From: Rhizobium brockwellii
Lineage (GTDB): Bacteria; Pseudomonadota; Alphaproteobacteria; Rhizobiales; Rhizobiaceae
Length of the DNA: 64,000 bases
NCBI RefSeq assembly: GCF_000769405.2
Contig: NZ_CP053439.1
Coordinates: 3,883,501-3,947,500, forward strand
Direction: 5' to 3'
Shown here one piece after another: positions 1 through 64,000 of this stretch. The notes below the pieces were generated by a model that saw only the letters and a program-made list of their open reading frames with translations, had not been told where the DNA came from and searched no databases. Positions within the stretch are counted from its first letter, which is position 1. Each line of letters opens with the position of its first letter. Both the position numbers and the translations under genes were made by a program.

Positions 1-577
1 CAGGCTGGTCGCCGATGATGACGGCCTTTTCGACGCCCGGCGTCGTCAACAGCATGTCACGCGCCTGGATCGCGAATTTCTTCAGTTCCGGATAGGAATA
101 ACCGTCGCCGCTGATCGAATGCAGCGTGATGAAGGTGTCGCCAAACTCGTCGTTGAAATAGGGGCCGAGCAGGCCCTGCGGCAGCTCGTTGGAGATGTCG
201 CCGACCTTCTTGCGCACCTGATAGAAGGCATCCGCCACTTCTTGCGAATTCGTGTCGCCCTTGACCTGCAGGGTGATGATCGCACTGCCCGCCCGCGTAT
301 AGGACTTGACCCAGTCGATATGCGGCGTTTCCTGCAGCTTGCGCTCAATCTTGTTGACGACCTGGTCTTCCATTTCCTGGATGGAAGCACCTGGCCAGAG
401 CGCCTGAACGACCATGACGCGGAAGGTGAATTCAGGATCCTCGCGCTGGCCCATGCGCATCAGGCCGAGCACGCCGGTGATGATGATCAGCCCGAAAAGG
501 AAGCGGGCGATGCTTGGATGTCCGATCGCCCAGCGCGATAGATTGAAGGGCCGCTTTTCGGTGGTGGTGGCGTCCAT
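1..577 (-). CDS. RND efflux permease (AcrB family), N-terminal part
   Basis: Inner-membrane proton-driven pump subunit of a tripartite RND exporter. Only the first 192 codons lie in the window; the gene runs off the left edge. The start is the ATG at 577 (MDATTTEKRPF). A membrane segment follows at about residues 23-41, then the motif REDPEF and the first periplasmic porter region, including the stretch WPGASIQEMEDQVV that is typical of the HAE1 group. The membrane-fusion partner ends 29 bases upstream on the same strand, so the two are surely one operon, headed by the TetR gene. Substrates cannot be read from the sequence. The reading frame is intact as far as it goes. Confidence 0.9.
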   Translation of the reverse strand, partial: MDATTTEKRPFNLSRWAIGHPSIARFLFGLIIITGVLGLMRMGQREDPEFTFRVMVVQALWPGASIQEMEDQVVNKIERKLQETPHIDWVKSYTRAGSAIITLQVKGDTNSQEVADAFYQVRKKVGDISNELPQGLLGPYFNDEFGDTFITLHSISGDGYSYPELKKFAIQARDMLLTTPGVEKAVIIGDQP

Positions 578-606
578 GGTCTTGTTCCCTATATCCTATG
601 GCGCGA

Positions 607-1746
607 TCAGCGGACGGTCTGTTCCGTAGCGGCCAGGGCCGACTGCTGGTCCGGCACCTTCACCTTCAGGTTCTCGCTCATGAACTGCGTGCCGGCCGAA
701 ACGACGAGATCACCGGTATCGAGGCCCTCGGTCACATGCACACCGTCGCCGGTGAAATCGGCAACCTTGATGTCGCGGCCATGCACGGTCGCCGTGTCGC
801 GGTCGACGGTCCAGACCATCTGCTTGCCGTCCTTTTCAGCCAGGGCGCTGAGCGGGATCGAGACATAGCTGTTGCCATTGCTGACATCGGCCTCGATCGT
901 CGCCGTCATGCCGAGCAACACCTGCGGATCGTTCGGCAGGCTCACCCGAACCGCAAAGGTACGCGACTGCTGGTCGGCGCTGCCGGAAACCTCGCGCACC
1001 TTGCCGTCGAGCACCAGCCTGTCGTCAGCCCAGAAGCTGGCCTTGACTGTCTTGCCCGGCTTGAATTCGGCAATGTCGTTTTCCGGAACCGCAATCTGCA
1101 CTTCCTTTTCGCCGTCGACGGCAACGGCGACGACGGGAGTGCCCGACGCAACGACCTGGCCGACATCGGCATTGATCGTCGTGACAATCCCGTTGTGGTC
1201 GGCCTTCAGCTCCGCATAACTCACCTGGTTCTTCGCCTGATCGAGCGCCGAGACGGCGGCATCGCGGCTTGAAACGGCCTGATCGTAACTGAGCGACGCT
1301 TGCTCGAGCTGGGATTTCGGCGAAACATTCTTGTCGAACAGCTGCTGATTGCGCTTGTTCACGAGATCGGCAGTTTCGACGCCTTTTTCAGCGGCTGCGA
1401 GATTGGCTTCCGCCGTCTTGACCGCCAGCTGGTAATCGGTGGAGTCCATCCGAGCGAGCACATCGCCCGGCTTCACTTTGTCGCCGATATCGACGAGGCG
1501 TTCGGTGATCTTGCCGGCGACGCGGAACCCCAGGTTCATCTCCGTGCGCGCCTTGACCGAGCCCGAATAGTCGAGCTTGCGGGTGTCGCCTGCCTTGGCG
1601 ATCTCGACGACCTTCACCGGCCGGATGACTTGCTTGACCTCAGCCTTCTCTTCCGAGCAGGCGGAAACGCCGACGCCGATGGCGCCGAAGAGCACGAGAC
1701 TGGCGACGGACGGCATGCGATGGCTGAGGGTCTTGAGCGAAAACAT
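607..1746 (-). CDS. RND efflux membrane-fusion lipoprotein (AcrA/HlyD family)
   Basis: Periplasmic adaptor (379 aa) joining the RND pump to an outer-membrane channel. The N-terminus MFSLKTLSHRM is followed by a hydrophobic segment and a lipobox VSAC with Cys30, so it is probably a lipoprotein. A biotinyl-lipoyl-like half (KPGDVLARMDSTDY), a coiled-coil hairpin at about 95-170 and a beta-barrel region (KPGKTVKASFWADD) follow in the usual order. A longer frame is open up to 1869, but it overlaps the TetR gene and lacks a signal peptide at its start. The ATG at 1746 has GGAGTGCGGAAG just upstream and starts a proper export signal. It lies between tetR and the pump gene. Confidence 0.88.
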   Translation of the reverse strand: MFSLKTLSHRMPSVASLVLFGAIGVGVSACSEEKAEVKQVIRPVKVVEIAKAGDTRKLDYSGSVKARTEMNLGFRVAGKITERLVDIGDKVKPGDVLARMDSTDYQLAVKTAEANLAAAEKGVETADLVNKRNQQLFDKNVSPKSQLEQASLSYDQAVSSRDAAVSALDQAKNQVSYAELKADHNGIVTTINADVGQVVASGTPVVAVAVDGEKEVQIAVPENDIAEFKPGKTVKASFWADDRLVLDGKVREVSGSADQQSRTFAVRVSLPNDPQVLLGMTATIEADVSNGNSYVSIPLSALAEKDGKQMVWTVDRDTATVHGRDIKVADFTGDGVHVTEGLDTGDLVVSAGTQFMSENLKVKVPDQQSALAATEQTVR

Positions 1747-1796
1747 CTTCCGCACTCCTGGATCGTTTCGGGGGTTCCGACGGCGGCTGCCGTCCA

Positions 1797-2405
1797 TTAT
1801 TTCTTCAGCGCCCTGATCACGTAGTCGATCAGTTCGTCGACGCTCGCGCGGTTCGTTTTGGCAAGACATTGCGCCACCATCTGCGGATGGCAGAGCGTGT
1901 TCGTCGCCGCACCGAAGCAGCGCGAGGCAACGACCGGGTCCTGCTCGGCGAACTCGCCGGCTGCAATGCCTTCAGCAATGATTTCGGCGATGAGATCATG
2001 AATGCGATCGATGTGTTTTTCGATGACGTGCCAGTCGCGATCGATCGCGACAATGATCATCTCGTGCACCTTCATCTCGTCGAGCATCACATCCAGCGTC
2101 AACTGATGCTGGGTCTCGACATAGCGGCGCAGCCGTTCGCTGGCGCTGATCGGCTGATGGCGGATGTCGTAAGCCATCTGGTAAGCGGTGGCGAGCATGC
2201 GGCCGCAGAGCGCTTGATGGATTTCCACCTTGGAGGCGAAGAAACGATAAATATTGGCCGGCGACATGCCGAGATCACGGGCAATGTCGGCCACCGTAGT
2301 CTTGCTGTAGCCATAGTGCCGGAACAGTCGCTCGGCCGCATCGAGAATGCGCGTGACATTCTCCTGCCGCGTGATGTCGAGTGTATTTTCCGCGATGTCG
2401 TTCAT
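1797..2405 (-). CDS. TetR/AcrR family regulator of the RND operon
   Basis: One-component repressor of 202 aa. The N-terminal helix-turn-helix is clear at about residues 36-56 (TTVADIARDLGMSPANIYRF), followed by an all-helical ligand domain of unknown specificity. It is the first gene of a minus-strand operon with the fusion protein and pump; its end is about 50 bases from the start of the fusion-protein gene. A long perfect inverted repeat directly upstream covers its own promoter, so autoregulation and control of the whole efflux operon by an exported or toxic ligand is the likely role. The inducer is unknown. Confidence 0.9.
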   Translation of the reverse strand: MNDIAENTLDITRQENVTRILDAAERLFRHYGYSKTTVADIARDLGMSPANIYRFFASKVEIHQALCGRMLATAYQMAYDIRHQPISASERLRRYVETQHQLTLDVMLDEMKVHEMIIVAIDRDWHVIEKHIDRIHDLIAEIIAEGIAAGEFAEQDPVVASRCFGAATNTLCHPQMVAQCLAKTNRASVDELIDYVIRALKK

Positions 2406-2422
2406 AAGTTTCGGGACCTGAA

Positions 2423-2458
2423 TTACGACTGACGATTTTCGAATTTCGTCAGTCGTAA
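2423..2458 (-). promoter_or_regulatory. TetR operator, perfect 13-bp inverted repeat
   Basis: TTACGACTGACGA (2423-2435) and its exact reverse complement (2446-2458) flank a 10-base centre. The site lies 18 bases upstream of the tetR start and overlaps the -10 of the promoter described next. Arm length, symmetry and position fit a TetR-family operator. Binding is inferred. Confidence 0.75.
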
Positions 2459-2480
2459 AATATCAGACGTTACTTGTCAA
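2452..2480 (-). promoter_or_regulatory. Sigma-70-type promoter of the tetR-efflux operon
   Basis: On the minus strand a perfect -35 TTGACA (2475-2480) is followed after 17 bases by TACGAC (2452-2457) as a weak -10. The -10 is inside the right arm of the inverted repeat, so a bound repressor would block RNA polymerase. Confidence 0.55.
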
Positions 2481-2687
2481 TATGCCGCGGCGCAGCACAA
2501 AGTGTCGCGGGACGAGGACGATCCGGCGGAAGCGACAATCAAGAAGATCGATGAACGGTGAGAAGGCCCGTACCGCACGCGTCATGCCGACAGCCGATGA
2601 CTTCGGGATAGGCGGACCCGAGAATGCAGGCCACAAATGGAAAGTGCCGCGACGACAAGCGCGGCACTTCGTCAATGGAGTGACGGG

Positions 2688-3119
2688 TCAGACGACCTTG
2701 ACGTCGAGTGTGATCGGAACGGAGGCGAGCGCCTTGGAAACCGGGCAGCCGGCCTTTGCCTTGTTGGCGAGTTCGGTGAAGGTCGCCTCATCGGCACCGG
2801 GAATACGGCCGGAGAGCGAGAGATGGATGGCAGTGATGGCAAAGCCGCCCTCGACGCTTTCGAGCGTCACCTTCGCAGAGGTTTCCATATGCTCGGCGGT
2901 AAAGCCGGCTTCACCGAGGATCAACGACAACGCCATGGTGAAGCAGCCGGCATGAGCGGCACCGATCAGTTCTTCCGGGTTGGTACCGGCAACGCCTTCG
3001 AAGCGGCTCGCAAAACCGTAGGGATAATCCTTCAGGGCGCCGCTCTGCGTCGAGATCAGGCCTTTTCCGTCCTTGAGGCCACCGGTCCAATGAGCCGAAG
3101 CCGTGCGATTGATCTGCAT
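2688..3119 (-). CDS. OsmC/Ohr family peroxiredoxin
   Basis: Cytoplasmic thiol peroxidase of 143 aa, the usual length for OsmC. The two redox cysteines are Cys59 in HAGCFTMAL and Cys125 in AGCPVSKAL, both in the expected places. The sequence is closer to OsmC (osmotically induced, organic hydroperoxide reduction) than to Ohr. The start is the ATG at 3119, with AGGAGGACGGC directly before it. It stands alone: the RND operon promoter faces away to the left, and an intergenic palindrome separates it from the galactose locus. No OhrR-type regulator is adjacent. Confidence 0.9.
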   Translation of the reverse strand: MQINRTASAHWTGGLKDGKGLISTQSGALKDYPYGFASRFEGVAGTNPEELIGAAHAGCFTMALSLILGEAGFTAEHMETSAKVTLESVEGGFAITAIHLSLSGRIPGADEATFTELANKAKAGCPVSKALASVPITLDVKVV

Positions 3120-3149
3120 GCCGTCCTCCTGTTTTCGATTGTGCTTTCA

Positions 3150-3197
3150 GAGCATGATGCCGAAAAGTGTGCGCGGTTTTCGGACAACACCATGCTC
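3150..3197. repeat. Rhizobial-type intergenic palindrome
   Basis: GAGCATG (3150-3156) and CATGCTC (3191-3197) bound an element whose inner parts CCGAAAA and TTTTCGG also pair. I recognise it as one of the small palindromic repeats scattered through rhizobial genomes. It lies between the OsmC gene and the end of the SDR gene. Confidence 0.6.
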
Positions 3198-3309
3198 CAA
3201 CTGTTTCCAGTCCATGCCTGCGGGAGATCAGATATCCTTCCCGATGGGCAATATAATGCTCTATCCCGAGAAGACGACAGGCTTGTAAAAATAGCGGGGT
3301 CGAATCCCT

Positions 3310-4089
3310 TCAGGCGGGATGCTGCAGCACGCTGAGGCCGCCATCGATCGTCAGGCAGGTGGCATTGATGAACGGGCACTCGTCGGAAATCATGAACATG
3401 GCCGCCATGGCGATCTCCTCCGGCGTCGCGATGCGTCCGCCGGGATGCAGCTTCATCGTCTCGGCCTTAGCCGCGTCCGGATCGGGAAAGCTGTTCCAGT
3501 AGTCGATCACCTTCTGCGTCGAGACATAACCCGGCGCCAGCGCGTTGACGCGGATATTGCGGGCCGCATATTCGAGCCCTAGGGATTTCGTCATTCCGAG
3601 CAGGGCGTGTTTTGCCAGCGGATAGGGAAAGGTGTGCGGGATGATGGTGAAGGCGTGCGTCGAGGCAATGTTGAGGATGACGCCGCCGCCCTGTTCGATC
3701 AGCCCCGGCAGCACCGCTTTGCAGCAGTTCCATGCGCCCTTCAGATTGATGTCGAAGCAGCGGTCCCAATCCTCATCCGTCGTCTCCAGCGGTTCGGAGA
3801 AGACATTCACCCCGGCATTGTTGACGAGCGCGTTCAGCTGTCCGATCTCTTCATTCGCCTGAGCGACCAATGTGGTGATCGTGCCGGCATCGGTAATATC
3901 GGCCGGCAGATAACCAAGCCGGCCGCCATTGCTCTGGAGCTCTTTCGCTGTCTTCGCCAGCAGCGCGGCATCGCGATCGACGAGAAAGACGGCGGCATCC
4001 TCCTGCATGAAAGCCTTTGCGATCGCAAGCCCGATACCCTGCGCGGCACCTGTTATCAGGATGTTCTTGCCCCGCAGGCGGCCGCCCAT
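3310..4089 (-). CDS. SDR family sugar dehydrogenase (galactose/arabinose 1-dehydrogenase candidate)
   Basis: Classical short-chain dehydrogenase of 259 aa. It has the cofactor motif TGAAQGIG at residues 13-20, NNAG near 90, and the catalytic set Ser143, Tyr156, Lys160 (YPLAK). The likely reaction is NAD(P)-dependent oxidation of an aldose to its lactone. That inference rests on its neighbours: it is the last gene of an operon with a mutarotase and an AraFGH-type transporter, and galactonate dehydratase lies in the divergent unit. It begins immediately after the stop codon of the mutarotase gene, with GGAGGGATAG as ribosome-binding site. Sequence alone does not fix galactose versus arabinose or fucose. 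Confidence 0.85.
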   Translation of the reverse strand: MGGRLRGKNILITGAAQGIGLAIAKAFMQEDAAVFLVDRDAALLAKTAKELQSNGGRLGYLPADITDAGTITTLVAQANEEIGQLNALVNNAGVNVFSEPLETTDEDWDRCFDINLKGAWNCCKAVLPGLIEQGGGVILNIASTHAFTIIPHTFPYPLAKHALLGMTKSLGLEYAARNIRVNALAPGYVSTQKVIDYWNSFPDPDAAKAETMKLHPGGRIATPEEIAMAAMFMISDECPFINATCLTIDGGLSVLQHPA

Positions 4090-4980
4090 CTATCCCTCCT
4101 CCGATTGAACCGGCAGCGCCGACATCAGGATCGTCACGGTGCCGGCAAGAGCCTCCCCCGGCGCAAGCGGCGCAAGCCCACCGAAATCAGGAAGGTGATG
4201 CCCGTTCGGCAGATGGCTCATTGGCTCGAGACAGAAGAAGTCGTTCCGGTTGACCGGCATATACAGCATGAAGCGATCGAGCGCACCGTCGGCTTCCAGC
4301 GCCGCCTGAATTCCAAGTTCCGGCCAGGCGATTGCCGCTCGCCCATTCCAGCCCTCGAAGGCATTGTTCATCCATCTCTGCGGCAAGAGCGTTTCGGATC
4401 TGAAATCGAAATAACCCGGCACAGGGCCAGGCATCTCGGGCAGATGGTCCGGCCGCTCGCTCCAATAGCGATCGGCAGCAATCGTCAGTCGCGTCTTTGG
4501 CGTGCGCGCGAAGAAGGGATGTTGACCGAGCCCGAAAGGAAGAGCCGCTTCGCCGCGGTTTTCCACGGACAGTCTAAGCACCAGTGCATTGCCGGCGAGA
4601 CGGATCTCCTGCCGAGTAAGATAGGCATAAGGTGAAACACTATCGGCGCTGCGGGAAAAGGAGAACTGCGCATGCTCCGGGCTGGAGTCTTCAAGCTGCC
4701 AGAGGCTGAGCCAGCCGTCGCCGTGCCGATAGAGCGGATCGGAAGTATTCGGCTGGAAGGCATAGTCGCGTCCGGCAAAGGACATGATATTGCCTTCCAC
4801 GCGGTTGCCGAACGGCACCATCGCGAAATTCGCCATCGTTTCTTCAGGGCCGCCAGCCGCAACGAGAAAGGGTACGCCCCGATATGTTCCGGCGGTGACG
4901 GCGGCACCCCGATGGCTGACCCGGACGGCAAGATCGCCGTGCCTCAGTTCGATGTCGTCCCCGTCTCGTCCCTGGTTCAT
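4090..4980 (-). CDS. Aldose 1-epimerase family protein (sugar mutarotase)
   Basis: Galactose-mutarotase-like protein of 296 aa that should interconvert the alpha and beta anomers of the imported aldose. Family marks are FAMVPFGNRVEGN near residues 52-64, GLGQHPFF near 150-157 with the catalytic-type His, and the late acidic region CLEPMSHLPNG. Its ATG overlaps the stop codon of the upstream permease gene by four bases (ATGA), which indicates translational coupling. Mutarotation supplies the anomer used by the sugar dehydrogenase next to it. No signal peptide is seen, so it is cytoplasmic. Confidence 0.88.
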   Translation of the reverse strand: MNQGRDGDDIELRHGDLAVRVSHRGAAVTAGTYRGVPFLVAAGGPEETMANFAMVPFGNRVEGNIMSFAGRDYAFQPNTSDPLYRHGDGWLSLWQLEDSSPEHAQFSFSRSADSVSPYAYLTRQEIRLAGNALVLRLSVENRGEAALPFGLGQHPFFARTPKTRLTIAADRYWSERPDHLPEMPGPVPGYFDFRSETLLPQRWMNNAFEGWNGRAAIAWPELGIQAALEADGALDRFMLYMPVNRNDFFCLEPMSHLPNGHHLPDFGGLAPLAPGEALAGTVTILMSALPVQSEEG

Positions 4981-5927
4981 CCGCGTCGCCCCGAAGCCGA
5001 AGACCTCAAATTGTCGAGCAGCACTGCGATCAGCAGGATCAGCCCGCGGACCACATACTGATAGAACGCCTGGATATTCAAGAGGTTCATGACGTTTTCG
5101 GCAATGCCCATGATCAGCACGCCGACGATGACGCCACTCATCGCCGCCCGGCCGCCGGCCAGCGAAACACCGCCGAGAACGCAGGCCGAAATCACCGAAA
5201 GTTCAAGCCCTGTCGCCGCATTCGGCTGGCCGGAGGTGATGCGGGAGGCAAGCAGGATGCCGGCAATGCCGCAGACAAGTCCCTGCAGCGCAAAGATCCA
5301 GATGCGCATGTTGACGACATTGACGCCGGCAAGCCGAGAGGCCTCGGGATTGCCGCCGATAGCCAGCGTGTTCTTGCCGAAGACGGTGCGATTGAGCACG
5401 AAACCGAAGAGGATGAAAAGGATCAGCATGATCCAGATCGGCGTCGGCACGGTCAGAAATCGCGACAAGGCAAGCTGGTAGAAGGCGGGATCATTGATGC
5501 CGACGGCGCGGCCATCGGAGGCGATCAGCGCCAATCCGCGCACGATCTGCATGGTCGCAAGCGTGGTGATCAGCGCATTGATGCGAAAGCGCGCAATGAC
5601 GATACCATTGACGAAACCAACGACGGCGCCGCAAAACAGGGCGGCGAGCAGCCCGACGGGAATGGAGCCCGTCGCATTCGAGACCATCACCGCGATCATG
5701 CCGGAGAAGGCGACGATCGATCCGACCGACAGGTCGAAATCGCGAGATGCCAGGCAGAACATCATCGTGCAGGCGACGATGCCGATCGTGACGACCGATT
5801 GCAGCAGCCCCAGCATGTTTCGCTCGGTCAGAAAGTTCGGAACGAAGAGCGAGACGATCACGAAGGCGGCAGCGAAGATCACCACCAGCCCTTGTTCGCC
5901 GAGAAGGATTTTTTTCAACGAATTCAT
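4977..5927 (-). CDS. araH: AraH-type sugar ABC transporter permease
   Basis: Inner-membrane permease of 316 aa, of the RbsC/AraH/XylH family, with eight to ten hydrophobic segments. The family signature is seen in GGNPEASRLAGVNV and in ISACVLGGVSLAGGRA. The frame is open far upstream, inside the ATPase gene, but the true start is the ATG at 5927 (MNSLKKILLGEQG), 17 bases after the ATPase stop. It would form the homodimeric channel for the sugar delivered by the AraF-like binding protein. The gene symbol reflects family membership; the transported sugar may be galactose, arabinose or fucose. Confidence 0.9.
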   Translation of the reverse strand: MNSLKKILLGEQGLVVIFAAAFVIVSLFVPNFLTERNMLGLLQSVVTIGIVACTMMFCLASRDFDLSVGSIVAFSGMIAVMVSNATGSIPVGLLAALFCGAVVGFVNGIVIARFRINALITTLATMQIVRGLALIASDGRAVGINDPAFYQLALSRFLTVPTPIWIMLILFILFGFVLNRTVFGKNTLAIGGNPEASRLAGVNVVNMRIWIFALQGLVCGIAGILLASRITSGQPNAATGLELSVISACVLGGVSLAGGRAAMSGVIVGVLIMGIAENVMNLLNIQAFYQYVVRGLILLIAVLLDNLRSSASGRRG

Positions 5928-5944
5928 CGTCCGTATTCCTGGTT

Positions 5945-7450
5945 TTAGATGGTGCCTGCGGCGTTCTTGTCGGGCAGCGCTGCCGTCAGGATACTGCGCT
6001 CGTCGAAATGCGGACGGGCGACATTGGCCGCCACCCTGCCCTGGCACATCACCATGATGCGATCGGAAATGCCCATGACTTCGGGCAACTCGCTGGATAT
6101 GACCACGATCGCCATGCCGCCGGCCGCAAGCTCGTAGAGGATTTCGTAGATTTCCGATTTCGCCCCGACATCGATGCCGCGCGTCGGCTCGTCGATGACG
6201 AGGACCTTGATCCCCTGCTCGGACAACCAGCGGCCGAGAATGACCTTCTGCTGGTTGCCGCCCGAGAGGTTGATGATGTCCTGCTTGCGCGACGGCGTCC
6301 GCACCCGAAGCTTGGCGATGAACCGATCTGCCAGCGCCGCTTCTTGTCTGGGGCTCAGAATGCCGAAGGGCGAAAAATGCCGGCGCGACGAGATCGCGAT
6401 ATTCTCTTCGATCGATCGCCCTTGGATGATGCCGTCGAACTTGCGGTCCTCGGGGCAAAGCACCATGCCGGCATTGATCGCCGCTTTCGGATTGTTCGGC
6501 GAAACGGCAACGCCGTCGATCGTGACCTGGCCCTGATGCCTGGTGTCGGCGCCGTAAAGCAGCCGCGCCATCTCGCTGCGGCCGGCGCCGATCAGGCCGA
6601 AGAAGCCGAGGATTTCGCCCTGGCGGACGGAAAAGCTGATTGGATGGCGCAGCCTCGGCCCCGATAGGCCCTTGACCTCCAGTCGCACGTCGCCGAGCGC
6701 GCGTTCGCGCCAGCCCCAGACATTGCTGATCTCGCGTCCGACCATTTCCGAGATAATCTGCTCGCGCGTGGTTTCGGCGATCTGAGGATGGTGGGCGGCA
6801 AGTTTGCCGTCGCGCAGCACCGTCAGGCTGTCGCAAAGACGGAAGATCTCGTCGAGGCGATGCGAGACGTAGAGAATGACCGTTCCCTTCGCCTTCAGCC
6901 TGTCGATGAGGGAAAACAGGATTTCGCTTTCGCGGGAGGAAAGCGAGGAGGTCGGCTCGTCGAGCGCAATCACCCGCGCATCGAGCATGACGGCCTTGGC
7001 GATCTCGACCATCTGCCGCGCACCGATCGAAAGCGAGGCGACCTTGGCCGACGGATCAACATCGATGCCGATCTCCTCGAGCTTCGACCGCACCGTCTCG
7101 ATCAGCGCCTTCGAATGGATGACGCCGCCCTTGGCCGGAAAGCGTCCGAGCCAGAGATTTTCGGCGACTGTCAACTCCGGAACGAGCTGTAGTTCCTGAT
7201 GGATGACGATGACGCCGGCATGGAAGGCGTCGCGGACGGACCCGTATCTCTGCTCCTCGCCGTCGATGAGGATGTTGCCGGCATCGGCCGCCTGATCGCC
7301 GGACAGTACACGGATCAGCGTCGATTTACCCGCTCCGTTTTCGCCCATCAGGCCGTGGACGGCGCCCTTCTCGACAGTGAAGGACACATCCGCCAGCGCC
7401 TGCACGCCGGGATAACCTTTGGAGATATTGCTGAATTCGAGGAAAGCCAT
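5945..7450 (-). CDS. araG: AraG-type sugar ABC transporter ATP-binding protein
   Basis: Double-domain ATPase of 501 aa. The first half has Walker A GENGAGKST (residues 36-44), signature LSIGARQMVEIAKA and Walker B VIALDEPTSSL. The second half has the degenerate P-loop GLIGAGRSE, signature LSGGNQQK and LVIDEPTRGIDVG. This asymmetric pattern is normal for AraG/RbsA/MglA. Of two consecutive ATG codons (7453 and 7450) the second is better spaced from GGAG. It lies between the binding-protein and permease genes in one operon. Confidence 0.92.
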   Translation of the reverse strand: MAFLEFSNISKGYPGVQALADVSFTVEKGAVHGLMGENGAGKSTLIRVLSGDQAADAGNILIDGEEQRYGSVRDAFHAGVIVIHQELQLVPELTVAENLWLGRFPAKGGVIHSKALIETVRSKLEEIGIDVDPSAKVASLSIGARQMVEIAKAVMLDARVIALDEPTSSLSSRESEILFSLIDRLKAKGTVILYVSHRLDEIFRLCDSLTVLRDGKLAAHHPQIAETTREQIISEMVGREISNVWGWRERALGDVRLEVKGLSGPRLRHPISFSVRQGEILGFFGLIGAGRSEMARLLYGADTRHQGQVTIDGVAVSPNNPKAAINAGMVLCPEDRKFDGIIQGRSIEENIAISSRRHFSPFGILSPRQEAALADRFIAKLRVRTPSRKQDIINLSGGNQQKVILGRWLSEQGIKVLVIDEPTRGIDVGAKSEIYEILYELAAGGMAIVVISSELPEVMGISDRIMVMCQGRVAANVARPHFDERSILTAALPDKNAAGTI

Positions 7451-7520
7451 CATCGCTCCGCCGAGAAAGACCCGACGGCACGCTGAGCGGCCGCCGGACG
7501 ATATCATCTTGGAAGGACGA

Positions 7521-8504
7521 TCACTCGATGCCAAGATCCTTGCGGACCTTTTCATAATCGTCGCGCAGCGCTAGAGAACCCGAGGTCAGCGTCAGCTTTG
7601 CCGGCTCCTTGTCGTTGGCGATCCAGTCATACATGTTGAGCGCCGTCTCATAGCCGTGACGCTTCGGCGAGATGATGACAGTGCCGAAGAAGCCTGTCGC
7701 CGCCGGCTTCTTGAATTCATTGATCGCCGATTCGGCACCGCCGATGCCGACACCGATGACGTTGGCCGCCGGAATGCCGACCGATTCGGAAGCACGGACG
7801 GCGCCGAGGACGGCTTCGTCGTTGAGGCCGAAGGCGACCCAGTATTTCACGTCGGCATGCTTGTTGAGAACGGTGGTGGCCGCGTTGAGCGCCGCTTCCG
7901 TATCCGTCTTCGCCTGTGGCGCATCATAGATGTTTTCGGCCGGGAAGCCGGCGGACTTCAGCACCGACATCGCGCCTTCGACGCGGTCGACGGCGGTCGG
8001 CAGCTGGTCATAGGAGACCCGCACGGCGCCGACATTCTTCATGTCCCAGCCGCGCTTCTTGATTTCGTCGACGATCGCCTGGCCGACGGTCTCGCCGATC
8101 TTGGTCGCCGAAATGCCCATATGCGGCACGTCTTCCAGCGGCTTGCCGTCAGCGCTGACGAGGCGGTCGTCGACCGTCATCAGCTTCAGCTGGTTGGCTT
8201 CGGCCTTGGCGACGATGCCGGGGCCGAGCTTGACGTCGGGCGTGCAGATGATGAAGCCCTGCGCGCCCTGCGCGCCGAGATTATCGATCGCCGACTGGAC
8301 CTTCTCGCCGTCTTCGGCGCCGATCTTGACGACGGTGAAGCCCTTTTCCTTGGCGGCCTGGTCGGCGAATTTCCATTCGTCCTGAAACCAAGGCTCCTCA
8401 GGCTGCTTGACGATGAAGCCTATCTTGACGTCCGCGGAAAATGCCGAGCCGGCTGCCAGAATGGCGAAAGTGCCAGCCAGAACGGCTGCTTTGAACAAGC
8501 GCAT
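7521..8504 (-). CDS. araF: AraF-type periplasmic sugar-binding protein
   Basis: Periplasmic solute-binding protein of 327 aa with a signal peptide cleaved after AFSA (about residue 24). The mature start runs VKIGFIVKQPEEPWF and closely follows E. coli AraF, as do FIICTPDVKLG, ATKIGE and KRGWDMKNV. E. coli AraF binds L-arabinose, D-galactose and D-fucose. The presence of galactonate dehydratase in the divergent unit makes galactose a good candidate here. It is the first gene of a minus-strand operon; 70 bases separate it from the ATPase gene. AGGGAGAGAC precedes the ATG. Confidence 0.92.
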   Translation of the reverse strand: MRLFKAAVLAGTFAILAAGSAFSADVKIGFIVKQPEEPWFQDEWKFADQAAKEKGFTVVKIGAEDGEKVQSAIDNLGAQGAQGFIICTPDVKLGPGIVAKAEANQLKLMTVDDRLVSADGKPLEDVPHMGISATKIGETVGQAIVDEIKKRGWDMKNVGAVRVSYDQLPTAVDRVEGAMSVLKSAGFPAENIYDAPQAKTDTEAALNAATTVLNKHADVKYWVAFGLNDEAVLGAVRASESVGIPAANVIGVGIGGAESAINEFKKPAATGFFGTVIISPKRHGYETALNMYDWIANDKEPAKLTLTSGSLALRDDYEKVRKDLGIE

Positions 8505-8564
8505 GTCTCTCTCCCTAAACTCTCAAAAACCGAGCAGCTGCCTCCCAGGCAACGTCCAATGAAA

Positions 8565-8610
8565 TATGATAAATCATCATACCAGTCAATTGCCAATGTA
8601 TGATGATTGG
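8565..8610. promoter_or_regulatory. Candidate GntR operator sites between araF and the regulator gene
   Basis: TATGATAAATCATCATA (8565-8581) contains the perfect palindrome ATGAT-AA-ATCAT. A second TATGATGATT starts at 8599 and lies inside CCAAT-N8-ATTGG (8593-8610). The shared TATGATRAWT motifs are 34 bases apart in the divergent promoter region, where a FadR-type regulator would control both the transporter operon and itself. This is inference from symmetry and position. Confidence 0.45.
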
Positions 8611-8717
8611 AATAATAGGATTATTGACGAGATGCCGGGAGGAAGCGTCGCAAAGCGGATCGAATTCGGATAATCAGGTTCGGTTGCCTAGCACGCGAGA
8701 CAGAGCGGAGAGGTGAG

Positions 8718-9473
8718 TTGGAAACAATCGAGCGACAGAGCGGGGCCGAAAGCCGCCGCATCGAGCGCCGCCCGCGCGTACGCCGCAACGTCACGGCGGC
8801 GATCGCTCAGGATATCTGTGCGGATCGCTATCCCGCGGGCTCGCCGCTGCCCCGCGAGAACGATCTCTGCGAACTCTATGGCGTCAGCCGCACCGTCATT
8901 CGCGAATCGCTGAAAGTGCTGGAATCCAAAGGCCTTGTCCGTGGCAAGCCGCGCATCGGAACCACCGTCTGCGATAAGGACGACTGGAATATCCTGGACG
9001 CTGACGTGCTTGAATGGATGGGTCCCTATATCAAGGATTTCGACCTGCTCGGCTGCATTCTCGAAGCCCGCCGCACCATCGAGCCGGCAGCCGCCGAATA
9101 TGCCGCCGAGCGCGCCAGCGCCCAGGAGATCGCCGATCTCGACAATGCCTGGCGGCAGATGCGCGACAGCGCCCGCGACCCGGAAAGCTTCACCGATGCC
9201 GACGTCATGTTCCACACGGTGCTGCTCACCGCCAGCCACAATCAGGTCTTTCGCCGGCTGTCGAGCGCCATTCACGCGGCGCTGAAATATGCGCTGCATG
9301 CCTCCAATATCGGTGTCGAGAACCGCGAGGATGCGGTGCTCGTTCACGGTCAGCTGGTCGAGGCCCTGCGCATGCGCGACAAGGCGGGCGCCCGTGAATG
9401 CGCCAACCGCATGCTCGATCTTGCGGTGCGCGATCTAGCCGCCGCCGAAAAAGCGATCGGCAGAACGAGATGA
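8718..9473 (+). CDS. FadR-subfamily GntR regulator of the galactose/galactonate locus
   Basis: Regulator of 251 aa. A winged helix-turn-helix lies at about residues 20-85 (PRENDLCELYGVSRTVIRESLKVLESKGLV) and a helical FCD ligand domain at about 110-230, where the metal/ligand pattern includes DADVMFH and VHGQLVEAL. The start is probably TTG at 8718, placed 5 bases after GGAGAGG. It precedes dgoD by 66 bases and diverges from the transporter operon. E. coli DgoR, which senses galactonate, is of the same subfamily, so a sugar-acid inducer is likely. Confidence 0.87.
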   Translation: METIERQSGAESRRIERRPRVRRNVTAAIAQDICADRYPAGSPLPRENDLCELYGVSRTVIRESLKVLESKGLVRGKPRIGTTVCDKDDWNILDADVLEWMGPYIKDFDLLGCILEARRTIEPAAAEYAAERASAQEIADLDNAWRQMRDSARDPESFTDADVMFHTVLLTASHNQVFRRLSSAIHAALKYALHASNIGVENREDAVLVHGQLVEALRMRDKAGARECANRMLDLAVRDLAAAEKAIGRTR

Positions 9474-9539
9474 CCGATCACGACAAATCTGCGGACGCGC
9501 CGCCGATCGCAAACCCGGGAAGAGACTGAAAGAACAGCG

Positions 9540-10688
9540 ATGAAGATCACCAAACTCACCACCTATATCGTTCCACCGCGCTGGCTGTTTTTGAAGGTCG
9601 AGACCGACGAGGGCATCGTCGGCTGGGGTGAACCTGTTGTCGAAGGCCGCGCTCTCACCGTTCAGGCCGCCGTCCATGAGCTGGAAGACTACCTGATCGG
9701 CAAGGACCCCTTCTTGATCGAGGACCACTGGACCGTGATGTATCGCGGCGGCTTCTATCGCGGCGGCGCCGTCCACATGAGCGCGATCTCGGGCATCGAC
9801 CAGGCGCTGTGGGACATCAAAGGCAAGGCGCTCGGCCAGCCGATCCATTCCCTGCTCGGCGGCCAGCTCCGTGATCGCATCAAGGTCTATTCCTGGATCG
9901 GCGGCGATCGTCCCTCGGATGTCGCCAACAATGCCAAGGAAGTGGTTGCCCGTGGTTTCAAGGCGATCAAGCTCAATGGCTGCGAGGAAATGCAGATCGT
10001 CGACACCAACGAGAAGGTGGAGAAAGCAGTCGAGACCATCGCCGCCATCCGTGAGGCAATCGGCCCGCATATCGGTATCGGCGTCGATTTCCACGGCCGC
10101 GTCCACAAGCCGATGGCGAAGGTTCTCGCCAAGGAGCTCGATCCCTACAAGCTGATGTTCATCGAAGAGCCGGTGCTTTCCGAAAACAAGGAAGCGCTGC
10201 GCGATATCGTCAATCATACGTCGACGCCGATCGCGCTCGGCGAGCGGCTCTTTTCGCGCTGGGACTTCAAGCAGGTTCTGTCCGACGGCTATGTCGACAT
10301 CATCCAGCCGGATCTGTCCCATGCCGGCGGCATCACCGAATGCCGCAAGATCGCGGCGATGGCCGAAGCCTATGACGTGGCGCTGGCGCCGCATTGCCCG
10401 CTGGGTCCGATCGCGCTCGCCGCCTGCCTGCAGGTCGATGCCGTCAGCTACAATGCCTTTATCCAGGAACAGAGCCTCGGCATCCACTACAACAAGGGCA
10501 ACGACATCCTCGACTACATCTCCAACAAGGAGGTGTTCCAGTATGCCGATGGTTTCGTCTCGATCCCGCAGGGTCCGGGTCTCGGCATCGAGGTCGACGA
10601 AACCTATGTCATCGAGCGCGCGAAGGAAGGTCACCGCTGGCGCAACCCGATCTGGCGGCACGCCGACGGCAGCTTCGCCGAGTGGTGA
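9540..10688 (+). CDS. dgoD: D-galactonate dehydratase
   Basis: Enolase-superfamily enzyme of 382 aa, the same length as E. coli DgoD and clearly similar along the whole sequence. It converts D-galactonate to 2-keto-3-deoxy-galactonate. The expected residues are present: Asp183 and His185 (DFHGR), Glu209, Glu235 (LGERLFSR) and the catalytic His285 (APHCPLGP). It follows the GntR regulator gene. The later steps (DgoK kinase, DgoA aldolase) and the galactonolactonase are not in the window next to it and must be elsewhere if the pathway is complete. Confidence 0.95.
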
Positions 10689-10690
10689 GA

Positions 10691-10738
10691 GCGCATAACC
10701 CCGAAAATCGGAACCGATTTTCGGAAAGGATTGTGCGC
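10691..10738. repeat. Rhizobial-type palindromic repeat after dgoD
   Basis: The element begins GCGCATAACC and ends TTGTGCGC. Its core is the perfect hairpin CCGAAAATCG-GAAC-CGATTTTCGG. It starts two bases after the dgoD stop codon. A second copy lies at 27623-27670. Confidence 0.7.
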
Positions 10739-10752
10739 AATTCAAAGTGATA

Positions 10753-10775
10753 GGGTCGCGCAAGCGGCCCTTTTT
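10753..10775 (+). terminator. Rho-independent terminator downstream of dgoD
   Basis: GGGTCGC-GCAA-GCGGCCC followed by five T residues forms a seven-pair stem with one G-T pair and a U tract on the plus strand. Confidence 0.65.
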
Positions 10776-10841
10776 CATTCCCCGTGTAGGATATCGCGTG
10801 TCTCGTCCGTCATAGTCGAAGCTCAAAGAGGAGACTTCAAA

Positions 10842-11237
10842 ATGGCCAGAGCAATCGCAATCATCGTCGCCCGCATCATCTTCAGCTTCGTCTTCTTCAT
10901 GGCCGCCGGCTTCAAGTTCGCCGATATCGGTGCGACGGCCGGCTATATCACCGCTGCCGGCTTTCCGATGGCGACATTCCTTGCCTGGGTCGCCGCCTTC
11001 TTCGAGATCGCGCTGGCGCTCGCTTTTATATCAGGGGCCTTCTTCACCGAGGCCAGCTTTCTCGCAGCCATCTATGTGATCTTCCTCGCTTTCGCCTTCC
11101 ACGGTCCGTCCCATTGGCAACAGAACCAGGCCGAATTCGGATTCTTCATCGATCACTTTACCTTCCTCGCCGGTCTGCTCTTTGCCGCCGTCCACGGGCC
11201 TGAGAAATGGGCGTTGAAGCAAACCCTTCTAAGATAA
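10842..11237 (+). CDS. DoxX family membrane protein
   Basis: Small integral membrane protein of 131 aa with four hydrophobic segments (about residues 5-25, 40-60, 65-85, 105-122), the usual DoxX layout. The frame is open to 10731, but the start is placed at the ATG at 10842 (MARAIAIIVAR), preceded by AAAGAGGAG. The function of most DoxX proteins is not defined; some belong to quinone or thiosulfate redox systems, others to oxidative-stress responses. It lies alone between the dgoD terminator and an SDR gene, both on the same strand. Confidence 0.8.
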   Translation: MARAIAIIVARIIFSFVFFMAAGFKFADIGATAGYITAAGFPMATFLAWVAAFFEIALALAFISGAFFTEASFLAAIYVIFLAFAFHGPSHWQQNQAEFGFFIDHFTFLAGLLFAAVHGPEKWALKQTLLR

Positions 11238-11312
11238 CCGAGACGACCCGCCTCCTTCCGGAACCAACTGCCGCGCCGAACAGTTGGCATGTCGGCAAAG
11301 GAGAGCCCGCCC

Positions 11313-12092
11313 ATGGAGCTGAAGGAAAAGATCGCATTGGTAACAGGCGCCGGTTCGGGCATCGGCAAAGCGGCCGCGTTGCGGCTCGCCGCCGAGGGGG
11401 CAAGGGTGGCCTCACTGAGCCGCACCGCCGACGAGGTCGAAAAGACCTGCGCCGAAATCAAGGCCGCCGGCGGCCAGTCGATCGCGTTGACGGCAGATAC
11501 CAGCGACGAAGCTCAAATGCGGGGCGCCGTCGCGCAACTGGCCGACACCTTCGGCGGTCTCGACATCGTTGTCGCCAATGCTGGGATCAACGGTGTCTGG
11601 GCGCCGATCGACGATCTCAAGCCGGATGAATGGGACAAGACGATCGCCGTCAATCTGCGCGGCACCTATCTGACGCTGCATCTGACGGTTCCGCATCTGA
11701 AGCGCCATGGCGGTTCGATCATCGTCGTCTCTTCGATCAACGGCACCCGTACCTTCACCACACCGGGCGCCACCGCCTACAGCGCAACCAAGGCCGGCCA
11801 GGTCGCCATGGTCCAGCAGCTCGCCCTCGAACTCGGCCGGCACGGCATCCGCGTCAATGCCGTCTGCCCCGGCGAGATCGAGACCAATATCAGAGCCAAT
11901 ACCGACAGCCGCCACCGCGAGGAAACGGAGGTTCCAGTTATCTGGCCTGAGGGCGATATTCCGATTGCTGGCGGCAAGGCAGGCAAGAGCGAGGATGTCG
12001 CCGAAACAATCCTTTTCCTCGCATCCGAGCGCGCCCGACACATCACCGGTACGCCGATCTGGATCGACGGCGGCCAGGGTCTGCTGCGATAG
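11313..12092 (+). CDS. SDR family oxidoreductase
   Basis: Short-chain dehydrogenase of 259 aa. The cofactor motif is TGAGSGIG near residues 12-19, NAGINGVW follows the fourth strand, and YSATK supplies Tyr and Lys. The Ser region is VVSSINGTRTFTTPG, two residues longer than in the neighbours. The substrate is unknown. The start is the ATG at 11313, with AAAGGAG ten bases upstream, rather than an earlier ATG at 11289. It is convergent with the cyclase gene, with only 17 bases between the stops. No operon partner except possibly the DoxX gene, 75 bases upstream. Confidence 0.85.
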   Translation: MELKEKIALVTGAGSGIGKAAALRLAAEGARVASLSRTADEVEKTCAEIKAAGGQSIALTADTSDEAQMRGAVAQLADTFGGLDIVVANAGINGVWAPIDDLKPDEWDKTIAVNLRGTYLTLHLTVPHLKRHGGSIIVVSSINGTRTFTTPGATAYSATKAGQVAMVQQLALELGRHGIRVNAVCPGEIETNIRANTDSRHREETEVPVIWPEGDIPIAGGKAGKSEDVAETILFLASERARHITGTPIWIDGGQGLLR

Positions 12093-12109
12093 CCCTTGCA
12101 GTCAGGAAC

Positions 12110-13327
12110 TCAGCCGTTCAGCCGGGCGCTGTCGAGGGTATACAGTTCCTGCGCGCGCTGCACGCCCCGCAACGCATAGCGTCCGACGCAGGCGAGTGCG
12201 GTACGCTGCTGCTCCGGTATCACCGCGGCGAAATCGGAGGAGATCAACAGGTTGAGATCGACGGAACGACACATCGAGGCGATCCGGCTGACCTCGTTGA
12301 CGGCAGGTCCGATGACGGTGAAGTCCAAGCGGTCCTGGCTGCCGATATTGCCGTAGAAGACATCGCCGATATGCAGGCCGATATAGACGTCGGTCGTCGC
12401 CCGGCCGTCGGCCGCACGCGCAGCATTCAGCGTGGTCAGCTTTTCCCGCAGCAACGATTCAGCGCTCAGCGCCGCACGACATGTCTCCGCCGGCACCTCG
12501 CCCTTAAAGATGGCGAGCACACCGTCGCCGATCAGTTTCAGCACGTTGCCGCCGGACTCGTGGACCGCCGTGATCACCGCCTCGCTATAGTCGTTGAGCA
12601 GCGGGATGATCTCCTCCGGCGGCACGCTATCGGAGATCTTGGTGTAGTTCAGCAGATCGGAAAACCAGAGCGCTGCGGAAATCCGTTCCGATTTGCCGCG
12701 GCTGATCTTGCCTTCCATCACCTGGCGCGCGGCGTCCTCGCCGAGATAGACCTCCGCGATGGTGCGGGCGATACGCCCGAGCGCGATGCATTTGATCGCC
12801 AGCCCCAACACCGGCACCAGCTTGCGCAGGATGGCGAGGTCGTGATCGGAAAAGCCCTCAGGATGTTTCGTCGCGAAATGCGAGAAGAAGCAATCCATCT
12901 CGCCGATCGTGCCGGCCTCGGAAAAACGATGCACCATCGCCACGAAATCCGTGTGGCCGGCTTCAGCGATCGTATCGAGCATGGAGAAATCGATCGGATC
13001 GCCGAAGCCGAGACGCCGGCGTATCTCCCGTTCGTTGCGAGACCAAAGATGAAAGAAGGCCGAACGCTGCCAGTTCGACGCCGCCTCCCCCGAGATCGTC
13101 GGACCATATTCGAATTCGGTCTGGACTTCCTCGACGCTATCCCAGCGGAAAGCGCGGCCCTCATGCACCGGATGCAGCGTATCCATCAGCGCCAGACCAC
13201 GGTCGAGCGGCAGGCCGGCATCCCTGCAAGCCGAGCAGAAACCGGTCATCAACTCGGCTTCCGAAGCGCCCTTCAGTCCCTGCTCCGTGATCCAGGCTGC
13301 AATCGTGCTGACGTCGCTGTAATCCAT
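12110..13327 (-). CDS. Class III adenylate/guanylate cyclase
   Basis: Protein of 405 aa with an N-terminal region of about 200 residues (sensor-like, no membrane segments) and a C-terminal cyclase homology domain. The domain has both metal aspartates (FSDLLNYTKISD and GDGVLAIF), the substrate-choosing Lys (NVLKLIGDG) and Asp (RLDFTVIG), and the transition-state Asn and Arg (NEVSRI), so it should be active and prefer ATP. The start at 13327 is chosen because AAGGTGAG precedes this ATG; the open frame reaches 13396. A second protein of the same plan is encoded at 35481-36695. Rhizobia carry many such cyclases. Confidence 0.87.
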   Translation of the reverse strand: MDYSDVSTIAAWITEQGLKGASEAELMTGFCSACRDAGLPLDRGLALMDTLHPVHEGRAFRWDSVEEVQTEFEYGPTISGEAASNWQRSAFFHLWSRNEREIRRRLGFGDPIDFSMLDTIAEAGHTDFVAMVHRFSEAGTIGEMDCFFSHFATKHPEGFSDHDLAILRKLVPVLGLAIKCIALGRIARTIAEVYLGEDAARQVMEGKISRGKSERISAALWFSDLLNYTKISDSVPPEEIIPLLNDYSEAVITAVHESGGNVLKLIGDGVLAIFKGEVPAETCRAALSAESLLREKLTTLNAARAADGRATTDVYIGLHIGDVFYGNIGSQDRLDFTVIGPAVNEVSRIASMCRSVDLNLLISSDFAAVIPEQQRTALACVGRYALRGVQRAQELYTLDSARLNG

Positions 13328-13392
13328 GTCGCTCACCTTCACTCGTGTCAAAGCTGTAGCCCGAATTCGGCATCGAAGGAAAGTCAATTGGC

Positions 13393-14418
13393 TCAATCGG
13401 CCGCGGGCATATTGTAGGGCGTGACGATTTCGACTGTTGAAAGCGAGGGCGTAACCGCGCGCGGCAAGGCGGTCGCCCGGCTCATGATAGCCCGGAAGGC
13501 CGAACGCGCATCGGTTCTGAGATCATGATGCAGCACGAAGCCGATCCGACGCGCCGCAAGCAGGGCGCGATTATCGGCATCGAGGTCATGAGCGACGAAA
13601 ACGCGCACGGGACGTTTGGCCATGTCGAAGGCCGCAAGCACCGCCCGGTTACCGCCGCCGATCGAATAGACGGCGTTGATGGCAGGGTCGACAGCAAGCG
13701 CTGCCGCGGCAAGCGTTCCCGTCGCAGCATCGGTGCCGTGGCCCTCGCTGATCTCGGTAATGCCGATATCGGGATAGCGGGCGCGGATGACGCGGCGAAA
13801 GCCGATTTCGCGCTCCTCCTCGCCGCGGAACCGTCCGCTCGACAGCGTTACCAGCACTTTGCCGCCATCACTGCCGAGGAATTCGCCGATCAGATAGGCG
13901 GCAGTCTCTCCCGCTGCCCGGTTGTCGGCGCCGGCATAGGCGATGCGGGCCGAATTCGGCAGATCGGTCACCAGCGTCACGACGGGAATGCCGGCCGCGT
14001 CCGCCCTGGCAACGGCGGCCGCCACCTCGGCGACGTCAGGCGCCTTGAGCACGATACCGTGCGTGCCGCGCAATCGGATGCGATCGAGAAGCTGCACCAG
14101 TTCGGCCGGCTTCATCACCTCGGCAAAATGGAAGCGGCAGCGGAAAACGCCCGGCAGGAAGGTCGCCATCTCCGCCTCGAAGGCGGCCCGCACCGCATCG
14201 CTGAAACGCTGCGGCGTCTCCATGACAATATCGATCGCCAGCATGCGGCCGCTGCCCATCGTCCCGGCCTGCTGCTTCTCCAGCTCCGCGATCGCCGCCT
14301 TCACCCGCATCTCGGTCTGCCGGCGCACGCCGGGTCTGCCATTCAGCACCCGGTCGACGGTGGCGGTGCTGAGCCCGGCCTGGAAGGCGATGTCCTTGAC
14401 GAGAAAGAGGTGTGCCAT
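13393..14418 (-). CDS. LacI family transcriptional regulator
   Basis: Regulator of 341 aa. The helix-turn-helix occupies about residues 6-25 (VKDIAFQAGLSTATVDRVLN) with the hinge following, and the rest is a periplasmic-binding-protein-like domain for a small ligand. It diverges from the PhyH dioxygenase gene, whose start is 95 bases away, so it most likely controls the dioxygenase-SDR-SMP-30 group and itself. The ligand is unknown. The region between the starts is T-rich near the lacI gene, but I cannot pick a clear operator. Confidence 0.88.
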   Translation of the reverse strand: MAHLFLVKDIAFQAGLSTATVDRVLNGRPGVRRQTEMRVKAAIAELEKQQAGTMGSGRMLAIDIVMETPQRFSDAVRAAFEAEMATFLPGVFRCRFHFAEVMKPAELVQLLDRIRLRGTHGIVLKAPDVAEVAAAVARADAAGIPVVTLVTDLPNSARIAYAGADNRAAGETAAYLIGEFLGSDGGKVLVTLSSGRFRGEEEREIGFRRVIRARYPDIGITEISEGHGTDAATGTLAAAALAVDPAINAVYSIGGGNRAVLAAFDMAKRPVRVFVAHDLDADNRALLAARRIGFVLHHDLRTDARSAFRAIMSRATALPRAVTPSLSTVEIVTPYNMPAAD

Positions 14419-14513
14419 GCGATCGGCCTGATGGTTTTTTGATGGATTCCTGATCTATATCACCCGGCGTCGCGGCGTATAGTGCCCCCATTGGAAAGAG
14501 GGAGGAGCCCGCC

Positions 14514-15701
14514 ATGAAAACCGACAACCAGCAGAAACTGCGCGCCGACCGCGTCTGGCTGAGCGAAGACGCCTGCGATCTCGATGAGTTTCGCGCCCTT
14601 GCGGAAAAGACCACCGTGCTTGCCGATTACCCCTCGGCGTCCGCGGTCGAAAAAAACGTGCTGATCTATGACAGCCGCAAGGTGATGACGGCGGCCGCAA
14701 CGCCGGAAGGCCGACGTGCCGTGTTGGCGGAAATCTGCGAGGCCTTCGGCGAAGGCCCTGGTGTCGTCGTGTTCAAGCGCGCTTACGAAGACACCAGCAT
14801 CATCGACCGCGCCAGCACGATCTTCGATGCGATCATCGAGGAACAACACCGCACCTCGACCGGCGGTGGCGACCACTTCGCCAAACCTGGCGCCAACGAC
14901 CGCATCTGGAACTCGCTGGAAAAACATTGCCTCGCCGATCCGGCAAATTTCGCCGAATATTACGGCAACACCATCATCGCTCTGGCAAGTGAAGCCTGGC
15001 TCGGCCCGAGCTACCAGATGACGGCGCAGGTCAACCGCGTCAATCCGGGCGGCTCGGCGCAGTCGGCACATCGCGACTACCATCTCGGCTTTCAGTCCTC
15101 AAAGGTGATCGAGCAGTTCCCGGCGCATGTGCATCGGCTCTCGCCGGTGCTGACATTGCAGGGTGCGGTCGCCCATTGCGATATGCCGCTCGAAAGCGGC
15201 CCGACACTCTTCCTGCCGCACAGCCAGACCTATGTGCCGGGCTATCTCGCGCTGAAACGGCAGGAGTTCCGGGATTATTTCGAGACCAACCATGTCCAGT
15301 TGCCGCTCGAAAAAGGCGACGTCGTCTTCTTCAATCCCGCCCTCTTCCACGCCGCCGGCACCAACCGCTCGGTCGACATCAAGCGCGTCGCCAACCTCCT
15401 GCAGGTCTCCTCCGCCTTCGGCCGGGCAATGGAAACCGTCAACCGCGAGAGGATGAGCGCCAGGCTGTTTCCCGCTTTGAAGACCTTGCAGGGCAGGCTC
15501 TCGCCTGACGAAATCGCCAACTCCGTCGCCGCCTGCGCCGAGGGCTACTCCTTCCCGACCAATCTCGACCGCGACCCGCCACTTGGCGGACTGGCGCCGA
15601 AAACACAGGCGCAGCTGATGCACGAGGCGCTGAAGGAAGGCTGGAGCGATGAAGCCTTTACGGCAGCACTTGCCGAGCAGGCGCAGAAGAAGTTGAGCTG
15701 A
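14514..15701 (+). CDS. Phytanoyl-CoA dioxygenase (PhyH) family protein
   Basis: Fe(II)/2-oxoglutarate-type oxygenase of 395 aa. The facial triad is visible as His186 and Asp188 (HRDYH) and His279 (NPALFHAAG), with Arg285 placed to bind 2-oxoglutarate. These enzymes hydroxylate small molecules; the substrate here is unknown. GGGAGGAGCCCGCC precedes the ATG. It heads a plus-strand group with an SDR and an SMP-30 lactonase and diverges from a LacI regulator, so a sugar, inositol-like or sugar-acid derivative is more likely than phytanic acid. That is inference from context. Confidence 0.83.
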   Translation: MKTDNQQKLRADRVWLSEDACDLDEFRALAEKTTVLADYPSASAVEKNVLIYDSRKVMTAAATPEGRRAVLAEICEAFGEGPGVVVFKRAYEDTSIIDRASTIFDAIIEEQHRTSTGGGDHFAKPGANDRIWNSLEKHCLADPANFAEYYGNTIIALASEAWLGPSYQMTAQVNRVNPGGSAQSAHRDYHLGFQSSKVIEQFPAHVHRLSPVLTLQGAVAHCDMPLESGPTLFLPHSQTYVPGYLALKRQEFRDYFETNHVQLPLEKGDVVFFNPALFHAAGTNRSVDIKRVANLLQVSSAFGRAMETVNRERMSARLFPALKTLQGRLSPDEIANSVAACAEGYSFPTNLDRDPPLGGLAPKTQAQLMHEALKEGWSDEAFTAALAEQAQKKLS

Positions 15702-15740
15702 TTTGGAAGCTCGAACCTCTGGCGTCCACTGACATAAAGG

Positions 15741-15760
15741 CCTCCCGCACCCGCGGGAGG
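15741..15760 (+). other. Intercistronic hairpin between the dioxygenase and SDR genes
   Basis: CCTCCCGC-ACCC-GCGGGAGG is a perfect eight-pair stem with a four-base loop. No T run follows, so it is more likely an mRNA-stabilising or processing hairpin than a strong terminator. Confidence 0.5.
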
Positions 15761-15792
15761 TCATTCGTACATCATCACAATGGAGGAACCAC

Positions 15793-16614
15793 ATGAGCAC
15801 AGAGCACGGCCGCCTCGACGGCAAGATCGCCATCGTCACCGGCGGCACGCAAGGATTGGGCGCGACCATCGCCCGCCTCTTCGCCGAACGCGGCGCCGAA
15901 GGCATCGTTATCTGCGGCCGCAACGAAGCCAAGGGCAAGGCAAAGGCGGCGGAGATTTCGGTCGCGACCGGCGCCAGGATCGTCTACGTCAAAGCCGACC
16001 TCGGCAAGGTCGAGGAAGCACAGCATGTCGTGCGCGCCTGCGACGAGACCTTCGGCCGTGTCGACGCCTTGGTCAATGCCGCCGCCATCACCGATCGCGG
16101 CACCATCCTCGACACCAGCCCTGAGCTCTTCGACGCCATGTTCGCCGTCAATGTGCGTGCGCCGTTTTTCCTGATGCAGGAGGCAGTGAAGGTCATGCGC
16201 CGCGAAAACATCGAGGGTACGATCGTCAATATCGGCTCGATGTCGGCCAAAGCTGGCCAGCCCTTCATCGCCGCCTATTGTGCCTCCAAGGGCGCGCTGG
16301 AAACGCTGACGAAGAACACAGCCTACGCGCTCCTGCGCAACCGCATCCGCGTCAACGGTCTGAACATCGGCTGGATGGCCTCCGAGGGCGAGGACCGGAT
16401 CCAGCGCGAATATCACGATGCCCCCGCCGACTGGCTGGAGAAGGCGGCGGCAAGCCAGCCCTTCGGCCGCCTCGTCGATCCGCACGAGGTGGCGCGCGCC
16501 TGCGCTTACCTGTCATCGTCCGAATCCGGCCTGATGACCGGCTCGGTCATCTGCTTCGACCAGTCGATCTGGGGCGCTTATGACGGCTCGCCGCATCCGG
16601 TCGCGGCCCTCTAG
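15793..16614 (+). CDS. SDR family oxidoreductase of the PhyH locus
   Basis: Short-chain dehydrogenase of 273 aa with TGGTQGLG near residues 16-23, NAAAITDRG after the fourth strand, and the full Ser (NIGSMSAKAG), Tyr and Lys (YCASK) set. The C-terminal region is longer than in the other SDRs in the window. AATGGAGGAACCAC precedes the ATG. It lies 91 bases after the dioxygenase gene and its stop codon TAG is partly made of the first bases of a mosaic repeat. Probably it oxidises the product of the dioxygenase or a related polyol. The substrate cannot be told from the sequence. Confidence 0.85.
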   Translation: MSTEHGRLDGKIAIVTGGTQGLGATIARLFAERGAEGIVICGRNEAKGKAKAAEISVATGARIVYVKADLGKVEEAQHVVRACDETFGRVDALVNAAAITDRGTILDTSPELFDAMFAVNVRAPFFLMQEAVKVMRRENIEGTIVNIGSMSAKAGQPFIAAYCASKGALETLTKNTAYALLRNRIRVNGLNIGWMASEGEDRIQREYHDAPADWLEKAAASQPFGRLVDPHEVARACAYLSSSESGLMTGSVICFDQSIWGAYDGSPHPVAAL

Positions 16615-16883
16615 AGCCTTTCCTGGTCAGCTTGAAGCATTCTGCCGAAGCAGGTTTTCGTTAGGGCAGAGGCGATTGGCGACGGGCATACCTCTTGGTA
16701 CGTCCGAGCCGATCGCCTCTGATCCTGGCGCAAAGATGCCCGGCCCTTCGGGTTGGCTGAAACGGGCCGCCTGATCGACCGGCCGGCTTGGCCGTAGAGC
16801 TTGGCCACGACGCGCGCCGGCCGGTCGACCATCCGACTCCGTTTGAGCCAACAGAATGCTTCAAGTTGACCAGGAAAGGCTCT
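16613..16883. repeat. RIME-like rhizobial mosaic element with 32-bp inverted ends
   Basis: The ends 16613-16644 and 16852-16883 are inverted repeats that match at 31 of 32 positions (AGAGCCTTTCCTGGTCA at the left end). The inside holds further inverted segments, such as GAGGCGATTGGC against GCCGATCGCCTC and a CCGGCCGG-rich hairpin. It has no coding capacity that I trust and fills most of the 365-base gap between the SDR and SMP-30 genes. It resembles the RIME type of intergenic element described in rhizobia. Confidence 0.7.
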
Positions 16884-16979
16884 ACGAAACCGGAGTCCGG
16901 CATTTCCATCGCCGGGCTCTGGCACCTCCAGCTTTTTGCCGCTAGGAAAAGAACGGCAGCATTCAGGGAGGAAACTGGC

Positions 16980-17891
16980 ATGGGCGACAATCCGATTTAT
17001 GAGATCCGCGACGAACGCTTCGGTGCAATGGTCATCGGCAGCGCCGGCCTTGAGGAGCTTTATTCCGGCTGCCGCTGGACGGAAGGCCCGGTCTGGTTTT
17101 CCGACCTGAACTGTCTCCTCTGGAGCGATATCCCGAATGAACGCATGATGCGCTGGACACCGGACGGTACCGTCTCCGTCTTCCGCTCGCCCTCCAACTA
17201 CGTCAACGGCAACACCCGCGACCGGCAGGGCCGGTTGGTCTCTTGCGAACATGGCGGCCGCCGCGTCACCCGCACCGAGACGGACGGCACCATCACCGTT
17301 CTCGCCGACAGCTACCAGGGCAAGCGGCTGAACTCGCCGAACGACGTCGTCGTGCACTCAGACGGCGGGGTCTGGTTCACTGATCCGACCTACGGCATCC
17401 TGTCGGATTACGAGGGCCACAAGGCCGAGCCCGAGCAGCCGACGCGCAATGTCTATCGGGTCGATCCGGCAAGCGGCGCGATCGACGCCGTCGTCGAAGA
17501 TTTCATCCAGCCGAACGGCCTTGCCTTCTCGCCCGATGAGACGAAGCTCTACATTGCCGATTCCGGCTCCGCAAAACATGAAGTGCCGCGCCATATCCGC
17601 GTTTTCGACGTCACCGACGGCAAGGCGCTTGCCAACAGCCGCTACTTCTGCAGCCTCGATGTCGGCCATCCCGACGGCTTCCGTTTCGATGTCGCCGGCA
17701 ATCTCTGGACGAGTGCCTCCGACGGCGTGCACTGCTTTTCGCCCGACGGAACGCTGCTCGGCAAGATCAGGGTGCCGCAGACGGTGTCCAACCTCACCTT
17801 CGGCGGCCTCAAGAAAAACCGGCTCTTCATCACCGCGACGCGTTCGGTCTATTCGATCTATATCAAGACGACCGGCGCACAATATCCATAG
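16980..17891 (+). CDS. SMP-30/gluconolactonase family lactonase
   Basis: Six-bladed beta-propeller enzyme of 303 aa, expected to hydrolyse a sugar lactone with a divalent metal. Metal-ligand regions are visible: Glu35 in WTEGPVW, the Asn of SPNDVVVHSDGGVWFTDP, and the Asp of KLYIADSG. The open frame begins at 16788, inside the mosaic repeat, but the start is the ATG at 16980 with AGGGAGGAAACTGGC before it. It follows the PhyH/SDR pair and is convergent with the ThuA-domain gene, one base away. It could serve the PhyH-locus pathway or act on galactonolactone from the locus to the left. Confidence 0.85.
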   Translation: MGDNPIYEIRDERFGAMVIGSAGLEELYSGCRWTEGPVWFSDLNCLLWSDIPNERMMRWTPDGTVSVFRSPSNYVNGNTRDRQGRLVSCEHGGRRVTRTETDGTITVLADSYQGKRLNSPNDVVVHSDGGVWFTDPTYGILSDYEGHKAEPEQPTRNVYRVDPASGAIDAVVEDFIQPNGLAFSPDETKLYIADSGSAKHEVPRHIRVFDVTDGKALANSRYFCSLDVGHPDGFRFDVAGNLWTSASDGVHCFSPDGTLLGKIRVPQTVSNLTFGGLKKNRLFITATRSVYSIYIKTTGAQYP

Positions 17892-17892
17892 A

Positions 17893-18642
17893 TCAGGCCT
17901 TCGCCTTGTCGGGGCGGCCGTGCAGCGGCTCGGCCCGATGCCAGTTTTCCAGGATGCGGCCATCGGTGTGTTTCTGCCGCGCCCAGCGGATGCCGTTCGA
18001 GATCACCTTTTGCACGATCTTGTCGTGATAGATCGGGTAGGTCTCGTGGCCGGGGCTGAAGAAGAAGATGCGGCCGCGCCCACGCTGGAAGGTGCAGCCG
18101 CTGCGGAACACTTCGCCGCCGGAATACCAGGAAATGAACACCAGCTCATCCGGCTGCGGAATGTCGAAGGGCTCGCCATACATTTCCGAGGCATTGACCT
18201 CGAAATAGGGCGGCAGCCCCTCGGCGATCGGATGCGAGGGATTGACCACCCAGACGCGCTCCAAGTCGCCTTCCGGCGTCTCGCGCCAGGAAAGGTTGGC
18301 ATTGGTCCCCATCAGCCGGCGGAAGAGTTTGGAATGATGGCCAGAATGCAGGACCAGCAGGCCCATGCCCTTCAGCACGCGCTGCTGCACGCGGTCGATC
18401 AGCCCGTCGCTGACCTCTTCATGCGCCATATGCCCCCACCAGAGCAGCACGTCGGTGTCATCGAGCACGGAATCCGGCAGTCCTTCATCCGGATCGTCTA
18501 GCGTACCGCGGCGGACCTCGAAATCGGGGTGGGCGATACCGGCAGCGATCGCTCCGTCGATACGATCAGGATAGATATCCTGAACTTCCTTGTGGACCTG
18601 CTCGTGGCGTCCTTCGTTCCAGATCGTGACCTTGATTGTCAT
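17893..18642 (-). CDS. ThuA domain protein
   Basis: Protein of 249 aa of the ThuA family (class I glutamine amidotransferase-like fold). Marks include the N-terminal VTIWNEG, the LLWWGHMAHEEV segment and SPGHETYPIYHDK near the C-terminus. In Sinorhizobium meliloti ThuA acts with ThuB in trehalose/maltitol/sucrose catabolism through 3-keto sugars, and follows the thuEFGK transporter genes. Here it also follows a binding protein, two permeases and an ATPase, and its ATG overlaps the ATPase stop by four bases. A Gfo/Idh/MocA oxidoreductase is encoded divergently. The true substrate is not known. Confidence 0.85.
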   Translation of the reverse strand: MTIKVTIWNEGRHEQVHKEVQDIYPDRIDGAIAAGIAHPDFEVRRGTLDDPDEGLPDSVLDDTDVLLWWGHMAHEEVSDGLIDRVQQRVLKGMGLLVLHSGHHSKLFRRLMGTNANLSWRETPEGDLERVWVVNPSHPIAEGLPPYFEVNASEMYGEPFDIPQPDELVFISWYSGGEVFRSGCTFQRGRGRIFFFSPGHETYPIYHDKIVQKVISNGIRWARQKHTDGRILENWHRAEPLHGRPDKAKA

Positions 18643-19742
18643 GTCATTCCTCGATGTGTTTCAAGCTGTGCCGAACGGATTACCCGGCCGGCGGAATCAA
18701 ACAGATGGCAACCGGCGCGCTCGGCAGTCAGCGACACGCGATCGCCGGGGCGAATGGTCATGTCGCCTTCCGTGCGTACGACGATCGGCTGCTGCTGCGA
18801 ACCGACTGTCAGATAGGTCTCCACGCCCAAACGCTCGACGATGACGACCTCGGCCGAAAAATCACCCTGCCCTTGGGGTGCGAGCTTCAGATGTTCCGGC
18901 CGAATGCCGAGTTTCGCCTCGCCCTGCTGCACGGCGCCATTGGCGTCTGAAAGGTCGATGGAAAGGCCGAGCGGACTTTCCAGATGCACCTTGCCGGCAT
19001 CCCGGCGCGTCGCCGTCATCGGCAGCACGTTCATCTTTGGCGAGCCGATGAAGGTTGCGACAAATTCATTGTCCGGCTGATGGTAGAGATCCATCGGCGC
19101 GCCCTGTTGAGCGACGAGGCCCTTGTTCAGCACGACGATGCGGTCTGCCATCGTCATCGCTTCGACCTGGTCGTGCGTGACATACACTACTGTCGCCTTC
19201 AACTCGCGGTGCAGGCGCTGCAACTCGGCGCGCATCTGCACGCGCAGCGCCGAATCGAGGTTCGACAGCGGCTCGTCGAACAGGATCAGCGCCGGTTTCT
19301 TGATGATGGCGCGGCCGATCGCCACGCGCTGGCGCTGGCCGCCGGAGAGGGCGGCCGGGCGGCGGTCGAGGTAGTCGGTGAGCTGCAGGATCTCGGCGAC
19401 ACCTTCCACCTGTCGGCGGATCTCCGCCTCGGGCACCTTCTTCAGGCTGAGCGAGAAGCCGATATTTTCGGCAACGCTCATATGCGGATAGAGCGCATAG
19501 GACTGGAACACCATGGCGATGCCACGTTTGTCGGGCGGCACGTCGTTGATGCGCTTGCCGTTGAGGATGAGGTCGCCGTCATCGATGCCTTCGAGGCCGG
19601 CGATCATGCGCAGCAGCGTGGACTTGCCGCAGCCGGACGGGCCGACGAAGACCGCGAATTCGCCGTCTTCCACCGTGATGTCGACGCCCTTGATGACCTC
19701 GAGCGCGCCGTAGAACTTGCGAACGTTTCTGAGATTGATCAT
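18639..19742 (-). CDS. Sugar ABC transporter ATP-binding protein (MalK/UgpC type)
   Basis: ATPase of 367 aa. Walker A is GPSGCGKST (residues 34-42), the Q-loop is VFQSYALYPHM, the signature LSGGQRQRVAIGRA and Walker B LILFDEPLSNLD. A C-terminal TOBE/regulatory extension of about 130 residues follows, as in MalK. It works with the two permeases and the binding protein encoded upstream on the same strand and overlaps the ThuA-domain gene by four bases. The order matches the thuE-F-G-K-A plan of S. meliloti. Confidence 0.92.
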   Translation of the reverse strand: MINLRNVRKFYGALEVIKGVDITVEDGEFAVFVGPSGCGKSTLLRMIAGLEGIDDGDLILNGKRINDVPPDKRGIAMVFQSYALYPHMSVAENIGFSLSLKKVPEAEIRRQVEGVAEILQLTDYLDRRPAALSGGQRQRVAIGRAIIKKPALILFDEPLSNLDSALRVQMRAELQRLHRELKATVVYVTHDQVEAMTMADRIVVLNKGLVAQQGAPMDLYHQPDNEFVATFIGSPKMNVLPMTATRRDAGKVHLESPLGLSIDLSDANGAVQQGEAKLGIRPEHLKLAPQGQGDFSAEVVIVERLGVETYLTVGSQQQPIVVRTEGDMTIRPGDRVSLTAERAGCHLFDSAGRVIRSAQLETHRGMT

Positions 19743-19761
19743 CTGTTTCTCTTTCTTGATC

Positions 19762-20673
19762 TCAGCCCTTCACGCCGCCCGAGAATGTCTGGACGAGGAA
19801 GCGCCGCGCAAAACCGAAGGCGACGACGGCAGGCAGCAGGTAGATGAATGCCAGCGCCGTCAGCAGGCCGTAATCGATCTCGTTGATGCGCAGAAATGCG
19901 CGGAAGAGACCGAGCGGCAGCGTCTGCAGCTCCGGCGACGACAGGAGGATCAGCGGCAGCAGGAAATCGCCCCAGGCCGACATGAAGGCGAAGAGACCGG
20001 CGGCGGCAAGGCCCGGCAGCGCCAGCGGAATCAGCACCCGTCGAATGCGTTGGATGAGTGTTGCCCCATCCATCAGCGCCGCCTCCTCGTAGTCCCTCGG
20101 CAGCCCGTCGAAGAAGGTCTTCATGATCCAGAGCGCCAGCGGCAATTGCATTGTCGCCAGCACCAGGATCAGCCCGAGATAACCGTCGATGAAACCTGTC
20201 CAGCGCATGATGTCGCGGGCATAGCTGCCAAAGATCGGCCTGAGCACTGCCGCTTCCGCATTGTTCAACGTCAGCAGGAATTTGTAGAGCGGCACGACCA
20301 GCGCCGTCGGCGGCAACACCCGGATGAGCAGGATCGCGTAGAGGAAGGGCAGCTTCCACCAGGCCCGGGTGCGCGACAGCGCATAACCGCCGAGCCCCGA
20401 AAGCACCATGACGAGCAGCGTCGCGCCACCGACCACGAAGAGCGAGTTGAACAGCCACTTCGCGCCGTCTTCCTTGGTGAAGACCCTGATATAGTTGGCG
20501 AAGGTCCACTGCTCCGGCCAATGCAGGAAGAGCTGCGCATTGCCGTCGAGAGAGGCAAGCAGCACCCAGAAGAAAGGTATCGCGCAGAAGATCGAGATCA
20601 GCGACAGCGTCGCATAGGCGATGAGGTCGGACCGACCCTTGTTTGCAGTTTCGCTCGGGGAAACGACGGCCAT
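19762..20673 (-). CDS. Sugar ABC transporter permease (MalG type)
   Basis: Inner-membrane permease of 303 aa with six predicted hydrophobic segments. The EAA-loop region is PRDYEEAALMDGATLIQRIRRVLIPLALPG, which docks on the ATPase. It belongs to the carbohydrate CUT1 group. Its start follows the partner permease stop by one base, and it ends 19 bases before the ATPase start. No defects are seen. Confidence 0.9.
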   Translation of the reverse strand: MAVVSPSETANKGRSDLIAYATLSLISIFCAIPFFWVLLASLDGNAQLFLHWPEQWTFANYIRVFTKEDGAKWLFNSLFVVGGATLLVMVLSGLGGYALSRTRAWWKLPFLYAILLIRVLPPTALVVPLYKFLLTLNNAEAAVLRPIFGSYARDIMRWTGFIDGYLGLILVLATMQLPLALWIMKTFFDGLPRDYEEAALMDGATLIQRIRRVLIPLALPGLAAAGLFAFMSAWGDFLLPLILLSSPELQTLPLGLFRAFLRINEIDYGLLTALAFIYLLPAVVAFGFARRFLVQTFSGGVKG

Positions 20674-20674
20674 G

Positions 20675-21562
20675 TCAGACCTCCACCTTCATGGCCCGGA
20701 CATAGGCGATGCCTAATATCAGCGAGATGACGAGCGCGACGACGGCGACCGCAGCGCCATAGCCCAGCTGGAACGCCGTGAAGGACTGGTTGTAGATATA
20801 GATGCTGACCACCTCGGTCGCCCCGCCCGGCCCGCCGCGCGTCAACGCATAGACGAGGCCGAAGACGGCGATGGTAGAGACGGCCGAGATCAGCATATAG
20901 AGCAGGATCGTCGGCATCATCAGCGGCAGGGTGATGCGGCGGAACATTTGCGACGGGGTGGCGCCGTCCATGCGCGCCGCCTCGTAGATCTCCGCTGGAA
21001 TGGTGCTGAGGCCGGCCGTCAACAGGATCATCGCCGTGGCGATGCCGCGCCAGGTGTTGACGACGATGATCATCGACAACGGGAAGACCTGCAGCCAGTC
21101 GGCCGGCGTGATGCCGAAGAAGCTGACGATGCGGCTGAGTGTGGCATTGTCGCCGCCCGCCAGCATCGAGATCCACATGAAACCGGCGACGACTTCAGGG
21201 GCTGCGTTCGGCAACAGGATGATCGACGAGAACACCCGCCGAAAGCGGATCGGGCGGCGCAGCGCAATTGCCGAGATCAAGCCGAGCACGAACTGGCCGA
21301 TCACCGCCGAACCTATGACGAAGACGAAGGTGACGAACAGCGAATTCCAGAACTTCGCGTCGTTGAAGAGCCGCGTGTAATTCCTGAAGCCGACGAAGCG
21401 GGGCCGAAGGGCCGCGGCCCCGGTCAGCGCCTCGTTGGTGAAGCTCAGATAGATGGAATAGAGGGCCGGATAGATGACGAAGGCCAGAAGCAGCACCAGC
21501 GAAGGCAGCAGGATCAGCAGCCATTGCCGCTCGGCGCGCTTTTCATGAGAGTTTCGGGCCAT
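20675..21562 (-). CDS. Sugar ABC transporter permease (MalF type)
   Basis: Inner-membrane permease of 295 aa with six hydrophobic segments and the EAA loop PAEIYEAARMDGATPSQMFRRITLPLMMP. It forms the channel with the MalG-type partner encoded immediately downstream. A gap of 105 bases without a recognisable gene separates it from the binding-protein gene; in CUT1 operons such gaps often allow the binding protein to be made in excess. Confidence 0.9.
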   Translation of the reverse strand: MARNSHEKRAERQWLLILLPSLVLLLAFVIYPALYSIYLSFTNEALTGAAALRPRFVGFRNYTRLFNDAKFWNSLFVTFVFVIGSAVIGQFVLGLISAIALRRPIRFRRVFSSIILLPNAAPEVVAGFMWISMLAGGDNATLSRIVSFFGITPADWLQVFPLSMIIVVNTWRGIATAMILLTAGLSTIPAEIYEAARMDGATPSQMFRRITLPLMMPTILLYMLISAVSTIAVFGLVYALTRGGPGGATEVVSIYIYNQSFTAFQLGYGAAVAVVALVISLILGIAYVRAMKVEV

Positions 21563-21667
21563 GGAAGCTCACAACCTTGTCGATGGAACCGGCTTATCGA
21601 ATGAAAGCGGGAAGACGCGGGCGTTGGCGCCGCGTCCCCGTTCTGGCGGAAGAGAGGATGCCGGAGC

Positions 21668-22960
21668 TTACTTGACCATGTCGTCGCCAAGCGTTTCCTT
21701 GACGTAGTCGACAAGGATCTTCTGGGCGCCGGCGGCATCGGTTTCTTTGCGAAGCAGCGCTTCGGTGGCGCGCGCGACACCTTCCGAAACTGTGCCGAAA
21801 CCGGAGGCCTGTTTCAGGAACACGCCGTTCCCGGCCGCCGCATGGATCGGAACCAGTTCCGTCAGCTTCTGGAACTCGGCATTGTCAGCCGCATCCTTGC
21901 TGGCCGGGATGTTGCCGATGCGGGCGGCGTAGGAAACCTGCGTCTCGATCGAGCCGATCTCCATCAGCGCCTTGATCGCCAGTTCCGTATTGGCCGACTT
22001 GGAATTGACGGCCCACGGCGCAGCGAGATTGGCAAGCACATACTGGCCGCTGCTCTGACCGGGAACGGTCCAGGTGCCGACCACCTTGGTCACATCAGGG
22101 ATCGGGTTCTTGCTTTCGCGACCCCAGTCGAAAATATAGCACCAGGAGCCGCAGGTGGTCGCAACGAGCTTGCCGGCCGGGAACATCTGGTATTTCGGCA
22201 CGACCCAGGGCTCGGGTCCGAGCAGCGGCTGCGTCGGCATCAGATCCTTGTCGATCAGTTCCTTGTAGACGTTGAAGACATCCTTGATGCCTTCGCCATT
22301 CAGATCGAGCTTGCCGTCGGCATCGACCAGCTGCGGCGTCTTGGAACCGACGAGCAGATGCTGGAAGCCTTCGTCGAAGGCGCCGCTTCCCCAGGAGACG
22401 CCGGCCGGGAAGAGCAGGCCGTAGGCGCCGGTCTTCTGCTTGATTTCGGCCGCGCGGTCGAGAAGCTCCTGCCAGGTCTTCGGCTGCTCGGTCGAGATGC
22501 CGGCTTTTTCGAGAACGTCCTTGCGGTAATAGATTTCCTGGATGCCGAGCATGAACGGCATCACATAGGTTTCACCATCCGGGCTGACGGCAAGCTCCTT
22601 GGCGACGTCATAGAGGTTGGCGTAACCATCCCAAGCCTTGAACTCCTTGGAAACAGGCGCGAGGTAGCCGGCTTCCACCATGTCGGCGACGGCAGCCGTC
22701 GTCGGGATGGAGAACAGGTCGGGCGCGTTGCCGGCGCCGAGCTCCGTCAGGAGTTTGGTCAGGTAGTCCTTGTCGGGCGCCGGATATTCGATGACCTCGA
22801 CGGTGACGCCATATTTCTTTTCGATCCGCTCGACCGTCGACTTCATCGCGTCGATGCCGGCCTGACCGTGATTTGCAATGCGGATTGTTTCAGCCTGCGC
22901 CAGCGTCGAAACCGCGCTCAGCAGAACGGCGCACAGGCCGCCAAGAACCATCTTCTTCAA
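21668..22960 (-). CDS. Sugar ABC transporter substrate-binding protein
   Basis: Periplasmic CUT1-type binding protein of 430 aa. The signal peptide ends at LAQA and the mature part starts ETIRIANHGQ. The start is taken as TTG at 22960, because GGGAGGA lies seven bases upstream; the ATG three codons later would be too far away. Sugar-binding features such as WEELLDRA-like KTWQELLDRAAEI and PFMLGIQEIYYRKDVLEKAG are seen. It is the first gene of a five-gene operon ending in the ThuA-domain gene. The ligand is probably a disaccharide or glycoside, given the linked ThuA, Gfo/Idh and GH2 proteins. Confidence 0.88.
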   Translation of the reverse strand: MKKMVLGGLCAVLLSAVSTLAQAETIRIANHGQAGIDAMKSTVERIEKKYGVTVEVIEYPAPDKDYLTKLLTELGAGNAPDLFSIPTTAAVADMVEAGYLAPVSKEFKAWDGYANLYDVAKELAVSPDGETYVMPFMLGIQEIYYRKDVLEKAGISTEQPKTWQELLDRAAEIKQKTGAYGLLFPAGVSWGSGAFDEGFQHLLVGSKTPQLVDADGKLDLNGEGIKDVFNVYKELIDKDLMPTQPLLGPEPWVVPKYQMFPAGKLVATTCGSWCYIFDWGRESKNPIPDVTKVVGTWTVPGQSSGQYVLANLAAPWAVNSKSANTELAIKALMEIGSIETQVSYAARIGNIPASKDAADNAEFQKLTELVPIHAAAGNGVFLKQASGFGTVSEGVARATEALLRKETDAAGAQKILVDYVKETLGDDMVK

Positions 22961-23014
22961 CGGAAGTCCTCCCTTTTTTAGAGACACGGCGCCCTCCAGC
23001 ACCGGTTGCGAAAA

Positions 23015-23041
23015 TGTACACGCATTCCACATACTGACAAG
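23015..23041. promoter_or_regulatory. Operator-like TGTACAC site upstream of the binding-protein gene
   Basis: TGTACAC followed by GCATTC starts at 23015, 55 bases before the binding-protein start. A related TGTGCACA (a perfect palindrome) followed by ATGCATTC lies at 23134-23148, 23 bases before the divergent oxidoreductase start. The pair is a candidate for binding by the LacI regulator encoded at 24181. The intervening 90 bases are AT-rich, as expected for divergent promoters. Confidence 0.35.
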
Positions 23042-23163
23042 GCGGTTTTTGAAAAGATTCGAATTCGAGTTTTAATATACTGATATTACTTATCTATTTA
23101 GATATTGCTATCAACATACCGTTTGTGTAATCGTGTGCACAATGCATTCAGGGAGGAATTTTC

Positions 23164-24171
23164 ATGACTAGGAAATTACGCCTCGGCGTCATCGGCGCCG
23201 GCTTGAAGGCGGCGGAATATGCCGAGAGCTGGGTCAAGATGCCGGAGATCGAATTCGCTGCGCTCGCCGACACCACGGCGGCTTCGCGCCAGCGCCTGAT
23301 CGAGGTCTGCCTCGCCGCCGGCGCACCAGAACCGAAGAGCTTCGAGGATTATCGCCAGATGCTCGCCGAATGCCGGGGCGAACTCGACATCGTCTACGTC
23401 TCCACCCCGCATGCCTTCCACGCCGAGCAGGCAACCGCCGTCGCCGAGGCCGGCCTCGATCTCTTCCTGGAGAAGCCGATGGTGACGACGGTCACCGAGG
23501 CCGAGAGGCTGATCGCCGCGCAGAAAAAGAGTGGCGTCACCATCGTCACCGCCTTCCAGGGCGGCCTGTCGCCGCTGGTGCTCGACACGCGCCGGCGGGC
23601 CCTCGCCGGCGAATTCGGCGCGTTGATCGCTATATCGGGCATGATCTGGGAAAGCTGGTCGTCCAATTACGACGGCCACTGGAAGCAGCAGCCTGACATC
23701 TCCGGCGGCGGCTTCATGTTCGATACCGGCGCCCACATGATGAACACCGTCTGCCTGCTCGCCAATTCCGATTTCGCCAGTGTGTCGGCCTACATGGACA
23801 ACCACGGCAAGCAAGTCGATATCGCCACCGCCGTCTCCGCCCGGCTGAAAAACGGCGCGCTGGTGACATTGACTGCCGCCGGCGAAGGACCTCCAGGCTG
23901 CGCCTCCTACATCACCTTCTTCTATTCGAAGGCGATCGTACGCATCGACGCCTGGGGCGGCTGGCGTGAGATCAGTGTCGGCCGCACCGCCGAGCCGCGC
24001 GAGGAAGCTGAGATTCTCGGTAATCCGATGAAGAATTTCCTCGCCATTCGCGAGGGAAAGATGGAAAACTCCGGCTCCGTTGAAATGGGCCTCAGATTCG
24101 CTAGGCTATGGGATGCAATCAAGGAATCGGCAGCGGCCGACGGCGCTTCCGTCAGGATCGTCGCCCAATAG
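23164..24171 (+). CDS. Gfo/Idh/MocA family oxidoreductase
   Basis: NAD(P)-dependent sugar oxidoreductase of 335 aa. The N-terminal Rossmann motif is GVIGAGLKAAEYAESW, and the conserved EKP triad appears as LFLEKPMVTT near residue 105. The GGFMFDTGAHMMN segment supplies the active-site Asp and His. Such enzymes commonly interconvert sugars and 3-keto sugars. GGGAGGAATTTTC precedes the ATG. It diverges from the transporter operon and runs into the LacI gene after nine bases. Functionally it may replace ThuB, though it is not placed next to the ThuA-domain gene. Confidence 0.88.
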   Translation: MTRKLRLGVIGAGLKAAEYAESWVKMPEIEFAALADTTAASRQRLIEVCLAAGAPEPKSFEDYRQMLAECRGELDIVYVSTPHAFHAEQATAVAEAGLDLFLEKPMVTTVTEAERLIAAQKKSGVTIVTAFQGGLSPLVLDTRRRALAGEFGALIAISGMIWESWSSNYDGHWKQQPDISGGGFMFDTGAHMMNTVCLLANSDFASVSAYMDNHGKQVDIATAVSARLKNGALVTLTAAGEGPPGCASYITFFYSKAIVRIDAWGGWREISVGRTAEPREEAEILGNPMKNFLAIREGKMENSGSVEMGLRFARLWDAIKESAAADGASVRIVAQ

Positions 24172-24180
24172 GCGCTGAAG

Positions 24181-25179
24181 ATGAGCGGTATGAGTAGACG
24201 GCGGATCACCTCGAAGGAACTGGCGAAACTCGCCGGCGTCTCCTCCGCCACCATTTCCCGCGCCTTCTCGCCAGATTCACGCATCGGCAGCGCGACCCGC
24301 GACCGCATCCTCGCCGTCGCCCGTGAACATGGCTACCAGCCGAACGCGATCGCCCGCTCGTTGAACAACCAGCGCTCCCGCCTCGTCGCTCTGGTCGTCA
24401 ATGCGATCGGCAACCCTTGCGAGGCCGAGGAACAACAGCTTCTCGTCCACCGCCTGCAGGCAAGACAATTGCTGCCGATCATCCTCTGCTGCGCCGATCA
24501 TTCCGACCGGCTGCAGCTGATGCGCCTTGCCTCCACCTATCAGGTCGATCACGTCGTCGTCTTCTCCGACATGGTGTCGATGCAGGATGCCGTCGATATC
24601 TTCCACACGACGAAGCCGATCATCGTCTCCTTCGAGCCGCTCGACAACGAAAACGTCTCCAGCATCCGCATCGACGGCTCTGAGGCCGCCGACGAGATCA
24701 TCGACAAGATCGTCCGCGACGGCAAAAAGCGCTTCGCCTACCTCTCCGGCACAAATTCCAGCTGGATCGACAAGCTCAGGCGCAAATGGTTCGCCGATGC
24801 GCTGACCAAGCGCGGCCTCGCCTTCGAGGCGCAGGCCTTCGGTGACTACTCCTATGATTCCGGCTTCAAGGAGGCCGTGTTCCTGCTGCACCGTGACAAG
24901 GTCGACGCCATCATCTGTGGCAACGATGTCATGGCGATCGGTGCGCGCGATGCAGCCCGCCGGGTGCTCGGCAAGAGCACCCCTGATGATATCGCCATCG
25001 TCGGCCAGGACGGCATTGCCATGGCTGCCTGGGATTGCAACGACCTCACCACGCTAAGCCTGGACCACGTCGCCTTCATCGATGCCGTCGTCGAATTGAT
25101 CGAACGCCATGACGCCGAGATCGAAGGTCCGCACAGCATCACGCTCACCTGCACCGCCCGCTGGGGCTCGACCGCCTGA
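24181..25179 (+). CDS. LacI family transcriptional regulator
   Basis: Regulator of 332 aa. The helix-turn-helix is at about residues 9-30 (TSKELAKLAGVSSATISRAFS) and the hinge helix includes NAIARSLNNQRS. The ligand domain ends CTARWGSTA. It is co-directional with the Gfo/Idh gene nine bases upstream and precedes the GH2 gene by about 200 bases. It likely controls the divergent transporter operon, the oxidoreductase gene and perhaps the glycosidase gene. The inducing sugar is unknown. Confidence 0.88.
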   Translation: MSGMSRRRITSKELAKLAGVSSATISRAFSPDSRIGSATRDRILAVAREHGYQPNAIARSLNNQRSRLVALVVNAIGNPCEAEEQQLLVHRLQARQLLPIILCCADHSDRLQLMRLASTYQVDHVVVFSDMVSMQDAVDIFHTTKPIIVSFEPLDNENVSSIRIDGSEAADEIIDKIVRDGKKRFAYLSGTNSSWIDKLRRKWFADALTKRGLAFEAQAFGDYSYDSGFKEAVFLLHRDKVDAIICGNDVMAIGARDAARRVLGKSTPDDIAIVGQDGIAMAAWDCNDLTTLSLDHVAFIDAVVELIERHDAEIEGPHSITLTCTARWGSTA

Positions 25180-25279
25180 TGCATGTCGCCTGGAAGTGTC
25201 CGGCGGTTCCGGGATGACGACATGCATGAAAAAAGCTAAAGCGCGTCGCATGAATCAAGTTCGCTGTGACGTGCTTTAG
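25180..25279. repeat. Compound rhizobial-type palindromic repeat
   Basis: TGCATGTCG (25180-25188) pairs with CGACATGCA (25219-25227). A second palindrome, CTAAAGCGCGTCGCA against TGTGACGTGCTTTAG, follows and matches at 13 of 15 positions. The two-part form is familiar from rhizobial intergenic regions. It separates the LacI gene from the leader ORF of the glycosidase gene. Confidence 0.6.
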
Positions 25280-25315
25280 CGGCTCGCTCATCCATTGCAT
25301 CGAGGAGGAATACCG

Positions 25316-25378
25316 ATGACCAGATTTTCACGCGCCGAGAGGCGCAATGTCCCTGATGCCATAATCTGGAGAGCCTGA
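25316..25378 (+). CDS. 20-codon leader ORF upstream of the GH2 gene
   Basis: A small ORF (peptide MTRFSRAERRNVPDAIIWRA) has a near-ideal ribosome-binding site, GAGGAGGAATACCG, directly before its ATG. Its TGA stop is one base from the ATG of the glycosidase gene, so terminating ribosomes could restart there. The hairpin GCGCC-GAGA-GGCGC lies inside the ORF. No family is recognised. It may be a translational coupler or leader peptide. The ribosome-binding site is better than that of the glycosidase gene itself, which argues against chance. Expression is unproven. Confidence 0.5.
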   Translation: MTRFSRAERRNVPDAIIWRA

Positions 25379-25379
25379 A

Positions 25380-27623
25380 ATGCGTTCCGTCGTTTCCTTC
25401 AATGAAGGCTGGAGTTTCCACGAGGGCTTCGGCCAGCGCTTGCTCGAAACTTTCGATGCCGCCAAATCGGTCAGCCTGCCGCATACCGCCGTCGAACTGC
25501 CCTTCAGCTATTTCGACGAGACCAGCTATCAGCGCGCCTTCACCTATCAGAAGGTGCTGCGCTGGCTGCCAGAATTCGAGGGCCGCGAGGTCTCGCTCGT
25601 CTTCGACGCCGCCATGGCCGACAGCGTCGTCTATCTGAACGGCGACGAAATCATTGCCCATAAGGACGGCTACACGCCCTTCGAGGCCCGCCTCACCGCC
25701 AAGCTCGTCAAGGGCGAGAACCTCGTCACCGTCAAGATCGACGGCAGCGAGAACCCTGACATTCCGCCTTTCGGCGGTCGCATCGATTATCTGACCTATG
25801 CCGGCATCTACCGGGATGTCTGGCTGAAGGTCACCGACCCGGTCTCGATCCGCAATCTCAAGATCGAAACCACTGACGTTCTTCGCCCGGAGAAATCGGC
25901 GACCATCCGCGTCGACATTGCCAATCCCGAGGGCCGCAGCTTCTCGGCGACCGTCACCGCAACGCTGAAGCAGGCCGACGGCACGGTGGTCGCCACCGCC
26001 GCAACCGAAACGATCGGCAGCCGCACCACACTCTCCTTTGGCGGCCTCACCGGCATCGCCCTCTGGGACATCACCGATCCCACGCTCTATGACGTCACCG
26101 TCGAGCTCAGGACCGAACACGGCTCCGACCGTGTCTCGACCAGGTTCGGCTTCCGCACCGCCGAATTCACGCCGGAAGGTTTTCTCCTCAACGGCAAGCC
26201 ATTGAAGCTGCGCGGCCTCAACCGCCACCAGGCCTTCCCCTATGTCGGTTATGCCGCCGGTCGCTCCGCCCAGGAGCGCGACGCCGACATCATGAAGACG
26301 GTGCTGAAGTGCAATATCGTCCGCACTTCGCATTATCCGCAGTCGAAATGGTTCCTCGACCGATGCGACGCTATCGGTCTGCTGGTTTTCGAGGAGATCC
26401 CTGGCTGGCAGCATATCGGCGATGCCGACTGGCAACAGGAATCGATCGAAAACGTCCGCCGCATGATCGAGCGCGACTGGAACCATCCCTCGATCATCAT
26501 CTGGGGCGTGCGCATCAACGAATCGCAGGATAATCACGATTTCTACGCCGAGACCAATCGGTTGGCCCGCGAACTCGACAGCACCCGCCAGACCGGCGGC
26601 GTGCGTTATCTCACCGAGAGCGAACTGCTCGAAGACGTCTATACGATGAACGACTTCATCCTCGGCAATGAAGAGCTGCCGGGCGCCAACCGCCCGCGCA
26701 CGGCGCTACGCGCGCAGCAGGAAAATACCGGACTGTCGCACAAGGTGCCGTACCTCATCACCGAGTTCAACGGCCACATGCACCCGACGAAGATTTATGA
26801 CCAGGAGCAGCGTCAGGCCGAGCATGTGCGCCGTCACCTGGAAGTGCTGAATGCCGCCTATGGCGATCCTGATATCTCCGGCGCCATCGGCTGGTGCATG
26901 TTCGATTACAACACCCACAAGGACTTCGGCTCCGGCGACCGCATCTGTTATCACGGCGTCATGGACATGTTCCGCGAGCCGAAATTCGCGGCTTATGCCT
27001 ATATTAGCCAGTGCGACCCTTCCGAGGAGATCGTCATGAAGCCGGCGACCTTCTGGGCGCGCGGCGAACGCAATATCGGCGGCGTGCTGCCGCTGATCAT
27101 TCTGACCAACTGCGACGAGGTGGAGCTGCAATATGGCGCGCTCAGCAAGCGCATCGGTCCGGACCGCGAGAACTATCCGCATCTGCCGCACCCGCCGGTC
27201 GTGCTCGACCATCGGCACTTCACCGCCGATGAGCTCGGCACCTGGGGTCTCGAATGGATCGACGGCACCTTCACCGGCTATATCGGCGGCGAGCCGGTGG
27301 CCAGCCTGACGCTGGCGGCCGATCCGTTGCCAACAACGCTGGAAGTGGTTGCCGATAGCTCGACGTTGAAAGCCCGTGAACGCGACAGCACGCGCGTCGT
27401 CATCCGCGCCCTCGACCAGCGCGGTCAGCGCCTGCCTTTCATGAACGACAGCATTTCGCTGAAGGTGCACGGCCCGGCAAGGATCGTCGGTCCGACCAAC
27501 GTACCGCTGCAGGGCGGCACCGCCGGCTTCTGGCTGGAGGCGACAGGGTTCACTGGCGAGATCACCGTCGAAGCGGTTTCCACGCGTTTCGCGCCGGTGA
27601 CGCTCGGCGTGACGGCTGCCTAG
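25380..27623 (+). CDS. Glycoside hydrolase family 2 protein (beta-galactosidase/glucuronidase-like)
   Basis: Retaining exo-glycosidase of 747 aa with the GH2 layout: jelly-roll sugar-binding domain (about 1-170), immunoglobulin-like domain (170-265), TIM barrel (265-560) and C-terminal beta domains. The acid/base is Glu381 in RINES after SIIIWGV, and the nucleophile is Glu462 in LITEFNG. No signal peptide is seen, so it acts on an imported glycoside in the cytoplasm. Together with the transporter, ThuA-domain protein and Gfo/Idh enzyme this suggests a beta-linked substrate. The stop codon lies in the first bases of a repeat. Confidence 0.9.
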   Translation: MRSVVSFNEGWSFHEGFGQRLLETFDAAKSVSLPHTAVELPFSYFDETSYQRAFTYQKVLRWLPEFEGREVSLVFDAAMADSVVYLNGDEIIAHKDGYTPFEARLTAKLVKGENLVTVKIDGSENPDIPPFGGRIDYLTYAGIYRDVWLKVTDPVSIRNLKIETTDVLRPEKSATIRVDIANPEGRSFSATVTATLKQADGTVVATAATETIGSRTTLSFGGLTGIALWDITDPTLYDVTVELRTEHGSDRVSTRFGFRTAEFTPEGFLLNGKPLKLRGLNRHQAFPYVGYAAGRSAQERDADIMKTVLKCNIVRTSHYPQSKWFLDRCDAIGLLVFEEIPGWQHIGDADWQQESIENVRRMIERDWNHPSIIIWGVRINESQDNHDFYAETNRLARELDSTRQTGGVRYLTESELLEDVYTMNDFILGNEELPGANRPRTALRAQQENTGLSHKVPYLITEFNGHMHPTKIYDQEQRQAEHVRRHLEVLNAAYGDPDISGAIGWCMFDYNTHKDFGSGDRICYHGVMDMFREPKFAAYAYISQCDPSEEIVMKPATFWARGERNIGGVLPLIILTNCDEVELQYGALSKRIGPDRENYPHLPHPPVVLDHRHFTADELGTWGLEWIDGTFTGYIGGEPVASLTLAADPLPTTLEVVADSSTLKARERDSTRVVIRALDQRGQRLPFMNDSISLKVHGPARIVGPTNVPLQGGTAGFWLEATGFTGEITVEAVSTRFAPVTLGVTAA

Positions 27624-27670
27624 CGCATAACCCCGAAAATCGAAAACGATTTTTGGAAAGGATTATGTGC
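27623..27670. repeat. Rhizobial-type palindromic repeat, second copy
   Basis: It begins GCGCATAACCCCG and ends TATGTGC, with inner arms CCGAAAATCG and CGATTTTTGG. It is the same family as 10691-10738 and again begins at or just after a stop codon. Confidence 0.65.
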
Positions 27671-27682
27671 AAACTCAAAATG

Positions 27683-27725
27683 TTAGAGCGTCATCAGCGC
27701 GTCTTATAGACGCGCGGCGCTCTAA
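27683..27725. repeat. Palindromic repeat with GCGCGTC/GACGCGC core
   Basis: TTAGAGCG and CGCTCTAA form the outer arms; GCGCGTC-TTATA-GACGCGC is the inner stem. The same plan recurs at 53293-53336. It lies between the convergent GH2 and ATPase genes and could act as a bidirectional terminator. Confidence 0.6.
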
Positions 27726-27730
27726 TGACT

Positions 27731-28846
27731 TCACACGATCCGCGCCTGTGTTTCGGGATCGAAGAACACGGCCTTATCGAGATTGAATGCGAGGCGGGTG
27801 TTTTGTCCTGGCGCGATGCCGGTATCGGCGCGCAGGCGGGCGACGACGGATTTGCCGCCGAGCTTGGTGACGGCGAAGGTGTCGGAGCCGGCGGGTTCGA
27901 CCACCTCGATCAGGCAATCGCCTTCGGTCAGCGAGCGCGCCTTGCGGTCGGCGCCATCGGGATCGGTCAAGGCCTCAGGCCGGATGCCGAAGATCACCTG
28001 TCTGCCGGTATAGGCGGTCAGGCCGTCGTTGCCTGAGATGACCGGGAGCCTCAGCGGTGTGGCATGGGGCCGCTCCAGCGAGACTTCGAGCCCGCCGGCG
28101 CCGTTTTCGACGGTGGCGTTGAGCAGGTTCATCGCCGGCGATCCCATGAAGTCGGCGACGAAGATATTGGAAGGGCTGTTATAGATCTCGGCCGGCGTGC
28201 CGAACTGCTGCAACACGCCATCCTTCAGCACGGCGATCTTGGTCGCCAGCGTCATCGCCTCGATCTGGTCATGGGTGACATAGACAAAGGTGGTGCCCAT
28301 GCGCTGATGCAGCCGCTTGATCTCGGTGCGCATGTCGACGCGCAGCTTGGCGTCGAGATTGGAGAGCGGCTCGTCGAACAGGAAGACCTGCGGATTGCGC
28401 ACCAGCGCCCTCCCCATGGCGACACGCTGGCGCTGGCCGCCGGAGAGCTGGCTCGGCTTGCGGTCAAGCAGATGGCCGATCTGCAGCATGTCGGAGACTT
28501 GGGCAATCGCCTTGACACGCTCCTCCTTGGGAACGCCGCGGATCTCCATGCCGAAGGCGATGTTGCCCGCCACCGTCATGTTCGGATAGAGCGCATAGGA
28601 CTGGAACACCATGGCGATGTCGCGCTTGGAGGGATGCAGACCGCTGATGTCGCGCCCGTCGATCTTGATATCGCCGGAGGTGATCGTCTCCAGCCCGGCA
28701 ATGGTGTTGAGCAGCGTCGACTTGCCGCAGCCGGACGGGCCGACCAGCACGAGAAAGCCGCCCTTTTCGAGTTCGAGGTCGATCCCCTTGAGAATGTCGA
28801 CGGCGCCGAAGCGCTTTTTGAGACCGGAGATTTCGAGGAAGGCCAT
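27731..28846 (-). CDS. Sugar ABC transporter ATP-binding protein (MalK/UgpC type)
   Basis: ATPase of 371 aa with Walker A GPSGCGKST (residues 36-44), Q-loop VFQSYALYPNM, signature LSGGQRQRVAMGRA and Walker B VFLFDEPLSNLD. A C-terminal regulatory extension (residues about 240-371) is present. It is the last gene of a CUT1 operon with two permeases and a GtsA-like binding protein, starting three bases after the permease stop. It is convergent with the GH2 gene, and only repeats lie between them. Confidence 0.92.
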   Translation of the reverse strand: MAFLEISGLKKRFGAVDILKGIDLELEKGGFLVLVGPSGCGKSTLLNTIAGLETITSGDIKIDGRDISGLHPSKRDIAMVFQSYALYPNMTVAGNIAFGMEIRGVPKEERVKAIAQVSDMLQIGHLLDRKPSQLSGGQRQRVAMGRALVRNPQVFLFDEPLSNLDAKLRVDMRTEIKRLHQRMGTTFVYVTHDQIEAMTLATKIAVLKDGVLQQFGTPAEIYNSPSNIFVADFMGSPAMNLLNATVENGAGGLEVSLERPHATPLRLPVISGNDGLTAYTGRQVIFGIRPEALTDPDGADRKARSLTEGDCLIEVVEPAGSDTFAVTKLGGKSVVARLRADTGIAPGQNTRLAFNLDKAVFFDPETQARIV

Positions 28847-28849
28847 GGA

Positions 28850-29794
28850 TTACCCTTTGACAGCGCCCGCCATCAGACCGCGCACGAAGTAGCGGCCGGC
28901 GAGGATATAGACGATGAGCGTCGGCACGGCTGCGATCATCGCAGCCGCCATGTTGACATTGTATTCGACGACGCCGGTCGAGGTGTTGACGACATTGTTC
29001 AGCGCCACCGTCATCGGCATGGTGTCACCGGTGCCGGCATAGGCCGAGGCAAACAGGAAGTCGTTCCAGATATTGGTGAACTGGTAGATGACGGTGACGA
29101 CGATGATCGGCAGCGAGTTCGGCAGCATGATGCGGCGGAAGATCTGGAAGAAGCTGGCGCCATCGACCTGGGCGGCTCTGACCAGTTCGGTCGGAAAGGC
29201 CTCGTAGAAATTGCGGAAGAACAGCGTCGTGAAGCCGAGGCCATAGACGACATGGACGAAGACCAGATTGACGGTCGGATTGCCGAAGCCGAAGTTCCAG
29301 CCCGTGGCATTCTGCAACGTCATGCCGAAGCGGCCGAGGCTGCCGAGGATCGTTGCCATCGGCAACAGCACCGACTGGAACGGGATGAAGCAGGCAAACA
29401 GCATCAGCCCGAACACCAGCGTGTGGCCCGGGAAACGCCATTTGGTCAGGACATAGCCGTTGAGCGCGCCCATGATGGTGGAGATCGCCACAGCCGGCAC
29501 GACCATCTTGATCGAGTTCCAGAAATAACCCTTGATGCCGGCGCAGGTCAGCCCGACGCAGGTCTCGCCCCAGGCCTTGATCCAGGGGTCTAAGGTCGGC
29601 GATTGCGGCAGCGCCAGCATGTTGCCGTTCTGGATCTCGTCCATGGTCTTGAACGAGGTCGTCAGCATGACGAAGAGCGGCATCAGATAGAGGACGGCAA
29701 AGACCAGCAGCAGGCCGTAGATGACGGTGCGGCCGATCCAGCGGGTATTGTTGCTGTTTTGCGAGGTTGCTGTCGGAGAGGTCACGCTGCTCAT
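28850..29794 (-). CDS. Sugar ABC transporter permease (MalG type)
   Basis: Inner-membrane permease of 314 aa with six hydrophobic segments. The EAA loop is PTELVRAAQVDGASFFQIFRRIMLPNSLP. The N-terminal 20 residues are hydrophilic (MSSVTSPTATSQNSN). Its ATG overlaps the stop of the partner permease by four bases. Sequence character agrees with glucose/mannose-type CUT1 systems. Confidence 0.9.
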   Translation of the reverse strand: MSSVTSPTATSQNSNNTRWIGRTVIYGLLLVFAVLYLMPLFVMLTTSFKTMDEIQNGNMLALPQSPTLDPWIKAWGETCVGLTCAGIKGYFWNSIKMVVPAVAISTIMGALNGYVLTKWRFPGHTLVFGLMLFACFIPFQSVLLPMATILGSLGRFGMTLQNATGWNFGFGNPTVNLVFVHVVYGLGFTTLFFRNFYEAFPTELVRAAQVDGASFFQIFRRIMLPNSLPIIVVTVIYQFTNIWNDFLFASAYAGTGDTMPMTVALNNVVNTSTGVVEYNVNMAAAMIAAVPTLIVYILAGRYFVRGLMAGAVKG

Positions 29795-30744
29795 CGCGCC
29801 TTCTCCTTCAGTTCGGAATAGAGATAGGGAACGATGATCGCCGAGATCGTCATCAGCATGATGATGGCGCTGGCCGAACCGACGGCCATCTCGTTGCGCT
29901 TGAAGGTGTATTCATACATGAAGTTGGACGGCAGCCAGGCCGATCCGCCGGGGCCGCCCGAGGTCAGCGCCACCACCAGGTCATAGGACTTGATCGCCAT
30001 ATGGGCGAGCACGATGAAGGCGGACAGAAAGATCGGCCGCAGCAGCGGGATGACGATGCGCCGATAGAGCTGGAAGGACGAGGCGCCGTCGATCTGGGCG
30101 GCCTTCATGATCTCGCCGTCGATGCCGCGCAGGCCCGCCAGGAACATCGCCATGACGAAGCCGGACGCCTGCCAGACACCGGCGATGACGACGGTGTAGA
30201 TGACAAAGTCCTTGTTCTTGATCCAGTCGAAGTGGAAGCTTGTCCAGCCAAAGTGGTGCAGCGTCTGTTCCAGCCCGAGGCCGGGATCGAGGAACCATTT
30301 CCAGGCAACGCCTGTGACGATGAAGGACAGCGCCATCGGATAGAGGAAGATCGGCCGCAACACGCTCTCGCCGCGGATCTTCTGGTCGAGCAGGATGGCG
30401 AGGAACAGGCCGAGCGCCAGGCAGATGCCGATATAGAGGAAGCCGAAGATCGCCATGTTGGTGATCGAGGTGTACCAGGAAGACGGCGGATCGCTCTCGA
30501 AGGTCCAGCGCCACAGCCGCTGATAGGCGCGTGGCCCCGTCAGCGCATAGGAGGGAAAGGTCTTGGAATTGGTGAACGACAGATAGGCCGTCCAGACGAT
30601 GAAGCCGTAGACGAAGATGATGGTGATGACGAAGCTCGGCGCCAGCACGATCTTCGGCAGCGCATCCTGCAGCCGGCCCCTCAACGAGATCCCCGTCGAT
30701 TGCCTCGGCGTCAGAACCGGATCGGTGGTCGCAACGGTGCTCAT
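29791..30744 (-). CDS. Sugar ABC transporter permease (MalF type)
   Basis: Inner-membrane permease of 317 aa with six hydrophobic segments and the EAA loop DGEIMKAAQIDGASSFQLYRRIVIPLLRP. A hydrophilic N-terminus (residues 1-35) precedes the first membrane segment. It follows the binding-protein gene after a 142-base gap that carries a strong hairpin, and it is translationally coupled to the second permease. Confidence 0.9.
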   Translation of the reverse strand: MSTVATTDPVLTPRQSTGISLRGRLQDALPKIVLAPSFVITIIFVYGFIVWTAYLSFTNSKTFPSYALTGPRAYQRLWRWTFESDPPSSWYTSITNMAIFGFLYIGICLALGLFLAILLDQKIRGESVLRPIFLYPMALSFIVTGVAWKWFLDPGLGLEQTLHHFGWTSFHFDWIKNKDFVIYTVVIAGVWQASGFVMAMFLAGLRGIDGEIMKAAQIDGASSFQLYRRIVIPLLRPIFLSAFIVLAHMAIKSYDLVVALTSGGPGGSAWLPSNFMYEYTFKRNEMAVGSASAIIMLMTISAIIVPYLYSELKEKAR

Positions 30745-30840
30745 GGAATGTCATCTCCTGCCTGCATAATCGTCCGGGCAATCGGCCCCGCATGATCATC
30801 CCCGCATAATTGTCGGGGCATGATCGGCGCGGAGCCTGAA

Positions 30841-30866
30841 GCTTCCCCGCCAGCAGGCGGGGAAGC
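30841..30866 (-). other. Strong hairpin between binding-protein and permease genes
   Basis: GCTTCCCCGCC-AGCA-GGCGGGGAAGC is a perfect 11-pair stem just downstream of the binding-protein stop. There is no good U tract. As in other binding-protein operons it may protect the upstream mRNA or reduce read-through, so that more binding protein than permease is made. A 17-base imperfect direct repeat (GCATAATCGTCCGGGCA and GCATAATTGTCGGGGCA) lies beside it at about 30761-30829. Confidence 0.65.
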
Positions 30867-30886
30867 ATTTGTCATCACACGTGATC

Positions 30887-32146
30887 TCAGCGGGCGTCGT
30901 CGATCGCCTGGACGAGCTGCTTGACGGCTTCGTCGGAGGTCTTGATCTGGCCGTGGACGAACTTCGAGACGACATCCTTGTAGGCATTGGCGATGGCCGG
31001 CGGGGCGCCGTAGCCTTGCGCCAGCGAGCCGAACAGCGTGCCGCCTTCGTTGGCAGCCTTCAGGTCGGCGATGCCCTTCTTGCCGCAGGCGTCGAAGTCG
31101 GTATCGGGAACGTCGGTGCGAGCCGGCACCGATCCCTTGACGACGTTGAAGGCCGACTGGAAGCTCTTCGACAGCGTTGCGGTTGCCAGCGCCACCTGGG
31201 CCGCCTTGCGGTCATCGGGAACGTTGAACATGCCGAACATGTCGGAGTTGTAGACCACGCTGCCGTCGGTTCCGGGGAAGCGGTAGCACAGGAAGTCGGT
31301 GTCCGGCGTCTTCTTGGCGGCGACGAATTCGCCCTTGGCCCAGTCGCCCATCACCTGCACCAGCGCATCACCCTTGATGACCATGGCGGTTGCCAGGTTC
31401 CAGTCGCGGCCCGAGAAGTTCGGGTCGACATATTTGATGATCGTGGCCAGGTTATCGAACGACTTCTTCATCGTGTCGGACTTCAGCGATTCCTCGTCGA
31501 GGTCGTTGAAGGCCTTCTTGTAGAACTCCGGACCGCCGGTCGACAGCACGATGGAATCGAACATCGTCGCTTCCTGCCAGTTCTGGCCGCCGAGAGCCAG
31601 CGGGATGACGCCGGCGGCCTTGGCCTTGTCGAGCAGCGCGATCAGCTCGTCGAAGGTCTTCGGCTGGGTGCCGCCGATCTTGTCCATCACCGCCTTGTTG
31701 ATCCACAGCCAGTTGACCGAGTGAACATTGACCGGGGCTGCGACCCACTTGCCGTCATAGACCGAGAACTTCTGCAGGGCTGCCGGAACCGACTTGTCCC
31801 AGCCTTCCTTCTTCGCCGTCTCGGTCAGATCGCCCATGACACCGGCCTGGGCATAGTCGAGCACGGTATAGCCCAGCATCTGCGAGGCTGTCGGATAGGT
31901 GCCGGCCGCAACCATCGCCTTCAGCGCCGTCATCGCCGCATCGCCGCCACCGCCGGCAACCGGAACGTCCTTCCAGGCAAAACCTTCCTTGGAAAGATCC
32001 TGCTTCAAGACGTTCAGCGCCGCTGCCTCACCGCCCGACGTCCACCAGTGCAGCATCTGCACTTCCTTGACGTCGGCGGCGTGGGCAGCACTGAGGCCAG
32101 CCATCATCACGACAGCAACAGCTGCCGAGCTCAAAAACTTGCTCAT
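30887..32146 (-). CDS. Sugar ABC transporter substrate-binding protein (GtsA-like)
   Basis: Periplasmic binding protein of 419 aa with a signal peptide ending AHAA. It resembles the Pseudomonas glucose/mannose-binding protein Gts[18 protein letters not shown] at the mature start, [32 protein letters not shown], and [28 protein letters not shown]. Glucose or a related hexose is therefore a reasonable ligand, but this is by family only. It is the first gene of the operon and diverges from a LacI regulator gene; a candidate operator lies about 107 bases upstream. Confidence 0.9.
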
Positions 32147-32252
32147 GAATTTCCTCCCGTTTGCAAATCGGCGGCGGGACCTCCCTGCCGCCCGATGCTT
32201 CCCGCCATTGCAGCGATCAGCATGCTGCCGCGCTCCTCCGCGCGGTTGCTAA

Positions 32253-32269
32253 TTTAAAACGTTATAAAT
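32253..32269. promoter_or_regulatory. LacI-type operator, site 1
   Basis: TTTAAAACGTTATAAAT has a CG-centred near-palindrome (15 of 16 positions symmetric around TTTAAAAC/GTTATAAA, one arm mismatch). It lies upstream of the binding-protein gene. The 11-base motif TTTAAAACGTT recurs exactly 121 bases away at site 2. Confidence 0.55.
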
Positions 32270-32373
32270 CTTTGGTCGTCAAGCCCTTTCTCGACTCCCG
32301 AGAAAAATATGGTTATTTCACTAACCTACTGAATATAATTCATATTTAATCTATGGCTAACAAAACGCTAAAA

Positions 32374-32389
32374 TTTAAAACGTTTTCAT
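32374..32389. promoter_or_regulatory. LacI-type operator, site 2
   Basis: TTTAAAACGTTTTCAT shares TTTAAAACGTT with site 1 and has the CG centre usual for LacI operators. It is 65 bases upstream of the lacI GTG start. A further half-site AAAACGCT is at 32362. Two sites this far apart allow DNA looping. The remaining parts of the 307-base gap 32147-32453 are AT-rich promoter sequence without a gene. Confidence 0.5.
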
Positions 32390-32453
32390 TCGTCGATTGC
32401 GCGCCCAATTCATCGTGTTATGGTATCGGCAATTCCAGCATGGAAAGCCAAGG

Positions 32454-33506
32454 GTGACCGAACCGTCCCGGCCGCAACGCGGCGAAAATCTCGATATCAC
32501 GCATAAGCGCGGCAAGCCGACCTTGCGAACGATCGCCACGATCGCCGGCCTTGCGGTGACGACGGTGTCACGGGCGCTTTCCGATGCGCCGCAGATTTCA
32601 CTCGAGACCCGCCAACGGGTGCATCGCATCGCCCGCGAAATCGGCTATCTCCCGGACCGGGCCGCGCAGCGCCTGAAGACCGGCCGCACCAACGTCATCG
32701 CCATCCTGCTCGATTCGCACGAGGAGGTGGTCGGTTTCAGCACCTCGATCATGTACGGCATCGCCAAGGCGCTGAAGGAAACCTCATACCATCTGGTCGT
32801 CGCCCCGAACTTCCTGTCGACGACCGATATCGAGGCCGCCGAATACATCATCCGCAACCACCTCGCCGACGGGTTGATCTTCACGCGCACCGAACCGCTC
32901 GATGCCCGCGTCCGCCTGCTGCTCGAAACCGGCTTTCCCTTCATCTGTCATGGCCGCACCGAATTTTCGACGCCGCACCCCTATGTCGACTACGACAATT
33001 TCACCTTTGCCTATGAGGCGACGCGCCGGCTGATCGCCAAAGGCCGCAAAAAGGTAATGGTGATCCTGCCGCCGAAACGGCTGACCTTCTGCCAGCATAT
33101 CCTGCACGGCTTCATGACGGCGGTGCGCGAGGCAGGCATCGCCTATGAGATCCCCGAGGCGGTCGATCTCGATACGCCGGCAGGCGTGCTGCGCGACTTC
33201 ATCCGCAGCCGCGCTGATACCCCGGATGCTCCGGATGGTTTCATCTGCCCCGGCGAAGTTTCGGCACTTGCCGTCATCAGCGGCATGAGCGATGCCGGCC
33301 GCATACTGGCCGTCGATTACGATATCGTCGCTAAGGAGACGTCCCGCCTTCTCAGCCAGTTGCAGCCGAAGGTCGACACGATCCACGAGGACCTGACGGC
33401 GGCCGGCGAGGACCTGGGGCGCATGCTGCTGCAGCGCATCAGCGATCCGGATGCCGAGGATCTGCAGCTCCTGCTGCCACCGCAGATCAACTTTCCGATC
33501 GGTTAG
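32454..33506 (+). CDS. LacI family transcriptional regulator
   Basis: Regulator of 350 aa. The helix-turn-helix is PTLRTIATIAGLAVTTVSRAL, about residues 22-42, after a hydrophilic N-terminal tail. The frame is open to a TTG at 32397, but the GTG at 32454 (VTEPSRPQRG) is preceded by GGAAAG at good spacing and gives a more normal length. It diverges from the GtsA-like transporter operon and is expected to control it through the two TTTAAAACGTT sites. Its ligand is unknown. Confidence 0.85.
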   Translation: MTEPSRPQRGENLDITHKRGKPTLRTIATIAGLAVTTVSRALSDAPQISLETRQRVHRIAREIGYLPDRAAQRLKTGRTNVIAILLDSHEEVVGFSTSIMYGIAKALKETSYHLVVAPNFLSTTDIEAAEYIIRNHLADGLIFTRTEPLDARVRLLLETGFPFICHGRTEFSTPHPYVDYDNFTFAYEATRRLIAKGRKKVMVILPPKRLTFCQHILHGFMTAVREAGIAYEIPEAVDLDTPAGVLRDFIRSRADTPDAPDGFICPGEVSALAVISGMSDAGRILAVDYDIVAKETSRLLSQLQPKVDTIHEDLTAAGEDLGRMLLQRISDPDAEDLQLLLPPQINFPIG

Positions 33507-33678
33507 ACGACCCCGCATTGGCATCAAACCTCGAAGCCACGAAAACCGCCGTCAAATCAACGCCATCTCATCCCTTAATGACGCTGACGCTTCAAAACTG
33601 TTTCCATGACGCGTGATTTGTCCTAGAAGCACCGCGCAATCCGGTCGCAGCCCACCCGGTCAAAACAAGGGATCCAAT

Positions 33679-34389
33679 ATGAAAACCATCGTCGTCTGCT
33701 CCGGTGGACTGGACTCCGTTACGCTTGCCCACAAGGTAGCAGCGGAACAACAGCTTATCGGTCTCGTATCCTTCGACTACGGCCAACGGCATCGCAAGGA
33801 ACTCGACTTCGCCGCCCGATGTGCCTCACGCCTCGCCGTTCCCCATCATATTATCGACATCGCCAGCATCGGCGGTCATCTCAGCGGATCGGCCCTGACT
33901 GACAATGTCGAGGTTCCCGATGGCCACTACGCCGAAGAGACCATGAAAGCCACCGTCGTACCGAACCGCAACGCCATCATGCTGGCAATCGCGTTCGGTT
34001 TGGCGGCCGCGCAAAACGCAGATGCCGTTGCCGTCGCCGTGCATGGCGGCGACCACTTCATTTATCCGGACTGCCGACCGGGCTTCATCGATGCTTTCCA
34101 GCATATGCAAAACGAAGCACTGGACGGTTATGCCAGGGTGAAACTGCTTGCACCCTATGTCGATGTTTCCAAAGCGGCGATCGTTGTTGACGGCGAAAAA
34201 CACGGCACGCCGTTTTCGGAGACCTGGTCCTGCTACAAAGGCGGCGAGCTCCACTGTGGGCGCTGCGGAACCTGCGTGGAACGCCGTGAAGCTTTCCATC
34301 TTGCCGGTGTCCGCGATCCCACGGAGTACGAAGACCAGGATTTCTGGAAAGCGGCCGTGTCGCGATACTCGGCCGCGGAGGTGCGTTGA
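33679..34389 (+). CDS. queC: 7-cyano-7-deazaguanine synthase
   Basis: QueC (236 aa) turns 7-carboxy-7-deazaguanine into preQ0 with ATP and ammonia. It has the PP-loop SGGLDSVT at residues 9-16 and the zinc site with four cysteines in CYKGGELHCGRCGTC near residues 205-219. The frame is open to 33613, but the ATG at 33679 (MKTIVVCSGG) with AAGGG upstream is the normal QueC start. Its TGA stop overlaps the ATG of queD by one base, so queC-queD-queE form one translationally coupled operon. The product serves queuosine in tRNA; queF and tgt are not in this window. Confidence 0.95.
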   Translation: MKTIVVCSGGLDSVTLAHKVAAEQQLIGLVSFDYGQRHRKELDFAARCASRLAVPHHIIDIASIGGHLSGSALTDNVEVPDGHYAEETMKATVVPNRNAIMLAIAFGLAAAQNADAVAVAVHGGDHFIYPDCRPGFIDAFQHMQNEALDGYARVKLLAPYVDVSKAAIVVDGEKHGTPFSETWSCYKGGELHCGRCGTCVERREAFHLAGVRDPTEYEDQDFWKAAVSRYSAAEVR

Positions 34390-34745
34390 TGTACCGTATC
34401 ACCAAGGAGTTTCATCTCTCCGCCTCCCATCAATTGGATCACCTGCCTGCCGACCATCAATGTGCTCGGCTCCACGGTCACAACTACGTCGTCGTCGTCG
34501 AGCTGGCTGCGGAAAGCCTGAATGATGATGGCTTCGTTCGTGACTATCACGACCTCTCGCCGCTCAAGCGTTATATCGACGAGGCTCTCGATCACCGTCA
34601 CCTGAACGACGTCTTCGGCCATTCGAAAGTCACGTCCGAGTTCCTGGCAAGGCACTTTTACGACTGGTGCAAGCCGCGCTTCCCGGAGACATCGTCCGTT
34701 CGCGTCAGCGAGACGCCGAAAACCTGGGCGGAGTACAGGCCGTGA
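34389..34745 (+). CDS. queD: 6-carboxy-tetrahydropterin synthase
   Basis: QueD (118 aa) makes 6-carboxy-5,6,7,8-tetrahydropterin from dihydroneopterin triphosphate. Zinc histidines are in SASHQL and RLHGHNY, and the catalytic Cys is in [10 protein letters not shown]. The late Glu is in RVSETPKTW. The ATG at 34389 shares its A with the queC stop codon; a TTG one codon earlier is in frame but is not needed. Its own stop overlaps the GTG of queE by four bases. Confidence 0.93.
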
Positions 34746-35476
34746 GCGTGGGGAGCATTCGCGTCAGCGAGATCTTTGGCCCGACCATACAGGGTGAAGG
34801 TGCCTTGATCGGGCTGCCAACGGTGTTCGTGAGGACAGGCGGCTGTGACTACAGGTGTTCCTGGTGCGACAGTCTTCACGCCGTCGACAGCGCGTTCCGG
34901 GATCAATGGATTCCCATGTCCACTGAGGCGGTCTGGCATAAGGTCACGGAACTCTCCGGGGGCAAGCCACTGACGGTTTCGCTTTCCGGAGGCAATCCGG
35001 CGATACAGCCCTTAAGGCCGCTGATCGAGCTTGGCCACTCGCAAGGATACCGCTTTGCCCTGGAAACACAGGGAAGCATAGCCCAGGGCTGGTTTCGCGA
35101 TCTTGACGCCCTGGTCATCAGCCCCAAACCGCCATCAAGCGGTATGCTGACCGATTGGGATCAGGTGGATCACTGCCTTCAATTGGCCGTCGGCGGACCG
35201 GAGGTCGCATTGAAGATCGTCGTCTTCGACGATACCGACTACGAATTCGCCCAGCGCGCGGGTCAGCGCTATCCCCAAATTCCACTGTTCCTTCAGCCCG
35301 GCAATCACACGCCGCCGCCACCTGATGATGATGACGACGACGCACGCATTGATATCGACGGCGTGATGGATCGGATGCACTGGCTTGTCGATAGGGTGAC
35401 GGCCGACCAATGGTTTACCGTACGCGTACTGCCGCAATTGCACGTGCTGCTCTGGGGTAACAAACGAGGAGTATAA
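34742..35476 (+). CDS. queE: 7-carboxy-7-deazaguanine synthase
   Basis: QueE (244 aa) is a radical SAM enzyme that contracts the pterin ring to 7-carboxy-7-deazaguanine. The cluster motif is CDYRCSWC (C-x3-C-x2-C), and [11 protein letters not shown] is the SAM-binding GGNP region. The frame stays open to 34667 inside queD, but the GTG at 34742 overlapping the queD stop gives the family start ([16 protein letters not shown]). An acidic stretch of six Asp after PPPP near residue 200 is a low-complexity loop. It ends five bases from the convergent cyclase gene. Confidence 0.93.
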
Positions 35477-35480
35477 GCTT

Positions 35481-36695
35481 CTAGCGCTCCGGAAAGGCGA
35501 AGACATCGACCGGCTCGCCGAGCCCGCGCAGCGGGAAGGTGCCGAGACTGTCCATGTCTTCCGCGCAGCCCGCCATTTCGACGAAGGCCCGCGACAGCAG
35601 CACCGGACGCTTGACCTCCTTCGTCAGGGTTTCCAGCCGCGAGGCGACATTGACCGCCGGGCCGATGACGGTGAAGTCCAGCCGCCGGCGCGAGCCGATA
35701 TTGCCATACATGACGTCGCCGACATGCACGCCGACGCCGTAGCGCAGCGGTTCGCGTCCGTTGCCCGCATACTGCCGGTTCAATTGCGCCATCAACGCCT
35801 GCCCTTCGCGGATCGCCTCCAACAGATCGTGACAGGCCGTATCCTTGCTCAGCGGGAAGATCGCCAGCAATCCGTCGCCCATGAACTTCAGGATTTCTCC
35901 GCCATACCGTTCGATCGGGTCCGACATGGCGTCGAAGTAATCGTTGAGCAGATGGATGACATCGTCACGTGGCCAGAGATCGGAGATCGCCGTAAAGTCG
36001 CGCAGGTCGCAGATCATGATTGCCGCACCGACGGTCGCACCACTGCCGCGCGTCGTGACGCCCGACAGGATCTGTTCGCTTGCATGCGGTCCGACATAGG
36101 TCTGCAGCAGCGTGCGCGCCATGATGTTCTTCAGCCGGATTTCGCTGACGAGGGTCAGGGCCGGCAGCAGGTCGCGCAGGAAATCGACATGCTCGCTCGT
36201 AAAGCCGCCCGGCCGGCTGGTGGAAAATGTCGCGACGTGCCGTTTGCCGAAAGTATGCTCGACTGGCCAGGCGATATACTCCGTGAGGCCGTCGTCGCGC
36301 AGTTCCTGATAGAATGAATCCTCGTCGCCGTCGGCTGAGTCTTCCAGCTGTTTGCGTACCTCCTCCGCACCCTGATGGATCGCATTGACGGGACTCTTCA
36401 GGAACTCTGGCGTATTTTCGATACCATAGGCGAAAGTGTTGATCGTCGCCTCCGCCAGGCCTTCCTTCCAGAGGATGCGGGCACCGATCCATTGCGGGTG
36501 GTTCGTCCTGAAATGCAATGTCGCCCGCGCCACTGGCACTCCTGATGCCAAAAGCTTCTCGCACATGTCCACCAGGATATTGTCGATGAACCGCTCACCG
36601 CGCGTCTCGTTCACCAGCCAGTCGAGAATCCTTCTTCTGCGGATCGGCCACACGCCTTCGTCCGCAATATCGGCCTTATTCGAAAAGGATTGCAT
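35481..36695 (-). CDS. Class III adenylate/guanylate cyclase (second copy of this plan)
   Basis: Cyclase of 404 aa with the same architecture as the protein at 12110-13327: about 210 residues of soluble N-terminal sensor-like sequence, then the catalytic domain. Metal aspartates are in CDLRDFTAISD and GDGLLAIF, the base-selecting Lys and Asp in EILKFMGDG and RRLDFTVIG, and the transition-state pair in NVASRLE. The open frame reaches a TTG at 36734, but the ATG at 36695 is preceded by GGGAG at six bases and is preferred. It stands alone between queE and nrdF. Confidence 0.87.
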   Translation of the reverse strand: MQSFSNKADIADEGVWPIRRRRILDWLVNETRGERFIDNILVDMCEKLLASGVPVARATLHFRTNHPQWIGARILWKEGLAEATINTFAYGIENTPEFLKSPVNAIHQGAEEVRKQLEDSADGDEDSFYQELRDDGLTEYIAWPVEHTFGKRHVATFSTSRPGGFTSEHVDFLRDLLPALTLVSEIRLKNIMARTLLQTYVGPHASEQILSGVTTRGSGATVGAAIMICDLRDFTAISDLWPRDDVIHLLNDYFDAMSDPIERYGGEILKFMGDGLLAIFPLSKDTACHDLLEAIREGQALMAQLNRQYAGNGREPLRYGVGVHVGDVMYGNIGSRRRLDFTVIGPAVNVASRLETLTKEVKRPVLLSRAFVEMAGCAEDMDSLGTFPLRGLGEPVDVFAFPER

Positions 36696-36799
36696 CAAAA
36701 ACTCCCGCTGCGCCGCATCATCGGCGAGGACCAAATTTAGTTTCCGCTGAATGTGGGCGATGAGAGAGCAAATGATAAGAGGCAGACGGCGATCAAGCC

Positions 36800-37861
<1,062 letters not shown>

Positions 37862-40066
37862 TCACAGCGTACAGGATACGCAGCCCTGCACCTCGGTGCC
37901 GGACAGCGCCATCTGGCGAAGGCGAATGTAGTAGATCGTCTTGATGCCCTTCTTCCAGGCATGGATCTGGGCCTTGTTGATGTCGCGTGTCGTTGCCGTG
38001 TCGCGGAAGAACAAGGTCAGCGACAGGCCCTGGTCGACATGCTGGGTCGCCGCCGCATAGGTGTCGATGATCTTCTCCGGCCCGATCTCGTAGGCATCCT
38101 GATAATAGTCGAGATTGTCGTTGGTCATGAACGGCGCCGGATAATAGACACGGCCGATCTTGCCTTCCTTGCGGATCTCGATCTTCGAGACGATCGGATG
38201 GATCGAGGAGGTCGAGTGGTTGATATAAGAGATCGAGCCTGTCGGCGGCACCGCCTGCAGGTTCTGGTTATAGAGGCCGGAGGCCATCACCGCCTTCTTC
38301 AACGCCACCCAATCTTCCTGCGTCGGAATGTGAATGCCTGACGTCTCGAACAGCGCCCTCACCGTCTCCGTCGCCGGCTCCCAGAGCCGGTCGGTATATT
38401 TGTCGAAATATTCGCCGGAGGCATATTTCGAGTTCTCGAAGCCCTTGAAGCTCGTGCCGCGTTCGACCGCCAAAAGGTTCGAGGCGCGGATCGCGTGATA
38501 GGTCACCGTATAGAAATAGATGTTGGTGAAGTCGACGCCTTCCTCGGAGCCGTAGAAGATGCGTTCACGGGCGAGGTAACCGTGCAGGTTCATCTGGCCG
38601 AGGCCGATCGCATGGCTCTCGTCATTGCCCTTCTCGATCGAGGGAACCGAGGAGATGTGGCTCATGTCGGAGACGGCCGTCAGCGCCCGGATCGAGGTCT
38701 CGATCGTCTTGCCGAAATCGGCCGAATCCATTGCCGCGGCGATATTCAGCGAGCCGAGATTGCAGGAAATATCCTTGCCGAGATGTTTGTAGGAAAGGTC
38801 GTCACGATATTCGCTCGCCTCGCTCACCTGCAGGATTTCCGAGCATAGATTGCTCATCGAAATACGTCCGGCGATCGGGTTCGCCCGGTTCACCGTGTCC
38901 TCGAACATGATGTAGGGGTAGCCGCTCTCGAACTGGATTTCGGCAAGCACCTGAAAGAATTCGCGCGCCTTGATCTTCCTCTTGGAGATGCGGGCATCAT
39001 CAGCCATCTCGCGGTATTTTTCCGTCACCGAAATCTCGGTGAAGGGCACGCCATAGACGCGCTCCACGTCATAGGGCGAGAACAGGTACATATCCTCGTT
39101 GTTCTTGGCGAGTTCGAAGGTGATGTCGGGCACGACGACGCCGAGCGACAGCGTCTTGATGCGGATCTTCTCGTCGGCATTTTCGCGCTTGGTATCGAGG
39201 AAGCGCATGATGTCGGGGTGGTGGGCATTGAGATAGACGGCACCCGCGCCTTGGCGCGCACCGAGCTGGTTGGCATAGGAAAAACTGTCTTCGAGCAGCT
39301 TCATCACGGGGATGATGCCCGAGGACTGGTTCTCGATATGCTTGATCGGCGCGCCCGCCTCGCGGATATTCGTCAGTGACAGCGCCACACCGCCGCCGCG
39401 CTTCGACAATTGCAGCGCCGAATTGATCGACCGACCGATCGATTCCATATTGTCCTCGACACGCAGCAGGAAGCAGGAAACCAGTTCACCGCGCTGCTTC
39501 TTGCCGGCGTTGAGGAAGGTCGGCGTTGCCGGCTGGAAGCGGCCGGAAATGATCTCGTCGACCATGTCGCGGGCAAGGGTCTCGTCGCCGCGCGCCAAGG
39601 CCAGCGCCACCATACAGATGCGGTCCTCATAGCGCTCGAGATAGCGCTTTCCGTCGAAAGTCTTCAGCGTATAGCTGGTGTAATATTTAAAGGCGCCGAG
39701 GAAGGTCGGGAAGCGGAATTTCTTGGCATAGGCCTGGTCGAACAGGTCGCGTACGAAGTTGAAGGAATACTGGTCGAGGACCTCCTGCTCGTAATAGCCC
39801 TCGGTCACGAGGTAATCGAGCTTTTCCCGGAGATTGTGAAAGAACACCGTGTTCTGGTTCACATGCTGCAGGAAATATTGCTTGGCAGCCATTCGATCCT
39901 TGTCGAGCTGGATCCACCCCTCGTCGTCATAGAGGTTCAGCATCGCATTCAGAGCGTGGTAGTCGAGCGTTTCCGCCGCTTTCAAAGGACGTTCGCTGGC
40001 GGGATGAGCAAAAGTGTTATGCGGTTTTGCGCCCGCATCCCGCGTCAGAGGTGTTCCTGTGTCCAA
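37862..40066 (-). CDS. nrdE: Class Ib ribonucleotide reductase, alpha subunit
   Basis: NrdE (734 aa) is the catalytic subunit reducing ribonucleoside diphosphates. It lacks the N-terminal ATP cone of class Ia enzymes and ends with the redox pair GCVSCTL, as expected. Active-site cysteines are in VSCFLL and [10 protein letters not shown] and the strand NLCSEI. No ATG lies near the expected N-terminus. The best start is TTG at 40066 ([12 protein letters not shown]), which overlaps the end of nrdI by 22 bases; the next in-frame TTG downstream would remove about 25 residues. Confidence 0.92.
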
Positions 40067-40449
40067 AACCGTTCCATTCCGTGTTTGACGTTGGCGACGT
40101 CGTCTTCCGTGCCCAGCAGCTCGAACCTGTAGAGGTACGGCACCTGGCATTTCTGCGAGACCACGTCACCGGCGAGCCCGTAAGTCTCGCCGAAATTGCT
40201 GTTGCCCGCGGCAATCACGCCGCGGATGTGTCCTCGGTTTTCCGCTTCGTTGAGGAAACGGATCACCTGCTTGGGAACGGCGCCCTTGCCGCCGTCGCCG
40301 CTATAGGTCGGCACGATCAGCACGAAGGGTTCGCGGATATGGAACGCGTCTGCGCCAACTGGCGGAATGCGCGCCGCGCGCAGTCCGAGCTTGGCGACGA
40401 ACCGATGGGTATTCTCGGATCGGCTGGAATAATAGACGATCAGGCCCAT
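40045..40449 (-). CDS. nrdI: Class Ib RNR flavodoxin-like activator
   Basis: NrdI (134 aa) is the flavodoxin-like protein that supplies oxidant for assembly of the manganese-tyrosyl cofactor of NrdF. The FMN-binding pattern is seen in [15 protein letters not shown] near the N-terminus, [13 protein letters not shown] in the middle and GNSNFGETY. It lies 14 bases after nrdH and overlaps the start of nrdE. Typical length for the family. Confidence 0.94.
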
Positions 40450-40463
40450 CGCTTGTCCTCAGG

Positions 40464-40688
40464 TCAGGAGAGCGCGCTGATCATGTCGGGACGGAAGCCC
40501 GCCCAATGCTGCTCGCCGGCGATGACCACAGGCGCCTGCATATAGCCGAGGCTGCGGACGCGATCGAGCGCTTCGGCATCCTCAGAGATATCGACGATGT
40601 CATAATCGACACCCAACCGGTCGAGGGCGCGGTAGGTGGCAGTGCACTGGACGCAGGCAGGCTTGCTGTAGACGGTGATGGTCATCAT
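40464..40688 (-). CDS. nrdH: Glutaredoxin-like electron donor NrdH
   Basis: NrdH (74 aa) is a thioredoxin-fold protein with the redox motif Cys12-Val-Gln-Cys15 and the late signature WAGFRPDMI (residues 62-70), typical of NrdH. It delivers electrons to NrdE. Two adjacent ATG codons (40688, 40685) are possible starts; GAGGAAC precedes them and spacing favours the second. It heads the operon, about 275 bases downstream of a cobalamin riboswitch. Confidence 0.94.
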   Translation of the reverse strand: MMTITVYSKPACVQCTATYRALDRLGVDYDIVDISEDAEALDRVRSLGYMQAPVVIAGEQHWAGFRPDMISALS

Positions 40689-40962
40689 GTTCCTCGTGAT
40701 TCAATGGATTCCGGACGAAAAACGGGGATCGGGCGCCTTGCAGCGTCCGAGGCAAAACTTGGCAATCAATCTGATTAGGGCGGCGCTTCAGGCGCCGGGC
40801 ATTATCCCTTGCAGGATCTGTGCGGGCGGCGGTTTTGATTCTCTCGACATGACTTCAACCCCGAAGTGCTCATGCGGACGTTCGGGGGCAGCGCAACAGA
40901 TGCGGATTTAATCCGCCTGACATGCACAACCTTCCGGACACCCCGCACGTGGACGTTTCGCT
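40689..40962 (-). other. Leader between the cobalamin riboswitch and nrdH
   Basis: No gene is seen. Read on the minus strand the leader holds several hairpins: GCGGATT-A-AATCCGC (40902-40916), CCCCGAA paired with TTCGGGG (about 40858-40886) and CGGCGC-CTGAA-GCGCCG (40781-40797). None has a convincing U tract. The expression platform of the riboswitch should lie here; whether it acts on transcription or on nrdH translation cannot be decided by eye. Confidence 0.5.
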
Positions 40963-41160
40963 CAAGGCAGGTCTCCTGGCTTGCGGGTCGAAGCACCCTG
41001 CCCCCAGCCTTCCCAAAGCATCATGCCTCAGTGACCTGAAATCGGACAGTTGCTCGCCGCTTACAGTTGCGGGGGCAGCTCCGGTCTTGTTTTGCCTTCA
41101 TGGCAAAACGCACCGTATTCCCGTCTTAGCCCGCGATCCTGACGAATCGAAGGAACCTTG
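40963..41160 (-). promoter_or_regulatory. Cobalamin (B12) riboswitch upstream of nrdHIEF
   Basis: On the minus strand the element reads through the main conserved parts in order. GGAGCTGCCCCCGCAACTG and the following TAAGCGG lie at 41057-41082. CACTG precedes GGGAAGGC, and the B12 box AAGCCAGGAGACCTGCC lies at 40966-40982. The ends CAAGG and CCTTG can close the P1 stem. It sits just downstream of a promoter and upstream of nrdH. Cobalamin binding would be expected to lower expression of this B12-independent reductase. Confidence 0.92.
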
Positions 41161-41161
41161 A

Positions 41162-41177
41162 ACACAAGATATAGTAC
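41162..41177 (-). promoter_or_regulatory. NrdR-box-like site
   Basis: ACACAAGATATAGTAC agrees with the NrdR box consensus ACACWATATATWGWGT at 13 of 16 positions. It overlaps the -10 of the nrd promoter. A clear second box at the usual spacing of about 31 bases is not seen. Confidence 0.55.
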
Positions 41178-41198
41178 TCGAATCAAAGTTGACGTCAA
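41171..41198 (-). promoter_or_regulatory. Sigma-70-type promoter of nrdHIEF
   Basis: On the minus strand TTGACG (41193-41198) and TACTAT (41171-41176) are separated by 16 bases. Transcription would start close to the 5' end of the riboswitch, and the NrdR-like site covers the -10. Confidence 0.6.
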
Positions 41199-41436
41199 CG
41201 GATGGTTTGTGCGTCGCGTTACGGCATGTTTGAAATTGCTACATTCCTGTGAAAAACATGGATAACAGCTGGTTAACAGCGGCAGGCTGTGGAGAAGCCT
41301 GCCGAGCCAGGAGCCGGCATATACCGGCTCTCCAGGAATCGATTAGGCGCTCAGGCGCGAGTCGTTGCGGCACTCCGCAACACCCGGGCGGCCGCCACCA
41401 TGTTGACGAGCGCCGGACGTGTGAAAGAAAGAAATG
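41199..41436. other. Spacer after the metal ATPase gene with two hairpins
   Basis: No gene is seen. GGCAGGCT paired with AGCCTGCC (41281-41303) and GAGCCGG paired with CCGGCTC (41311-41330) lie downstream of the P-type ATPase gene, and a third stem GTTGCGG/CCGCAAC follows near 41363. They may end transcription of that gene before the nrd promoter, though U tracts are absent. Confidence 0.4.
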
Positions 41437-43689
41437 CTATATCTTTATTCGAAGCAGCCGCAGTGCGTTGATCGTCACCAGCACGGTGGCGCCGGTATCG
41501 GCGAGGATCGCCGGCCAGAGCCCGGTAATGCCGGCGATCGTCGTCACCAGAAACACCGCCTTCAGCCCAAGTGCGATGGTGATATTCTGCAGGATGTTGC
41601 GCATCGTGCGTTTGGAAAGTTCGATCATCCGCGCCACATCGCCAACGCGTCCGTGCAGCACGGCTGCATCCGCCGTCTCCAGCGCCACATCGGTGCCGCC
41701 ACCCATGGCGATGCCGATATCGGCAGCGGCCAGCGCCGGAGCGTCGTTGATGCCGTCGCCGACCTTGGCGACGACGAAGCCCTGGCGCTTCAATTCGCCG
41801 ACGACCCGCTGCTTGTCCTCGGGCATCATCTCACCGCGCCAGTCGATGCCGAGCATGCCGGCAACGGCTGCTGCCGTCCGCTCGTTGTCGCCTGTCAACA
41901 TCATCGCCTTGACGCCTGCTGATTTGAGGGCAGCGAGCCCAGCCTCGGCATCCTCACGCGGCTCGTCGCGCATGGCGATCAGGCCGGCCGCAACACCGTT
42001 GACGAGCAGCACCGACACGCTCTTGCCCTCGTCGTTCAGCGCCGTGATGCGTGCATCCTGTTCGGCGCTGAGCGTCCCGCGCTCGCGGGCGGCAGGCGGC
42101 GACAGCAGGTCCAGCGTCTCACCGCCGACTTTGCCGCTGACACCCTTGCCCGGCAGCGCCTCCAGCTCGAAGGCCGGCGGCACGGGAACACCATCGGCCT
42201 TGGCACGGTTGAGGATCGCCAGCGCCAGCGGATGGCTGGAGCCTTGCTCCAGCACCGCCGCACGCGACAAGACCTGCGCCTCGCTCAGCCCGAACGAAAT
42301 GATGTCAGTTACCTGAGGCTTGCCTTCCGTCAGCGTGCCTGTCTTGTCGAAGGCGACCATCGTCACCTTGCCGAGCGTTTCCAGCACCGCGCCGCCCTTC
42401 ATCAGCAGCCCGCGCCGCGCACCGGATGAGAGCGAGGCGGCGATTGCCGCCGGCGTCGAGATGACGAGCGCGCAGGGGCAGCCGATCAAAAGGATGGCAA
42501 GGCCCTTATAGACCCATTCGCCCCACGGCCCAGCAAACAGCAGCGGCGGAACGACCGCGACCAGCGCTGCAACGACGACGACGCCGGGCGTGTAATAGCG
42601 CGAGAACCGATCGATGAAGCGCTCGGTCGGCGCCTTCGATTCCTGCGCCTCCTCCACCAGCTTGACGACGCGGGCGATGGTATTGTCGGCTGCAGCCGCC
42701 GTGACGCGAACCCTGAGCACCGCGTCGCCATTGACCGTGCCGGCAAAAACGACGGCATCGACGCCCTTGCGCACCGGCGTGCTCTCGCCCGTCACCGGCG
42801 CCTCGTCGATCGCGCTCTCGCCGGAAACAATGATGCCGTCGGCCGAGATTCGGTCGCCTGGACGAACCATGATGATGGCGCCGACCGAAAGGCTTTCCGC
42901 CGGCACCTCCCGCGGCTGCCCATTGTCTTCGAGCAGCGCGGTCTTCGGCACCAGCGCTGTCAGCGACTGGATGCTTTCGCGCGCCTTGCCCGCTGCCACC
43001 CCTTCCAGCAGCTCGCCGACGAGGAACAGGAACACAACGGTTGCCGCCTCTTCGCCGGCATTGATGATGACGGCGCCGACGGCGGCGATCGTCATCAGCA
43101 TCTCGATCGAAAACGGTGTGCCTGAGAGAGCTGCCATGACGGCGCGCCGCGCGATCGGCACCAGCCCGATCAGCATGGCGACGATGAAAGCGTAGGACGC
43201 GATCGCAGGCACCAGATGGCCGACGGCATAGGCGGCAACGAGTGCAGCACCCGAAAGGATGGTCAGCCGGCCCTTCCTACTCTGCCACCAGGGACCGGCC
43301 ATCGGCGCATGGTCGTGCCCGTGCAACCCCTCGATTTCCTTCTCGCCATGGTCGTGAGAATGGTCGTGGTCATGACTTGCATGATCATGGTCATGGCCCG
43401 CGTGATCGCGGTGATCGTGTCCATGGTCGTGACGATGCTGCGAGCTGTGGGCATGCGCAGGCGCAGCGTTTCCGGCAAGCGGTGCGACGGAATAGCCGAG
43501 CCCGGTCACCTTCTTCTCGATCGCCTTGAGATCACTGCTGCCATCGTGCCGGACGGTCATCGTGCCCGCCATCACCGAAACGGAAACATCGGCGACGCCC
43601 GCCACGCGCCTGACCGCCGTATCGATCTTGGTTGCGCAGGAGGCGCAATCCATGCCGCCAACCCGGTATCGTGTTTCGCCCTCAGCCAT
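41437..43689 (-). CDS. Heavy-metal P1B-type ATPase (Zn/Cd/Pb exporter, ZntA/CadA type)
   Basis: Inner-membrane exporter of 750 aa. An N-terminal metal domain has GMDCASC (Cys15, Cys18), followed by a His/Asp-rich linker (about residues 80-125) with many HDH repeats. The transport motif is Cys404-Pro-Cys406, then DKTGT, the SSHPLA segment and MLTGDN. The last membrane region has GLKAVFLV and ILADTGATV, whose Lys and Asp mark the Zn/Cd/Pb group rather than copper pumps. The ATG at 43689 follows AAGGAAGCGGATC; a TTG at 43707 is possible. A MerR regulator is divergent. Confidence 0.92.
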   Translation of the reverse strand: MAEGETRYRVGGMDCASCATKIDTAVRRVAGVADVSVSVMAGTMTVRHDGSSDLKAIEKKVTGLGYSVAPLAGNAAPAHAHSSQHRHDHGHDHRDHAGHDHDHASHDHDHSHDHGEKEIEGLHGHDHAPMAGPWWQSRKGRLTILSGAALVAAYAVGHLVPAIASYAFIVAMLIGLVPIARRAVMAALSGTPFSIEMLMTIAAVGAVIINAGEEAATVVFLFLVGELLEGVAAGKARESIQSLTALVPKTALLEDNGQPREVPAESLSVGAIIMVRPGDRISADGIIVSGESAIDEAPVTGESTPVRKGVDAVVFAGTVNGDAVLRVRVTAAAADNTIARVVKLVEEAQESKAPTERFIDRFSRYYTPGVVVVAALVAVVPPLLFAGPWGEWVYKGLAILLIGCPCALVISTPAAIAASLSSGARRGLLMKGGAVLETLGKVTMVAFDKTGTLTEGKPQVTDIISFGLSEAQVLSRAAVLEQGSSHPLALAILNRAKADGVPVPPAFELEALPGKGVSGKVGGETLDLLSPPAARERGTLSAEQDARITALNDEGKSVSVLLVNGVAAGLIAMRDEPREDAEAGLAALKSAGVKAMMLTGDNERTAAAVAGMLGIDWRGEMMPEDKQRVVGELKRQGFVVAKVGDGINDAPALAAADIGIAMGGGTDVALETADAAVLHGRVGDVARMIELSKRTMRNILQNITIALGLKAVFLVTTIAGITGLWPAILADTGATVLVTINALRLLRIKI

Positions 43690-43728
43690 GATCCGCTTCC
43701 TTGTCAAATAGAAGCATCTCTCCTACAT

Positions 43729-43745
43729 CCTCTAGCGACTAGAGG
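43729..43745. promoter_or_regulatory. MerR-type operator between the ATPase and regulator genes
   Basis: CCTCTAG-CGA-CTAGAGG is a perfect inverted repeat of seven-base arms. On the minus strand it lies inside TTGCAC-N19-TAGGAG, the long spacer typical of promoters that MerR proteins untwist. It ends 15 bases before the merR-family start codon. Confidence 0.7.
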
Positions 43746-43760
43746 TGCAAGAGGAAAATC

Positions 43761-44183
43761 ATGAAAAAGATCACGATCGGTGAAGCCGCGCGCCAGAGCG
43801 GCGTCAAGGTGCCGACGGTGCGCTATTATGAAAGCATCGGCCTGCTCGTTGCCCCGAGCCGCAGCGAGGGCAACCAGCGCGCCTTTGAGCCCGCCGATAT
43901 CAGCCGCCTCGCCTTTATCCGCCATGCCCGCGAACTTGGCTTCGAGATCGAGGCGATCCGCACGCTGCTCACCCTGCAGGACGATCCGCACCAGTCCTGC
44001 GCCTCGGCCGACGCCATCGCCAAGGCCCGCCTCGTCGAGGTCGAGCAGCGCATCCGCAGCCTGATGGCGCTGAAGGCCGAGCTGGAAACCATGGTGGAAG
44101 GCTGCGGCCACGGCCGCGTCGACCAATGCCGCGTCATTGAGGTGCTCGCCGACCACGGCCAGTGCACGCATCCGCACCACTGA
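43761..44183 (+). CDS. MerR family metal-responsive regulator (ZntR/CadR-like)
   Basis: Activator of 140 aa. The N-terminal winged helix (TIGEAARQSGVKVPTVRYYESIGLL) and a long dimer helix are standard. Metal-site cysteines are Cys80 (HQSCASAD), Cys115 and Cys123 (EGCGHGRVDQC), and the tail has Cys135 with three His, as in CadR and PbrR-like proteins. It diverges from the heavy-metal ATPase gene and should activate it when Zn, Cd or Pb is in excess. GAGGAAAATC precedes the ATG. Confidence 0.92.
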   Translation: MKKITIGEAARQSGVKVPTVRYYESIGLLVAPSRSEGNQRAFEPADISRLAFIRHARELGFEIEAIRTLLTLQDDPHQSCASADAIAKARLVEVEQRIRSLMALKAELETMVEGCGHGRVDQCRVIEVLADHGQCTHPHH

Positions 44184-44252
44184 TCTCCGCCCTTGCGGGC
44201 GATCCGCGCCCGCGCCAAAACTGCACGCAGAGAGAATCGGGCGAAGAGATCA

Positions 44253-45488
44253 ATGAACCACAAGCGGATTGCAATCATCGGCGGCGGCCCGGCGGCTCTC
44301 GCGGCTGCCGAACTGCTGTCCCGTTCCGGTCACGCGGTAATGGTCTACGACGCCATGCCGACCTTTGCCCGCAAGTTCCTGCTGGCCGGCAAGTCCGGTC
44401 TCAACATCACCCATGCCGAGGATTATGCCCGTTTCACCACGCGCTTCGCCGCAGCCTCCGCCCGTCTGCGCCCCGCTCTTGATGCGTTTACCCCTGACGA
44501 TATCAGGAATTGGGCAAGCGAGCTCGGGACGGAAACCTTCATCGGTTCGTCCGGCCGGGTTTTCCCGAAGGTAATGAAGGCCTCGCCTTTGCTGCGCGCC
44601 TGGCTCAGGCGGCTGGAGACGCAGGGCGCTACGCTGCGCACCCGCCACCGCTGGACCGGCTTTGCAGAAGACGGCTATGTTTTTGAAACGCCCGAAGGGC
44701 GCAGCATCGTCCATTGCGACGCAGCCCTGCTGGCGCTCGGCGGCGCAAGCTGGCCGCGCCTCGGCTCCGACGCTGCCTGGGTGCCTTGGCTGGCCGGCAG
44801 GGGTGTGGAAATTGACACTTTTCAACCCGCCAATTGCGGCTTCGTCGTCGGATGGAGCCGCAACTTCAGCGAACGTTTCGCGGGGGAGCCGGTGAAGTCG
44901 GTCACCGCCACGTCCGAGGCCGGCACGTTTCCCGGCGAATTCGTCATCACCGGCAGCGGCATCGAGGGCAGCCTCGTCTATACCCATACGGCCGCGTTGC
45001 GTGACCGGCTGCTGAACCATGGCAGCGCCGTCCTGACGCTCGACCTCGCACCCGGCCGTACCATCGAGAGGCTGAGCCGCGACCTTGCGCGGCAGGACGC
45101 CAAATCGAGCTTTTCAAACCGCCTGCGCAAGGGCGCCGGCCTCGACGGCGTCAAGGCGGCGCTGCTGCGCGAACTCGCTCCCGAGCGCGACCGAACCGAT
45201 CCGGAGCGTCTCGCCGGCATGATCAAGGCCCTGCCGGTGCCGGTGATCAAAACCCGGCCGATCGCCGAGGCCATCTCCTCGGCCGGCGGCATCCGCTGGA
45301 CCGGCATCGACGAAAACTACATGCTGAAGGCGCTGCCGGGCACTTTCGTCGCCGGTGAGATGCTCGACTGGGAGGCGCCGACTGGTGGCTATCTCCTCAC
45401 CGCCTGCCTGGCGACCGGCCGGGCGGCAGCCCGCGGCATCGAAGCCTGGCTGTTACGGCCGATGCCGATGATCTCGAACCGGATCTAG
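44253..45488 (+). CDS. BaiN/TIGR03862-type NAD(P)/FAD flavoprotein
   Basis: Predicted FAD-dependent oxidoreductase of 411 aa. The dinucleotide motif is IIGGGPAALAAAELL at the N-terminus, and RKFLLAGKSGLNITHAED is the second signature of the HI0933/BaiN family. The FAD end motif is TGGYLLTACLATGRAAARG near the C-terminus. The start is the ATG at 44253 (MNHKRIAI); the frame is open to 44193. The function of this group in rhizobia is unknown. It is co-directional with the MerR gene, 69 bases after it. Confidence 0.85.
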   Translation: MNHKRIAIIGGGPAALAAAELLSRSGHAVMVYDAMPTFARKFLLAGKSGLNITHAEDYARFTTRFAAASARLRPALDAFTPDDIRNWASELGTETFIGSSGRVFPKVMKASPLLRAWLRRLETQGATLRTRHRWTGFAEDGYVFETPEGRSIVHCDAALLALGGASWPRLGSDAAWVPWLAGRGVEIDTFQPANCGFVVGWSRNFSERFAGEPVKSVTATSEAGTFPGEFVITGSGIEGSLVYTHTAALRDRLLNHGSAVLTLDLAPGRTIERLSRDLARQDAKSSFSNRLRKGAGLDGVKAALLRELAPERDRTDPERLAGMIKALPVPVIKTRPIAEAISSAGGIRWTGIDENYMLKALPGTFVAGEMLDWEAPTGGYLLTACLATGRAAARGIEAWLLRPMPMISNRI

Positions 45489-45646
45489 ATCAATGAAATG
45501 GCGGATGATGTCGTGCAAGGATCGCTGACACTTTTCAGCATTGTGCCCTGATCGCTTGAGGCGAAGGGGAGGATGGCCGTCGACACGTGCAATTGCAAAC
45601 CGGCCGCTTTTCCATCAGACTATGCTGAATTCGGTGGGAGGAGCCG

Positions 45647-46606
45647 ATGCACGAACACTCAGCGCATGCCGAGCACGTCTACACGTCTGCCCAGCGCGAT
45701 TCTGCGGCAGCCAGTTCTCCTGTTGTCGCCTCATGGCGGCGGTGCATGACCATGCACAAGCTCGCTCCCGAGGATGAACGCGCGCCGCTGCGCCTCACCG
45801 ACCAGGAATTCCACAGCGCACGCGAGCAGTCCGAACAACTGATCGCCAGCGCGACGGATGAGCTCGATCGCCTCTTTACCACCGTTGGCAGGGCCGGCTG
45901 CTGCCTGCTTCTGACCGACAAGAACGGCATCGCGCTGGAGCGTCGGGGCGCTGCCGGAGACGACAAGGAATTCCGCGAACTCGGCCTCTGGACCGGCTCG
46001 GTCTGGACTGAGGCAAGCATCGGCACCAACGGCATCGGCACCGCACTTGCCGACGAGCGTGCCGTCACCATCTTCCGCGATCAGCATTTTTTCTGCTCGA
46101 ATACCAGCCTGAGCTGCACGACGGCGCCGATCCGCGATCATCGTGGGCGGGTGGCAGCAGCCCTCGACATTTCCACATGCCGCGAAGACGTCAACGAGAT
46201 GACGCTGGCGATCGTGACGCAGACCGTGCGCGATGCGGCGATGCGCATCGAGCTCAACCTCTTCCGTTCGGCCTTTACAGGCGCCCGTTTCCTGATGATC
46301 CCGGCCGGCGCCAATTCCGCCGCAGCTCTGCTTGCTGTCGACAGGCACGATTTGGTGCTCGGCGCGACGCGCGCCGCCCGCATCGCGTTGCGGCTGGACG
46401 ACAAACGCATCGCTGCCGGCATTCCGGCCGCCGATGCCCTGCACGAGGCTGGCGTCTCCCAGCAGGATGAGATCGTCGAGGCGGAGAAGGCGGCACTCTT
46501 GCGGGCGCTGTCGCGCGCCAGCGGTAATGTCTCGCAGGCGGCGATCGCGCTCGGTATCAGCCGCGCCACGCTGCACAGGAAGATGAAGAAGCTCGATCTC
46601 CACTGA
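45647..46606 (+). CDS. GAF-Fis regulator (AcoR-like, without the AAA+ domain)
   Basis: Regulator of 319 aa. A GAF-type sensor region lies at about residues 60-190 ([54 protein letters not shown]), and a Fis-type helix-turn-helix at the end ([29 protein letters not shown]). The ATPase domain that contacts sigma-54 in AcoR is absent, and the frame is continuous, so the loss is not a recent frameshift. It precedes the aldehyde dehydrogenase gene, and a perfect palindrome lies between them. GGGAGGAGCCG precedes the ATG. Confidence 0.85.
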
Positions 46607-46649
46607 TTGGAGTAAAGATCCCGCTCCTGGAGCAATCGTGGCCCGATGC

Positions 46650-46667
46650 TGTCGCAGGTCTGCGACA
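46650..46667. promoter_or_regulatory. Palindromic upstream activator site of the aldehyde dehydrogenase gene
   Basis: TGTCGCAGGTCTGCGACA is a perfect inverted repeat of eight-base arms with a two-base centre. It lies 106 bases upstream of the dehydrogenase start and 43 bases after the regulator gene. It is a good candidate site for the Fis-type domain of that regulator. No convincing sigma-54 promoter follows. Confidence 0.55.
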
Positions 46668-46772
46668 CTGTGCACTGCGGTATGGAAGACCCGGCCTGTT
46701 CACTCCGCCAAAACATGCACATTTTCCTCCCACTGGTTCGCTTGGGAACCTGGATCATCAAGGGAGGATGAC

Positions 46773-48281
<1,509 letters not shown>

Positions 48282-48311
48282 GATGCTTCGGCACGGCGGG
48301 AGGGTCTCAAA

Positions 48312-48464
48312 CCCCTCCCCAACCCCTCCCCACAAGGGGGAGGGGCTTAACCCATTGAACTGCCTCGTTCTAAAAACGTATCTTCTTGCCGAAACTTCAG
48401 CGAGGTGAGTTGTCGGAGCGGCATTATAAGTCCCTCCCCCTTGTGGGGAGGGGTTGGGGAGGGG
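48312..48464. repeat. Perfect 33-bp inverted repeat element
   Basis: Arms 48312-48344 (beginning CCCCTCCCCAACCCCTCCCC) and 48432-48464 are exact reverse complements and flank 87 bases of unrelated sequence. Each arm also has an inner small palindrome CCCC-ACAAG-GGGG. It looks like a mobile-type intergenic repeat. It separates the aldehyde dehydrogenase and DUF779 genes, and the right end lies 37 bases before the DUF779 start. Confidence 0.75.
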
Positions 48465-48501
48465 AGGTGAGCTCTCCTCCCGAAACTTTGGAGGAAGAGT
48501 G

Positions 48502-48894
48502 ATGGAAACCACCGTCAACGGCGAACCACGTGTTCTCGCGACCGATGCAGCACTCGCTCTCATCGGCGAGATCAAGCGGGATCATCCCGAGATCCTCTTC
48601 CACCAGTCCGGCGGCTGCTGCGACGGCTCCTCGCCTATGTGTTATCCGGCTAACGAATTCATGATCGGCGACAACGACGTCAAGCTCGGCGAGATCGGCG
48701 GCGTACCTGTTTATATCAGCGCCAGCCAGTTCGAGGCGTGGAAGCATACGCAGCTGATCATCGACGTCGTGCCCGGTCGCGGCGGCATGTTCTCGCTCGA
48801 CAACGGCCGCGAGAAGCGCTTCCTCACCCGTTCCCGCCTCTTCGGCGGCGGCGAGGCTTGCACAGTACCTGATGTGAAGGTCAGGGCGGTTTAA
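48502..48894 (+). CDS. DUF779 family protein
   Basis: Small soluble protein of 130 aa. The hallmark is [15 protein letters not shown] with Cys39, Cys40 and Cys47, plus a late Cys in GEACTVPD. Genes of this family are regularly next to AcoD/ExaC-type aldehyde dehydrogenases; the role is not known, and a redox or metal-linked helper function is only a guess. The start is the ATG at 48502 with GGAGGAAGAGTG upstream; the frame is open to 48454 within the repeat element. Confidence 0.88.
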
Positions 48895-49000
48895 TGCCGT
48901 CGCCTTATCGGGTGCGAATTTCGCCTGTAGTATTCCCATAGTACCTGCTCTCCACAGCTCTTTGCTACTCTCCGCCTGTTGGTTTCAAAGGGAGGAAACG

Positions 49001-49597
49001 ATGCCAGCTTCAAAGATCCTGATGATAACAGGTGATTTCACCGAAGATTACGAAACGATGGTGCCGTTCCAGACACTGCTCGCCTGCGGCTATACGGTCG
49101 ATGCCGTCTGCCCCGGCAAGAACGCTGGCGAGACCGTCGCCACCGCCATCCACGATTTCGAAGGCGACCAGACCTATTCCGAAAAGCGCGGCCATAATTT
49201 CGCGCTGAACGCCACTTTCGGCAGTGTGCGCGCTGAAGATTACGATGCCCTCGTCATCCCCGGCGGCCGCGCGCCCGAATATCTTCGCCTCAATGCCGAC
49301 GTCCTCAAATTCGTCCGGCACTTCTTCGACGCCGGAAAACCCGTCGCCGCCATCTGCCATGGCGCGCAATTGCTCGCCGCTGCCGGCGTGCTGAAGGGCC
49401 GCACCTGCTCGGCCTATCCCGCCTGCCGCCCGGAGGTCGAGCTTGCCGGCGGCATTTATGCCGATATCGCCATCAGCGATGCAGTCTCGGACGGCAATCT
49501 GGTCACGGCGCCCGCCTGGCCGGCGCATCCGTCGTGGCTGCGCCAGTTCATGGCCGTGCTCGATGCCGCAGCACTGCTCGAAACCAACGCCGCCTGA
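49001..49597 (+). CDS. DJ-1/PfpI family protein
   Basis: Protein of 198 aa with the DJ-1/PfpI fold. The nucleophile elbow is [10 protein letters not shown] with Cys119-His120, and Glu15 is in [20 protein letters not shown] is the conserved strand-loop. Family members act as glyoxalases, chaperones or amidases, and the precise activity here is not clear. GGGAGGAAACG precedes the ATG at 49001; the frame is open to 48962. A ribbon-helix-helix gene follows after 24 bases. Confidence 0.9.
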
Positions 49598-49621
49598 GGA
49601 GGGCGGCACCGGGAGGACGAT

Positions 49622-49972
49622 ATGTGTGAACTGTTCATCAAGGCGGATGCTCGGCTCTGGGAAAGCGCCACCCGATCGCTACGCATCGACGGCATGGTCA
49701 CCAGCGTCAGGCTGGAGAACTTCTTCTGGGCGAAGCTGGAGGAAATCGCCCGCCGCGACGGCATGAATGTCGTCCAGCTGATCACCCGGCTGCATCATGA
49801 ATCGATCGATGCAGGCCACGATCTCGGCAACTTCACGTCCTTCCTGCGGGTTTGCTGCGCTCGCTATCTCGACCTGCAGCTCACCGGCGACATCCCGGCC
49901 GATGTCACTCGTCCCATCTCAGGCCTCGACGCACCTGTCATCCTCGGCCGCGAACGGGCGAAATATCACTGA
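49622..49972 (+). CDS. Ribbon-helix-helix domain protein
   Basis: Protein of 116 aa. The central part TSVRLENFFWAKLEEIARRDGMNVVQLITRLH (written here in pieces: TSVRLENFFW, AKLEEIARRD, GMNVVQL) fits a short ribbon strand followed by two helices, as in the RHH_4 group of putative DNA-binding proteins. GGGAGGACGAT precedes the ATG. It probably forms an operon with the DJ-1/PfpI gene. Targets are unknown. Confidence 0.75.
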   Translation: MCELFIKADARLWESATRSLRIDGMVTSVRLENFFWAKLEEIARRDGMNVVQLITRLHHESIDAGHDLGNFTSFLRVCCARYLDLQLTGDIPADVTRPISGLDAPVILGRERAKYH

Positions 49973-50107
49973 AAGCCGGCCCGATACAGTTAGGGCCGTT
50001 CGGCAAACGTCTGACCTGTCCTGGGCGCTGGGCTTGCGCTACCGCGCAGCCTGGATCAACAATGCGTTGCATCGCCCAGCACCGGCACCATCAGGAGATC
50101 GATTGCC

Positions 50108-50815
50108 ATGAATAGCCAGAAAGCGGTGATCGTCACCGGAGCCGGCGGCAACCTCGGCAGCGCTGTTGTCCGCGAGCTTGCCAACGCCGGCGCGAAACTC
50201 GTCTGCATGGACCGTTCGAGCAATGAGCTGGAAGCCTTGGCCAGCGATCTTCCAGCTTCCACCGAGTTTCTGTCGATCGCGGGAACGGATCTCACCGATT
50301 ATGCTTCTTGCGCCGCCGCTGTCTCCCGGGCCGTCAAGCGCTTCGGCGGCGTGAGCGCGTTGGTCAACACCGTCGGTGGTTTCCAGATGGGGCCGGTCGG
50401 GCCGGAGGCCCCCGCGCAGTGGGAGACGATGATGACCGCAAACGCCCGCACCGCCCTGACGATCAGCGCCGCGGTTCTCCCGACGATGAAGGCCGCCGGC
50501 TACGGCCGCATCGTTCATATCGCCGCGGCACCCGGGCTGAAGGCCGGCGCCAAGCAGGCCGCTTACGCCGCCTCGAAAGCCGCTGTCATCCGGCTGACCG
50601 AGGCGATCGCTGCCGAATGCCGCGACGACCGCATCACTGCCAACTGCATCCTGCCCGGGACAATCGACACGCCTGAGAATCGCGCGGCCATGCCCGATGC
50701 GAAGACGGAGGGCTGGGTATCGCCGCAATCGATCGCCCGCCTCATCGCCTTCCTGATTTCGCCGGCCGCAGCCGTCGTCACTGGCGCAGCAATCCCGGCA
50801 ACCGGCCGCGAATAA
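50108..50815 (+). CDS. SDR family protein with the catalytic Ser replaced by Ala
   Basis: Short-chain dehydrogenase fold of 235 aa. The cofactor motif TGAGGNLG (about residues 10-17) and Tyr-Lys pair (YAASK) are present, but the position 13 residues before the Tyr, normally Ser, is Ala in VHIAAAPGLKAG. NTVGGF replaces the usual NNAG. The protein may thus have altered or no dehydrogenase activity. The remaining frame is intact. It stands alone between the RHH gene and the ChaA-type antiporter gene. Confidence 0.82.
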   Translation: MNSQKAVIVTGAGGNLGSAVVRELANAGAKLVCMDRSSNELEALASDLPASTEFLSIAGTDLTDYASCAAAVSRAVKRFGGVSALVNTVGGFQMGPVGPEAPAQWETMMTANARTALTISAAVLPTMKAAGYGRIVHIAAAPGLKAGAKQAAYAASKAAVIRLTEAIAAECRDDRITANCILPGTIDTPENRAAMPDAKTEGWVSPQSIARLIAFLISPAAAVVTGAAIPATGRE

Positions 50816-51111
50816 TGGAAGACGCGGCGTGAGCGGGAACCGCAACGCGCTGCAACCACCGCGCCGAGCTTTGACCGACCTCTCCTTGCCTTCCGTTTGG
50901 CGGTAGTCCCTTTTTTGTCGGGAGCAGTGGTTGATGAGACTACAGAGACCTGCAAGTTTTAGGCAGTGACACACGATCTGGCTTGAGCTTCGCTTCGCCT
51001 TGAGGCAGCCTCGTCTCCGCCTGCTCATGTGACGGGCACAAGACAGCGGGCGGACACAATGGTCTTGAGGATCGCATTGCGGCGGCATTCGCCAGAAGAC
51101 GGGTGGCTTCA

Positions 51112-52245
51112 ATGACGGACGGTCCGGCATTGCGCGCGGTCGGCGCAAGCAGCCTGATACGCCAGGAATGGTTCCTAGGCGTCAGCGTCGCATCGAGCTT
51201 GGCGTTTCTTGTTTTCCAGGAGCAGCTCTTCGGGCAGCTTTCCGATCCGCTTTGGTTCACTGTCGTTTTCGCATGGCTGTTCGGTGCCGTCCTCGGCTCC
51301 GCTCTGTCGGTTGTCCGGCACGCGGATCATTTGGCTGAGCGGCTGAAGGAGCCCTACGGCACGCTCATTCTGACGCTTGCCATAACCTCGATCGAGGTGA
51401 TGGCAATATCAGCCGTCATGCTTCACGGCGAGAACAACCCCACGCTTGCGCGCGACACCCTGTTCGCAGTCGTCATGATCATCTTGAACGGCATGGTCGG
51501 CTTGTCCTTGCTGCTGGGCGCATGGCGGCGACCGGAACAGCAGCATAATCTGCAGGGCGCCAACGCCTATCTCGGGGTCATCGTCCCGCTGGCGACCCTG
51601 AGCCTGGTGATGCCGACATTTCTTGCAGGCCCGGACGGACAGCATCCATCCGCACCGAGACAACTGATACTGGGCATAATATCGGTCGGCCTTTACGCTA
51701 CGTTTCTGCTTCTTCAGGCCGGCCGCCATCGGGACTATTTCGCTGATGACAGCAACCGTCACGAGCCCATCAGCGAACGTGTCCCTCGCCATGGACCGGT
51801 CTGGTCTCATGCCATTCTGCTTTTCGCCTATATGGCTCCCGTCGTCTTTCTCGTCGAACAGCTTGCCCGACCGATCGATTACATTATCGAAACCCTGCAC
51901 GCTCCGACCGCCTTTGGCGGTGTTGTCATGGCCATCTTGGTCGCGACGCCTGAGGCAATCAGCGCCGTGCGTGCTTCCATCGCCAATAATCTTCAGCGCT
52001 CCGTCAACATTTTCCTTGGTTCGGTATTGTCGACGATCGGGCTGACTGTACCGGCGATGCTTGTTGTCAGTCAGCTCTACGGACACCCCGTGACACTCGG
52101 ACTGGAGCATGGGGATCTGGTGATGCTCCTGCTCACTCTTGCCGTCAGCATCATTACCTTTGCCAGCGGCCGCACGCATCTCATGCAAGGCGCTGTCCAT
52201 CTGGTGCTTTTCCTGGCTTACGTATTGCTGATTTTCCAGCAATGA
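51112..52245 (+). CDS. chaA: ChaA-type calcium:proton antiporter
   Basis: Inner-membrane cation/proton antiporter of 377 aa with ten to eleven hydrophobic segments, clearly similar to E. coli ChaA. The two exchanger repeats are seen as SSIEVMAIS-like TSIEVMAISAVMLHGENNPTLARDT and ATPEAISAVRASIANNLQRSVN, whose Glu residues carry the ions. The ATG at 51112 is preferred to the GTG at 51103. The 296-base gap before it holds no gene that I recognise. It may also handle sodium or potassium. Confidence 0.9.
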   Translation: MTDGPALRAVGASSLIRQEWFLGVSVASSLAFLVFQEQLFGQLSDPLWFTVVFAWLFGAVLGSALSVVRHADHLAERLKEPYGTLILTLAITSIEVMAISAVMLHGENNPTLARDTLFAVVMIILNGMVGLSLLLGAWRRPEQQHNLQGANAYLGVIVPLATLSLVMPTFLAGPDGQHPSAPRQLILGIISVGLYATFLLLQAGRHRDYFADDSNRHEPISERVPRHGPVWSHAILLFAYMAPVVFLVEQLARPIDYIIETLHAPTAFGGVVMAILVATPEAISAVRASIANNLQRSVNIFLGSVLSTIGLTVPAMLVVSQLYGHPVTLGLEHGDLVMLLLTLAVSIITFASGRTHLMQGAVHLVLFLAYVLLIFQQ

Positions 52246-52362
52246 GACCCGCGCGATTGCGGCCGCAAAAGATCAGGAAAGGAAAGAGTCCCGCGCTTGG
52301 TCTGTCTTCCGCTATGATGACGGGAGCTATTGCACAGCTTGCAAGGTGGCTGCAGGACTTAC

Positions 52363-53148
52363 GTGGCGATACGGAGACCGGACTTGGGCTCACTCTTGGT
52401 TGGCGGGCTGGTATTTCTATTTCTGTCGATGGCGACGTCGATAGGATTGATCGTGCGTGCCCGCTTACCCGATCATCATCTCAATGCGGAATCCAAGGAC
52501 GCCATCAGGCTGGCGACCGCAGTGGTGGGAACGCTGTCGGCCCTGGCGCTCGGCCTCCTGATCGCATCCGCCAAGTCGACCTACGACAACGCCGAAGTGG
52601 AGATGAGAACGGCCGCCGCACGCGTACTGCTACTTGACCGCGTCATGGCGCAATACGGGCCGGAAACAGACAACGCGCGGCAATTGTTGCGTGAACTCAT
52701 CGCGAAACGACTGAGCCGCGGCTGGTCTGCCGAGACCACCGACGAGCCATCCGCCAAGGCGTTGGGAGAATATCAGGATATAGAGGCGGTTCAGGCCGAC
52801 CTTCGATCCCTGACGCCGAAGGATGCGGGGCAGCGCTCTCTCCAGACGCGTGCTCTGGAGGTGAGCGGCATGGTAGCCGAAACCCACTGGCTGCTGGTCG
52901 AATCCGGTAAAGAGGGTTTGCCCTGGGCTTTTCTGACCGTTCTCGTCTGTTGGCTCGCGCTGCTTTTTGCGACCTTCGGGCTGCAGGCGCCGACCAATCC
53001 GACGGTGCTGTCAATTCTACTTGTTTGCGCCATGTCCGTCGCGGGCGCGATCTTCCTGATTTCGGATATGGCCAATCCCTATGTCGGGCTGGTCCATGTT
53101 TCGGATGCACCACTACAGTCTGCCATCGAACGCCTCGGCAAACCCTAG
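52363..53148 (+). CDS. DUF4239-like (bestrophin-like) membrane protein
   Basis: Membrane protein of 261 aa with two hydrophobic segments at the N-terminus (residues 10-32 and 50-72) and two near the C-terminus (about 190-235), separated by a soluble helical region. This plan and the sequence RLATAVVGTLSALALGLLIASAKS recall DUF4239 proteins. The GTG at 52363 with AGGA upstream is favoured over a TTG at 52330. It lies 117 bases after the chaA gene on the same strand. The function is unknown. Confidence 0.7.
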   Translation: MAIRRPDLGSLLVGGLVFLFLSMATSIGLIVRARLPDHHLNAESKDAIRLATAVVGTLSALALGLLIASAKSTYDNAEVEMRTAAARVLLLDRVMAQYGPETDNARQLLRELIAKRLSRGWSAETTDEPSAKALGEYQDIEAVQADLRSLTPKDAGQRSLQTRALEVSGMVAETHWLLVESGKEGLPWAFLTVLVCWLALLFATFGLQAPTNPTVLSILLVCAMSVAGAIFLISDMANPYVGLVHVSDAPLQSAIERLGKP

Positions 53149-53292
53149 CCATGTCATGGCGTCCGTCGAGAGTGAGCTTCGACACAGATTGTGCACCAGC
53201 AGCTATTGCAATTTTTAGCAATGCCGCGACATAATATCACATGCCCGGAACTTTTCGGAGAGGGGTCGTCTCCGCCGAGGCACGCATAAAGA

Positions 53293-53336
53293 CTACAGCG
53301 CCGCGCGTCTTTCCGGACGCGCAAAGGACGCTGTAG
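53293..53336. repeat. Palindromic repeat with GCGCGTC/GACGCGC core
   Basis: Outer arms CTACAGCG and CGCTGTAG enclose GCGCGTC-TTTCCG-GACGCGC. It belongs to the same structural family as 27683-27725. It lies upstream of the second RND operon. Confidence 0.65.
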
Positions 53337-53381
53337 ATCTTTGAATTATGCAGTAGGCTCGTAAACATCGGGGCGGCGGCA

Positions 53382-54578
53382 ATGCGTGTGAGATTGTATC
53401 AGGGTCTGCACCTGTCTGTGGTGCTCGCCGGCATGGCAATTCTCGCTGGCTGTGAGGAAAGCGGCAATACTTACGTTGCCCCTCCTCCACCTCCGGTTCG
53501 GGTCGCCCAGCCGATCCAGCAACCGGTGACGCTCTATTTCGAACTCACCGGCAACACGGCGCCGCTCAACTCCGTCGATATCGAGGCGCGCGTCCAAGGC
53601 TACGTCCAATCGATCGACTACCAGGACGGCATGACGGTGATGAAGGGCACCAGGCTCTTCGGAATTGAGCCCAACACCTATCAGGCACAACTGGATCAGG
53701 CCAAGGCATCGCTCGCCTCGCAACAGGCGTCTCAGGTCGGCGCGCAGCAGGAATACGACCGGCAGCTCAATCTGTCGAAGCAACAGGTCACCACGCAGAC
53801 CGCGGTCGACAGCGCCAAGGCGACGCTCGACGAGGCGAATGCGTCCATCCTCAATGCCCAGGCCAATCTCGATCTCGCGACGATCAACCTCGGATATACG
53901 GAGGTGCTAGCCCCGTTCGACGGCACCGTCACCGATCACCTCGTCGATATCGGAGCACTTGTCGGCGTATCCGGTCCCACCAAACTCGCCAGCATCGTTC
54001 AGACCGATCCGCTCTATGCCTATTTCAACGTCAGCGAAACCCAGGTGCTGATGATCAAGGAAACCCTGGCAAAGCAGGGGCGCACCTTCAAGCAGACGGA
54101 CCTTCCAAGCATTCCGGCAGAACTCGGCCTGCAGACCGAGGAAGGCTACCCGCATAAGGGACATCTCGATTACGTCTCGCCGCAACTCGATGCCTCTACA
54201 GGCACGCTTCAGGTGCGCGCCCTCTTCGACAACAAGGAGCACGCCATGCTGCCCGGCCTCTTCGTGCGCGTCCGGGTGCCGGTCGGCCATAACGACAAGG
54301 CTCTGCTGGTGCGTGACGACGCCATCGGGACAAACCAGCTGGGCAGCTACCTGCTCGTTCTCGGCAAGGATGACGTCATCGAGCAGAAGCAGGTCAAGAC
54401 CGGCCAGCGCGAAGGTGCGCTCCGTGTCATCGAGTCCGGCCTCGATCCGGCCGACTGGGTCGTGACGCAAGGTATCCAGCAGGCCATTCCCGGCGGCAAG
54501 GTCGCGCCCGAGAAAATAGAAATGAACCCGGCGGCAGCTGCCGCCGGCAATGCCAAGGCCAAGACCACTACGCAATGA
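53382..54578 (+). CDS. RND efflux membrane-fusion lipoprotein
   Basis: Periplasmic adaptor of 398 aa. The signal sequence ends with the lipobox LAGC (Cys24), and a Pro-rich stretch APPPPPPVR follows. Lipoyl-like, coiled-coil (about 95-170, KASLASQQASQVGAQQEYDRQ) and barrel regions are in order. It ends 41 bases before the pump gene. Unlike the pair at the left edge of the window, no regulator gene is adjacent. Confidence 0.9.
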   Translation: MRVRLYQGLHLSVVLAGMAILAGCEESGNTYVAPPPPPVRVAQPIQQPVTLYFELTGNTAPLNSVDIEARVQGYVQSIDYQDGMTVMKGTRLFGIEPNTYQAQLDQAKASLASQQASQVGAQQEYDRQLNLSKQQVTTQTAVDSAKATLDEANASILNAQANLDLATINLGYTEVLAPFDGTVTDHLVDIGALVGVSGPTKLASIVQTDPLYAYFNVSETQVLMIKETLAKQGRTFKQTDLPSIPAELGLQTEEGYPHKGHLDYVSPQLDASTGTLQVRALFDNKEHAMLPGLFVRVRVPVGHNDKALLVRDDAIGTNQLGSYLLVLGKDDVIEQKQVKTGQREGALRVIESGLDPADWVVTQGIQQAIPGGKVAPEKIEMNPAAAAAGNAKAKTTTQ

Positions 54579-54619
54579 ATTCGCCGCCATGCTTCATCTG
54601 AGCGTCTAAGGATAACAGC

Positions 54620-57600
54620 ATGATCTCGCGTTTCTTCATCGAGCGACCGATACTCGCCAATGTTCTGGCGTTGGTTTTCGTGCTCATCGGCGCGGTGGCT
54701 CTGTTCCAGCTGCCTGTGGCGCAATATCCGAATGTCGTTCCGCCGACGGTACAGGTGACGACGCGCTTCCCGGGCGCCAGCGCACAGACCCTCATCGACA
54801 CCGTCGCGCTGCCGATCGAGCAGCAGGTCAACGGCGTACAGGACATGCTCTACATGCAGTCGACGAGCGCCAGCGACGGCACCTATTCGCTAACCGTGAC
54901 CTTTGCCATCGGAACGGATCCGGACCAGGTCCAGGTTCTGGTGCAAAACCGCGTTGCCATAGCGATGTCATCGCTTCCCGAAGCGGTGCAACTTCAGGGC
55001 GTGACGACGCAAAAGAAATCGACGGCGATCCTCGGCTTCGTCAGCCTGACCTCGCCCGACAGCCGCTATGACAGCCTGTTCCTGTCGAACTACGCCGTCA
55101 TCAATCTACAGAATGAACTTGCCCGCCTGCCGGGTGTCGGCAACGTTACCGTGTTCGGTGCCGGCCAGTATGCCATGCGCATCTGGATGGATCCGAACCT
55201 GCTGCAGGCGCGCGGCCTGACGCCGCAGGATGTGGTCAGCGTCGTGCAGCAGCAGAGCCAGGAGGTGGCCGCCGGCCAGATCGGCATTCCGCCGGTGCCG
55301 AAGGGGCAGGTCTTCCAATACACGCTGAACGTCAATGGCCGGCTGAACGAGGCGTCCGACTACGAAAACATCGTCGTCAAGGTCGAAAGCGGACAGGGCG
55401 GCCGCGTCACGCGCATCCGCGATATCGGCCGCGTCGAACTCGGCGCCCAGACTTACAGCCAGTCTTTCATGCAGAACGGCCGACCGGCGGCCGGTATCGG
55501 CATTTTTCAGCTGCCGGAGGCAAACGCCATTGCGGTGGCGCAGGCAGTGAACACGAAAATGCAGGAGCTCTCGAAGAGCTTCCCGCCGAGCCTCGAATAT
55601 CACGTGCCGTTCGACACGACGAAATTCGTCGGGGCTTCCATCGACGAAGTCTACGTCACCTTGATCGAGGCCGGCGTTCTCGTTCTCATCGTCATTCTCG
55701 TTTTCCTGCAGGATTGGCGGGCGATGCTGGTCCCGGCGACCACAGTCCCTGTCACCATCATCGGCGCCTTCGCGGCCATGGCGGCATTGGGCTTCACCGT
55801 CAACCTGTCGACGCTGTTTGCCATCGTTCTTGCCATCGGTATCGTCGTCGATGACGCCATCGTCATCGTCGAAGGCGTTGCTCGACACATCGAGGCGGGC
55901 ATGTCCGGCCGAAAGGCGGCCGAAAAGGCGATGGAGGAACTGCTCGGTCCGGTCATAGGCATCACGCTGGTGCTGATGGCCGTTTTCATTCCGGCAGCCT
56001 TCCTGCCCGGCCTGACCGGACAGCTCTACCGGCAGTTTGCCCTCGTCATCGCCGCCACGGCGCTGATCAGCGCCATCAATGCCGTCACGCTGAAACCGAC
56101 GCAATGCGCCCTTTGGCTGCGCCCGCCGATCCCGCCCGAGAAACGCAACATCTTCTATCGCGGCTTCAACAGGGTCTATGACAGGGGTGAACGCAGCTAT
56201 GCCGGGCTGATCGGATCGATGACCCGCCACAGCGGCATCATGGTCATAGCAGCACTTGTGCTGATCGGTGTCGCCGTCTGGGGGCTCACCCGTCTGCCGA
56301 CTGCATTTCTGCCCATCGAGGATCAAGGCTATGTGCTGATCAGTGCGCAGTTGCCCGACGGCGCATCCAAGGAGCGCACAGACGCGGTGATGGAAGAGGT
56401 CGGCAGGATCGCCAAAGCCACACCCGGCGTCGATCAGGTGCTGACCATCAGCGGTATCTCCGTTCTCGACAACAATGCCAGCCTGCAGAATGCCGGCGTC
56501 GCCTATGTCGTGCTGAAGGATTGGGACGAGCGCGGTAAGGAAAAGGGGCAGGATCTGCTGTCGATCTACCAGCATTTGAACGGCGCGCTGCAAAGTGTGC
56601 TGGCCGCCAAGACGCTGGTGGTGGTACCGCCTCCGATCCAGGGCGTCGGCAATGCCAGCGGCTTCACCATGCAGGTCGAGATCAGGAACGGCATTTCCGA
56701 TTACCCGCTGCTGCAATCGCTTGCCGACACGATCGTCAAGAACGGCAGTGCTCAATCGTCGCTGCAAAGGCTGAGCACGCCTTTTCGCTCGAACGTGCCG
56801 CAACTTGCCGTTTCCGTCGATCGCATCAAGGCGGAGACACTGGGGATTACGGTGGGCCAGGTCTTCTCCGCTCTCTCCGGCTATGTCGGGTCGAGCTATG
56901 TCACCCAGTTCAACAAATTTGGCCGTACCTTCCAGGTCTATGCGCAAGCCGCTTCCGACTTCCGGGTCAGCGCCGAAGACATCCGCAATCTGAAGGTCAA
57001 AGCCGGCGATGGCGCGATGGTGCCGCTCGGCACGGTCGTCGATGTCACGACGACACAAGGCCCCTCGCTGATCAGCCTCTACAATCTCTACCCGTCTGCA
57101 ACCATCGTTGGCGGGCCTGCCGCCGGCTTCAGTTCCGGCCAGTCGCTCGACGTCATGGAGCAGATTGCCGATCAGACACTGCCGCCGGGCACAAGCTTCG
57201 AGTGGACGGCGCTGTCCTATCAGGAGAAGGCCGTGGGCGGGCAGATCTATTTCATCTTCGCGCTCGCCATGCTCCTCGTCTATTTCGTGCTCGCGGGCCA
57301 GTATGAAAGCTGGATTTTGCCGCTGGCAGTCCTTCTCGCCGTGCCGCTCGCCCTCCTTGGCACGGTGGCAGCGCTTATGGCAGCCGGCGTTGCCAACAAC
57401 CTCTATACGCAGATCGGCCTTATTCTGTTGATCGCGCTTGCATCGAAGAATGCCATCCTCATCGTCGAATATGCTAGGGAAAGGCGAGCGGAAGGCATGG
57501 AAATCCTGGACGCGGCCGTCGAGGCCGCCCGCCTGCGCTTCCGGCCAATTCTGATGACGTCCTTCGCCTTTATCCTCGGCGTCCTGCCGCTGGTACTGGC

Positions 57601-57787
57601 GACCGGCGCCGGCGCATCCGCCCGCAAATCGATCGGCATATCGGTCTTCAGCGGCATGATCGCCTCGACCTGCCTCGCCGTCCTCTTTGTCCCGTCCTTC
57701 TACGTCCTGTTGCAGCGCCTCGAGGAATATTGGAAAGGGCGCACAAAGACCGCGGGCCTCGCGGAAACGGAGATATCGAAGGTTTAG
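54620..57787 (+). CDS. RND efflux permease (AcrB/BepG-like)
   Basis: Complete HAE1-type pump of 1055 aa with 12 membrane helices and two large periplasmic loops. The N-terminus [15 protein letters not shown] and the region [28 protein letters not shown] are typical. The proton-relay aspartates lie in [16 protein letters not shown] (helix 4). The family tail [14 protein letters not shown] is present. With its adaptor it would export hydrophobic or amphiphilic toxins through an outer-membrane channel encoded elsewhere. Confidence 0.95.
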
Positions 57788-57888
57788 TAGGACTGTCGCA
57801 ACGGCCTGTCGCGCGATCACCTACGGTTTGGTGCGCAGGCAGGTTACTGTTCGGGGTGGCTCTTCACGGCGGGAGATTCGAACAGACG

Positions 57889-58677
57889 CTATAGTCCCGA
57901 GGTCAGCACCCTATGACAGGCAGGCGACACGCGTTGCAGATTGTCCCGCAGGCAAGCGATACCCCGCCCTCCGCCCAGAGGCACCATCCGGCACAGGGCC
58001 CGAAAATCCGATCCGCAGGTTTCACGCAGGACCATCAGTTCCTCGCGCGGCGAGAAGGCCGGCATCATGGCCCGCGGAGCAGGCGTGGTCGCAACCGTCG
58101 CCGCTGCACCGCCGGCGGCTGGGGTTGATCCGCCCAAGGCCGCAACGGCTTGCTGACACGGCGCCGAAAGAGCGGCATTGTGCTGCTGCAAGCAGCTGAG
58201 TGCCTCGGTGCCGCCCGGTGTGACGCCGGAGCATTGCGCCATGAAATCGCGTTGGCAGGCCGATTTGACGGCGTTGCGCTGCGCCTGCGTTGGCTGATGC
58301 GCTGGCGTACCGGTGGCGGGCGCCGGGCTGGTCGCCCCAGTGGTTGCGGGCGCCGCCGGGGCCGGCTCCGCGGATGTCGACTTGGGTTTGCTGACCGCCG
58401 ACACCGCCTTCCGGCAGCCCGCTGACAGTGTGGCATTATGCTGTTGCAGACAAGTGAGCGCCTCGATGCCGCCCGGCGTCACCCCTGAACATTGTGCTAT
58501 GAAATCGGATCGACATTCCGCCTTGATAGCATTGCGCTGCTCTTCAGTCGGCGCCTGCGCGGACGCGACACCAGCAAAGAGCACCACTGCGCAGAGCGCT
58601 GGCAATCCCGAGATACCAAACAGAAGGCGACGCCGTCCATGCGGAGCCGTCAGTAGAGAAGATGCCCATTTTCGCAT
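57889..58677 (-). CDS. Secreted protein with three four-cysteine repeats
   Basis: Protein of 262 aa with a twin-hydrophobic signal peptide cut near Ala40 (GVASA). Three repeats at about residues 48-95, 129-175 and 214-258 each have the exact pattern C-x7-C-x12-C-x11-C, in repeats 1 and 2 with SGVTPGG inside. Ala/Pro/Thr-rich linkers join them. The pattern recalls the Cys-rich repeat of the eukaryotic Golgi protein GLG1 family, also found in bacteria. It is probably a disulfide-bonded periplasmic protein. Function is unknown. It is convergent with the RND pump gene. Confidence 0.8.
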   Translation of the reverse strand: MRKWASSLLTAPHGRRRLLFGISGLPALCAVVLFAGVASAQAPTEEQRNAIKAECRSDFIAQCSGVTPGGIEALTCLQQHNATLSAGCRKAVSAVSKPKSTSAEPAPAAPATTGATSPAPATGTPAHQPTQAQRNAVKSACQRDFMAQCSGVTPGGTEALSCLQQHNAALSAPCQQAVAALGGSTPAAGGAAATVATTPAPRAMMPAFSPREELMVLRETCGSDFRALCRMVPLGGGRGIACLRDNLQRVSPACHRVLTSGL

Positions 58678-58943
58678 TATTCCTCTCCCTACAAATCTCT
58701 AATTTACTTCATGAAATCAAACGTCCTGCCGAACAGGATAATAAACGCCCGCCAATTGGAGGGACGTTGCTTGCCGCTGCGAAAATATTAAAACGCCGGC
58801 TCCACGTATATTAGAATATTGCTATTTTAGCAACTATCGTGCGCCTGAAAACTGATGAAGGGAAACGTATCACTCATCAGCCTTCTGATCGGAAACCATG
58901 CATCTGAAAGCAAGTTAACAGGTTCTGCGAATACATGCTGCCG

Positions 58944-61451
58944 TCATGCCGCAGCCTCGTACCCTCTTGAAGCCGGGCTCTCGTGGCCTTCAAGCCGAAA
59001 GCGTGCAATCATGTCGGTAAGCGCAAGCGCCTCGGACGATAGCTGTCGGGTGGCAGCATTCGTCTCTTCCACCATCGCTGCATTTTGCTGCGTCATACGA
59101 TCAATATCGTTCACCGACGCGTTGATCGAATGGAGTGTTGTTGCTTGGTCGCGGCTTGACGAAGCGATGAGCTCGATATGACCGACGATGTGAACGATCT
59201 CGCTGGAAATCTCCATCAGCGCATTGCCGGTGCGGCCGACGAATTCGGAGCCGGACGCAACCTCGCGGACAGAATTGTTGATGAGCTCGCCGATTTCTTT
59301 GGCTGCGCGCGCCGATCGCTGCGCCAACTCCCGCACCTCCTGCGCCACGACAGCAAAGCCCTTGCCGGCCTCACCCGCTCTTGCCGCTTCGACTCCCGCA
59401 TTTAGGGCCAAGAGATTGGTCTGGAAAGCGATGGAGTCGATGGCGCTGACAATCTGAACGATCTTGCCCGACGCGTCCTCAATCCGTCCCATGGCCGAGA
59501 CCGCGTTTTGGACCACTGAAGCCGAAGCGTCGGCGCCCTGTTTGGCGCGTTGGACAAGCGCAAGCGCTGCTGCTGCCCGTCCTGAAGAGGTGTTGACGGC
59601 GGAAGAAATCTCCTCCACTGCCGCTGCGGTTTCCTCAAGTGCGGCCGCCTGCTTTTCCGTTCGGCTGGCCAGGTCATCAACGGCTTCCGCCATCTGGCGA
59701 CCATTGTCGCTGATGAGGGAAGAGGTCTCGCGGATATCGCAGAGCGTCTCCCTGAGACCCGCGACTGACATGTTGAAATCGGTGCGGATCCGGTCGAGTT
59801 CAGGGGCAAAGAGTTTATCGATCGAAAAATTCAACTCCCCGCGCGACAGCCGCGTGAGCCCTTCGGCAAGCGCCTCGATTGCGGCGTCAACCTGGACCTT
59901 GGCGCTACGTCGCTCGAGTTCGTTGCGGGCGCGCTCGGATTCTGCATCGCTACGCGCGATCTCTGCCTGTTGTTCCATTTCGACATTCGATAGCGCATTT
60001 TGTTTGAAGACGGAAAGCGCACGGGCCATTTCGCCGATTTCGTCGCCCCGTGCCTCGCCGGTGATTGCGGTATCGAGCCTTCCCTCTGCGATCTTGCGCA
60101 TCGCTGCGGTAATCTGGGTGATCGGTCCCTTCAGGGTGACGACCAGCGCGGCACCCGCGGTCATAGCAATCAGGATGCCGATGACAATCGCGCCGCCGGA
60201 TATCCTATTGGCCTGTTGACGATCCTGCCCAGCATTTTGCCTCTGCGTCTCGGCGAATTGAGCAAGCAGGTTCCAGGTGTTGTCGATCTGCCCCGCAGCG
60301 CTGTCGAACTCGGCCAGCTTGCGCGCCGCACCTTCCGAGAGCGCTGCCGCGTTCGCCGCGAGCAGGTCGAGGACGGGTTGAGCCTTCTTCGGAATTTCGG
60401 CAAAGACGGGATCGTCGTTCACCACGCCGGCGAGACGGCCGAGCTCGGTCTGATACATGTAGATCGACTGCTGGACTTTCTTCACTCGCGCGTCGTCTGG
60501 ATTGCCGGCGAGCTCGGCGAAGCCGACGCGGATCTCGTTATTGCTGTTAACGATGGCGCGCAGTTCGTTGCCGACATTCGTCGCCTGCGAGATATCCTTG
60601 TCCGACGCGGCAAGCGCAAGCACGGAGGTCCGCATCAGATCGTCGCCTATCGTCTTGAGACTGTCGCCAGTTGCAGCAAGATTGGCGACGGCGGTATCCG
60701 TTGCTGGGACATCCAAAGTGTCAAGCGACACCTTCGAAGCGTTGGCGATGGCATCCACAGCAGCGGCATACTGTGCGGCGAGGGCCTCGGTCGCTACAGC
60801 AGGCGAAAGCTGCTCCTTTGCCTTCTGCAAATCAGGCCCATATTTGGCTAGCAGGCCAACTTTGTCAGCCGGCGTCGTCGCATTCGTATAGTCATTGCGA
60901 AGTTTTGTCGCGACACTGGCGGCGGCGCTGATGGATACGGAATTATTTAGACCGCCCTTGTTGGCATTTTCCAGCTTTTTCGCGCCGGCCATCAGCATGA
61001 ACGAGCGCTTGCCAACCTGCCCCTGCAGGTCAAGAAGTGCCGCGGAAGCAGCGTCCACATCACTGAGAATTTTCTGCTGTCCCGTTTCGATTTGCCAGAT
61101 CGCTTCGATCTTTTGCGGGATGATTTGCGACTGATCAAGCGCCTGGTCAAGAAGCCCCACATCGGTCGTCGGCCTTAGCCTCTCGATCGTCTGCTTCAGG
61201 TTTTCCAGTTGCTCACGGGCGTCCGCAAGCGCTGTGTCTCGGGCTTCCTGCGACGGCTTCATCAGAAAGCCGGTCATGCTGGAAGAAACATGTTTGAACC
61301 CGTTCAGGGATTGCAAAACATGGTTGGAGATCTCCATCCGTCCCTCGAGAAGGCTGGACGCGTAGTACCCCGTCAGTCCCACTGCGCATAGGCTAAAGAC
61401 GAATGGCGCCAAAAGTACGAGCACCTTCGTCTGAATGCGAACCCGCGACAT
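58944..61451 (-). CDS. Methyl-accepting chemotaxis protein
   Basis: Chemoreceptor of 835 aa. An N-terminal membrane helix (residues about 12-34) and a second one near 380-400 (IVIGILIAMTAGAALVVTL) enclose a long helical periplasmic sensor domain. A HAMP domain follows, then a second HAMP-like linker, and the signalling tip with IDSIAFQTNLLALNAGVEAARAGE and FAVVAQEVREL. No CheR-binding pentapeptide is seen at the end (RGYEAAA). The ATG at 61451 is chosen; a GTG at 61466 is an alternative. No chemotaxis genes are adjacent. Confidence 0.92.
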   Translation of the reverse strand: MSRVRIQTKVLVLLAPFVFSLCAVGLTGYYASSLLEGRMEISNHVLQSLNGFKHVSSSMTGFLMKPSQEARDTALADAREQLENLKQTIERLRPTTDVGLLDQALDQSQIIPQKIEAIWQIETGQQKILSDVDAASAALLDLQGQVGKRSFMLMAGAKKLENANKGGLNNSVSISAAASVATKLRNDYTNATTPADKVGLLAKYGPDLQKAKEQLSPAVATEALAAQYAAAVDAIANASKVSLDTLDVPATDTAVANLAATGDSLKTIGDDLMRTSVLALAASDKDISQATNVGNELRAIVNSNNEIRVGFAELAGNPDDARVKKVQQSIYMYQTELGRLAGVVNDDPVFAEIPKKAQPVLDLLAANAAALSEGAARKLAEFDSAAGQIDNTWNLLAQFAETQRQNAGQDRQQANRISGGAIVIGILIAMTAGAALVVTLKGPITQITAAMRKIAEGRLDTAITGEARGDEIGEMARALSVFKQNALSNVEMEQQAEIARSDAESERARNELERRSAKVQVDAAIEALAEGLTRLSRGELNFSIDKLFAPELDRIRTDFNMSVAGLRETLCDIRETSSLISDNGRQMAEAVDDLASRTEKQAAALEETAAAVEEISSAVNTSSGRAAAALALVQRAKQGADASASVVQNAVSAMGRIEDASGKIVQIVSAIDSIAFQTNLLALNAGVEAARAGEAGKGFAVVAQEVRELAQRSARAAKEIGELINNSVREVASGSEFVGRTGNALMEISSEIVHIVGHIELIASSSRDQATTLHSINASVNDIDRMTQQNAAMVEETNAATRQLSSEALALTDMIARFRLEGHESPASRGYEAAA

Positions 61452-61637
61452 CAAACCACTTACCACAACCCCATCCCCAACATTGATTGGAGCTAAGCTG
61501 TCATTCTTTGTTTAAGAACCGATAAATGGGTTGATCCGAAGGCTATGCGCGCTTCGCCGATCGGGGCGAAGGCATGGTTCATCAGCCTATTACCGCGACC
61601 TGGATGCCTGCCTCGACCTATCGGTAAGCAAAAATGC

Positions 61638-61662
61638 AAAAGCCCGCGCGAGGCGGGCTTTT
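61638..61662 (-). terminator. Rho-independent terminator of the rrn operon
   Basis: AAAAGCCCGC and GCGGGCTTTT form a perfect ten-pair stem with a five-base loop. On the minus strand it follows the tRNA-fMet gene by 21 bases and is followed by TGCATTTTTGC. It could also end transcription from the plus side. Confidence 0.75.
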
Positions 61663-61683
61663 GAGTGATGTTTTTATGGGATT

Positions 61684-61760
<77 letters not shown>

Positions 61761-61767
61761 CCTAGCG

Positions 61768-61853
61768 CAAATCCCGAAGGGATTTGTCGCGTCTGAGTAA
61801 ACTGCTTTGGCGGTTTACTCTTACTGCCCGAGCAAATTGCTTTTTGCAATTTG
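61768..61853. repeat. Three successive hairpins between tRNA-fMet and 5S rRNA
   Basis: CAAATCCC-GAA-GGGATTTG (61768-61786), GAGTAAAC...GTTTACTC (61795-61820) and CAAATTGC-TTTTT-GCAATTTG (61833-61853 with flanks) follow one another. They probably form processing stems in the rRNA precursor. Confidence 0.6.
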
Positions 61854-61968
61854 TCTCGTGTTTTCCTGCTGATGCATTTTAACACGAAAGGCCGCTTGTG
61901 AGCGGCCCTTTGTTTCGGCTTTGGGCCGTTTGTTTTGTGATGAGAAGATTGATTAGTTGCGCTTTGCA

Positions 61969-62086
61969 GACCTGGCAGCGACCTACTCTCCCGCGTCTTA
62001 AGACGAAGTACCATGGGCGCAGGGGCGTTTCACGGCCGTGTTCGGAAAGGGAACGGGTGCAGCCACCCCGCCATAACCACCAGGTC
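61969..62086 (-). rRNA. rrf: 5S ribosomal RNA
   Basis: The minus strand reads GACCTGGTGGTTATGGCGGG at the 5' end and closes with GCTGCCAGGTC, whose ends pair as helix I. CCGAACACGGCCGTGAAACG is the conserved loop region. The length of about 118 bases is usual for Rhizobiales. Confidence 0.93.
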
Positions 62087-62301
62087 GGCAAAGCGCAACT
62101 ATATGTTTTGAGAAGCTGGCAGGCGTTAGCCTGTTTTCTTTTTTGAACACGTCTTTCGATCTCTTCCGGCTGCGGGTGCTTGTGGCACCCATACAGGCCA
62201 GAGGCCCGTCGCCAATCGTTTGGCGGGCCGTCCGCAGCGCCATTGGCGCGTCAGGACAAAGGTCTGGCACATCGAACGAAGTTCGATGAGCATAGTCAAT
62301 G

Positions 62302-64000
<1,699 letters not shown>

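Follow-up and report, generated by a model that had tools for sequence, protein, structure and literature searches.

What could place a class Ib ribonucleotide reductase under cobalamin control across a leader as long as the one found here? The minus strand of the window (the whole stretch of DNA analysed, 64,000 nucleotides) carries, in order, a promoter, a cobalamin riboswitch, a long leader and the genes nrdH, nrdI, nrdE and nrdF (Table 1). Locus L043 of R. johnstonii 3841 is arranged alike, and S. meliloti may lack the operon. B12 elements before B12-independent reductases were reportedly predicted early (Rodionov 2003, Vitreschak 2003, Nahvi 2004, Borovok 2006). The B12 box lies 277 nt from the nrdH start, a distance that the first-pass annotation of this DNA had put at about 275, with the guess that the leader might hold something extra. 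A conserved short upstream open reading frame (uORF) and a covarying hairpin were indeed found there.

Cobalamin riboswitch and a promoter with an NrdR-box-like site upstream of nrdHIEF

A cobalamin riboswitch with a B12 box and core had been read on the minus strand, and both elements were located on that strand. The Rfam covariance model of the cobalamin family (RF00174) matched over its full length (positions 1-189 of 189; E 3.3e-28 for the whole window), with a score of 115.4 bits against a gathering score of 31.5 bits. The aptamer is followed by a likely P13/L13 hairpin, for which 94.3% of cells are paired, with weak covariation, in alignment A1 (47 of the 64 uORF-bearing leaders described below); the stem in the window itself contains one mismatch. 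The GGGG loop of this hairpin is presumably the kissing-loop partner of L5, and we infer that the same contact forms in the window riboswitch. An sX13 match at 41273-41366 scored 23.7 bits, below its own 50-bit threshold, and was taken as chance.

Table 1. Features of the nrdHIEF locus, in order of transcription (window coordinates)
Feature	Position	Strand	Basis
-35 hexamer TTGACG	41193-41198	minus	read from sequence
-10 hexamer TACTAT	41171-41176	minus	read from sequence; 16-bp spacer to -35
NrdR-box-like operator GTACTATATCTTGTGT	41162-41177	minus	3 mismatches to assumed consensus
Putative transcript start	~41163-41165	minus	position of the -10 hexamer
Cobalamin riboswitch aptamer RF00174	40949-41175	minus	Rfam covariance model, 115.4 bits
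L5 core GCCCCCGCAACTGTAA	41061-41076	minus	read from sequence
B12 box GCCAGGAGACCTGCC	40966-40980	minus	read from sequence
Likely P13/L13 hairpin, GGGG loop	40934-40948	minus	paired cells in alignment A1; stems in relatives
Possible hairpin CCCCGAA...TTCGGGG, would cover uORF Shine-Dalgarno	40859-40887	minus	predicted fold; not above shuffles
uORF Shine-Dalgarno GGGGTTGAAG	40853-40862	minus	anti-SD pairing -7.8 kcal/mol
uORF, 20 codons, MSRESKPPPAQILQGIMPGA	40788-40850	minus	start, Shine-Dalgarno, stop
Putative small hairpin across uORF stop codon GGCGCCTGAAGCGCC	40782-40796	minus	read from sequence
Hairpin H3, covarying, 41-62 nt before nrdH start	40729-40750	minus	alignment A2
nrdH Shine-Dalgarno ACGAGGA	40691-40697	minus	read from sequence; leader alignment
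nrdH	40464-40688	minus	TIGR02194, 103.8 bits
nrdI	40045-40449	minus	TIGR00333, 164.6 bits
nrdE open frame (true start possibly inside)	37862-40150	minus	TIGR04170, 1276.7 bits, residues 63-762
nrdF	36800-37807	minus	TIGR04171, 482.6 bits

The promoter that the first-pass annotation had placed ahead of the riboswitch is present on the minus strand, with both hexamers and the spacer as described, and so is the overlapping NrdR-box-like site, which matches at 13 of 16 positions. Mismatches were counted against what we take to be the NrdR-box consensus. In a scan of the 64-kb window, this was the sole site with three mismatches or fewer. We compared it with relatives' loci that combine a riboswitch with an identified nrdH (79 loci, or 70 distinct leaders once identical ones were removed; L126 and L127, missed by the nrdH motif search, and one of the two L128 riboswitches were left out). 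A box with up to four mismatches occurs in 69 of the 70, and TTGAC or TTGAT stands 16 bp ahead of the -10 hexamer in 66; the conservation of both exceeds chance. The box overlaps the -10 hexamer and the 5' end of riboswitch stem P1, its right half lying on the P1 5' strand, and about 15 bp are common to the operator, the -10 hexamer, the putative start point and the aptamer edge. No clear tandem box was found 31-32 bp away in the relatives' leaders; for a second box 31, 32 or 33 bp upstream, the mean numbers of mismatches were 9.5, 13.5 and 8.7, respectively, compared to 10.1-12.5 at other distances. Further upstream of the riboswitch, at 41437-44183, a Zn/Cd-type P-ATPase lies beside a divergent MerR-family regulator gene.

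The riboswitch accompanies the B12-dependent reductase NrdJ

The closest named records to this NrdE belong to the Rhizobium leguminosarum group. A PF02867 search of the host genome (7.12 Mb in seven contigs) returned two reductase large subunits, NrdE and a 1288-residue frame, and no third. The second is the class II enzyme NrdJ (NF005736, 2320 bits; cut-off 1737) whose presence the first-pass annotation had predicted. NrdR, also sought on its suggestion, is encoded by a single copy (TIGR00244, 150.1 bits; cut-off 124.65). An NrdR-like box with two mismatches lies 174 bp before the nrdJ start, and a scan of the same upstream region (L147) gave no riboswitch match. The genome holds six RF00174 matches, five of them above the cut-off. 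They precede bluB, nrdHIEF, an ABC-transporter binding-protein gene and a cobalamin kinase gene (NF004469), with a sub-threshold match before a cbtA-like gene (called by eye, with no NCBIfam match). A weak match of 36.6 bits on a 260-kb contig (G000:C5:141727-141925; L005, L152) has no assigned gene.

To ask how regularly the riboswitch and NrdJ occur together, NrdI was sought in 120 sampled genomes of the order (4 matches) and 297 of the family (53 matches), for a total of 55 NrdI-bearing genomes. An NrdJ-type frame (1236-1328 aa, PF02867) was present in 38 of these, absent from 16 and doubtful in one (G123). Of the 38 NrdJ genomes, 37 have the riboswitch immediately upstream of nrdHIEF (24 by pattern, 13 by cmscan), whereas it was found before the nrdI-bearing operon in none of the 16 NrdJ-less genomes, each scanned with E up to 0.5; the upstream regions of the nrd operons were also scanned separately by cmscan. 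The sole exception, G269 (L039, L150), has NrdJ and nrdHIEF and no riboswitch. The other four NrdI-bearing sampled members of its genus (g155) lack NrdJ; in these, too, an NrdR-like box is followed by a leader of 300-400 nt that contains no riboswitch. The doubtful frame (G123:C20:42952-45123) has 1528 aa and scores 193.6 bits to the reductase model; it comes from a 2.0-Mb relative with no cobalamin riboswitch match anywhere in its genome (nrd upstream region L129).

Because the sampled genomes are related, we attach no p-value to these counts, and contrasts within genera are the better evidence. In one genus, G370 lacks NrdJ whereas G266, G323 and G408 contrast with it; in another, G378 has NrdJ and stands against G205, G276 and G332; Devosia shows both states (L082 vs. 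L084-L086). Among named genomes (25 of 26 searched, at least four of them coinciding with sampled ones), NrdJ was found in 16 of 16 with the riboswitch and in none of the five Hyphomicrobiales without it. None of four named genomes from outside the order has the riboswitch by pattern, and three lack an NrdJ-type frame. A 923-aa frame in Haematobacter (L109) may be class II, which would make it a counter-case outside the order.

In G370, which lacks NrdJ, two nrd copies are present. Promoter and NrdR-like box survive in one of them (L148) together with a fragment of the aptamer, while B12 box and uORF are unrecognisable; the other (L149:1643-1849) keeps the uORF behind a degraded aptamer of 34.6 bits, just above the gathering score. 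We read this as a riboswitch that has probably been decaying since the B12-dependent enzyme was lost. By eye, the leaders of two NrdJ-less Devosia-type loci, L014 and L086, end in a B12-box-like stretch and the segment that follows it; L014 has no covariance score, and L086, examined by pattern, gave no match.

The co-occurrence with NrdJ and the decay where NrdJ is missing support the switch to NrdHIEF under cobalamin shortage that had been inferred from the locus alone. Very probably, nrdHIEF is held down by B12 and NrdJ preferred, an arrangement that would let the cell use the B12-dependent enzyme while B12 lasts. The sampled genomes offer a clean natural test of riboswitch logic, the switch tracking the B12-dependent reductase and being absent or decaying without it. 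The host carries cobN and probably makes its own B12, and a genome search with TIGR01371 gave no match to MetE, so that a severe B12 shortage would cost methionine too. NrdHIEF would bring relief chiefly when the shortage is partial or when methionine is supplied. In R. leguminosarum 3841, insertions in a cobalamin cluster are reported to have severe effects on minimal medium and moderate ones on rich medium (PMC5118466), which fits, without proving, a B12-free reductase taking over given methionine.

The long leader contains a conserved uORF

In 68 of the 70 distinct leaders, nrdH lies 246-415 nt from the B12 box; in the other two, the distance is about 120 nt (L137, 120 nt; L082, 119 nt). 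Two blocks of the leader are strongly conserved, GTCCACGGGCGGGGTGTCCGG, which corresponds to the likely P13/L13 hairpin, and CTTCGGGGTGAAG. A looser motif revealed, in 64 of the 70, a separate uORF that is 8-28 codons long and stops upstream of nrdH, the commonest lengths being 20 codons (23 leaders) and 11 codons (19 leaders). The CTTCGGGGTGAAG block was found in 62 leaders when up to three mismatches were allowed and no start codon was required, and an ATG follows CTTCGGGGT by 6-8 nt in 60 of these 62; in L137, that ATG is the start of nrdH itself. The exceptions at this place are L026, with GTG, and L128, with neither ATG nor GTG. As for the six leaders outside the count, L017 and L048 seem to bear a uORF that the motif missed, L026 has the GTG start, L137 and L082 are of a direct type with nrdH near the riboswitch, and L128 has none.

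All 64 uORFs close within 28 codons, compared to 61% in shuffled sequence. Using what we take to be the anti-Shine-Dalgarno letters, mean pairing energies were -10.3 kcal/mol for the uORFs (n=64), a value to which the uORF-finding motif itself contributes, -6.1 for nrdH and -3.7 for other ATGs (a sample of 3000 of 7656). The window's own uORF site is weaker (Table 1), at a level reached by 8.5% of other ATGs. A conserved leader peptide was considered and rejected: minimal changes were spread about evenly over the codon positions (47, 58 and 62, each counted over 128 columns, in eight groups of same-length sequences, 45 in all), and endings that recur, RE* for example, seem to reflect conservation of nucleotides as much as of residues. 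Since the peptide is not conserved, the coding nature of the uORF is argued from its start, Shine-Dalgarno sequence and stop only.

The uORF occupies the place of the metE start in sister riboswitches

In relatives, neighbouring sister riboswitches with the same or a similar L13 segment lead into metE (L052, L054, L056, L058, L066, L067, L089 and the plus-strand L128). At the seven loci measured, the metE start is 108-125 nt downstream of the B12 box and adjoins a GGGG-bearing site, GGGGTAAGGAA at six of them or GGGGTATGACA at L066. NCBIfam matches confirm MetE at six of the seven; the L052 frame opens MetE-like and stops after 26 codons. A similar arrangement was seen by eye at L156, L160, L161 and L162. 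The window uORF, with its ribosome site, starts 115 nt after its B12 box, i.e. at the metE-start place, and in one genome (L137/L169) nrdH itself occupies that place with no uORF. This correspondence makes it quite probable that the uORF is the direct target of the riboswitch.

A CCCC strand upstream of the uORF is kept in the consensus (CGCTnCCCC) and could plausibly pair either with L13 or with the uORF ribosome site, which would constitute a switch. In local folds, at least two of four Shine-Dalgarno positions are paired in 64 of 64 leaders and all four in 37; pairing of the uORF Shine-Dalgarno was no higher than with shuffled upstream sequence in these leaders (0.874 vs. 0.870, mean z -0.02, n=64). 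RNAalifold, applied to the region after the aptamer, paired the B12 box with the uORF ribosome site through positions that hardly vary and are uninformative, and gave no consensus pairs in the proximal region. It is the metE leaders, by analogy, that suggest occlusion of the uORF start.

The region between the uORF and nrdH

The uORF stop and the nrdH start are separated by 97-224 nt in the 64 leaders, a gap that is long for simple reinitiation. It contains hairpin H3, for which 81.4% of cells are paired in alignment A2 (42 of the 64 leaders) and seven of eight pairs are changed on both sides somewhere. Changes on both sides occur in 58 cells, a number reached by none of 500 shuffles and compared to 12-30 for slid versions of the structure; because H3 was named by eye, the test favours it. 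Near-identical leaders had been thinned by hand for A2, and the diverged L074, L075, L077 and L136 were omitted along with L063. On all 64 leaders, 79.7% of cells are paired, with 87 both-side changes vs. 12-21 for slid versions.

We rejected an intrinsic terminator at H3, since the alignment has no U-run beside the stem and mostly GAACGNTTT-like sequence instead. The stretch after the uORF averages 33.6% C vs. 24.4% G overall, but carries no clear Rho-site signal: its best 40-nt excess of C over G, 0.207, is below the 0.274 found in the nrdH coding sequence (all means of 64). A pseudoknot between the H3 loop and a downstream GCC, visible by eye in some leaders only, was dropped. The nrdH gene has a Shine-Dalgarno sequence of its own, in which GAGG is unchanged across all 42 aligned leaders.

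Proposed mechanism and alternatives

We consider it likely that the locus is a cobalamin OFF switch on the class Ib reductase, placed behind an NrdR-controlled promoter and acting via the uORF. NrdR would block the -10 region, and once transcription starts the leader would fold. With cobalamin bound, L13 would pair with L5, freeing the CCCC strand to cover the uORF Shine-Dalgarno sequence and leave the uORF untranslated. Without cobalamin, the uORF would be translated, and its translation, rather than its peptide, would permit nrdHIEF expression. For the coupling of the uORF to nrdH, we would put forward any one mechanism only tentatively.

The riboswitch might instead act directly on nrdH as a plain translational or terminator switch, the uORF being an unneeded leftover start from a copied metE-type riboswitch. 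The homology of the platform to metE leaders and the existence of two direct-type leaders, L137 and L082, speak for this, but it is unlikely given that a start codon and strong Shine-Dalgarno sequence are kept in 64 of 70 leaders despite varied spacing, and that nrdH starts 97-224 nt beyond the uORF stop. Nor was a conserved complement to the nrdH Shine-Dalgarno sequence seen by eye, and H3 has no U-run directly after its stem. That GGGGTGA serves as a ribosome standby site for nrdH, with the adjoining ATG incidental, has a rhizobial precedent in the S. meliloti metA SAM-II riboswitch (as described in PMC9373788); we find it less probable still, as nrdH has its own invariant GAGG and the ATG is kept at its 6-8 nt distance in 60 of 62 leaders. 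A functionless relic could be imagined in a host that has cobN and probably makes B12 itself. This is highly improbable for an aptamer that is intact (115 bits), is kept in 37 of 38 sampled NrdJ genomes and is missing or decayed without NrdJ.

Comparison to known systems

Cobalamin riboswitches before 'isozymes of B12-dependent enzymes' are an established category that covers the present use (PMC3766115, whose main text does not contain the term nrd). The closest case by gene is the nrdABS riboswitch of Streptomyces coelicolor, described as controlling transcription and studied in 2006 by Borovok, as cited in PMC4991794. There too a B12-independent reductase is controlled in an organism that also has NrdJ; according to this source the enzyme is class Ia, in contrast to class Ib here, and its account mentions no uORF. 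The closest case by mechanism is the ppe2 B12 riboswitch of M. tuberculosis, which targets the ribosome site of a uORF whose translation is needed for the downstream gene, with L13 likewise near the uORF start region (as described in PMC11260477). According to the same source, the ppe2 uORF and gene overlap at AUGA and the gene lacks a Shine-Dalgarno sequence, whereas nrdH has one and lies behind a gap of 97-224 nt; no such stop/start overlap occurs in the 64 leaders. The phylum and the gene also differ, and its authors label that riboswitch a Class IIb variant (PMC11260477). The pe20 Mbox of M. tuberculosis also controls a small uORF, but it senses Mg and Rho termination was shown for it (as given in PMC12810186), unlike the present leaders with no clear Rho-site signal. 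In the metA SAM-II riboswitch of S. meliloti, a Shine-Dalgarno sequence inside the riboswitch is needed for translation starting 74 nt downstream; it resembles our case as an alphaproteobacterial riboswitch affecting translation at a distance, and differs in its SAM ligand, an in-frame second AUG and a terminator in between (as described in PMC9373788).

In the literature searched, no title or abstract reported a cobalamin riboswitch with rhizobial nrdH, and none of the matches listed reported the riboswitch-uORF combination, its spread in Hyphomicrobiales or the gap between uORF and gene. What we regard as new is the long leader with its uORF, and we do not claim the nrdHIEF riboswitch itself as unpublished. 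If the proposal is true, an essential enzyme would be under a riboswitch-uORF relay in bacteria other than mycobacteria. Riboswitches of ordinary soil bacteria could then work through the passage of ribosomes over a tiny leader frame, one that annotation easily misses and whose peptide is of little consequence, and a leader too long for a normal expression platform would be explained.

NrdR is a sensor of the nucleotide pool, and its control and that by the cofactor B12 would be stacked on one short promoter-leader unit. More broadly, though we would put this somewhat below an even chance, cobalamin riboswitches of Hyphomicrobiales may have been rewired: where the metE type controls a gene start directly, they would gate the translation of a short ORF, and ribosomes on that ORF would license a distant operon, with nrdHIEF as the main case and L003, L050 and L085 looking like more.

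Short ORFs were also noted at other cobalamin riboswitches. In L003, which precedes the ABC-transporter binding-protein gene of the host genome, and in L050 (~9533), an L13-like hairpin leads straight into a Shine-Dalgarno sequence with a short ORF behind it (22 codons in L003, 24 in L050). The L003 gene starts 73 nt after the short-ORF stop, with a hairpin and T-run in between (by eye). In Devosia marina (L085:8683 onward), a metE riboswitch is followed by a 12-codon uORF at 8755. With metE beginning at 8934, or 235 nt beyond the B12 box, the arrangement differs from that in Rhizobiaceae, where the metE leaders are of the direct type.
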